Positions 1 through 35,242 of a DNA stretch of 35,242 bases are shown in pieces. Position numbers and translations under genes: made by a program. The stretch comes from an uncultured Oscillospiraceae bacterium. Lineage in GTDB: Bacteria; Bacillota; Clostridia; Oscillospirales; Oscillospiraceae. The stretch's first letter is position 1. Every line of letters starts with the position of its first letter. Below the pieces are notes generated by a model. The model was not told the DNA's origin, searched no databases, and saw only the letters and a program-made list of their open reading frames with translations. The stretch spans positions 1 through 35,242 of the forward strand of contig CANRLF010000020.1 in NCBI GenBank assembly GCA_947631395.1, given 5' to 3'.

Positions 1-1
1 G

Positions 2-290
2 GATGAGGTGGGATCCGCGGCGCCAGCCGCGGCGCCAGCCGCAACAATATTCCCCCCGTCCCCAAAAAAGGTTGCGCCTTCCGGCGCGTATTAAAAACCG
101 GGAGGGTTTAGAACCCTCCCCTACAGCAATTATAGAAAAATCTCCCAATTACCTCGTAGGGGCGGGTTCCAAACCCGCCCACCCCCCGTCCCGCCCGCAG
201 GCGCAATAAAAATTCGCGGCCCTCCGGGCCGCTCCTTGTTCTCTTAGGCTCCCCTTCGTAAGGGGAGCTGTCAGCGGAGCTGACTGAGGG
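2..290. repeat. Composite palindromic intergenic repeat, unit 1
   Basis: Non-coding stretch downstream of the carboxypeptidase gene, built from short inverted repeats joined in a fixed order. It holds a 12-bp direct repeat GCGGCGCCAGCC (twice, about 17-40), a hairpin GGGAGGGTT/AACCCTCCC (about 100-120), a hairpin built on GGGCGGGTT and AAACCCGCCC (about 160-180), GCGGCCC/GGGCCGC (about 217-233) and a GGCTCCCCTT...AAGGGGAGC arm followed by GTCAGCGGAGCTGAC (247-285). Much of the unit recurs at 380-622. The overlapping short reading frames are Pro/Arg-rich and look like chance products of the GC-rich palindromes. Confidence 0.75.
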
Positions 291-379
291 ATCGAGGCCG
301 TAGCCGTGCGCACCCCCTCCTCTCCCGCCCCACCCTCCCCCGCGTGGCCGCCTTCCCCGCCCCGGCGGGGAAGGGCAGG

Positions 380-622
380 GATGAGGTGGGATAAGCGGCC
401 CCAGCCGCAACAATATTCCCCCGTCCCCAAAAAAGGTTGCGCCTTCCGGCGCGTATTAAAACCGGGAGGGTTTAGAACCCTCCCCTACGGCAATTTTGGA
501 AAATTTACACAAATAACCGGTAGGGGCGGGTTCCAAACCCGCCCGCTCCCCCGTCCCGCCCGCAGGCGAAAAAGGCTCCCCTCTCTGAGGGGAGCTGTCA
601 CGAAGTGACTGAGAGGAGTCCG
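380..622. repeat. Composite palindromic intergenic repeat, unit 2
   Basis: Second, slightly shorter copy of the unit at 2-290, displaced by 378 bp and in the same orientation. It shares the GATGAGGTGGGAT start, the CAACAATATTCCCCC segment, the GGGAGGGTT hairpin, the GTAGGGGCGGGTT hairpin and the closing GGCTCCCCT/AGGGGAGC plus GTCACGAAGTGAC arms. The segments between hairpins have diverged more than the hairpins, which suggests that folding is what is kept. No gene is seen here. About 40 bases separate it from the stop codon of the carboxypeptidase gene. Confidence 0.7.
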
Positions 623-662
623 CCCGCAGTCAATAAAATCCGCGGCGCCCCCGCACCCATTT

Positions 663-1874
663 TCACTCCGTCCCATACATCATCATATGTACCATATCCT
701 TCATAACATCCCACCAGCTCAGCCTCTCCACCGCGTCTGCGGCGAGGATCGGCGTCCGGGCCAGCGTCTGCCCCTTCAGCGTCACGGTCATCGTCCCCAC
801 CTCGGCTCCCTTCTCCACCGGCGCGGTGAGCTCCGGCACCAGCTCCACCGTGACCTCCAGGCTCCCGGCGTCGGATTTTCTCACAAGCAGGCTCGGCTCC
901 TCATCGATCACCGGTTGCACGTTGTGTACCTTCCCCAGCTTCACCGGGATAGGCGGCAGTACCTGATCCGGCTTTGGCGTCGCCACGGTGTACGCCCCGA
1001 AGGCGTAGCTCAACAGCGTCTTTGCGCTCTCGAACCTGTCTGAGCTTGACGCGCAGTGCAGTACCACCGCGATGTACTCCACCCCGTCCCGCATGGCCGT
1101 CGCCGCCAGGCAGTGACCGGCCGAGGATGTGTACCCCGTCTTTAGCCCCGTGGCCCCCTCGTAGAAGCGTACCAGCTTATTCGTATTGGAAAGTCCGAAT
1201 TGTCCGTCCCTCACCGTGTCCATCCATATGGTGGTGTATTCCTTTATCCACTCATGCTTTATGAGCTCCCTGCTCATTATCGCGATGTCCCTCGCGGTGG
1301 TCAGGTGCTCCGGATCGTCCATAAGTCCCGTGCAATTCGTAAAATGCGTGTTGGCCATGCCCAGCTCCAGCGCCCGCTCGTTCATCCTGGCGGCGAATGC
1401 CTGCTCAGAGCCTGCCATGTGCTCCGCCACCGCGCAGGCGGCGTCGTTGGCGGAGGACACCACGATGCACTTCAGCATATCCTGGAGCGTCATCTGCTCC
1501 CCCTCCTCCAGGTACACCTGGCTCCCGCCCATACCGGCGGCGTAGGCCGAACACGTTATCGTGTCCGAAAGCTTCAGCTCCCCCCTGTCCACCGCCTCCA
1601 CAATCAGCAGTATGGTCATCACCTTCGTGACGGAGGCCGGCCGCAGGCGCTCATCCGCGTTTTTCTCCCATATCACCGTGCCCGTGTCCCTCTCCATGAG
1701 TATGGCCGACGGCGCCGGCACGTCCAGGCCCTCCGTGTTCGTCGCGATCACCCCCGGGTCGAAAACGCTCTCCGGCACGTCCTCATCGGGCTCCTGCTCC
1801 ATGGGAATGTCCGCCGCCAGAGCCGTCGTCGCCAATATCATCGCCATAGCCAGTATAAGCGCCAGTTTTTTCAT
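663..1874 (-). CDS. dacF: D-alanyl-D-alanine carboxypeptidase (PBP5/DacF family)
   Basis: Membrane-associated penicillin-binding protein predicted to remove the terminal D-Ala from peptidoglycan pentapeptides outside the cell. It is 403 aa, normal for the family. Residues 1-21 form a signal peptide. The three active-site motifs of serine peptidase family S11 are intact: SVTK at 81-84 (Ser81 nucleophile, Lys84), SAN at 141-143 and KTG at 245-247. The C-terminal part (about 300-390) matches the beta-rich PBP5 C-terminal domain, followed by a hydrophobic tail (WWDVMKDMVHMMMYG) suited to membrane anchoring. The ATG at 1874 has a GGAGGG Shine-Dalgarno 7 bases upstream. A possible sporulation-type promoter (GGAATATT, 13 bp, CATATTCT on the minus strand, 1900-1928) lies upstream. 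The family is certain; the dacF rather than dacA/dacB label is a guess. Confidence 0.93.
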   Translation of the reverse strand: MKKLALILAMAMILATTALAADIPMEQEPDEDVPESVFDPGVIATNTEGLDVPAPSAILMERDTGTVIWEKNADERLRPASVTKVMTILLIVEAVDRGELKLSDTITCSAYAAGMGGSQVYLEEGEQMTLQDMLKCIVVSSANDAACAVAEHMAGSEQAFAARMNERALELGMANTHFTNCTGLMDDPEHLTTARDIAIMSRELIKHEWIKEYTTIWMDTVRDGQFGLSNTNKLVRFYEGATGLKTGYTSSAGHCLAATAMRDGVEYIAVVLHCASSSDRFESAKTLLSYAFGAYTVATPKPDQVLPPIPVKLGKVHNVQPVIDEEPSLLVRKSDAGSLEVTVELVPELTAPVEKGAEVGTMTVTLKGQTLARTPILAADAVERLSWWDVMKDMVHMMMYGTE

Positions 1875-1930
1875 AGCTATCCCTCCATTCAGCTAAAACA
1901 GAATATGTGGTCAAGTTTCAAATATTCCTC

Positions 1931-1959
1931 TTGAAATCCTCCGCGCGGCGTGTTATAAT
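1931..1959 (+). promoter_or_regulatory. Sigma-A promoter of tRNA-Gly(CCC)
   Basis: TTGAAA at 1931-1936 and TATAAT at 1954-1959 are separated by exactly 17 bp. The predicted start site is only a few bases before the tRNA, so almost no 5' leader would be made. Confidence 0.85.
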
Positions 1960-1968
1960 AACCATGTC

Positions 1969-2042
1969 GCAGATATAGTTCATCGGTAGAACGACGGCTT
2001 CCCAAGCCGTAGAGGTGGGTTCGATTCCCATTATCTGCTCCA
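1969..2042 (+). tRNA. tRNA-Gly (anticodon CCC)
   Basis: 74-nt cloverleaf with encoded CCA. Acceptor stem GCAGATA (1969-1975) pairs with TATCTGC (2032-2038). The anticodon stem ACGGC/GCCGT closes loop TTCCCAA with anticodon CCC at 2001-2003, reading GGG. The T-loop GTTCGATTC is present. A consensus promoter precedes it and a hairpin terminator follows directly. Confidence 0.96.
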
Positions 2043-2073
2043 AAAATCGCCGGACCCTTCGTCCGGCGATTTT
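2043..2073 (+). terminator. Rho-independent terminator of tRNA-Gly(CCC)
   Basis: Perfect 13-bp inverted repeat AAAATCGCCGGAC / GTCCGGCGATTTT with loop CCTTC. It starts one base after the encoded CCA and ends in a T run. Confidence 0.85.
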
Positions 2074-2150
2074 ACTTTACCAACGAATAATTTCCTTCTC
2101 CGGTGCACCCCCCTGCCACGCAAATGCCGCAGCTTTGCAAACCCCATAAG

Positions 2151-2225
2151 ATGATTTTCGCGGCGGCATGTACGTCGCGAAAATTACCTTTTGTTTTGCG
2201 CAGTGTGCGGCCCTCCGGGCCACAC
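2151..2225 (-). repeat. Structured intergenic repeat, copy A (subfamily 1, partial)
   Basis: Read on the minus strand, 2151-2199 is identical over 49 bases to 10020-10068 in copy B. This block contains the hairpin ATTTTCGCG / CGCGAAAAT. The adjoining 2200-2225 holds a GTGTG-C-GGCCC / GGGCC-A-CACGC hairpin in the place of the GCCGCC-GAA-GGCGGC hairpin of copy B, with a similar CACAC neighbour. The outer GTTTTGC arm of copy B is missing, so this looks like a truncated or decayed copy. It lies between two convergent tRNA genes. Confidence 0.75.
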
Positions 2226-2286
2226 GCGTCACAAACCATCCCCTTTCTCAACCCGCCCCAAGTGATCGGAAAGGAAAGAGCTGTGG

Positions 2287-2370
2287 AGGAAACCCATCAG
2301 GGGTTTCCTTCACGTTATAATAAAACCCCGCCGAGAATCGGCGGGGCGGCCTTTGCCTCCGGCAAAGGCC
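2287..2370 (-). other. Cluster of three perfect hairpins, one a likely terminator
   Basis: Three inverted repeats stand in a row: AGGAAACC / GGTTTCCT (2287-2309), CCCCGCCGA / TCGGCGGGG with a GAA loop (2326-2346) and GGCCTTTGCC / GGCAAAGGCC with a TCC loop (2348-2370). On the minus strand the middle one is followed by TTTTATTATAA, so it could serve as a backup terminator for tRNA-Gly(GCC) or for the repeat. No gene is visible here. Confidence 0.6.
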
Positions 2371-2373
2371 GTG

Positions 2374-2420
2374 CTCCAGAAAAAAACTTCCCCGTCCATT
2401 CGGACGGGGAAATTTTTTTC
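2374..2420 (-). terminator. Terminator of tRNA-Gly(GCC)
   Basis: Inverted repeat with core TTCCCCGTCC / GGACGGGGAA, extended after one mismatch by a run of seven A paired with seven T. On the minus strand it gives a GC stem and U tract directly after the tRNA 3' end. The pairing continues into CTCCAG / CTGGAG, which reaches into the tRNA CCA end. Confidence 0.8.
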
Positions 2421-2496
2421 TGGAGCGGCCTACGAGGCTCGAACTCGCTACCTCCACCTTGGCAAGGTGGCGCTCTACCAGATGAGCTAAGGCCGC
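2421..2496 (-). tRNA. tRNA-Gly (anticodon GCC)
   Basis: 76-nt cloverleaf with encoded CCA on the minus strand. Acceptor stem GCGGCCT pairs with AGGCCGC. The anticodon stem CCACC/GGTGG closes loop TTGCCAA, anticodon GCC (complement of 2461-2463), reading GGC/GGU. It faces the tRNA-Gly(CCC) gene about 380 bp away. Confidence 0.96.
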
Positions 2497-2514
2497 GCTT
2501 TGAAAGCGTGACCT

Positions 2515-2543
2515 ATTATAACCGCTCATCATGGCTTTGTCAA
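2515..2543 (-). promoter_or_regulatory. Full-consensus promoter of tRNA-Gly(GCC)
   Basis: On the minus strand TTGACA (2538-2543) and TATAAT (2515-2520) are both perfect and 17 bp apart, placing transcription start just upstream of the tRNA at 2496. It lies close to the 3' end of the lipoprotein gene at 2572. Confidence 0.9.
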
Positions 2544-2571
2544 GCTAAAATTTGATTTTTTCTCAATCCTC

Positions 2572-3759
2572 TCACGAGCCCACCGGCGGATTTGGATCCA
2601 CCACCACAGGCGGATCGTATTCCGGACCGTACAGCGACTGCCCCGCGCAGGCCGGATACGCCCCGCTGTCCCACCAGTAGTTGGCGTACAGCTGCTGCCT
2701 GTCCGTCTTGAATACCGCCCCGGCCGGGTCGAAGGCGCACAGGTCCACATGGTAAAGCTGTCCGTTTTCAAGGCGCACTATGTCCCACGCGTGATCCATG
2801 TTGTTGTATCTCCCCCGGACCACCACGCACTCCACGCCCATCCTGTCGCACAGCACCTTCACCGCCATGGCGTAGCCCTCGGCCACGGCACTGCCCTGTA
2901 CCAGCGCCCCGTAGGCCGTCATGGCGTTATAGCGCCTTGCGTCCACGTCGGAGCTGTTGACGCTCTCGTCAAAGGTTATGGACCTTGTGAAAAGTCCCCC
3001 CATTTTAGTCAGCCTGTCCGACGCCGGCCCCTGGCCCAGCTCCGGCAGTATCTCCTCCACACGTCTATCCAGCTGTCTGGCCCGCGCCTCCACGGTGGAG
3101 GTGGCGTAGGGATAGCTCAACGCTATCTCCATTATCCTCTCGCTCCCCTCCTGTGGGTAGGAGCTCACGGAATATGAGGGTATGTACAGTATCTCCCCGG
3201 GATTTTCATAGTACGCCTTCTCTATGGCGTCCCTTATGCCCGTCTCGTCAAGCTCCTCGTCCCGCGCCCAGACCGTGACCGAGTCCATCCTGCCTCTCAG
3301 CGCCGACAGCATCATGGCCTCCATGTCCCCCTGGCTCTGGCATCTTACGATGGTCCCCAGCTCCTCCGGGCTGTGGCGGTAGATTATGGATATGCTCACC
3401 TCATATACGGACACGAGCCTCGTGATGTTGTAGTTTATGTAATAGACGCAGTACGCCCCCTCCGGTGTCTCGTTGGAGGCCGTGAACACCGCCTGGGCTA
3501 TGTCCGCGTCCATATCCCCCGAATAGCTCGCCATCCGCACAGCCCCGCGCTCCACGCCGCTGGCGATGAAGGTCCTGACCGCCTCGTAAAAGCTCCCGTA
3601 GTCCCCGGCCTCCAGCGTCATCTCCGCGTCCGCCGGGTCCTGTGAGCCCAGATCCTCGTGCTGGCGGCTGGAGGACCACTCCCTGTCAAAGGCCGCCGAG
3701 CACCCGGTCAGTACCACGGCCAGGGCCATCGCCGCCGCGGCCAGCCGCCGTTTACTCAT
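2572..3759 (-). CDS. Lipoprotein with transglutaminase-like domain lacking the catalytic Cys
   Basis: 395-aa predicted lipoprotein. Signal sequence 1-19 ends in lipobox LTGC (Cys20), so it should be anchored on the outer face of the membrane. Residues about 280-345 resemble the core of transglutaminase-like proteins: the His (DHAWD, His323) and Asp (HVDLCAFD, Asp339) of the triad are in place, but the segment normally read as GVCxGYA is AVAEGYA, with Ala293 where the Cys nucleophile belongs. It is thus probably not a protease-type enzyme and may bind a peptide or cell-wall ligand. The ATG at 3759 overlaps the topoisomerase stop by 8 bases (ATGAGTAA) and suits translational coupling; a GTG three codons earlier is possible. 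Its C-terminus is rich in Pro, Val and Asp. It is last in the topoisomerase/serine dehydratase operon. Confidence 0.8.
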   Translation of the reverse strand: MSKRRLAAAAMALAVVLTGCSAAFDREWSSSRQHEDLGSQDPADAEMTLEAGDYGSFYEAVRTFIASGVERGAVRMASYSGDMDADIAQAVFTASNETPEGAYCVYYINYNITRLVSVYEVSISIIYRHSPEELGTIVRCQSQGDMEAMMLSALRGRMDSVTVWARDEELDETGIRDAIEKAYYENPGEILYIPSYSVSSYPQEGSERIMEIALSYPYATSTVEARARQLDRRVEEILPELGQGPASDRLTKMGGLFTRSITFDESVNSSDVDARRYNAMTAYGALVQGSAVAEGYAMAVKVLCDRMGVECVVVRGRYNNMDHAWDIVRLENGQLYHVDLCAFDPAGAVFKTDRQQLYANYWWDSGAYPACAGQSLYGPEYDPPVVVDPNPPVGS

Positions 3760-6004
3760 CGCCGTCACCGCCCAATAAGCTCAGCTGTTGCTCCTCCCGG
3801 TCCTCGTCCCGTAGGAGCGCCCCGGCGGCGGGTATGGAGCGCACCCGGTAGCGCCCGGCGTTTTTCACGCTCGTCTCCTCAAGCCGCCTGAGCTCCGTCA
3901 CGGTCCGCTGGCGCTTTAAGGTCACCACCGCCACGCCCTGTGTGTTCTTCGTGGGCTTTGGCGTCAGGAGCGCCGTGGAGAACACCAGGCACCGCCCGTC
4001 CGACGTATACGCCGCCGCCTCAAAGTCCTCGAACACCGGCAGGAACCCAATGAGGGGGCTCTTGTCTGAGTACGCCCCCGTCAGCTTCTTCCTGTTCGTC
4101 TTTGTCTCAAATCCCGAAAGCTGTATCCTCGCGGCCTTGCCGTTTTCGAACATCAGTAGCAGGCTCCCCCTGTAATCCCCGGGGTCGCAGATGTATATGG
4201 CGTTCTCCCCGTCCTCCATCTTCAGCTGTGTTGGCACATATGTGCCCAGGCTCGACGCCTTAGCGTCCGGGAAATCCGAAAGCCGCGTCTTATAGCACTG
4301 GTATCTGTCCGTGAACACCAGAAGCTCCGAGGAGTTCTTCGCCTCGAAGGAGCATTGAAGGCCGTCGCCCTCCTTATATTTCTGCTCCCCGCTCATGCGA
4401 AGCGACTGGGCCGTTATCTTCTTCAGATACCCGCCTTTTGAGAAGAACACCGTCACCTGATAGTCGTCCTCCGGCTCCTCCTCGGGCTCCGGTATCTCGT
4501 GGGCGTACACTATGCCCGTTTTCCGGGGCTCCGCGTATTTCTTGATGACGTTCTCCAGCTCGCTTTTTATGATGGATTTCACCCGGCGGCGGTTTTTCAG
4601 CACGTCCTCAAGGTCCGCGATCTCCGCCTCCAGCTTCTCTATGTCCTCCAGGCGCTTCAGGATATACTCCTTATTTATGTTGCGCAGCTTTATCTCCGCC
4701 ACGAACTCCGCCTGTATCTCGTCGATCCCGAAGCCGATCATCAGGTTCGGGACCACCTCCCGCTCCTCCTCGGTCCCCCGGATTATGGCGATGGCCTTGT
4801 CTATATCCAGCAGTATCTTCCCCAGGCCCCTCAGAAGGTGCAGTCTGTCCTTTTTCTTCGTAAGGTCCGCGAACACCCTGCGGCGTACCGACTCCTCCCG
4901 CCAGGCTGTCCACTCGCTCAGTATCTCCCTGACCCCCATGACCCTCGGCGTCCCGGCGATCAGGATATTGAAGTTACACGCGAAGGCGTCCTGAAGCGGC
5001 GTCAGCCTCATCAGCTTCGCCATAAGCTTCTCCGGGTCCACGCCCCGCTTTAAGTCCACCGTCAGCTTCAGGCCCGTCAGGTCCGTCTCGTCGCGCATAT
5101 CCGAGATCTCCCTGAGCTTCCCGGTCTTGACCAGCTCCTCCACCTTGTCCATCACGGCCTCCGCCGTGGTGGTGTAGGGTATCTCGTATATCTCGATTAG
5201 GTTCTCCTTTTTGTCGTATCTCCACCGGGCCCTGAGCTTCACGCTCCCGCGCCCCGTCTCGTATACCTCCCTCAACGCCTGTGGCTCGTATATCACCTCG
5301 CCCCCGGTGGGGAAGTCCGGCGCCCTGAGGGTCGCCATTATGTCGCAGTCCGGGTCCGACAGATACTCTATCTCCGTCCGGCAGACCTCCTCCAAGTTAA
5401 AGGAGCATATGTTCGAGGCCATGCCCACGGCTATGCCCGTGTTGGCGGATACCAGCACGTTCGGGAAGGTGGTGGGAAGCAGCGACGGCTCCTTCATTGT
5501 GGCGTCGTAGTTGTCCACGAAGTCCACGGTGTCCGAGTCGATGTCCCGGAAAAGCTCCGCGCAGATGGACGAGAGCTTCGCCTCCGTGTACCTGGACGCC
5601 GCGTAGGACATATCTCTGGAGTACACCTTGCCGAAGTTGCCCTTTGAGTCCACAAAGGGCGTCAGAAGCGCCTGATACCCCTTTGACAGCCGCACCATCG
5701 TCTCATATATCGCCGCGTCCCCGTGTGGATTTAGCCGCATGGTCTGCCCCACGATGTTGGCGGACTTCGTCCTCCCCCCTGTGAGGAGCCCCATCTTGTA
5801 CATCGTATACAGAAGCTTCCTGTGCGCCGGCTTGAACCCGTCGATCTCCGGTATGGCCCTGGATACGATGACGGACATAGCGTAGGGCATATAGTTCACC
5901 TCAAGGGTGTCCGTGATCTCCTGATCCTGCACCTGCGCGTGCAGCCCCATCACATTAGGATTATTGACCTTCTTCACATTCTCTTCAGATTTTTTCTTAG
6001 CCAT
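3752..6004 (-). CDS. parC: Type IIA topoisomerase A subunit (topoisomerase IV ParC-like)
   Basis: DNA breakage-reunion subunit of a type IIA topoisomerase, partner of the B subunit at 7628-9613. It is 750 aa. The active-site Tyr is Tyr139 in AASRYTEAKLS. The winged-helix region contains the conserved HGD motif at 94-96. The coiled tower and primary dimer region reach about 480, followed by a beta-strand-rich C-terminal domain (about 505-720) without a GyrA-box (QRRGGKG), which favours a ParC-like rather than a gyrase role. At the positions equivalent to Ser83 and Asp87 of E. coli GyrA it has Ala97 and Glu101. The ATG at 6004 follows AGGA. The gene is separated from its B subunit by the two serine dehydratase genes. 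Calling it ParC rather than a second GyrA is inference. Confidence 0.9.
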   Translation of the reverse strand: MAKKKSEENVKKVNNPNVMGLHAQVQDQEITDTLEVNYMPYAMSVIVSRAIPEIDGFKPAHRKLLYTMYKMGLLTGGRTKSANIVGQTMRLNPHGDAAIYETMVRLSKGYQALLTPFVDSKGNFGKVYSRDMSYAASRYTEAKLSSICAELFRDIDSDTVDFVDNYDATMKEPSLLPTTFPNVLVSANTGIAVGMASNICSFNLEEVCRTEIEYLSDPDCDIMATLRAPDFPTGGEVIYEPQALREVYETGRGSVKLRARWRYDKKENLIEIYEIPYTTTAEAVMDKVEELVKTGKLREISDMRDETDLTGLKLTVDLKRGVDPEKLMAKLMRLTPLQDAFACNFNILIAGTPRVMGVREILSEWTAWREESVRRRVFADLTKKKDRLHLLRGLGKILLDIDKAIAIIRGTEEEREVVPNLMIGFGIDEIQAEFVAEIKLRNINKEYILKRLEDIEKLEAEIADLEDVLKNRRRVKSIIKSELENVIKKYAEPRKTGIVYAHEIPEPEEEPEDDYQVTVFFSKGGYLKKITAQSLRMSGEQKYKEGDGLQCSFEAKNSSELLVFTDRYQCYKTRLSDFPDAKASSLGTYVPTQLKMEDGENAIYICDPGDYRGSLLLMFENGKAARIQLSGFETKTNRKKLTGAYSDKSPLIGFLPVFEDFEAAAYTSDGRCLVFSTALLTPKPTKNTQGVAVVTLKRQRTVTELRRLEETSVKNAGRYRVRSIPAAGALLRDEDREEQQLSLLGGDGDE

Positions 6005-6060
6005 GGGTATCCTGTCCTTTTTATTGGTTTACATAACACTTCGCCGTGTCGCCCGGCCGT

Positions 6061-6924
6061 TTATCTGCCGGCTATGGTCTTACCTATCTCCGTCCCCGCC
6101 AGTCCCGCCTCGCCCGTTTCCTTCAGGGCCGGGGACATGCGCTCTCCGATGTCCCGCATGGCGTCAAATACCTGGTCGGCCGGGACGCGGCTTTTGATCC
6201 CCGCCAGGCTCATCTCGGCACAGGCCAGGGCGTTCACGGCGCCGATGACGTTTCGCTTGACGCACGGCACCTCCACCAATCCCCCCACCGGGTCGCACAC
6301 CAGGCCCAAAAGGCCCTTCATCGCCAAGGCCGCGGCGTTGGCGATCTGCTCGCCCGTGCCTCCGGCCATATGGGTGAGGGCCGCGGCGGCCATTGCCGAG
6401 GCCGTGCCTATCTCCGCCTGGCATCCGCACTCCGCCCCGGCTATGCTGGCCCTCCGGGCGATGACCTCTCCGACACCCGCGGCCACGTACAGCGCCTGGA
6501 CCGTGACCTCGCCCGTTGACCCCATGGCCTTCCCGCAGGGCAACAGCACCGCCGGAAGGACCCCGCAGGCCCCCGCCGTCGGTGCGGCCACCACCCGCTT
6601 CATGCAGGCGTTGCACTCGCCCATCCTCAGTGCCGCGGCGATCATACTCTCCAAAAGCCCGCCCGCTATGGACCTGCCGGACCTTACGTATTCCTCCATA
6701 AGTCCCCCGTCGCCGCCAGAAAGGCCGCTGAGTGACCGCTGACCGCTGTCATAGCTCCTGTCGGAGGCTTCCATGACCTCCAGCATGTTCTTCATCATCT
6801 CCCAGGACTTCTCCTCGGTGATGTTCTGCTCCTCGCAGTCGAAGAGCTGTACCGCCCGCCACAGCGGGAGCTTGCGCTCCTCCGCCATCCCCAGGAGCTC
6901 CGACATGGATGAATAGGTACTCAT
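6061..6924 (-). CDS. sdaAA: L-serine dehydratase, iron-sulfur type, alpha chain
   Basis: Catalytic chain of the oxygen-sensitive, [4Fe-4S]-dependent L-serine dehydratase, converting L-serine to pyruvate and ammonia in the cytoplasm. It is 287 aa, the usual length. PTAGACG lies at 115-121. The expected cluster-ligand cysteines are Cys168 (in ECGCQAEIG), Cys210 (CDPVGG) and Cys221 (VPC); the 42- and 11-residue intervals match those of the characterised enzyme family. The start overlaps the beta chain stop (ATGA) with Shine-Dalgarno GGAGGAG, so the two chains are translationally coupled. It sits between the topoisomerase B and A genes, which is unusual. Confidence 0.96.
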   Translation of the reverse strand: MSTYSSMSELLGMAEERKLPLWRAVQLFDCEEQNITEEKSWEMMKNMLEVMEASDRSYDSGQRSLSGLSGGDGGLMEEYVRSGRSIAGGLLESMIAAALRMGECNACMKRVVAAPTAGACGVLPAVLLPCGKAMGSTGEVTVQALYVAAGVGEVIARRASIAGAECGCQAEIGTASAMAAAALTHMAGGTGEQIANAAALAMKGLLGLVCDPVGGLVEVPCVKRNVIGAVNALACAEMSLAGIKSRVPADQVFDAMRDIGERMSPALKETGEAGLAGTEIGKTIAGR

Positions 6925-7589
6925 TTTGACTCCTCCCCCGGATTTAGCCTGGTCACCTTCCTGACGCCCTCTATGGCCGTGATTGCCACCTTGACCTTAT
7001 ACGGTATGCGCTGGTCGCACTCTATGACCATTATGGCCCGGCCGCCCCTGGCCTCCCGCTCCACCCGGAGCTTCGACATGTTTATCCCCTGGGCGGCGAT
7101 GACCCCCGTCACCCGGCTCACATACCCCGGCTTATCGTCGCTCCTCACGATGAGCGTCGGCGACTCCCCGGAAAAGCTCACCGGCAGGCCGTCCAGCTCG
7201 AACACCCTTATCCTCCCGCCTCCCGGCGACGAGGCCCCCACCCGCACGGTCTCCTCCCCCCTGACCGCGGTTATAAGGGCCGAGTTCGGGTGCGCGTCCC
7301 GCAGTACCGTGGTGCCGAAGGTGAAATCCATCCCGTGCTCACGGGCAATATCGAAGCTCCCGGGTATCCTCTCATCGTCGGGCCCCATGCCCATGAGTCC
7401 CGCCACGATCGCCCTCGGCGTCCCGTGGCCCTCGCCGGTCAGGGCGAAGGACCCTGCCAGCAGTATCTCCGCCCGCTCCGGCTCCCCGCCAAGTAGCCTT
7501 CTCGTTATCTGCCCGATCCTCACCGCCCCCGCGGTGTGCGAGCTCGACGGCCCCACCATCACGGGCCCTAAGATGTCAAAAATGGACAT
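6921..7589 (-). CDS. sdaAB: L-serine dehydratase, iron-sulfur type, beta chain
   Basis: Small chain of the same enzyme, 222 aa. The N-terminal hallmark GPSSSHTAGA is at 13-22. The C-terminal part (about 145-217, GYVSRVTGVIAAQGIN) is an ACT domain, a fold that often binds an amino acid and may sense serine. The ATG at 7589 follows a GGGGAGG ribosome-binding site. It lies 38 bp after the topoisomerase B subunit gene and overlaps sdaAA by 4 bp. Confidence 0.96.
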   Translation of the reverse strand: MSIFDILGPVMVGPSSSHTAGAVRIGQITRRLLGGEPERAEILLAGSFALTGEGHGTPRAIVAGLMGMGPDDERIPGSFDIAREHGMDFTFGTTVLRDAHPNSALITAVRGEETVRVGASSPGGGRIRVFELDGLPVSFSGESPTLIVRSDDKPGYVSRVTGVIAAQGINMSKLRVEREARGGRAIMVIECDQRIPYKVKVAITAIEGVRKVTRLNPGEESK

Positions 7590-7627
7590 AGCGCCTCCCC
7601 CTCCCCGTTATCTCTCCGCCTTATATG

Positions 7628-9613
7628 TCACGATATATCCGCAAGGTCCAGATATTTATACCCGTCTGAGGCTATGTGGTCCTTTCTCGCCTGTATGTTG
7701 TCGCCCAGGAGCATATCGAACACCCTTGCCGTCTCCTCCGCGTCCGTTGGCAGGACCTTCACCAGCCGCCTCGTCTCGGGGTTCATCGTGGTCATCCACA
7801 TCATCTCCGGGTCGTTCTCGCCAAGTCCCTTACTGCGGGCCACGGTGTACTTTTTCCCCTCTAACTTCGCCAGTATATCCGCCTTCTCCCTCTCGGTGTA
7901 CGCAAACCACGTTTTCTCACCGGAGTTTATCTCATAAAGTGGCGACTCGGCAATGAACACCTTCCCCTCCTCTATGAGCTTCGGCATCAGCCTGTATATC
8001 ATGGTCAGTATAAGCGTCCTTATCTGATAGCCGTCGTAGTCGGCATCGGTGCAGATTATGACCTTGCTCCACCGAAGTGAGTCCAGATCAAATGCCGTAA
8101 GGTCGCTTTTTATCTTCACCGGCACCGAAACGCCGCACCCCAAGACCTTCACCAGGTCCGTGATGATGTCGCTTTTGAATATCCTGGCAAAGTCCGCCTT
8201 CAGGCAGTTTAATATCTTCCCTCTCACCGGCATCACGCCCTGGAACTCCGCGTCTCTCGACAGCTTCACGCTCCCCAGGGCCGAGTCGCCCTCCACGATG
8301 TAAAGCTCCCTTCGCGTCACGTCCCTCGACCGGCAGTCCACGAACTTCTGTACGCGGTTGGCGATGTCGATATTGCCCGAGAGCTTCTTTTTTATCGTGA
8401 CCCTGGCCTTCTCCGCCTGCTCACGGCTGCGCTTGTTGACAAGTATCTGGTCGCAAACCCTGTCGGCCTCCGCCTTGTGCTCGATGAAGTATATCTCCAG
8501 CTGTGAGCGGAAAAACTCCGTCATTGCCGTCTGTATGAACTTGTTCGTTATGGCCTTTTTCGTCTGGTTCTCATAGCTCGTCTGGGTGGAGAAGCAGTTT
8601 GTCACAAGTATCAGGCAGTCCGCCACGTCCTGAAAGCCTATCTTCGTCTCGTTCTTCTGATACTTGTTCCCCTGCCGAAGATACGCGTCCACCGCCGAGA
8701 CGAAGGCGCTCTTCGCCGCCTTGTCCGGCGCTCCGCCGTGCTCCAGCCAGCTGGAGTTGTGGTAGTACTCAATTACATTCACCCGGTTTGAGAAGCAGAA
8801 GGCCGCCGAGAGCTTCACCTTGTATTCCGGCTTGTCCTCCCGGTCCCTGCCGCGCCGCTCCCCCTCAATAAAGTACGGCGCCGTCAGCGGGTCCTCCCCC
8901 GCAAGCTCCGCCACATAGTCCAGTATGCCGTTTTCATACAGGTACTCCCGCTCCTCGAACTTGTTCCCCGTCTGCGCCCGAAAGACGAATTTCACCCCGG
9001 GGTTCACCACGGACTGCTTTTTGAGCACGTCCTCAAAATACTCCCTCGGGATGTTTGTGTCGGTAAAGACCTCCCTGTCAGGCCGCCACTTCATCAGTGA
9101 CCCCGTCCTCCTGCCCCCGTAGGGCTCGGACTTCAGTCCCCCCACGTTCTCGCCCTTTTCAAAGTGGAGCGAATACTTCTTCCCGTCCCGCCACACGGTG
9201 ACGTCCATATACTCAGAGCTGTACTGCGTGGCGCAGGTGCCAAGGCCGTTTAATCCCAGCGAGTACTCATAGTCCCCGCCGTTGTCGTTTTTATATTTTC
9301 CCCCGGCGTACAGCTCGCAGAACACCAGCTCCCAGTTGTACCTCTCCTCCACGCTGTTCCAGTCCACGGGACAGCCCCGGCCGAAGTCCTCCACCTCTAT
9401 GGAGCCGTCGGAGTAGCTCGTCAGGATTATCTGATCTCCGTGACCCTCTCTGGCCTCGTCGATGGAGTTTGAGAGTATCTCAAACACCGAGTGCTCGCAC
9501 CCCTCCAGCCCGTCGGAGCCGAAAATGACCCCCGGGCGCTTGCGTACCCGGTCCGCCCCCTTGAGCTGACTTATGCTTTCGTTGCCGTACTCCTGCTTTG
9601 CGCCTTTTTTCAT
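7628..9613 (-). CDS. parE: Type IIA topoisomerase B subunit (topoisomerase IV ParE-like)
   Basis: ATPase subunit of the type IIA topoisomerase, 661 aa. The GHKL ATPase shows Glu45 and Asn49 in EILSNS, DFGRGCP at 76-82 and the glycine loop LGLNGLGT at 119-126. QTKK at 350-353 fits the transducer QTK loop. The TOPRIM domain has Glu441 in YIVEGDSA and the acidic DADYDG at 523-528, which bind Mg2+. The ATG at 9613 is preferred over the GTG one codon earlier because an AGGTG site lies 7 bases upstream. It is the first gene of the operon and has a clear sigma-A promoter. Confidence 0.92.
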   Translation of the reverse strand: MKKGAKQEYGNESISQLKGADRVRKRPGVIFGSDGLEGCEHSVFEILSNSIDEAREGHGDQIILTSYSDGSIEVEDFGRGCPVDWNSVEERYNWELVFCELYAGGKYKNDNGGDYEYSLGLNGLGTCATQYSSEYMDVTVWRDGKKYSLHFEKGENVGGLKSEPYGGRRTGSLMKWRPDREVFTDTNIPREYFEDVLKKQSVVNPGVKFVFRAQTGNKFEEREYLYENGILDYVAELAGEDPLTAPYFIEGERRGRDREDKPEYKVKLSAAFCFSNRVNVIEYYHNSSWLEHGGAPDKAAKSAFVSAVDAYLRQGNKYQKNETKIGFQDVADCLILVTNCFSTQTSYENQTKKAITNKFIQTAMTEFFRSQLEIYFIEHKAEADRVCDQILVNKRSREQAEKARVTIKKKLSGNIDIANRVQKFVDCRSRDVTRRELYIVEGDSALGSVKLSRDAEFQGVMPVRGKILNCLKADFARIFKSDIITDLVKVLGCGVSVPVKIKSDLTAFDLDSLRWSKVIICTDADYDGYQIRTLILTMIYRLMPKLIEEGKVFIAESPLYEINSGEKTWFAYTEREKADILAKLEGKKYTVARSKGLGENDPEMMWMTTMNPETRRLVKVLPTDAEETARVFDMLLGDNIQARKDHIASDGYKYLDLADIS

Positions 9614-9659
9614 CACGTTTCACCTATATGTTGTGTTTATTTTACAGATTTAGCAGTTT

Positions 9660-9688
9660 ATTATACCATATATTTTGAAATAAATCAA
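9660..9688 (-). promoter_or_regulatory. Sigma-A promoter of the topoisomerase/serine dehydratase operon
   Basis: On the minus strand TTGATT (9683-9688) and TATAAT (9660-9665) are 17 bp apart and about 45 bp upstream of the B-subunit start codon. No other good promoter was seen in the gaps of the following genes, which suggests one transcript for all five. Confidence 0.8.
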
Positions 9689-9857
9689 GCCCCGGAGCAC
9701 ATAATACCCATAGACGCCGGCGGGGCTTTCAATCAGACCGGTATCCAACGGCGACAGATAAAAAAGTCCGGCGGATGAAAGGTCAAAAGTCCCGTAAAAA
9801 AAGGAGGCCCACCCCCTGCTCTGGTGGCAGGGCCACCTCCTGAAAGCGTCTTTAAAT

Positions 9858-10068
9858 AAGAGGAGGGCACCACAAAGCGCCCTCCTCTTCAGACTGTCGG
9901 AAAAAGGCTTTACAGCCTTTTTCCGACAAGGGGGACGTGCGGACCCGGGATTTGAAATTAGAATTTCAAATCCCGGGTCCTGCTGTTTTGCTGCGCGCGC
10001 CGCCGAAGGCGGCACACTTGCAAAACAAAAGGTAATTTTCGCGACGTACATGCCGCCGCGAAAATCAT
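9858..10068 (+). repeat. Structured intergenic repeat, copy B (subfamily 1, full)
   Basis: Five consecutive inverted repeats in 211 bp. (1) AAGAGGAGGGC / GCCCTCCTCTT, 9858-9889. (2) TGTCGGAAAAAGGCT / AGCCTTTTTCCGACA with loop TTAC, 9895-9928. (3) A perfect 19-bp stem 9941-9959 / 9962-9980. (4) Nested: outer GTTTTGC / GCAAAAC (9985-9991 with 10020-10026), inner GCCGCC-GAA-GGCGGC (9999-10013), separated by TGCGCGC and ACACTT. (5) ATTTTCGCG / CGCGAAAAT (10035-10065). The same order of helices, with other sequences, occurs in copy C. It lies between divergent genes. The upstream 9699-9857 holds a weaker AGGAGG...CCTCCT inverted repeat and no gene. Confidence 0.85.
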
Positions 10069-10152
10069 TTAACAGTTTTTTTGCAAATCGGCACTGAGAG
10101 CATTGATCCCACAAAAAATAAGAACGGGCGTCCGCGGCGCTCGTCCTTCTAC

Positions 10153-10181
10153 TTGTATTTTTCTTGAAAAAATGATAAAAT
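10153..10181 (+). promoter_or_regulatory. Predicted promoter of the LytTR/kinase operon
   Basis: TTGTAT (10153-10158), 17 bp, TAAAAT (10176-10181), about 125 bp before the proposed start of the response regulator. The match is moderate; no other candidate is better. Confidence 0.5.
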
Positions 10182-10306
10182 ATGTGATCAGCAGGACCCC
10201 GCGATCTAACTTTTACCGCGGAGAGATACGCCCCATCGGTAGAGGCGCCCTTCCACGTTTATTTAATATCAGCCACCGCGTCTTGATTAGAAAAGGGGCG
10301 AAAACC

Positions 10307-11053
10307 TTGCAGATTGCGTTATGCGACGATGAAAAAACATGCCACGAAACGATAAGAGACCTGATCGGACAGTACAAGCAGGCCAACCCTGACCGTTCGC
10401 TCATGCTGTCGTCCTTCCATTCCGGGAAGGAGCTTTTGAACCATGTGGACGAATACGGCGGCTTCGACCTCTATATCCTCGACTGCATCATGCCGGAGAT
10501 GGACGGCATAGAGCTTGGAACGGCGTTGCGCGGCCGTGGCGATCAGGGGATGTTCATCTATCTGACCACATCTCCCGACTTCGCGCTGGACTCCTACCGG
10601 GTGGACGCCCTCGATTACCTCTTAAAGCCTGTGGACAAGCCCCTCTTCTTTCGGAGTCTGGACAAAGCGTTCTCCTCCCTTTCCCGGATCACGCGGGATA
10701 TGGTCTCCGTCAAGACCGCTGACAGTACCCGTATCCTTCCCGTTGCCGACATCCGGTACGCGGAGCGCACCGGAAAACGGATCTACTACTATATGGCGGA
10801 TGGCGGTATCATACCCGGCGTTACCTTCAACGGCTCCTTTATTGACGCGGTATCAGATCTCCTCTCCCATACCGGTATGCTCCTTGTGGGCTCCTCATTC
10901 GTGGTAAACCTGTCCCATGTCACGGAAGTAACGAAAACGGACATGGTCCTGACGGGAAACCTTCGCGTCCCCATCCCGCGCCGCATATATGACGCCGTGA
11001 AGCGTGAGTGGGCGGCCTTCTGGCTGAACGGAGGAAAATACCGTGCTTTTTGA
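10307..11053 (+). CDS. LytTR-family response regulator (AgrA-like)
   Basis: Cytoplasmic two-component regulator, 248 aa from the proposed TTG start. The receiver domain (1 to about 120) has acidic residues in CDDE, the phospho-acceptor Asp59 in LYILDCIMPEMDG and the conserved Lys in LLKPVDK. A LytTR DNA-binding domain covers about 140-245. The TTG at 10307 is chosen because the receiver fold begins right there (QIALCDDE) and a GGGG site lies 7 bases upstream; the same frame stays open for 68 more codons, but that part is not receiver-like. Two AgrC-like kinases follow, the first overlapping by 11 bp. The targets are unknown; the convergent CstA transporter gene is one candidate, as LytTR systems control CstA-family pyruvate transporters in enterobacteria. 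Confidence 0.9.
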   Translation: MQIALCDDEKTCHETIRDLIGQYKQANPDRSLMLSSFHSGKELLNHVDEYGGFDLYILDCIMPEMDGIELGTALRGRGDQGMFIYLTTSPDFALDSYRVDALDYLLKPVDKPLFFRSLDKAFSSLSRITRDMVSVKTADSTRILPVADIRYAERTGKRIYYYMADGGIIPGVTFNGSFIDAVSDLLSHTGMLLVGSSFVVNLSHVTEVTKTDMVLTGNLRVPIPRRIYDAVKREWAAFWLNGGKYRAF

Positions 11054-12350
11054 GGATAACCTTACTTTTTTGGTCCTGAAGGTCCTGATCACCTTTGTGG
11101 GCACGATCTCCATGATGGTGTCCACCACCAGCTTTAAGATAATCCAAAAGAAAGCGGTGTTCGCCGCGGTCATTTTGGTCTATGGCGTTTACGTCATCCT
11201 CTCCACCCTTTTGATTATTTATTATTTTGGTTACCAGCGTTTCCTGTGGGTCTTTGTCCTTACCATATCATGCCCGACGGTCCTTCTTTTGCGCAATATC
11301 TCTGACGAGCCGTTCGCGAAGCTCGTATTTACCGGCGCGACACATATCCTGGCCTCCCTTTACATCGCCGCCACAGTCACCCTGGTGAATACCGCCTTGC
11401 GCGGAAACGAGCTGTCAGACATCCTGTTGCGCCTGCTTTCCTATCTGCTTGCGGCGCTGTTTGATTTTCACTTTGTCAGGCATATTTGGCTCGATTTCGT
11501 CGGCATGATCAAAAAGGGCTGGGGCGTCCTTTCCCTGATCCCCTGCGCGTTCATCGTCCTCTCCGTGACAGTCGCCCTTTACCCGGAGCATTATACGAAA
11601 CGGCCGCTCAGCATCGTCACGGTCTACCTGCTGGGTGCCGTCATCATTGCCGTCTACTTTTCCATCGGAAGCTACCTGTACCTGCAATACAGCAGACTGC
11701 GCTCAAAGCAGAACAAGGAGATTTTGGAGCTCCAGCTGGAAAACATACGGCGTGAAAACTCCGACATCGACGCTCTTGAAAAGCAGACGAAGATCATCCG
11801 CCACGACCTGCGTCACATCCTCTCCACGGTCGCCACCCTCGCGGAAAGCGGCGATACCCGGGCGATCCTTGATTTTGTTGAAAACACCGCTGAGCTGTCC
11901 GAGGATGTCCCAGCGCCCCTTAAGTATTGCGGCGATCCCATTCTTGACGCCACCCTTTCCGGTTACCTTACGTCCGCGATGGATGCGGGCATCGAGCTTG
12001 AGACCTCCCTTTCCATCCCGAACGTCCTTCCTGTGGACTCCTCCGAGCTCTCCGTCTGCTTTGCCAATATGCTGGAAACCGCCATCCGCGCCTGTATGGA
12101 GCTTCCCGAGGGTGAAAGGAAGCTGAGCGTCCGGTGCGTCCAAGAGCCTAATATGATGCTTGAGGTCACTTATCCCTGTGATGGCAGCATACCGCTTGAT
12201 AAAAAAGGCCTTCCACAGCCGCCGGACGGAGGTCTAAACAGTAGCTTCCGCTCCATAGCGTCATTCTGTGAAAGGCACAACGCCGTCTATTCGTTTACGG
12301 CCGATAATAACCTGTTCCGGATCTCGGTGACATTGCGGGGCCGCTCTTGA
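11043..12350 (+). CDS. AgrC-like sensor histidine kinase with degenerate ATPase domain
   Basis: 435-aa membrane protein. Residues 1-212 contain six or seven hydrophobic segments, followed by a coiled dimerisation helix (about 215-255). The H-box IIRHDLRHIL has the phospho-accepting His254. The C-terminal GHKL domain (about 325-430) is aberrant. The N-box reads NMLETA, with Thr346 where the Mg/ATP-binding Asn belongs; the next Asn is Tyr377 (VTYPC); the glycine lid normally read as GxGIG is DGGLNSSF (395-402). ATP binding is therefore doubtful, while His254 could still accept a phosphate from another kinase. The GTG at 11043 has GGAGGA upstream. The next gene is its paralogue with the opposite pattern of loss. 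Confidence 0.85.
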   Translation: MLFEDNLTFLVLKVLITFVGTISMMVSTTSFKIIQKKAVFAAVILVYGVYVILSTLLIIYYFGYQRFLWVFVLTISCPTVLLLRNISDEPFAKLVFTGATHILASLYIAATVTLVNTALRGNELSDILLRLLSYLLAALFDFHFVRHIWLDFVGMIKKGWGVLSLIPCAFIVLSVTVALYPEHYTKRPLSIVTVYLLGAVIIAVYFSIGSYLYLQYSRLRSKQNKEILELQLENIRRENSDIDALEKQTKIIRHDLRHILSTVATLAESGDTRAILDFVENTAELSEDVPAPLKYCGDPILDATLSGYLTSAMDAGIELETSLSIPNVLPVDSSELSVCFANMLETAIRACMELPEGERKLSVRCVQEPNMMLEVTYPCDGSIPLDKKGLPQPPDGGLNSSFRSIASFCERHNAVYSFTADNNLFRISVTLRGRS

Positions 12351-12387
12351 CCGTATCATCCCAGCGTACATAGAAAGGAGGCAAGGC

Positions 12388-13674
12388 ATGATTTTTGATA
12401 ACAATACCGCGTACCAGATATACCGGATCCTTGTTTCCATCTTCGGCACCCTCGGCATGGTCGTTTCCGTCAGCAGGATAAAGGAAAACAAGAAGAAAAA
12501 TCTGCTTATCGTCATCGGATACGCTGTCTACTCCATCGCCTTTTCCGTCCTCTGTATACGGTTTTTCGGCTTCATGCCCTTTCTCCGCGGCGCCATATTC
12601 ACCGTTTCCATACCCGGAGTCATCATAACCTTCCTGATCGCGGACGAGTCCCTTTCAAGGCATATCTTCTGTTGCCTGTCACAGCTTCTCATGTCCCTTT
12701 ACCTTATCGTCAGCGTGACTCAGCTCAACACGCTGTTCGGCGGCAACTCTTTGACAGATCCCCTGCTGCTCCTTTCCGCATACCTCATAGTGATTTTACT
12801 GGATGTTTTCTTCCTTCGAAATATCTTCCTGAATATCGCGGACACGGTCACCGGCGGCTGGTGGATACTCGCCCTGATCCCCTGCTCTTTTTTCATATTT
12901 ACCATAGTGCTCGCCCTCTACCCGGCCCATTATACCCAGAACGCCTCATTTTCCGTCCTCTTCGCCCTGTCAGGCGCCGTCCTCCTCATCATCTACTATG
13001 CCATCTTCCAATATCTGCGCCTCCAGTACCGGTACCGTATGGAGGAGCAGGACCGCGACCTTTTAAGGTTGCAGATAGGCAACATCAGAAGCAAGGCCAA
13101 GGACGCCGAGCGGCGTGCGCGGGACGTGAGGGACGCCCGGCGTAACATCCGGCAGATACTGTCCGCTGTCGCCGGACTTGCGAAAGACGGGAACACCGAA
13201 GCTATACTTGACTACATAAAAGAAGCGTCCGTCCGAACCGACACCCCCACGCCTGCCCGCTACTGCTCGGACCCCATCTTAAACGCCACTCTCGCCACGT
13301 ATTTCGCCCGCGCTGAGCGTTCCGGCATTGCCGTGGAGCAGAGGCTCTCCCTCCCCGAAACACTGCCCGTCGATTGCGCCGAGCTTGCGATCTGCTTCTC
13401 CAACGCTCTTGAAAACGCCATAAACGCCTGTGAAAAGCTCCCGGAAAATCAGCGGAAGATCGTCATCCGTTGCGTCCATAAGCCGCGGTTCATGTTCGAG
13501 ATAAAAAACTCCTGCCGCGGACGTATCTCATTCGGCCGTAATGGGCTCCCGCAATCGCGCAAGCCCGGCCACGGCATCGGCGCCCGCTCCATCGTGGCTT
13601 TCTGCGAAAAGCATAACGCCTTTTATTCGTTCAGCGCGGAGGACGGCTGGTTCAAGCTCGTCATCACGTTATGA
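12388..13674 (+). CDS. AgrC-like kinase paralogue lacking the phospho-acceptor His
   Basis: 428-aa paralogue of the preceding kinase, alignable from end to end, with the same multi-spanning N-terminus (about 10-212) and shared phrases such as ALYPxHYT and YCxDPILxAT. The ATPase domain is intact: N-box NALENA with Asn343, Asn374 in IKNSC and glycine lid GHGIGARS (394-401). In the H-box position the sequence is ARRNIRQIL, so Arg252 replaces His and Asn253 the following Asp; it cannot phosphorylate itself there. It may phosphorylate His254 of its partner within a heterodimer. The ATG at 12388 has AAAGGAGG 7 bases upstream and lies 37 bp after the first kinase. Its stop overlaps the stop of the convergent cstA-like gene by 6 bp (TTATGA). 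Confidence 0.87.
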   Translation: MIFDNNTAYQIYRILVSIFGTLGMVVSVSRIKENKKKNLLIVIGYAVYSIAFSVLCIRFFGFMPFLRGAIFTVSIPGVIITFLIADESLSRHIFCCLSQLLMSLYLIVSVTQLNTLFGGNSLTDPLLLLSAYLIVILLDVFFLRNIFLNIADTVTGGWWILALIPCSFFIFTIVLALYPAHYTQNASFSVLFALSGAVLLIIYYAIFQYLRLQYRYRMEEQDRDLLRLQIGNIRSKAKDAERRARDVRDARRNIRQILSAVAGLAKDGNTEAILDYIKEASVRTDTPTPARYCSDPILNATLATYFARAERSGIAVEQRLSLPETLPVDCAELAICFSNALENAINACEKLPENQRKIVIRCVHKPRFMFEIKNSCRGRISFGRNGLPQSRKPGHGIGARSIVAFCEKHNAFYSFSAEDGWFKLVITL

Positions 13675-15108
13675 GATCTTATGCTCTTTCGCCCGTCCCC
13701 AGCGGATCATATAAATCAGGAATACAATAAGCAACGCGACCGACGCCGCGATGCCCGCCGGATAGGCTATTTTCGTGGAGAGCCTGAAGCCCTCGCCCGC
13801 CATGAGTATGTAAGTGACCGAGACCGCGCTCATAAATGTTGCCGGTACCGCTGAGATCAGCGAGTACCATTCTTTTTTTGCGTTTTGGACCAGATACACC
13901 GCCATCGCCCACAGCACGATCATAGCCAGCGTCTGATTGGACCAGGAAAAATACCGCCATATGATGTCAAAATCGATCTGCGTCAAAACAGCCGCCGTTC
14001 CTATCAGCGGGACCGCTAAAATAAGCCTTTTCCAAAGGCTCGACTGATCCAGCTTCAGCCAGTCCGCAAGCGTAAGCCGCGCGCTCCGAAACGCCGTGTC
14101 CCCCGTGGAGATCGGGCAGACGACAACTCCGATGACAGCCAGCGCCCCGCCGACCTTTCCGAGCACTCCCACGGAAATATCATAGACAACTCCCGACTGG
14201 CCGAGGGACGCCAGAGCCCCCGACAGATCCTTTGTATTGCCGTAAAACCCCAGGCCCGCCGCCGCCCACACCAGGGCGATCACGGCCTCCGCCAGCATCG
14301 CGCCGTAAAAGATCGCGCGTCCCTGCTTCTCGCTCTCTATGCACCTTGCCATCATCGGCGACTGGGTGGAATGAAAGCCCGACACCGCGCCGCAGGCCAC
14401 CGTTACAAACATATATGCCCATATCGGCTTCCCCTCCGGGTGCAGGTTGGCAAATGTCTCGCTTGTGAGCTCCGGGAGCGTATAGTCCCCGAAAATAAGG
14501 CCGCCGGCTATCCCCGCCGCCATAAACATGAGCACCACGCCGAACACTGGATATAGCTTTCCTATCACCTTGTCAATGGGCAGGAGCGTCGCCAGCACAT
14601 AATACGCCATTATCACCACGATCCAGAATGTGGTATCCATAAAACCCGGCGTAAGCCTCGCCAGGAGCCCCGCCGGGCTTGTGGTAAATACCGCCCCCAC
14701 GCATACGAGCAGTACGATCGAAAAAATACGCATGACCTGTTTTGCCGCGGTGCCCAGATACTTCCCGACGATCTCCGATATGGACGCGCCGTCATTCCTT
14801 ACGGACGCCATCCCGGACAGATAATCATGGACGGCCCCGCCAAGTATGGAGCCGCACACGATCCACAGGAACACCACCGGTCCGAATACCGCCCCCATCA
14901 GCGGCCCGAATATCGGCCCCGTTCCCGCTATATTGAGAAGCTGGATCAAAAACACCCGCCATTTCTTCATGGGCGTAAAGTCCACCCCATCCGGATGCGC
15001 TATCGCCGGCGTGGGATCGTCGCTTGGCGCGACGATCCTCTCAACTACGCGCCCATATACCTGGTATCCCACGAGCAAAATAAGCAACGCTACAATAAAT
15101 GTGATCAT
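13669..15108 (-). CDS. cstA: CstA-family carbon starvation/pyruvate transporter
   Basis: 479-aa integral membrane protein of the CstA family, with many hydrophobic segments. Family-typical stretches include NIAGTGPIFGPLMGAVFGP near 60-80, SGFHSTQSP near 245 and PISTGDTAFRSARL near 330. Characterised members (E. coli CstA and BtsT) import pyruvate or peptides; which applies here is unknown. The ATG at 15108 follows GGAGATAAAA. It is the last gene of a long co-directional minus-strand run, 109 bp after the purine permease. It ends convergently in the second AgrC-like kinase gene with no hairpin between, so read-through antisense transcripts are possible. Confidence 0.93.
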   Translation of the reverse strand: MITFIVALLILLVGYQVYGRVVERIVAPSDDPTPAIAHPDGVDFTPMKKWRVFLIQLLNIAGTGPIFGPLMGAVFGPVVFLWIVCGSILGGAVHDYLSGMASVRNDGASISEIVGKYLGTAAKQVMRIFSIVLLVCVGAVFTTSPAGLLARLTPGFMDTTFWIVVIMAYYVLATLLPIDKVIGKLYPVFGVVLMFMAAGIAGGLIFGDYTLPELTSETFANLHPEGKPIWAYMFVTVACGAVSGFHSTQSPMMARCIESEKQGRAIFYGAMLAEAVIALVWAAAGLGFYGNTKDLSGALASLGQSGVVYDISVGVLGKVGGALAVIGVVVCPISTGDTAFRSARLTLADWLKLDQSSLWKRLILAVPLIGTAAVLTQIDFDIIWRYFSWSNQTLAMIVLWAMAVYLVQNAKKEWYSLISAVPATFMSAVSVTYILMAGEGFRLSTKIAYPAGIAASVALLIVFLIYMIRWGRAKEHKIS

Positions 15109-15217
15109 TTTTATCTCCGTCTTTATCTAATTTTTATCCGTCCCCGCGGCGGAGCGTACTCATCCCCCGCGGTTCCGTTATAAGTATCTGATTGACAACG
15201 CCGACTTGCGACAGCAC

Positions 15218-16624
15218 TTAGTGCGTCACAAAGAACATGACCGCAAAGAGCGCCGCGATCACCCATGTCCCCGCCTTTACCTTCCTTGCCTTTCCGGTGA
15301 ACACGCTTATAAGCACATAGGAGATCACGCCGAAGGCAATGCCGTAGGAAATATTGTAAGTCATCGGCATCATCGCCAGGGTCAGGAACGCCGGGACTGC
15401 CTCCTCCGTTTTAAGCCAGTCTATATTCCTGGCGCAGTTCATCATCATAATCCCCACGTATATGAGCGCCGCCGCTGTGGCGCATCCCGGTACGAGCTTC
15501 GCGATGGGGCTTAAAAACATACTTGCAAAGAACAGCGCCCCCGTCACCATGGCGGCCAAGCCCGTCTTTCCGCCCTCCGCGATACCCGTGGAGGCCTCCA
15601 CATATGAGCTTACCGTGGATGTGCCGCAGACCGCTCCGGCCGTGGTGGCTATGGCGTCCGCAAGCATCGCCTTATCCATGTTGGGCACCTCTCCCTCTTT
15701 GGTCAGAAGATTTCCCCTGGCGCAGGCCCCATACAGTGTGCCGATCGTGTCGAACATATCCACCAGGCAGAACGCCAGCGCCGTCGTCACGATCAATATG
15801 GCAAGCTCCGTTCCGCTGTGGTTGGCCAGATACGGCGAAAAATCAAAGCCCTCCGTAAAGACCCTGCCGAAGGCCTGTGTGCCAAAGTCCCCAAACGCCG
15901 CGAACGGGTTAAAATTCAGATTGTCCGCAAAGCCCTTATAAAATCCGGGGACGGTTAAGCCGAGAAGGTAATACAGCGCCGTTCCCCCCAGTATGCCCCA
16001 GAGCACAGCGCCCTTTACCCGCTTGCACGTCAGCACCGCGATGGCGGTCAAAACGGCGATGGTGACGAGCATCGGCATAATGTCCTTCCACGTCGCGTTT
16101 CCGGACAGAAGGTTGAAGGACGCGAGGCTGACAAAGGTGGATGGATCCGCCACCACGATCCCCGAATCCTTGAGCCCTATGAAGGCGATAAACAGCCCGA
16201 CTCCCGCGGGGATCGACACCCTTACCGCTGTCGGTATAGCCTCAAATATTTTCTTTCGCAATCCCGTCACCGTGAGCAGTATGAACAGGATGCCGTCAAG
16301 CAGAATGAGCACCAGGGCATTGGCGTAGCTGAGCCCAAAGCCGAAACACACCGTGTAGACAAAGAAGGCATTGGAGCCCATGGCTGACGCCTGCGCCAGC
16401 GGCAGATTTGCCATAAGCCCGATCAGCACCGTCCCGATACAGGCGGAGATCGCTGTGGCGATATAGATCGCGTTGTACGACACCCCCGGAAGCTCCGCGA
16501 ACATCCCCGAATTGACCATGAGGATATACGCCATGGTCATAAATGTCGTGACGCCCGCCAGAGCCTCCGTTCTCACTGTGGAGCCGGCTTCCTTAACATG
16601 GAATATTTTTTCCGTTGATAACAT
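15218..16624 (-). CDS. NCS2-family purine permease (AzgA/PbuG type)
   Basis: 468-aa polytopic membrane protein of the nucleobase:cation symporter-2 (AzgA branch). Known members import hypoxanthine, guanine or adenine. Diagnostic stretches are MAYILMVNSGM near 31-41, ASAMGSNAFF near 78-87, LVDMFDTIGTLYG near 290-300 and TSTVSSYVEASTGIAEGGKTGL near 335-355. The ATG at 16624 has AAGGA just upstream and lies 36 bp after the ABC importer gene, so the two are probably co-transcribed. No purine riboswitch is seen or would fit in this gap. Exact substrate not determined. Confidence 0.93.
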   Translation of the reverse strand: MLSTEKIFHVKEAGSTVRTEALAGVTTFMTMAYILMVNSGMFAELPGVSYNAIYIATAISACIGTVLIGLMANLPLAQASAMGSNAFFVYTVCFGFGLSYANALVLILLDGILFILLTVTGLRKKIFEAIPTAVRVSIPAGVGLFIAFIGLKDSGIVVADPSTFVSLASFNLLSGNATWKDIMPMLVTIAVLTAIAVLTCKRVKGAVLWGILGGTALYYLLGLTVPGFYKGFADNLNFNPFAAFGDFGTQAFGRVFTEGFDFSPYLANHSGTELAILIVTTALAFCLVDMFDTIGTLYGACARGNLLTKEGEVPNMDKAMLADAIATTAGAVCGTSTVSSYVEASTGIAEGGKTGLAAMVTGALFFASMFLSPIAKLVPGCATAAALIYVGIMMMNCARNIDWLKTEEAVPAFLTLAMMPMTYNISYGIAFGVISYVLISVFTGKARKVKAGTWVIAALFAVMFFVTH

Positions 16625-16660
16625 AGATCCTTACACCCCGTTCTTTAAAATTATTCTGTT

Positions 16661-19600
16661 TTAAAATACGACGGTCACCGTGTTGACCCCGTCGGCATAG
16701 GCGTAACTGCTGCTCTTGGTCCGGCTGACAGCCAGCGCCGCGCTCAGCTCATCCCCCTGTGTCAGCGGGTCGAACTCCACCCCATTCCAGCGTATGACGG
16801 CTTCGCATTCGCCTCCGTCCTCACCGCAAATGGCGTCGAAGCTCAGGCCGCACCCGTCCTCCGGCAATGTCGGCAGTATGCTCGTCACGCACAGCTCCTC
16901 AAAGATCTGCTGGTACTTGAGTGACTGCCTCGCGCTCAGCAGCTGCTTGCGGGCAAAGCGGTCGATGTCCGCCGCCGCGCCGATAAAGTCAAACTCCCTG
17001 GAGGCAATATCGAGATGCAGTGTTTTCAGCCGGTGGACAAACGCCCGGCATCTGTCGGTTTTCGGCTGATCGAACACCTGCCCCGGCGTCCCCTCCTCAT
17101 AAACGACGCCTTCGTCCATGTAAAATACCCGCGTGGATACATCCTTGGCAAACTTCATCTCATGGGTGACGATAAGCATGGTCAGCCCCTGCTCGGCAAG
17201 GGCGCGGATTACCGCCAGCACCTCTCCCACCATGGTGGGATCCAGCGCGCTTGTCGGCTCGTCAAACAGTACGATCTCCGGTCGCATTCCCAGAGTGCGG
17301 GCAATGGCGACACGCTGTTTTTGACCGCCGGAAAGCTCATCCGGGTAGTTGAGCTCCTTTTCCGCAAGTCCCACGCTTGACAGCAGCCGCATTCCCCGCT
17401 CATATGCCTCTTGCCGCGTACAGCCGAGCAGCTCCACCGGCCCCAGCATGATGTTTTCTATCACCGTAAGATGTGCGAACAGGTTAAAGCTCTGGAACAC
17501 CATTCCCATGCGCCGGCGCACGCCGCCCAGCTGCGACGCCTTTACGCCCGTCACCGGCTGGCCGAACACCTCTATCCGTCCCTCCGTCGGCGTCTCCAGC
17601 CGGTTGATACAGCGCAGAAGTGTGCTCTTTCCCGTGCCGGAGGGCCCGATGACGGAGATGACATCCCCCTTGTTTATGACGGCGTTAACGTCCTTAAGGG
17701 GCGTCGCGTTGGGGAATACCTTCTTCAAATGGGAGATCGTGATGACCGGTTCCCCGTTTTGCGTAGCCTTCGTCTCCTCCGGAGCCTCCGCCAGGGGAAT
17801 ATTCCTGTCCACTCCCTTTGGCTCCCGGCGCCGGCGGCGCGGATCGACCTTCCTCTCCACCAGTCCCAGCAGGAGCGTCAGGCACCACGCCAGCAGGAAA
17901 TACAGTACCGCTGTCAATATGAGCGGGAAAAACGCCTCAAAGGTCCGACTGCGGATAAGGTCAGTCACCTTTGTAAGATCCTGCACCGCTATGTACCCCA
18001 CCACGGACGTCATTTTCACCATGGAAATAAACTCGCCCTTGTATACCGGCAGGATATGCCGCGTCGCCTGGGGCGCTATGATCTTCGTGAAGGTCTTGAC
18101 CCGCCCAAAGCCCATGGCGGACGCCGCTTCCCACTGTCCGACGTCCACGGCGTTAATGCCGGTGCGGATCATCTCTGAAACATAGACGCCAAAGTTAATG
18201 GTAAAGCCTATGATCGCCACGGCGATCCCGCTAAGTCTCGCGCCGGCGAACACCACGTAGAACAGCACCATCAACAGCACCAGTACCGGGACCCCCTGGA
18301 TTAGCCTTATAAACGCCGCCGTGATCCCGGAGGCGAATTTGTTGCGACTGCGTCGCAGAAGGCACAAACCAAAGCCCAGCACCGTGCCGAACAAAGCCGC
18401 GAAGATGGAAATGACAAACGTGACCCCAAGGCCCGAGAGGATCATTTTCCACCGGTCCTCCAGGATGAAGTTCTTATAAAAGCTGTTTTTCAGCCCGGTC
18501 CAAAAGTCCGTTTTTCCCTCCTCCACGGACATGCCTATATCCTCGCCCCGGACGACGAGCACCGAACCGCCGATATAATGTGTGGGGGCAAAATCGATGC
18601 TCTCCTTCCGCTCATCTGTGATGCTTATGGCGCCGGATACAATATCCGCCCGTCCGCTTACCAGCATCTGGATCAGCGCGTTGAAGGTGCTCTGGGTGAT
18701 CTCCAGCTTCATCCCCAGCTCCTTGGCTATGAGCGACACAAGCTCCACCTCATATCCGAGGGATTGGCCGTTCCCGCTCACATAGCTCATAGGCTCCATC
18801 GTAGAGTCATGTGCGTACCGCAGGGTGCCGTTGGGCGCGTCGTACTCTCCCACATCGATGGTCTTTTTGCTGTCGTCGGCGCTCAGCCATTTTTCCCGAA
18901 GGGCGTCAAGCGTGCCGTCCTCGGCATATCTCTCAATGATGGCGCTGATCTTATCCGTCAGCGGGCTGTCCTTCTGAAGGCCCAGGCCGTAGGCGTCCGG
19001 CGCCACCGTTTCCGGGAATATCGCCAGATCCGGCTTCCTGACCACCGCCAGCTCCCCGACGGGCATATCGGCCATTACAGCGTCCAGCCCTCCCGCCTGC
19101 AGTGCCAAAAACAGAGCGGAAAAGTCGTCGTAATACCGATATTCACAGCCACTGACGACGGCGTCCAAAAACTCGTTATGGATGGTACCCGTCACCGCTC
19201 CCACTGTCGCACCGGCAAAATCCTGGAGCGTCCTGAATCGCACATCAAACTGTCCGCGATTTGCTACTACCGCCACCACGCCGCCCGTGTAATCAGGCTC
19301 GGCGAAGTTGACGCTTTCCGACCGCTCCTCCGTCACAGTCATGCCGGCGGCCGACACGTCGTATGTACCGGTGGCAAGGCCCGCGAAAATAGACGAGAGC
19401 TCCACGCCGGTCACCTCCAGCCCGTATCCCCTGGCCTTGCAGAAGCGGGCCATGATGTCGATGTCGTATCCGACGATCTGGTTGTCCTTGATATAGCTGA
19501 AGGGCGCCACGTCGGTTTTTACCGCCATCCGGATGACGCCGTTCTCCGCCGGGAAGGTCGTCCAATCCTCCACCACCTGTTTACTCTCGTCCGTGCCTAT

Positions 19601-20068
19601 CCAGATCGCGTCTATTTCCTCCAGTGTCCCGTCCGCCTTGATCTGCGCCAAAAACTCGTTATACTCGTCCCTCAGCGCCGCGCCCCGGTCGGTCTTGGAA
19701 AAAGCGGCGGCGTAGCTCTCCTCCACCAGCACATCCGGCAGGTATGTCACCGCCTGGTTTTCCATGCACAGCAGACGGGCGATGGGCTCGTCCATCAAAA
19801 AAGCGGCGATCTTCCCCTGCTCCACCGCCAGAGCCAGATCCGGGACCCGGTCGTAATACTGCTTTTCCGCGTCCTCGATCAGGTTGTCGGTATGTACGTC
19901 AAAGCTGGACCCGGTCATCACGCCGATGGCCTGTCCGTCCAACTGACGGACGTCGGTTATCGCCACGTCCTTCCCTCCGCCTTGCCCACAGCCTCCAAGG
20001 ATCAGGCATATGAGAACGGCCGCCAATGTCAGCGCGAGAAGGGACCTCTTTTTCAACCGTATCACCAT
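16661..20068 (-). CDS. Single-chain polar amino-acid ABC importer with RsbW-like tail
   Basis: 1135-aa fusion. Lipoprotein-type signal (LGGC, Cys27). Residues about 36-158: C-terminal part of a family 3 solute-binding protein. About 178-396: a full family 3 binding protein ([35 protein letters not shown]). About 415-508: only the first lobe of a further one. About 540-740: HisM/GlnP-type permease with [14 protein letters not shown] coupling loop (647-660). About 775-1005: GlnQ/HisP-type ATPase with Walker [10 protein letters not shown] (808-816), signature LSGGQ (912-916) and Walker B LFDEP (934-938). About 1014-1135: an extra domain ending [11 protein letters not shown]...[10 protein letters not shown] that mirrors the RsbW-like domain end of the next gene upstream ([14 protein letters not shown]...[10 protein letters not shown]) but lacks the N-box Asn (EELCVTSI), the DxG motif (WNG) and the glycine lid. 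Likely an uptake system for polar amino acids. The ATG at 20068 uses a GGAGG inside the preceding stop region, one base after the phosphatase gene. Confidence 0.9.
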
Positions 20069-20069
20069 T

Positions 20070-22913
20070 TTATTCCTCCCAGCTCTTTTTCAGCGTCAGT
20101 CGGTTCGTGCCCTCCGAATACTCGTAGGACACGTCGTCCATCGTTTTCTTCACCATAAAAATGCCAAGTCCGCCGATTTCCCTCTCATCCGCCGAAAGTG
20201 TCGTGTCGGGGTCCTCCTTGTCCAGCGGATTGTAGGGACTGCCGTTGTCCACAAATACCAATGTCACGCTGTTCCCGCTTACCGCGCACTCTATCCGCGC
20301 TTCCGTGGCGCCGCTGTAACGCCGGATATTGGAATATATCTCGTCCGCCGCGATGTTCATCTTCGCGGCGATTTTCATGGGCACCTCAGCCCCCTCAAGC
20401 GTCTCCTCCACAAAGGACGCCACGGCCCCCATGGTATCTTCCCTCGGGTCCACCGTGATGCTGTTTTTTGGCGTAAGCCGAAGGCACAGCATGGTCATAT
20501 CGTCAAACTGCGGCGTTTCTCCAACGAATGCGTCCACGTCCTTTTTCACGCCCAGGCATATCTCTTTCGCGCTCGCGCCCTCCATCCTGTCCAGAACGGC
20601 CTTCAGCCTTGCCTCGCCGTAGAGCTCGTTGTGGGCGTCCGTCGCCTCGGTCACTCCGTCCGTATAGAGGAATATCTCGTCTCCCGGCATGAGCTTTAGC
20701 TCGCCGCTTTTGTACTTCACGCCCTCCATACCCGCCAGGACAAAGCCGGGACGTGTCTTAAAGTATTCAAACTCCCCGTCCTTGTGCCTCACAAGCGGCG
20801 GATTATGACCCGCGTTCGCGAAATACACCGTGTACGTCTTAAGATCCAGTATCCCCATCCAGCAGGTCACGAACATTTCCGCCTCGTTGTTCTCGCACAG
20901 GTCCGCGTTTGCCCTCGTCAGGATCCTTGATACGTCGCTCTCCTTGTCGGCGCGGCTTTTGATGAGCGTTTTCGCCTTCATCATAAACATCGCCGCCGAT
21001 ATTCCCTTGCCGGACACATCCGCGATAAGAAACGCCAGCCGGTTTTCATCGAGCAGATAGAAGTCGTAAAAATCTCCTCCCACCTCTTTTGCCGTATCCA
21101 TAGTCGCGTAAATGTCAAAGTCCGTCCTGTCCGGGTACGGCGGAAATACGCATGGGAGCGTGGATACCTGTATCGTCTTTGCAAATTCCAGCTCCTTGTC
21201 TATCCTGGCGGCCGCCTCCGCGATATATCCCTTCAATGTGTGCACCGTGGAATTTATGTCGTCGGACAGCGACACAAACTCCTCATTGCTCCGCACGTCC
21301 ACGGTCACATTCAAATTTCCGCCCGTGATCTCTTCCAGAGAGCGGTTGATCTTCTGGATATTCTCCACCACCAGCTTCTTCACCAGGAAGTATATCAATA
21401 CGAACAGCGCCGCGAATACCATGATCTCAATGAACACCGTGGTATATAATTGAATATTGCGGTCAAAAACGACCTCCGACTTTGGCAGCGCCCCGATGAT
21501 ATAATATCCCTCCGTGACGCCGTACATCACATAACAGCTCTTCCCGAAAACCGATTGCGTGAGCGTCTGCCATTCTCTCCCGAATTTCTCGGAGGAAGCG
21601 TCATATTTATCCTCATCCGGTGTCAGTCGGATCCCCGTCACATCGAGAGACATCCCCTCATGTCCGCCCGGGTCGCTCACGAGGCGTAGCTCCTCATTCG
21701 CTATGAGCATAAATCCGTCCTCGCCCACGTGGCGGTTCCTTGTAAGTCCCACCACCTGTCCGTCAATGTCCGCCTGGAACCGTCCCGAGTTGTACCCCAC
21801 CTGCACAAAACCGCCGTTCTCCAAAACAGCCCCCGCGTATTTCATGGAAACGCCCTCGTTACGTGAGATGGGCTGATAACGTTGCACAAGCTCCTTCTCC
21901 CCGTGGATAAGCGCCATAAACTCGTTGGACTGCTCGCCGCTCGTCATGTCAAATCCGATATACGCCGGCGTGGTACTCGCGACGATTATACCGTTTTCGT
22001 CAATGATATTGATCTCCGATACGTCGTTTTCCTCAAGCAGGGACAGAAGTACCGATCCCCCCCGATCCCCGCTCTCGTCCAATTCATCCCTTATCCTCCT
22101 TGTCAGCTCCAAAAGGTTCTCGTCTGACGCGTCGTTAATATCCGCCCTGACATCCTCGATATAAAGGGATAGCATCTTCTCCGCGTCATTCACCGCGAGC
22201 CTTGTCTGAAGCACATAGACAAACAGGCTGGACACCAAAAACGCCAGCACGACGCATAATAGCAGCCACCGTGAAAAGGTCTGCGCCAGCTGATACCTGC
22301 TCCCTCCCCGGACTTTTCTTAACTCGCCCGCCATGGCGGACACCACCAGCATTGCCAGCGTCACCGCCCCCGCGTTCAGGACCACCATCGGCAATGTGCA
22401 TTTCTCCACAAGCTCAAACGCCCTGTGTACGTCCTCCATGTTTATGAGGAACACCATAAGCATGTTAACAACTTCGACCACAGCCCCCGCGGCCAGGCCA
22501 TAGTACCAGAATGGGCGTTTGTTGTCAAACATCCATTTCCGAAGCGCCGCGCCCAGCACCCCCGCGAGAAGCGTTGTGAGGCTCGCCCCGATACCTGTGT
22601 ATACCCCTTCTCCCCATATCGCCGCGAAAAATCTCCACGCGCCTCCGATAAAGCCCGCTAAAATGCCCGCCGGCGCGCCAAAGACAAGTCCCGCGCATAA
22701 TGGAGCGGCATCCCTGGCGCTGATAACGGCCCCATCCACCTGGGAGCCAAACTCCGTGCTCAAAATGGCAAGCAGTCCAAACACAAAGCCATACACGGCC
22801 TGCTTCGTCATCCCGCGCAGCTTTGAAAAGCCCGCTCTTTTATTGCACCAATAGAACACGGCGGACACTATTGCGGGGCACAGGGCCGCCAGCCCAAGCT
22901 GTATGTATAACAT
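20070..22913 (-). CDS. Membrane PP2C phosphatase with LytS-like sensor, cache, HAMP and RsbW-like kinase domain
   Basis: 947-aa signalling protein. Residues about 1-200: six or so membrane helices resembling the 5TM-LYT region (Nxxxxx[27 protein letters not shown]). About 215-235: helix. About 240-490: extracytoplasmic cache-like sensor ([26 protein letters not shown]). About 490-512: helix, then HAMP (about 515-565) and a coiled segment. About 595-813: SpoIIE/RsbU-type PP2C with Asp residues in VGGDFYDF (611-618), [14 protein letters not shown] and QFDDMTML. About 820-947: RsbW/SpoIIAB-like GHKL kinase with N-box ADEIYSN (Asn862), DNGSPYNPL and GGLGIF. It thus carries both the phosphatase and the kinase that would act on the STAS protein encoded 25 bp upstream. 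The ATG at 22913 is chosen for its AGGAGG site; a TTG six codons earlier would lie inside that site. Confidence 0.9.
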
Positions 22914-22938
22914 AGGACGCCTCCTCTCCAAAGAGAGC

Positions 22939-23235
22939 TTACTCGATCGTTAAAATATCCGAAAATCCCGTGATCTCAAACACTTCCATGACCGTTTCAC
23001 TCACATTTTTTATCCGCATCTCCCCCTGCTTGTTCATAATTTTCTGCATCGCCAGAAGCACACGCAGACCGGCAGACGAGATGTACTCCAGCTTCTCAAA
23101 GTCGAACACAAGGCAGGTGACGCCCCCGACGCTCCCCCTGAGCTCCTCCTCCAGCTTCGGGGAAGTCGTAGTATCCAATCTCCCCTCCACCTTGACTGTC
23201 AAAGCCACTCCGTTCACTGTCTTTTGAATGTTCAT
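22939..23235 (-). CDS. STAS-domain anti-sigma factor antagonist (RsbV/SpoIIAA-like)
   Basis: 98-aa single STAS domain. The phosphorylatable Ser is in YISSAGLRVLL (about 51-61), the signature of RsbV/SpoIIAA proteins. In partner switching the unphosphorylated form binds and blocks an RsbW-type kinase; a kinase inactivates it by phosphorylation and a PP2C phosphatase restores it. Both enzymes are fused in the next gene, 25 bp downstream. The ATG at 23235 has GGAGG 8 bases upstream. No sigma factor gene is present in the window, so the end target may be another protein, possibly the RsbW-like tail of the ABC importer (inference). Confidence 0.94.
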   Translation of the reverse strand: MNIQKTVNGVALTVKVEGRLDTTTSPKLEEELRGSVGGVTCLVFDFEKLEYISSAGLRVLLAMQKIMNKQGEMRIKNVSETVMEVFEITGFSDILTIE

Positions 23236-23272
23236 GGTCTTACCTCCGTAATCAAATTATTTTTTGTTGACC

Positions 23273-24028
23273 TTAAGGACGAGATCCGTCCGTTCGCGGA
23301 TCAACATTCTGATCCCCCTCAGTGGTCTTTAAGTATTCCGCGAACTCATCTGTCGTCAATGTAAACGCGATCTCCGTCCGTGACGGATCGCGCACCAGAA
23401 ACTCCGTCAGCCCATATTCCTGCGTCCCGCCCCAATCGTATGTGTATCCCAGCCTTGTCCAGGGGTAATCGCTTTCAAAATAAGAAAACAGGATGTTGGA
23501 ATCGAACCATTCTTTCCACTCTCCGGTGACAAGGCCGTAATCGTTCACCATCTGTTTTGTCACATCAGTGACAAAGGCCGGACGCACAACATCCCGGGGC
23601 GATACCCAGAAAGCCGTAAATCTGGTGTATCCCTCATCCTCATGTACGCCGAGAAGCTGGGCGAACCGAAGCTCCCGATCAGTTATCTCCTCTCCGTTTT
23701 CCTTAAACCAGCTCTTCATCTCTCCCAGCGAAGTCGCCCAAATATCGCCGTATTCCCCGATAGCTGTCCCGGATTCGCACGCGCTCGGATAGTCATGCCA
23801 TGTTAAGAGCAGTACCCTTTCCCCGGCGTCGTCCCAGATCACCCGGCTGTCCTCGGCCGTCAGTGTGACAAGCGGACGGACCTCCTCATCCTCGGCGAAC
23901 ACCGCGTCGCTCATGGCCGTTTGCCACCGGGAAGCGTTCGAGGTATCCGTTTTCTGCCCGCATGAAGTCAAAACCGTCATCAGCAGAAACACAGTCGCCC
24001 AAAGCCTAAGCTGTTTCTTCATCATCAT
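23273..24028 (-). CDS. Predicted lipoprotein of unknown function
   Basis: 251 aa. Signal sequence with lipobox LTSC (Cys23), so probably anchored outside the membrane. The rest is rich in acidic and aromatic residues (WHDYPSACESG, YGDIWATSLGEMKSWF, SYFESDYPWTRLGYTYDWGG) and looks like a compact extracellular domain; I do not recognise the family. It starts with three ATG codons in a row; the first at 24028 is used, with GAGGG a few bases upstream. It overlaps the upstream 93-aa gene by 23 bp and lies 37 bp before the STAS gene. The context suggests that it assists the extracytoplasmic sensor or the solute-binding modules of the operon. Confidence 0.8.
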   Translation of the reverse strand: MMMKKQLRLWATVFLLMTVLTSCGQKTDTSNASRWQTAMSDAVFAEDEEVRPLVTLTAEDSRVIWDDAGERVLLLTWHDYPSACESGTAIGEYGDIWATSLGEMKSWFKENGEEITDRELRFAQLLGVHEDEGYTRFTAFWVSPRDVVRPAFVTDVTKQMVNDYGLVTGEWKEWFDSNILFSYFESDYPWTRLGYTYDWGGTQEYGLTEFLVRDPSRTEIAFTLTTDEFAEYLKTTEGDQNVDPRTDGSRP

Positions 24029-24287
24029 TCGCCCTCTGTCTCAATAACATCTGATCTGTTTTATGTCTCAGGAGCAACAGCATATCCAGCTGGCTTGAAT
24101 CAATTACCAGACCGTTTTCCCGAAATAACATCAGGAGCTTCCTCCTGTACTCTTTTTCGCTCAGATTTGCGTATTGTTTCGCGAGCTCATCCAGCTTTTG
24201 CCTCAATTTGACATTCGTATCCAATTCCCAGTTGAATTTCGCGGCTTCGTCAAAAGAAAGCCTTTTCTTTTTCCATGGCCATTTCAT
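24006..24287 (-). CDS. Small charged protein of unknown function
   Basis: 93 aa, no signal peptide or membrane segment. Lys-rich start (MKWPWKKKRLSF), then mostly helix-forming, charged sequence (LRQKLDELAKQYANLSEKEY) that could form a coiled coil or bind a partner protein. The frame is open for 45 codons further upstream, but the ATG at 24287 has GGAGGG 9 bases before it, and the upstream part lacks protein-like character. It overlaps the following lipoprotein gene by 23 bp, indicating coupled translation. Not recognised as a known family. Confidence 0.7.
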   Translation of the reverse strand: MKWPWKKKRLSFDEAAKFNWELDTNVKLRQKLDELAKQYANLSEKEYRRKLLMLFRENGLVIDSSQLDMLLLLRHKTDQMLLRQRANDDEETA

Positions 24288-24435
24288 ATAAGATTTCCCT
24301 CCGCGATTTTTCCGATTTACTGATTTTCCTCCGGTTTCAAAAGCTCGTCCGTTTAAGCGCCATATCCCCGCGCTTCCCTCCGAAGCCTTACAGGAGCCCT
24401 TTATCCCTCGCCAGGTTCTCAATGCTCCCGTCGCC

Positions 24436-24480
24436 TTAATAAGTACACGGACAAGGTCTGTTATTGTCGCAAGCGTTCAT
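24436..24480 (-). CDS. 14-codon Cys-rich small ORF (or stump of a DUF6485-like gene)
   Basis: Reads MNACDNNRPCPCTY then TAA. It has a near-perfect ribosome-binding site (AGGAGGG, 24487-24493, about 6 bases before the ATG) and lies just downstream of an extended -10 promoter, so it is probably translated. The pattern Met-x-x-Cys ... Cys-x-Cys-Thr-Tyr resembles, from memory, the start of small Cys-rich DUF6485 proteins of Clostridia, which are about three times longer; here a stop follows at once. It may be a leader peptide, or the intact start of a broken gene whose remains lie in 24288-24435. That remaining stretch shows no other gene. Confidence 0.45.
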   Translation of the reverse strand: MNACDNNRPCPCTY

Positions 24481-24515
24481 AAAAATCCCTCCTGCTTTTA
24501 AATTCGACAGTATTC

Positions 24516-24524
24516 ATTTTACCA
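24516..24524 (-). promoter_or_regulatory. Extended -10 promoter of the partner-switching/transport run
   Basis: On the minus strand TGG-TAAAAT (hexamer at 24516-24521). There is no good -35 box (ATCCTT at the right place), as expected of a promoter that needs an activator; the iterons at 24552-24607 end about 30 bp upstream of the hexamer. Confidence 0.5.
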
Positions 24525-24551
24525 GTTATCTCCCCCAAAAGGATTTTCATT

Positions 24552-24607
24552 GCGGATTTGGTATCTTTTTTTGCGGATATGGTATCCGCATACGCGGATA
24601 TTATATT
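24552..24607. promoter_or_regulatory. Three direct iterons at exact 21-bp spacing (operator candidate)
   Basis: GCGGATTTGGTATC (24552), GCGGATATGGTATC (24573) and GCGGATATTATATT (24594) begin exactly 21 bp apart, two DNA turns, so all three face the same side of the helix. They lie between two divergent promoters that both have weak -35 boxes. A response regulator of the OmpR class (the next gene on the plus strand) would be a natural ligand, but that is inference. Confidence 0.7.
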
Positions 24608-24642
24608 TTCATTTATTTAGAAAATCTTAAGATTTTACCGGC

Positions 24643-24671
24643 TTTCATTATAACAAATTCCCGTGTATAAT
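24643..24671 (+). promoter_or_regulatory. Promoter of the VanR/VanS-like operon
   Basis: TATAAT at 24666-24671 with a poor -35 box (TTTCAT, 24643-24648) at 17 bp. The start codon follows 25 bases after the -10. The weak -35 suggests activation, perhaps through the iterons upstream. Confidence 0.6.
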
Positions 24672-24695
24672 AGGCATATGAAAGGCGGTGGGTAC

Positions 24696-25391
24696 ATGTA
24701 CAACATACTTATCTGCGACGACGACGGCGACATAGCCTCCGCGCTGAAGATCTACCTCACGGGCGAGGGCTACGGCGTCTACACCGCATCAAACGGCCTG
24801 GAGGCCCTTGAGGCCGTGTCCCGTGGCGATGTTCACCTTGTGCTCATGGACATAATGATGCCACAGCTCGACGGCCTTCAGGCCACCTCCATGCTCCGGG
24901 AGAAATACAACATACCTATCATCCTCCTCACCGCCAAGGGCGAGGACACCGACAAGATACTCGGCCTTGGCGTCGGGGCCGACGATTACGTGACGAAGCC
25001 CTTCAACATCGCCGAGCTCCTTGCCCGGGTGAAGAGCCACCTTCGCCGTTACACCACCCTCGGCGGCATGGAGCGTCGGCCCGACCACCTGACCATCGGC
25101 GGCATCGACCTTGACGACTCCGCCAAATCCGTCACCGTGGACGGCGAGCCCGTCAGCCTCACCCCATCTGAGTACGCCATCCTGAAGCTCCTGATGGAGC
25201 ACCCCGGAAGGGTGTTCTCCTCCGCCGCCATATACTCTGCCGTCACCGGCGGCCCCGCCACCAACGCCGAGGCCTCCGTGGCCGTCCACATACGCCACCT
25301 GCGTGAGAAGATAGAGATCGACCCCTCCGACCCCCGCTACATAAAGGTCGTCTGGGGCCACGGGTACAGGATAGAGGAGGAGAAAAAATGA
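24696..25391 (+). CDS. OmpR/PhoB-family response regulator (VanR-like)
   Basis: 231-aa cytoplasmic regulator. The receiver domain (1 to about 118) has CDDD at the start, phospho-acceptor Asp52 in VLMDIMMPQLDG and Lys in YVTKPF. A winged-helix DNA-binding domain covers about 132-228 (LTPSEYAILKLLMEHPGRVFS; VAVHIRHLREKI; VWGHGYRIE). The ATG at 24696 is preferred to upstream in-frame starts because the receiver begins there (YNILICDDD). It overlaps the kinase gene by 4 bp (ATGA) and so forms a pair with it. It is probably autoregulated at the iterons upstream. VanR-like here describes subfamily resemblance, not glycopeptide resistance; no van ligase genes are present. Confidence 0.94.
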   Translation: MYNILICDDDGDIASALKIYLTGEGYGVYTASNGLEALEAVSRGDVHLVLMDIMMPQLDGLQATSMLREKYNIPIILLTAKGEDTDKILGLGVGADDYVTKPFNIAELLARVKSHLRRYTTLGGMERRPDHLTIGGIDLDDSAKSVTVDGEPVSLTPSEYAILKLLMEHPGRVFSSAAIYSAVTGGPATNAEASVAVHIRHLREKIEIDPSDPRYIKVVWGHGYRIEEEKK

Positions 25392-27043
25392 AAAAGCTCA
25401 CCGCCAGCCCGAGCTTCAAGCCCCTTTGCGTCATATTCATGTCCCTTATATTCCTCCCCCTGGCCTTCTTCGCCCAGGTCGTGTCCCTGGCCGGCAGGTT
25501 CGCCTTCTACGACGCCCCCGGCGTTGACGAGGCCGTGGATGAGCTTCTGAGGGAGCGCCTTATAACCGACCTTGCGGCCCACCACATACGCCTGACCCAC
25601 CGCGGATTTTTCGACTTTGTTTTCTCTTTCCGCTCCGCCTCCGTCGTCTTTTTGGCCATCCTCTCCGCCGTTTTCCTGCTGGCCCTTGCCCTGCTCCTAT
25701 CCCGGGCCGGTGTGGCCCGGGGCTCTGATGACACGTCCCTTAACCACTTCGACCGTATGCCCCCCGACCTCGCCCTTGCCCTCTGGGCGGCGGGGGCCTG
25801 GCTCATATCCTCCAATATGTCCCGCCGCTGGGCCAGGCTCTCCTCCAGCCTCATCTCCCTGCCCGTGACCATAATGAAGCAGACCGCCTGGGCCCTGGTC
25901 TTGATGCTCATCACCCTTTGGCTGCTCTACACCGGCGCCGCCCGCCTGCGCTCCGGCCCCATATGGCGCGGCGCCCTGACGCTCCGCCTGTGGCGTCTTT
26001 GCTCAAACGGCCTTGAGCTCCTGCTCGGTCACCTCTCCCGCGTGGCCGCCGGGGCCAGGCTCGACCGCCTCATGGCCCTCATCGCCTCGGCCTTCCTGGC
26101 CCTTCAGCTCGGCGGCGCTCTCCTTACGGCGCTTGTGAGCGTCCCCGCGGGCGTGGCTATCCTCGCCGTGTCCGACGCCGCCCTGTGCTCCTTCCTCCTC
26201 ATCGGCGCGGGACAGCTTCGTGAGCTCATCTCCGACGGCGAAAAGCTCGCCTCCGGCGAAGATCCCCGGCGCCGGGACTACTCCGGCATGTACCCCCACC
26301 TTCGCCGCCACGGCGAGGACCTGAGCTCCATCGGCGACGGCCTGAGCCGGGCGGTGGACCAGCGCCTCCGGGCCGAGCATATGCGCACGGAGCTCATCGC
26401 CAACGTGTCCCACGACATACGGGCCCCCCTCACCAGCATAATAAACTACTCAGACCTCCTCCAAAAGCCCCACACCGAGGAGGAGGCCCGCCAGTATCTC
26501 GATGTTATCTCCCGTAAATCCGAAAAGCTCAAGGTCCTCATCACCGACCTCGTCGACGCCGCCAAGGCCAGCTCCGGAGCCGTCGATGTGGACCTGGCCC
26601 CCACCGACCTCACCGAGCTCATAGGCCAGGCCATGGCCGAATACTCCGCCGCCCTGTCCGACGCCGGCCTGACCCCCGTGGTCACCATGCCGGAGGAGCG
26701 CCTCACCGTCCTGGCCGACGGCAAACATCTCTGGCGGATACTTGACAACCTCCTGTGTAATGCCGTAAAATATGCTCAACCGGGCACTCGCCTCTATGTG
26801 GAGGCCGAGAGCACCGGTACCCGCGCCATCATCTATGTCAAGAACACCTCCCGGGACAAGCTCAACATCTCCGGCGAGGAGCTCATGGAGCGTTTCGTCC
26901 GCGGCGACCGTAGCAGGAGCTCCGACGGCAGCGGACTTGGCCTGTCCATCGCCGGCAGTCTCGCCGAGCTCATGGGCGGCCGGCTTTACGTCACCGTTGA
27001 CGGTGACCTGTTCAAGGCGCGGGTGGAGCTCAAGCTTGCCTGA
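25388..27043 (+). CDS. Sensor histidine kinase, partner of the OmpR-family regulator
   Basis: 551-aa membrane kinase. Hydrophobic segments lie near 14-35, 86-105, 125-142, 165-183, 228-250 and 253-275, so the sensor part is largely membrane-embedded, with a short outside loop (about 38-82). HAMP-like linker about 276-330. The dimerisation helix has His342 in NVSHDIRAPLTSI. The ATPase domain has N-box DNLLCNAVKY (Asn454, Asn458), the VKNTS segment, and GSGLGLSI. All kinase motifs look intact, unlike the AgrC-like pair earlier in the window. It overlaps the regulator by 4 bp and precedes a C39-like gene by 12 bp. Confidence 0.93.
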   Translation: MKKLTASPSFKPLCVIFMSLIFLPLAFFAQVVSLAGRFAFYDAPGVDEAVDELLRERLITDLAAHHIRLTHRGFFDFVFSFRSASVVFLAILSAVFLLALALLLSRAGVARGSDDTSLNHFDRMPPDLALALWAAGAWLISSNMSRRWARLSSSLISLPVTIMKQTAWALVLMLITLWLLYTGAARLRSGPIWRGALTLRLWRLCSNGLELLLGHLSRVAAGARLDRLMALIASAFLALQLGGALLTALVSVPAGVAILAVSDAALCSFLLIGAGQLRELISDGEKLASGEDPRRRDYSGMYPHLRRHGEDLSSIGDGLSRAVDQRLRAEHMRTELIANVSHDIRAPLTSIINYSDLLQKPHTEEEARQYLDVISRKSEKLKVLITDLVDAAKASSGAVDVDLAPTDLTELIGQAMAEYSAALSDAGLTPVVTMPEERLTVLADGKHLWRILDNLLCNAVKYAQPGTRLYVEAESTGTRAIIYVKNTSRDKLNISGEELMERFVRGDRSRSSDGSGLGLSIAGSLAELMGGRLYVTVDGDLFKARVELKLA

Positions 27044-27055
27044 GGAGGTCTTACC

Positions 27056-27787
27056 GTGACCACAAAGCGCCGCACATCCCTCTGGATCGCCCTTGGCGTC
27101 CTGGCCCTGATCTTAATCGTCGCCCTGGCCCTCATCCTTCACGCCCTGCTCTCTCCCCCCGGGGACGCCGAGCTTCAGGAGACCATGTCCTCCCTTGTGG
27201 AGAAAAATCCGGAGCTTCGCGACTACATCGACGCCTACTCCGGCGTCACCCCCTATAACCTGGAGCTGGACCTGACGCCGGAGCTCCACCCCGGCCTCAT
27301 CCCCTATTACACCCAGTGGGACGCCCGTTGGGGCTACTGCCGGTACGGCTCCGGCCTCATCGGCTGGACCGGATGCGGCCCCACCGCCCTCAGCATGGTG
27401 GCAATGGGCCTCACCGGCGACGGCCGTCTCACCCCCGCCTATATGGCCGATCTGGCCGTCAGCCACGGCTACTGCGTCACCGGCTCCGGCACCAGCTGGA
27501 CCTTCTTCTCCGAGGGCGCGGCCATGGTCGGCCTTACGGCCAAAGAGCTCATACTGTGGGAGGACACCATGCGCTCTGAGCTCAACGCCGGAAAGCCCAT
27601 AATCTGCGTCATGGGCAAGGGCTACTTCACCGACTCCGGCCACTACATAGTCCTCACCGGCTGTGACGACTCAGGCTTCCAGGTCTACGACCCCTTCCGC
27701 CCCTCGAACTGCCGCACCTTCACCTACGCCGAGCTCTCACCCGAAATAAAAAACCTCTGGTCATACACTCTCGCTGAAAAGTCCTGA
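27056..27787 (+). CDS. Membrane-anchored C39-like cysteine peptidase-fold protein
   Basis: 243 aa. One membrane anchor near 9-32, then an extracytoplasmic domain of the C39-like (papain-like) fold: Gln87 in YYTQWDARWG, Cys107 in GWTGCGPTALSM, His196 in DSGHYIVLTG and Asp212 in QVYDPF, in the right order for a catalytic set. It probably cleaves peptides or acts on the cell wall; the substrate is unknown. The GTG at 27056 has GAGGAGG upstream. It is last in the two-component operon, 12 bp after the kinase, so it may be the main output or a helper in signal processing. Confidence 0.88.
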   Translation: MTTKRRTSLWIALGVLALILIVALALILHALLSPPGDAELQETMSSLVEKNPELRDYIDAYSGVTPYNLELDLTPELHPGLIPYYTQWDARWGYCRYGSGLIGWTGCGPTALSMVAMGLTGDGRLTPAYMADLAVSHGYCVTGSGTSWTFFSEGAAMVGLTAKELILWEDTMRSELNAGKPIICVMGKGYFTDSGHYIVLTGCDDSGFQVYDPFRPSNCRTFTYAELSPEIKNLWSYTLAEKS

Positions 27788-27880
27788 CGGATTTTTCTAA
27801 AAAAGAAAAGTCCCGATTCGACTTTGTGTTGCCGGTTAAAAACATGAAGTGTTCTCAACTTATATGGGGGTTGCGCTTAT

Positions 27881-28393
27881 ATGGAAATAAGGCAGGAACG
27901 AGCAGACGATCATAATACAGTCTTTCAGGTCGTAAAAGAAGCATTTTCTCATGCTGAACATAGGGACGGAAACGAGCAGGAGCTTGTGAAAGCACTGAGG
28001 GCCACTTCATCCTTTATTCCGGAGCTCTCCCTTGTGGCATTGGAAGATAGCAAGATCGTTGGCCATATCCTTTTTACCAAGATCACCATAGGAGAGCACA
28101 CCGAACTTGCTCTCGCGCCACTTTCTGTTCTTCCGGCATATCAGCGGAGAGGGATCGGGCTGTCGCTTATCCGTGAGGGACATCGTATTGCTAAACGGTT
28201 GGGGTATGATTACTCGGTGGTACTGGGTTCCCCGACATATTACCCACGTGCCGGCTATCTTCCGGCGAGCTTATACGGAATAAAAGCGCCATTTGAAGTG
28301 CGGGATGAATACTTCATGGCATTCAAGTTACAGGACGGCGCGCCACAAGTTAATGGCGTGGTCAAATATGATCCGGCTTTTGAAATTGATTGA
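27881..28393 (+). CDS. GNAT-family N-acetyltransferase (YhbS-like)
   Basis: 170-aa cytoplasmic acetyl-CoA-dependent acetyltransferase. The acetyl-CoA loop is QRRGIG at 88-93 after the typical APLSVLPAY strand; VLGSPTYYPRAGY (about 113-126) matches the YhbS branch. Substrate unknown. The ATG at 27881 has a GGGGG site about 11 bases upstream, a rather weak start. Its codon use is more AT-rich than that of the two-component operon before it, suggesting separate ancestry. Stand-alone gene. Confidence 0.9.
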   Translation: MEIRQERADDHNTVFQVVKEAFSHAEHRDGNEQELVKALRATSSFIPELSLVALEDSKIVGHILFTKITIGEHTELALAPLSVLPAYQRRGIGLSLIREGHRIAKRLGYDYSVVLGSPTYYPRAGYLPASLYGIKAPFEVRDEYFMAFKLQDGAPQVNGVVKYDPAFEID

Positions 28394-28485
28394 CACTTTT
28401 CCGTATATCAGCGAATACTCACTACTGTCACAACTCCGATACTCCGGGAACACAAATGGGAATTGGGAGAAAGAAAATATTATAA

Positions 28486-28743
28486 AAAAGGACGGCCTCC
28501 GCCGTCCTTTTGAGACTGTCGAAAAAGCCCTGACGAGCTTTTTCGACAAGGAAAACGTGCGGGCAATTTTCTCCGAATTTTGCGAAATTCAGAGAAAATT
28601 GCCCTGCTGTCGCCCTGCGCGCGCCCCGAAGGGGCACACTTGGGCGACAAAAGGGATTTTTTCCGACGCGCATGTCGCCGGAAAAAATATAGAATTTGAG
28701 TTTTTTGACAAGCTGAAAAGGACGGCTTCCGCCGTCCTTTTTA
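28486..28743 (+). repeat. Structured intergenic repeat, copy C (subfamily 2, full)
   Basis: Same helix order as copy B but different sequences. (1) AAAAGGACGGC / GCCGTCCTTTT, 28486-28511. (2) TGTCGAAAAAGC / GCTTTTTCGACA, 28517-28548. (3) Long stem 28561-28604, 13 bp plus 6 bp with one mismatch. (4) Nested: outer TGTCGCCC / GGGCGACA (28608-28615 with 28642-28649), inner GCCCC-GAA-GGGGC (28623-28635), with TGCGC and ACACTT between as in copy B. (5) ATTTTTTCCG / CGGAAAAAAT, 28656-28688. (6) A second AAAAGGACGGC / GCCGTCCTTTT hairpin with T run, 28716-28743. Bases 28639-28715 match copy D with one difference in 77. It lies between convergent genes. The outer hairpins can act as terminators in both directions. 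Confidence 0.88.
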
Positions 28744-28757
28744 TCGTAATCAGATCA

Positions 28758-29810
28758 TCACGCCTCCGTGGACGTCCCGGCAGTCGCCGGAGCCTCCGGC
28801 CTCTCCGTTTCTATCTTCGCCGTCGTGGCGAACGGGCGGTCTATAACAATCGCGGCGAAATTTAGCGTCGCGGCGGCCGTCAGCGCGCAGAACGCCAGCC
28901 ACCAGCCCCAGCGGTAGCTCACGTCCACCAGGTCATACGCAAGCTCCACCGAGCCCGCCCCCAGGGCCCGCACCATAAGCGCCAGTCCCGCCGCCCCAAG
29001 GACCGAGAAGGCCCCCGGCACCGCGCTCCCGGCCCGGCCCGGTACCCTCGCGAGGGCCGAGGCCAGCACCGCCCCGACGATCGCTATCACGTACCAGAAC
29101 AGCACACCGCCGACTACCTTTTCCGACCAGGCCGCCAGGCCCGCTCCCACGCCCGCCAGCGTCCCGCCGAACAGCGTCAGCTGTCCGTCCCCGGCGCCGA
29201 TGCCCACCATGGGGCAGAAGCACCCGATCACGGCTATATTCGTGAGCACCGACCCCATGAGCCGCAGTCTCACTCCGGAGCTCGTAAGCCCCTGCCAGTC
29301 ATATCTCGCCCTCGCGGCCCTCGCCAGGACCGCGGCCAGGGCCGTGGCGATGAGTATAAGGTAATACCCCGCCCCCAGGTTCAAAAACTTGATGTCCCCC
29401 AGATCCACGAAGGACTCCACCAGCCTGTCCATCAGGCTCTCAACCTCTGAGATAACGCTGAACACGCTGAACACGAAGAGGTTTATGGCCACAGACAGCA
29501 GACACAGCCCGCTGACCGCGGAGCATCTTCTCTTGCTCCTCCCGACGGACAGTATGCCCGCCAGCAAAAGCGCCAGCGCGGCGACCACCACCGCCCCCCA
29601 GCACACCGTAAGGCCCACGCCCAGCCAGTGATTTGCCTCGCCGTACTCCCTGGCGTACTCCGGCAGCAGTGTCAGGAGCTCATATCCGTATATGCTCACC
29701 GTGTCATCTCCCCCGCCCGAGGTGATGACAGCCAGGGCGTACCCCGCGGCGGCCGCCAATATCGCCAGCCTCGCCGCCCAAAAAAGCGCCCTGCCTCTTC
29801 TCTCTTCCAT
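28758..29810 (-). CDS. Eight-helix membrane protein with internal duplication, unknown function
   Basis: 350 aa, about eight hydrophobic segments, with no signal peptide cleavage site evident. It appears to be two copies of a four-helix unit: each half has a helix, an outside loop ending in a short Tyr/Phe-Gly motif (SIYGYELL near 39-46; LTLFGGTLA in the second half), and three more helices ending in a Gly-aromatic start (GAGYYLIL; RWGWWLAF). The same unit occurs once in the neighbour at 29869-30393, which ends GAGWWLAF. The C-terminus is Ala/Thr/Glu-rich and disordered. ATG at 29810 with AGGAGG 7 bases upstream. I do not recognise a family; a membrane regulatory or envelope role is possible. 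Confidence 0.75.
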   Translation of the reverse strand: MEERRGRALFWAARLAILAAAAGYALAVITSGGGDDTVSIYGYELLTLLPEYAREYGEANHWLGVGLTVCWGAVVVAALALLLAGILSVGRSKRRCSAVSGLCLLSVAINLFVFSVFSVISEVESLMDRLVESFVDLGDIKFLNLGAGYYLILIATALAAVLARAARARYDWQGLTSSGVRLRLMGSVLTNIAVIGCFCPMVGIGAGDGQLTLFGGTLAGVGAGLAAWSEKVVGGVLFWYVIAIVGAVLASALARVPGRAGSAVPGAFSVLGAAGLALMVRALGAGSVELAYDLVDVSYRWGWWLAFCALTAAATLNFAAIVIDRPFATTAKIETERPEAPATAGTSTEA

Positions 29811-29838
29811 ATAAGCTCCTCCTGTCCGTACTAAAATA

Positions 29839-29862
29839 CGCGGGGCCCATAAAGGCCCCGCG
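29839..29862 (-). terminator. Terminator after the four-helix membrane protein gene
   Basis: CGCGGGGCC / GGCCCCGCG with a six-base loop, followed on the minus strand by GTATTTTAG. It lies 6 bp after the stop codon at 29869 and separates it from the duplicated paralogue. Confidence 0.7.
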
Positions 29863-29868
29863 GCGTTA

Positions 29869-30393
29869 TCAGTAGACTATCGTGTTCTTGGGAGTGTCCG
29901 CGATCTTGCCCGCTAAAATATACGCGATCGCCGCGACGATCAGGGCTATGAAGGCCAGCCACCATCCGGCGCCGCCCATGCTTATGTCCACGATCCCCCC
30001 GAGGCCCCCCAGCTGTCCGAGGCTATCCTTTGCCGCGCCGTTGAAGGCCACCCGGCTGAGGAGCAGCGTCACGGCGGAAACGACACAGCACACGCCGGCG
30101 ATCTTCTGGTTCCCCGCCTTCCTGGGCACAAGGCCCAGGCCCATGGCTATGGCCGCCAGCGCACCTAAGAAGGTTATGATGGCCCATATGGACATCACCG
30201 CGCCGTCGCCGTCGAAAATGTCGCCGGAGAACAGCTCCCCAAACACCTCAAAGCCGGAGAAGGACTGGGACTGCGACACGCCGAAAAGCGACGCCGACAC
30301 GACGATGAAGGGCATGAAGTAGCAGATCAGGGCGAAAAGGCACAGCACCGCCGCGGCTATCGTCAGGTTCCTCTTGCTTAATATCTCGTTCAT
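29869..30393 (-). CDS. Four-helix membrane protein of unknown function
   Basis: 174 aa with four hydrophobic segments (about 10-32, 66-86, 96-116, 140-163). The first outside loop has FSGFEVFGELFSGD and is acidic. The last helix begins GAGWWLAFIALIVAAIAY, close to GWWLAFCALTAAATLNF at the end of the 350-aa neighbour, so the two share a module. The ATG at 30393 has GGAGGAA upstream. A sigma-A promoter and a 22-bp palindrome precede it. Function not recognised. Confidence 0.8.
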   Translation of the reverse strand: MNEILSKRNLTIAAAVLCLFALICYFMPFIVVSASLFGVSQSQSFSGFEVFGELFSGDIFDGDGAVMSIWAIITFLGALAAIAMGLGLVPRKAGNQKIAGVCCVVSAVTLLLSRVAFNGAAKDSLGQLGGLGGIVDISMGGAGWWLAFIALIVAAIAYILAGKIADTPKNTIVY

Positions 30394-30435
30394 CTTTATT
30401 CCTCCATATATGTTTTACCTTCCCCGGAAAATTGG

Positions 30436-30457
30436 ATATTTTGGAAGGCCAAAATAT
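30436..30457. promoter_or_regulatory. Perfect palindrome at the transcription start (operator or 5' hairpin)
   Basis: ATATTTTGG / CCAAAATAT, 9-bp arms with a 4-bp centre, directly next to the -10 box at 30458-30463 of the minus-strand promoter. It covers the expected start site, the usual place for a repressor operator; an RNA hairpin at the 5' end is the alternative. Confidence 0.6.
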
Positions 30458-30486
30458 ATTATATTGTCTCTCCGGCCTTTTGTAAA
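30458..30486 (-). promoter_or_regulatory. Sigma-A promoter of the four-helix membrane protein gene
   Basis: Minus-strand TTTACA (30481-30486), 17 bp, TATAAT (30458-30463), about 65 bp upstream of the start codon. Confidence 0.8.
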
Positions 30487-30504
30487 GATTTTTTTGCGGC
30501 TTTT

Positions 30505-31785
30505 TTACACCACCTTGCTTATGGCGTACCTGGCCGCCAGCAGGGCCCAGTTTTGATTGAAGGCCCTCATTATGTTCCAGTACCCCACGCCCCTCAGGCC
30601 GTACTCGTCCGTCAGCTCCAGCTTCGCCTTGACGCTCCTCACGTCCTCGAACCACACAATGTGCCGCCGGCCTGCGGTGTAGTACTCAAAATACGGCGAC
30701 TGCGCCGTCTCGTCGAACCTTATCTCCGCCCCGTATCTGGCGGCCCTGAGCACCGCCCCCTGATTTCCTATGTTCTCCGCCCTCGTTATCCCCTGCTCGT
30801 AGGGCAGCGTCCAGTCGTAGCCGTAATTCGGTATGCCCATCAGTATCTTCTCCGGCGGTATCTCCGTCACGGCGTAGCTCACCACTCTTCTGACCTGGTC
30901 GATGGGCGCCACCGCCATTGGCGGCCCGTAGGTGTAGCCCCATTCATATGTCATCAGAAGCACCCAGTCGGCTATGGCCCCAATGGCCGGATAGTCGTGG
31001 GCCTCGTACAAAAGCCCCGTCTGGCTCGCGGAGGTTTTCGGTGCCAGGGCCACGCTCACCGTGAAGCCCTCCGGCTCCATCACCTCCCTGGCCCTCGTCA
31101 AAAACTCCTGATACCCCCCGGCGTCCTCCGGCGCTATGTACTCAAAGTCCATGTCTATCCCGACGTAGCCCTTCCTCCGCATGACCGCCACCAGATTTGC
31201 CAGCACCCTGTCCTGAAGGGCCCTGTCGTTGAAAAGCGTGGAGGCCCGACTTGTGGAAAATCCCCCCGAGTCGTCGATGCTCGAGAAAACAAGTATAGGC
31301 GCCGCCCTGTACTCGTATGCCGTGTTTATGAGCCTCGCGTCGTCCGCCGGTATCAGCGTCCCCGCCTCCGTAAAGCCGTAGGAAAATACCGCCAGATATG
31401 TGAGATACGCCAGCGCCCTCCTGAGTATCCCGTCGTTGATGCTCGGATATGCGTACCCCAGCGTCGCCAGCTCCCTGATCTTCCCTCCCTGAAAGCTCAC
31501 CGTCAGCTGCTGTCCCGGGCGGATCGTGTCATTTTGTATGAGCTCCGGGTTGTTCTGCAAAAGCTCCAGCACGCTTACCCCGAACCTTCCCGCTATGGAG
31601 TACAGCGTATCCCCCGGCCTCACGGTGTACACCCTGCTCGGAAGCGTCACTATAAGCGCCTGTCCCACCACCAGCGTCTGGTTCTCCGTAAGCCCGTTGT
31701 CCGACCTGAGCCTCGACACCGATACCCCATAGCGCCGGGCGATGGAAAACAGCGTATCCCCCCGGGCCACAATGTGAATGAGCAT
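30505..31785 (-). CDS. LysM-GH18 peptidoglycan hydrolase (SleL/YaaH-like)
   Basis: 426-aa protein: two LysM peptidoglycan-binding modules (about 1-46 and 52-96), then a glycoside hydrolase family 18 barrel (about 103-420). The catalytic motif is DMDFE (Asp211, Asp213, Glu215), intact. Absence of a signal peptide with LysM at the very N-terminus is typical of spore-associated cortex-lytic enzymes such as Bacillus SleL/YaaH, which cut cortex fragments during germination and are made in the mother cell. A sigma-K-like promoter upstream agrees with this. The ATG at 31785 has GGAGGGAT upstream. Family confident; spore role inferred. Confidence 0.92.
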   Translation of the reverse strand: MLIHIVARGDTLFSIARRYGVSVSRLRSDNGLTENQTLVVGQALIVTLPSRVYTVRPGDTLYSIAGRFGVSVLELLQNNPELIQNDTIRPGQQLTVSFQGGKIRELATLGYAYPSINDGILRRALAYLTYLAVFSYGFTEAGTLIPADDARLINTAYEYRAAPILVFSSIDDSGGFSTSRASTLFNDRALQDRVLANLVAVMRRKGYVGIDMDFEYIAPEDAGGYQEFLTRAREVMEPEGFTVSVALAPKTSASQTGLLYEAHDYPAIGAIADWVLLMTYEWGYTYGPPMAVAPIDQVRRVVSYAVTEIPPEKILMGIPNYGYDWTLPYEQGITRAENIGNQGAVLRAARYGAEIRFDETAQSPYFEYYTAGRRHIVWFEDVRSVKAKLELTDEYGLRGVGYWNIMRAFNQNWALLAARYAISKVV

Positions 31786-31806
31786 ACTTATATCCCTCCT
31801 CTGCTA

Positions 31807-31834
31807 TATTATATGCCCCCCACTGTCATCAGGT
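31807..31834 (-). promoter_or_regulatory. Sigma-K-like sporulation promoter of the LysM-GH18 gene
   Basis: Minus strand ACC (31832-31834), 16 bp, CATATAATA (31807-31815), matching the sigma-K pattern AC-N16-CATANNNTA. On the plus strand CATATACTA (31845-31853) similarly fits the -10 element for the divergent amidase gene, but without a clear -35. Confidence 0.5.
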
Positions 31835-31871
31835 GAGTCCTCTGCATATACTATATTGGAGGAGTGATATT

Positions 31872-32354
31872 ATGTTAACCTTTGTCCCCTATGACCGCTC
31901 CGCCGCCGTGGATTACGCCCGGCGGTGGGCCCTTTCCAGGAACCCCGCCTACTATGACTTTCAGGACATCGGCGGCGACTGTACCAATTTCGCCTCCCAG
32001 TGTATCCTCGCCGGCTCCGGCGTGATGAACTACACCCCGGTCACCGGGTGGTACTACATAAACGCCAATGACCGTACCGCCTCCTGGACCGGGGTGGAAT
32101 ATCTATACGATTTTCTCATAAATAACGATGGCCCCGGCCCCTGGGCCGCTGAGGTCCCGGAGGAGGCCGCCCTTCCCGGTGATCTTGTCCAGCTCGGCGG
32201 CCCCGGCGGCTTTTACCACTCCCCGGTCATAGTCTCGGTGGCCCCGATCCTCGTCTGCGCCCACACCTACGACGCCCTCGACCGTCCCCTCTCCACCTAT
32301 GTGTACTCCAGGGCCCGGTTTTTGCGCGTGGAGGGCGCCCGAAAATGGGCGTGA
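31872..32354 (+). CDS. Amidase_6-domain protein
   Basis: 160 aa covering one putative amidase domain (PF12671 type). The hallmark is YYDFQDIGGDCTNFASQC (about 29-46), with the Cys of DCTNF the proposed nucleophile; the motif PGDLVQLG and the His of FYHSPVIV (near 120) complete the expected pattern. It has no signal peptide and may act inside the mother cell or at the spore, as is common for this family in Clostridia. The ATG at 31872 has GGAGGAG 7 bases upstream; an earlier in-frame ATG lacks a site. Divergent from the spore-type hydrolase; its stop lies one base from the stop of the convergent sirtuin gene. Confidence 0.87.
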   Translation: MLTFVPYDRSAAVDYARRWALSRNPAYYDFQDIGGDCTNFASQCILAGSGVMNYTPVTGWYYINANDRTASWTGVEYLYDFLINNDGPGPWAAEVPEEAALPGDLVQLGGPGGFYHSPVIVSVAPILVCAHTYDALDRPLSTYVYSRARFLRVEGARKWA

Positions 32355-32355
32355 T

Positions 32356-33075
32356 CTAACGAAGCTGTGAAAATACCTCCCCTATCCTGTCCGCTATGAC
32401 CAGCTCCGCCATGCCGTCCATGCTCGTGGGGGACTTGTTTATGAGGACCAGATGCCTCCCCCCAAAATACCGCACCAGCCCCGCCGCGGGGTACACGGCC
32501 AGGGACGTGCCGCCAATTATCAGCATGTCCGCCCTTGAGATCTCCGTCACCGCCCTTGTCAGCACGTCCGAGTCCAGGCTCTCCTCATACAGCACGATGT
32601 CGGGCCTGACTATCCCCCCGCAGGAGCACCTTGGCACGTCCGTGGCCTTCTGTACATAGTCCGCGTCGTACCGCTTCCCGCACTTCACGCAGTAGTTTTT
32701 CAAAAGGGTCCCGTGGAGCTCCAGCACGTTTTTGCTCCCCGCGGCCTGGTGGAGCCCGTCGATGTTCTGCGTCACCACCGCCCTGAGCTTCCCCCGCCTT
32801 TCAAGCTCCGCAAGGTATAGGTGCGCCGCGTTGGGCCTGGCGTTACCGACGATGAGCTTATCCCTGTAAAACCGGTAAAACTCCTCCGGCCTTCTCCTGA
32901 AAAAGCTGGCGCTCAGTATCTCCTCCGGCGGGAAGGCGTACTTCTGGTTATAAAGCCCGTCCACCCCGCGAAAATCCGGTATCCCGCTCTCCGTAGACAC
33001 CCCCGCCCCGCCAAAAAACACTATCCGCGAGCTTTCGTCTATCAGCTCCTGTAACTTCACGATCTTCCCGTCCAT
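32356..33075 (-). CDS. cobB: Sir2-family NAD-dependent protein deacylase
   Basis: 239-aa cytoplasmic sirtuin that uses NAD+ to remove acyl groups from lysine. NAD-binding GAGVSTESGIPDFR starts at 23; TQNID at 102-106; catalytic His121 in LELHGT; zinc ligands Cys129, Cys132, Cys150 and Cys152. Length and motifs are normal. The ATG at 33075 is chosen for its GGGAGG site 8 bases upstream; the frame is open 15 codons further. A sigma-A promoter lies about 50 bp upstream. Deacetylation could balance the acetyltransferases nearby, but no link is shown. The gene symbol is by family. Confidence 0.94.
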   Translation of the reverse strand: MDGKIVKLQELIDESSRIVFFGGAGVSTESGIPDFRGVDGLYNQKYAFPPEEILSASFFRRRPEEFYRFYRDKLIVGNARPNAAHLYLAELERRGKLRAVVTQNIDGLHQAAGSKNVLELHGTLLKNYCVKCGKRYDADYVQKATDVPRCSCGGIVRPDIVLYEESLDSDVLTRAVTEISRADMLIIGGTSLAVYPAAGLVRYFGGRHLVLINKSPTSMDGMAELVIADRIGEVFSQLR

Positions 33076-33126
33076 ACCCGTTACCTCCCTTTGATTTACC
33101 GAAATTTTGCGTAAAATCACATATAA

Positions 33127-33155
33127 ATCATACTACCAAATCATTTTCCGGTCAA
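33127..33155 (-). promoter_or_regulatory. Sigma-A promoter of the sirtuin gene
   Basis: Minus strand TTGACC (33150-33155), 17 bp, TATGAT (33127-33132), near consensus. Confidence 0.75.
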
Positions 33156-33192
33156 TAAAAATCACCTTTGCGACGTCTTGACAGCCGGGAAT

Positions 33193-33645
33193 TTACAGCT
33201 TGTATTGCATAAAATGATCGTTTTTGGTAAAGCCAAAACTACTATATAGGAGAATGCCCATATCGGACGCGGTGATCTGAACAGTACCGCACCCCCGGTC
33301 TCTTGCTTCATCCACGACTCTTGAAAGTAATTCCTTCGCTATTCCTTTTCTCCTGTATTCCTTCTTCGTAAACATACTGGACAGAAGCCCTATTTTCCCG
33401 CTTGGGCACCCAAAATAGGGCGGCTTTTCTACAATGGAGATCCCGCTCGTCCCAATGATCGTTCCATTGTCTAACGCTATCCACGAAACGAATGTATCGT
33501 CGGCCATATGTCGATGATAATAATCCTCCAACGCGGGCCTAAGATCGATTTCTTCTTTTGCGCCTTCCTCCCGAAGCTGTTCGATCCGCATTTCAACAAA
33601 AATGTCGAGCTCATGTTCCGTCAATTTCTGATAAGTAATATTCAT
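33193..33645 (-). CDS. GNAT-family N-acetyltransferase
   Basis: 150-aa acetyltransferase. Acetyl-CoA loop RRKGIA at 98-103 after SSMFTKKEY; the C-terminal YSSFGFTKND is the usual GNAT end. Residues 69-83 (ISIVEKPPYFGCPSG) fit a branch often found in Clostridia and Bacillus. Substrate unknown. Base composition is lower in GC than in the centre of the window, as in the two following genes, suggesting a more recently acquired block (33193-34967). No clear promoter seen in the 84 bp upstream. Confidence 0.9.
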   Translation of the reverse strand: MNITYQKLTEHELDIFVEMRIEQLREEGAKEEIDLRPALEDYYHRHMADDTFVSWIALDNGTIIGTSGISIVEKPPYFGCPSGKIGLLSSMFTKKEYRRKGIAKELLSRVVDEARDRGCGTVQITASDMGILLYSSFGFTKNDHFMQYKL

Positions 33646-33729
33646 ATGATTGCCTCGCAGGTCCCGATTTAGCGGGTGCTTTTGTTTCTGAATGGGTGGT
33701 AGAATGTCGCGACAAAGGCTGAAATTATA

Positions 33730-34386
33730 TTATTGCTTATTGCCGGCAAATACATCATCACAATACTGGTACCATTGAATTTCATACTGCTTGTGCGGCA
33801 ATAAAATCATATCCCTCGGACGCAGTATATTCCTTCGCTCGGCCTCATGGACGAATGTCCATACATAATCATCCGTTTCACTTTCTATGGCTTTTACAGT
33901 GCCGAAACCGTTCTGCACAGCTAAATACAGGCGAGTATGGCCGTCTAAGGAAATAAACCTGTCCCCATAAGGAATTACCTGAACAACAATATCTTCTGCC
34001 TTGCAAATGAACGTTCGGACTGCCTTCAGCTTTTCTTCATCCACATAAAACTGAGAGGGTTGAACGTTCTCAAGCGGAACATCAAAAAGAGCGGGAGCCG
34101 GATATTCCGTTATCAGTCTTGCGCATGTATCGTAGAATTTGAAAATATGCGGCGAGTGAAAGCGAAATTCCTCGATCAGCGTTTTGTACACAGCCGGGTC
34201 GTTCCCATATACCACCGCTGATGACGGGTCCGTGATCTCGACTTGATACGGTTCGCCGTCAATGAGATACGCCCCGTGCTGGTTCAATACGGTTTTTGAA
34301 AATCTGCCGTCAATATAACTGTCTATTCTTTTGATGTTCATAACTTTCTGAATGTCGCTTTTTTCAAATCCTTTTATATCAAACAT
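33730..34386 (-). CDS. ParB/sulfiredoxin-like domain protein of unknown function
   Basis: 218 aa. The central part (about 100-170) resembles the ParB N-terminal (ParB/Srx) fold: PLENVQPSQFYVDEEKL, then a beta strand and the motif SLDGHTRLYLAVQNGFGTV at 146-164, equivalent to DGHHR in ParB-type proteins that bind or cut nucleotides. The N-terminal 90 residues and the C-terminus (WYQYCDDVF) are not recognised. The ATG at 34386 follows a GGAGGGGG tract; the frame's earlier TTG start lies within that tract and is rejected. It is 41 bp downstream of the XRE regulator gene and probably co-transcribed with it. Confidence 0.7.
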   Translation of the reverse strand: MFDIKGFEKSDIQKVMNIKRIDSYIDGRFSKTVLNQHGAYLIDGEPYQVEITDPSSAVVYGNDPAVYKTLIEEFRFHSPHIFKFYDTCARLITEYPAPALFDVPLENVQPSQFYVDEEKLKAVRTFICKAEDIVVQVIPYGDRFISLDGHTRLYLAVQNGFGTVKAIESETDDYVWTFVHEAERRNILRPRDMILLPHKQYEIQWYQYCDDVFAGNKQ

Positions 34387-34427
34387 GGTATACACTCTCC
34401 CCCTCCACAATTACCGATTTGCATTCC

Positions 34428-34967
34428 CTAATCATCTAACACTCTTACACTGAATAATTTCCTTTCAACTTTTGCACTGTATTTCAGTTCATAAGTTGGT
34501 ATCCCGCGGAAGATGGCGTTTTGTATTTCGGCAATCTCCTTTTCCAGCAGTTCCGAATTTGCGTACCAACCCAAAAATGTGCTTTGCGGTCCCCAAAAGG
34601 ATACCGCGTTGTCGCTGACTGCAAACAGAGCGTACTGGGGGGAGTTCTTTCCACCTTTGAATTTTGGCGAGGACATCACCTGGCGGCACTTTACTACAAC
34701 GTGTTCGTGCGGCGATGAGATCACGATCGTTCCGGTCACCTTATCAGGTCCGGCCGCTTTTCCCCGGGCGATCTCGGCCGCCATGAGACTGTCCAGGGAT
34801 ATGTTCAGCTCATGTGGCAGGACCAACAGCTTCTCCACCTCCGGGTAACCTGTCCCCTGTTCCCATTTTGAAACAGCCTGCCTGCTGACATCCAGCATTT
34901 CCGCCAATTCTTCCTGAGAAAGATGCTTTTCTTTTCTGATCCTCTGTAAATTTTCCGCAAAGCTCAT
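34428..34967 (-). CDS. XRE-family transcriptional regulator
   Basis: 179-aa DNA-binding protein. N-terminal Cro/C1-type helix-turn-helix: LSQEELAEMLDVSRQAVSKW at 17-36. The C-terminal part (about 75-179) is a beta-rich domain (TGTIVISSPHEHVVVKC; YALFAVSDNAVSFWG) that could sense a ligand; not recognised. The ATG at 34967 follows GGAGG. It precedes the ParB-like gene on the same strand and may control it and itself through the palindromes at 35044-35068. Confidence 0.9.
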   Translation of the reverse strand: MSFAENLQRIRKEKHLSQEELAEMLDVSRQAVSKWEQGTGYPEVEKLLVLPHELNISLDSLMAAEIARGKAAGPDKVTGTIVISSPHEHVVVKCRQVMSSPKFKGGKNSPQYALFAVSDNAVSFWGPQSTFLGWYANSELLEKEIAEIQNAIFRGIPTYELKYSAKVERKLFSVRVLDD

Positions 34968-35043
34968 ACTAAATACCTCCGATTTCGATTTCGAGATAAT
35001 AGTATTTTACAGACAGTCCCCGATGGTCACTACCAACCTGTAT

Positions 35044-35068
35044 TTGCGTTTTCGCAACTTAAAGTTGC
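35044..35068. promoter_or_regulatory. Overlapping palindromes upstream of the XRE gene
   Basis: TTGCG / CGCAA (35044-35057) overlaps GCAACTT / AAGTTGC (35054-35068, 7-bp arms around one base). They lie in the predicted 5' leader of the XRE gene, downstream of its promoter. They could be an operator, or two alternative RNA hairpins since they share bases 35054-35057. Confidence 0.45.
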
Positions 35069-35093
35069 AAGCAGTCTTAAATTCGATATTTCA

Positions 35094-35122
35094 ATTATAC
35101 CACCGGGCCGTGAGAAAGTCCA
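35094..35122 (-). promoter_or_regulatory. Predicted promoter of the XRE/ParB-like genes
   Basis: Minus strand TGGACT (35117-35122), 17 bp, TATAAT (35094-35099). It leaves a leader of roughly 120 nt before the XRE start codon. Confidence 0.55.
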
Positions 35123-35134
35123 CCGGCTCATAAA

Positions 35135-35242
35135 AAGCTCCCCGGCTTTTGAGCCGGGGAGCTTGCAGCTTGTCAAAAAACTCAAATTCTATATTTTTTC
35201 CGGCGACATGTGCGTCGGAAAAAATCCCTTTTGTCGCCCAAG
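35135..35242 (-). repeat. Structured intergenic repeat, copy D (subfamily 2, cut by the window end)
   Basis: On the minus strand 35166-35242 matches 28639-28715 of copy C with one difference in 77 bases, including the ATTTTTTCCG / CGGAAAAAAT hairpin and the TTTTTTGACAAGCTG end. As in copy C the end is followed directly by a strong terminator-like hairpin, here AAGCTCCCCGGCT / AGCCGGGGAGCTT (35135-35164) with a T run on the minus strand. The remaining helices would lie beyond the window. Confidence 0.85.

Follow-up and report, generated by a model that had tools for sequence, protein, structure and literature searches.

Reciprocal active-site losses in tandem AgrC-like kinases of an uncultured Oscillospiraceae bacterium suggest a split sensor kinase

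A contig of 35,242 nucleotides from an uncultured Oscillospiraceae bacterium (the window, meaning the whole stretch analyzed) carries a response-regulator gene followed by two AgrC-like sensor kinase genes, each of which has lost part of the kinase active site. This arrangement raises the question of whether the two proteins could signal only as a pair. The features concerned are:

10307 to 11053, forward strand: LytTR response regulator, TTG start; receiver, then LytTR DNA-binding domain
11043 to 12350, forward strand: kinase 1 (K1), 435 aa, GTG start; polytopic membrane domain, DHp, degenerate ATPase domain
11802 to 11804, forward strand: codon CAC of the K1 phospho-acceptor His254, inside RHDLRH (alignment position 254 of K1)
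11907 to 12335, forward strand: K1 ATPase (CA) domain, residues 289-431; Thr346, Tyr377, lid without two of its three glycines
12388 to 13674, forward strand: kinase 2 (K2), 428 aa, ATG start; polytopic membrane domain, DHp with Arg252, intact ATPase domain
13141 to 13143, forward strand: codon CGT of K2 Arg252, in the phospho-acceptor column of the alignment
13243 to 13671, forward strand: K2 ATPase domain, residues 286-428; NALENA, Asn374, GHGIG
13669 to 15108, reverse strand: CstA-family transporter gene, convergent neighbor (Pfam CstA, 1.7e-54)

The 3' end of the regulator gene overlaps the start of K1 by 11 bases. The regulator matches the Pfam families Response_reg (1.6e-13) and LytTR (1.1e-5), and from knowledge of the family we take the Asp of LDCIMPEMDG to be its likely phospho-acceptor. 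Regulator, K1, and K2 lie side by side as a compact cassette in all 12 systems compared (the window plus 11 other genomes), regulator orthologues in loci L036-L044 being 85-89% identical; the hosts are uncultured, probably gut-dwelling bacteria. By pattern, a CstA-like start was recognized in eight of 11 loci. The cstA neighbor is a possible target of the regulator; no convincing shared LytTR site was seen upstream of the regulator or cstA when the aligned regions were inspected by eye.

K1 and K2 of the window are 40% identical (173/431 columns, E 6e-123), and alignment confirmed every residue reading of an earlier note on this DNA: K1 has His254 within RHDLRH, an N-box with Thr346, then Tyr377, and a lid reading GGLNSSF, while K2 has Arg252 in the His column together with intact NALENA, Asn374, and GHGIG. 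The Pfam profile of the GHKL ATPase domain, HATPase_c_5, which marks AgrC-like (HPK10/GHKL) sensor kinases, matched window K2 at 3.9e-15 and window K1 at 6.8e-4, under the curated cut-off; across the systems it was found in 10/10 K2 scanned and in 5/10 K1 at E ≤ 0.01.

These reciprocal losses are real and conserved. The phospho-acceptor His is absent from K2 in all 12 systems (Arg in 11, Gln in one), no other His occurs in the DHp region of the 11 of 12 K2 scanned, and the three ATP-site Asn of K2 are intact throughout (12/12). K1 retains its His in 12/12 orthologues, and the Asn377 column is lost in all ten full-length K1 (Tyr in seven, Phe in two, Cys in one). The earlier note had proposed checking whether the residue losses recur in relatives; those of the K2 His and K1 Asn377 do, but not the Thr346 and lid changes that it had also counted as K1's defects: the second N-box Asn (346) is lost in six of the ten and retained in four, and one (L040) has all three lid glycines. 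The lid pattern had flagged L042 as well, and alignment placed three glycines in L040 only. Neither the Asn346 change nor the lid change was therefore accepted as the defining defect of K1, both being unconserved; the conserved one is the loss of Asn377. Since Asn346 and the lid glycines persist in these K1, some residual nucleotide binding may be possible. In the other two systems (G680 and G830), the ATPase domain is wholly missing from K1, which stops at residue 294, right behind the DHp hairpin, and K2 is complete.

K1 and K2 are alignable over their full length in 10/12 systems, and the reading frames are intact in 12/12. Neither kind of orthologue that the earlier note had named as refuting its reading turned up: in none of the 12 cassettes is the ATP site of K1 complete or the His present in K2. 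By sequence, the acceptor His and the ATP site lie on separate proteins in all 12 systems, and neither K1 nor K2 is a complete AgrC-like kinase in any of them, both being AgrC relatives. In genome searches, a near orthologue of K1 or K2 was always accompanied by its partner, the only departure being a relic in G020, a sibling species, at whose locus none of the three cassette genes is intact.

K1 and K2 would thus be read, and we consider this likely, as an obligate split AgrC-like kinase. The two would pair via their DHp helices, the K2 ATPase domain would phosphorylate His254 of K1 in trans, and phosphorylated K1 would hand the phosphate to the LytTR regulator. We infer that the heterodimer would be obligate; neither kinase alone should autophosphorylate, because K1 is without a complete ATP site and K2 without an acceptor His. 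Another cellular kinase could in principle phosphorylate K1, and the genome encodes at least four related kinases besides these two. Such kinases lend some plausibility to an alternative in which K1 serves the regulator as a DHp-only phosphatase or phosphotransfer protein, receiving its phosphate from a different kinase or from a small phosphodonor, while K2 is an accessory ATPase controlling K1. In two-component systems, dephosphorylation of regulators is an established activity of DHp domains, and for such a role the short K1 found in G680 and G830 would be enough. This arrangement is nevertheless unlikely: it leaves no substrate for the ATP site that K2 keeps in 12/12 systems, it deprives the invariant His of K1 of its nearest donor, and K1 and K2 are adjacent and co-occur in genome searches.

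The CA domains of both proteins have an AgrC-type fold (best structural matches 4bxi, 6e52, and 6e95). A PDB sequence search with K1 gave a weak AgrC match (E 0.098) with no gap between the His and the end of the hairpin loop, and one with K2 gave chance-level matches only; the trans geometry proposed here therefore rests on AgrC similarity via that weak match. AgrC of Staphylococcus aureus, a class 10 histidine kinase, has the same hairpin length around the His as K1 and is described as cross-phosphorylating in the accessible text of one report (PMC3673130), but it carries both half-functions in one protein that homodimerizes, whereas in K1/K2 the halves are on two proteins. The full-length models have mean pLDDT values of 59.5 and 68.6, with 63-69 in the DHp part, and because the membrane part is weak we read no sensing mechanism from them. 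As a separate observation, helix 213-250 carries a net charge of -2 to +1 in K1 and of +1 to +5 in K2, with K1 the lower in 10/10 pairs; this electrostatic hint of hetero-pairing is suggestive only.

To place the losses in an evolutionary order, K1 and K2 can be compared with their relatives. The His is present in all 67 other related kinases (67/67), which come from loci fetched as best matches and are not a random sample; tandem kinase pairs located next to a regulator of this kind are among them. Loss of the His in K2 is beyond chance for this reason. The set derives from 192 ORFs, reduced to 90 distinct sequences (23 K1/K2 and the 67 others); in an earlier, smaller set, 70 rows (20 K1/K2 and 50 others) were left of 81 kinase-like ORFs once duplicates and short matches had been removed. 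K2 of G830 was left out of the 90 as a near-copy and its residues were read separately. Among the 67, L064 is a fragment with no ATP domain in frame, L083_145 is without the Asn377 segment, the lid of L004 is unaligned, and that of L003 was unmatched by the pattern. Support was 100/100 for the K1 clade, for the K2 clade, and for K1 and K2 together. Tree and outgroups bear out the proposal, made in the earlier note, that a gene duplicated and each copy then lost one half-function: as read from these sequences, there is one duplication followed by reciprocal loss, derived from intact relatives.

This history bears on a second alternative, in which K1 and K2 form separate homodimers, K2 acting as a pseudokinase-like sensor and K1 as a decoy, with their complementarity a drift by-product in independent genes. 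Purifying selection on all domains of both genes would fit such independence, and the heterodimer is itself deduced. Even so, this reading appears quite improbable, as neither homodimer should autophosphorylate, drift fails to explain a complementary pattern in 12/12 systems against a His kept in 67/67 relatives, and the G020 locus has no cassette gene left intact. The cassette is also inherited jointly and moves as a unit: between families that share only 70% identity in RpoB, the regulator reaches 87% (RpoB of G512, at 26% identity and evidently in the wrong frame, was left out, and G152 gave no RpoB match). A plasmid search returned two records with distant kinases, neither covering 80% of the query.

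Selection acts on the parts of the two kinases unequally. For K1, dN/dS is 0.166 in the DHp (median, 45 pairs), 0.266 in the CA domain, the highest of any part measured, and 0.24 in the membrane domain; for K2, it is 0.162 in the CA domain versus 0.191 in the DHp. The retained half is therefore the more constrained half in each kinase, with a slight contrast in K2. On the AND-type sensor suggested in the earlier note the evidence points neither way: the membrane domains of both kinases are under purifying selection, but that of FasB in the analogous FasBC pair is dispensable (PMC12675982). The regulator has a median dN/dS of 0.134. Between G680 and G830, the truncated K1 gave 0.109 at a dS of 0.195, and K2 gave 0.060. 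That K1 CA has this highest value, and has been deleted in two species, could point to ordinary degeneration, in which K1 would be a pseudogene in decay and K2 merely a variant kinase. Such decay is barely credible given the dN/dS of the K1 DHp and of the truncated K1, the reading frames kept in 12/12 systems, and a K2 that without its His should not work alone; K1 as a pseudogene was rejected on dN/dS and the conserved His. Purifying selection on the CA domain in full-length K1 (0.266) implies some role for it beyond the split-kinase model.

ComE-like regulators are of the LytTR type, and fas, like the K1/K2 cassette with its LytTR regulator, combines two adjacent AgrC-like kinases with a ComE-like regulator. 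In the accessible text on FasB/FasC/FasA of Streptococcus pyogenes (Baral et al. 2025; PMC12675982), six TM segments are predicted for each kinase, the FasB membrane part and the FasC kinase domain are dispensable, FasC H246 is required, and two-hybrid assays detect the FasB-FasC pair but no FasB or FasC self-pairs. FasC, the His partner, compares with K1, and FasB, which supplies the kinase domain, with K2; the natural 294-aa K1 of G680 and G830 corresponds to the engineered FasC 1-286 (PMC12675982). By this comparison, the K1 kinase domain may be dispensable as in FasC, being naturally absent in 2/12 systems where K1 is under purifying selection. In contrast, FasB retains His residues in its DHp region and K2 has none, and the regulator gene comes last in fas but first in the K1/K2 cassette. 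The two splits seem to have evolved separately, since the outgroups of K1/K2 are intact.

Two further pairs, as described in the accessible parts of the reports, help to place K1/K2. CheA3 and CheA4 of Rhodobacter sphaeroides associate in a complex and, taken singly, do not autophosphorylate (Amin et al. 2013; PMC3591291); they likewise divide ATP-binding and phospho-acceptor functions between two proteins. They belong to the chemotaxis CheA family and have lost whole domains on both sides (P1 in CheA4, P3 and P4 in CheA3), whereas K1 and K2 are membrane sensors that mostly remain alignable throughout. RetS and GacS of Pseudomonas aeruginosa form a heterodimer of two sensor kinases (PMC12189002, PMC12675982), but RetS inhibits GacS and both also homodimerize, without the obligate complementarity of the K1/K2 model. 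Among the matches listed from an open-access library, none described the regulator-K1-K2 cassette, which is weak evidence of absence. The paired-sensor principle is already known from FasBC and CheA3/CheA4, to which the cassette would be a close parallel.

On balance we favor a broader account in which one duplication of an AgrC-type kinase gave rise, independently of FasBC, to an acceptor subunit and an ATPase subunit, the acceptor of one lineage became a membrane sensor with a bare His hairpin, the three genes spread between families as a unit, and two membrane inputs are perhaps combined. The cassette offers a natural series of stages, from intact tandem kinases through reciprocal point losses to loss of a whole domain, that illustrates a route from a homodimeric receptor kinase to an obligate heterodimer. 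The heterodimer question is testable in a small soluble system of two cytoplasmic fragments and one regulator. Taken together with FasBC, it suggests a tendency of the AgrC class to split. For annotation, the case is a warning, because one half of a functioning pair can score as a degenerate kinase.

The window carries a cassette in which a LytTR response regulator is followed by two tandem AgrC-like kinases, hereafter K1 and K2:

10307-13674, + strand: three-gene cassette (regulator, K1, K2)
10307 (TTG) to 11053, + strand: LytTR response regulator (Pfam Response_reg and LytTR)
11043 (GTG) to 12350, + strand: K1, 435 aa, with an 11-base overlap with the regulator gene
12388 (ATG) to 13674, + strand: K2, 428 aa

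K1 and K2 share 40% identity over their length: 37% for the membrane part, 37% for the helix region of the His-bearing hairpin (DHp) and 48% for the ATPase domain (CA). The Pfam HATPase_c_5 match is strong in K2 (3.9e-15) and weak in K1 (6.8e-4, under the curated cut-off). An earlier note held that K1 keeps its phospho-acceptor His but has a broken ATP site, while K2 shows the converse; alignment found the residues it named as stated, and the complementary losses were confirmed across 12 systems (the window and 11 other genomes). In window K1 numbering, the acceptor (His254) is kept in K1 of all 12 systems, while the K2 column holds Arg in 11 and Gln in one; the three ATP-site Asn of K2 are kept in 12/12. 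All ten full-length K1 proteins lack Asn at the Asn377 column (Tyr in seven, Phe in two, Cys in one); six lack Asn346, one lacks Asn342, and nine have lost at least one glycine of the ATP lid. The set of K1 defects varies while the outcome is constant: no complete ATP site. One K1 (L044, 5899-7032) is without ~54 membrane-part residues (window residues 36-89) and keeps the His and the remainder; this gap is either a natural deletion or an assembly error.

The strongest result of the analysis is the short K1 of two genomes, G680, from a family other than that of the window and found among 394 genomes of the order, and G830, found among 71 genomes of G680's genus. Both proteins have 294 aa, stop just past the DHp hairpin and contain no ATPase domain; 64 bases separate the K1 stop from the start of a K2 with an ATPase but no acceptor His. 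Between the two genomes, dN/dS was 0.109 for K1 (dS 0.195) and 0.060 for both K2 and the regulator, so selection is maintaining a K1 reduced to its membrane domain plus the hairpin that bears the His.

Among other kinases related to this pair, taken as controls from best-match loci rather than as a random sample (n=50, then a wider set of n=67), His was present in 67/67, Asn346 was kept in 66/66 with letters in that column, and Asn377 in 65/65 with letters in theirs. Some of these controls come from tandem regulator-kinase-kinase sets, L045-L048, where both kinases are intact. A maximum-likelihood tree of 70 kinases, which excluded both short K1, placed the K1 (10), K2 (10) and combined K1+K2 (20) sequences each in one group with 100/100 support. 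The simplest history consistent with this tree is that an intact kinase duplicated once and reciprocal loss followed, as the earlier note had proposed in suggesting that each copy lost one half-function. G392 (L083, G392:C270), also among the controls, encodes three tandem related kinases, all with His; the first has no Asn377-column segment, perhaps an early stage of a similar division of labour.

Simple pairwise estimates of dN/dS across 45 genome pairs, which are not independent, gave medians of 0.166 (DHp) and 0.266 (CA) in K1, 0.191 (DHp) and 0.162 (CA) in K2, 0.24 and 0.22 in the membrane parts, and 0.134 in the regulator. The kept half-function is the more constrained half of each protein, clearly in K1 and slightly in K2. 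The K1 ATPase domain, just slightly above the K1 membrane part in dN/dS, is retained in 10/12 systems and might help to hold the regulator or the partner in place.

A single scan of species genomes recovered nine further loci (L036-L044), all in the order regulator-K1-K2, with K1 76-84% and K2 77-84% identical to those of the window. Their records are all labelled Lapin (French for rabbit), so the source is probably rabbit gut. Within the window's genus, 6/34 genomes, including the window's own, carry the full pair. The regulators of G680 and G967 share 87% identity with that of the window, compared with 70% for an RpoB fragment from the same genomes (dS 0.6-0.7 versus 1.3-1.8); a regulator so much closer than RpoB suggests that the cassette has spread horizontally from one family to another.

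By eye, a relic in same-genus G020 (L063, G020:C21:22000-31000, ~4140-4640, - strand) has the regulator end and K1 start fused into the last third of K2, and adjoins an apparent cstA end. This locus yielded neither a regulator-like nor a K1-like frame, so none of the three genes is intact there. In L112, L119 and L039, the first long frame on the minus strand downstream of K2 is 5'-nucleotidase-like rather than CstA-like, and cstA is therefore not an obligatory neighbour. By eye, a short tail at window 15123-15266 looks like the last part of the 5'-nucleotidase gene downstream of the L038 and L039 kinases and is probably its remnant. Upstream of the regulator, alignment by eye revealed a TTGACA -35 with a TAAAAT or TATAAT -10 in 6/10 loci (L037, L038, L039, L040, L041 and L044). 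Further along the window, a single 1135-aa frame (16661-20068) combines a permease domain and an ABC ATPase with two solute-binding matches and is a one-protein ABC transporter of the amino-acid type, and a 953-aa frame (20070-22931) with a 5TMR-LYT membrane domain, SpoIIE phosphatase and HATPase domain is a receptor joined to a phosphatase switch.

CheA3/CheA4 of Rhodobacter sphaeroides are an established case of the split-kinase principle, and the split is predicted to permit ultrasensitive switching there (PMC3591291). The nearest known system we found is FasBCA of Streptococcus pyogenes, described as two AgrC-like kinases with a ComE-like regulator: FasC functions without its own kinase domain and requires H246, FasB provides the kinase domain, and the two-hybrid results reported there give FasB-FasC pairs and no homodimers (PMC12675982). 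On that account, K1 is the mechanistic counterpart of FasC and K2 of FasB. Since the relatives around K1 and K2 are intact, the sequences suggest that their split was an event separate from that of FasB/FasC.

By fold, both ATPase domains match AgrC best, and K1 aligns with AgrC without gaps across the His and on through the loop of the hairpin (a weak match, E ~0.1). Hairpin handedness is reported to set cis versus trans transfer (Ashenberg et al. 2013, as cited in PMC5956149), and cross-phosphorylation has been described for AgrC tails (PMC3673130). The heterodimer suggested in the earlier note, which in its view might act as an AND-type sensor, gains sequence-based support, chiefly from the K1 proteins of G680 and G830: K1 and K2 would form a dimer in which the K2 ATPase would phosphorylate His254 of K1, and K1 would hand the phosphate to the regulator.
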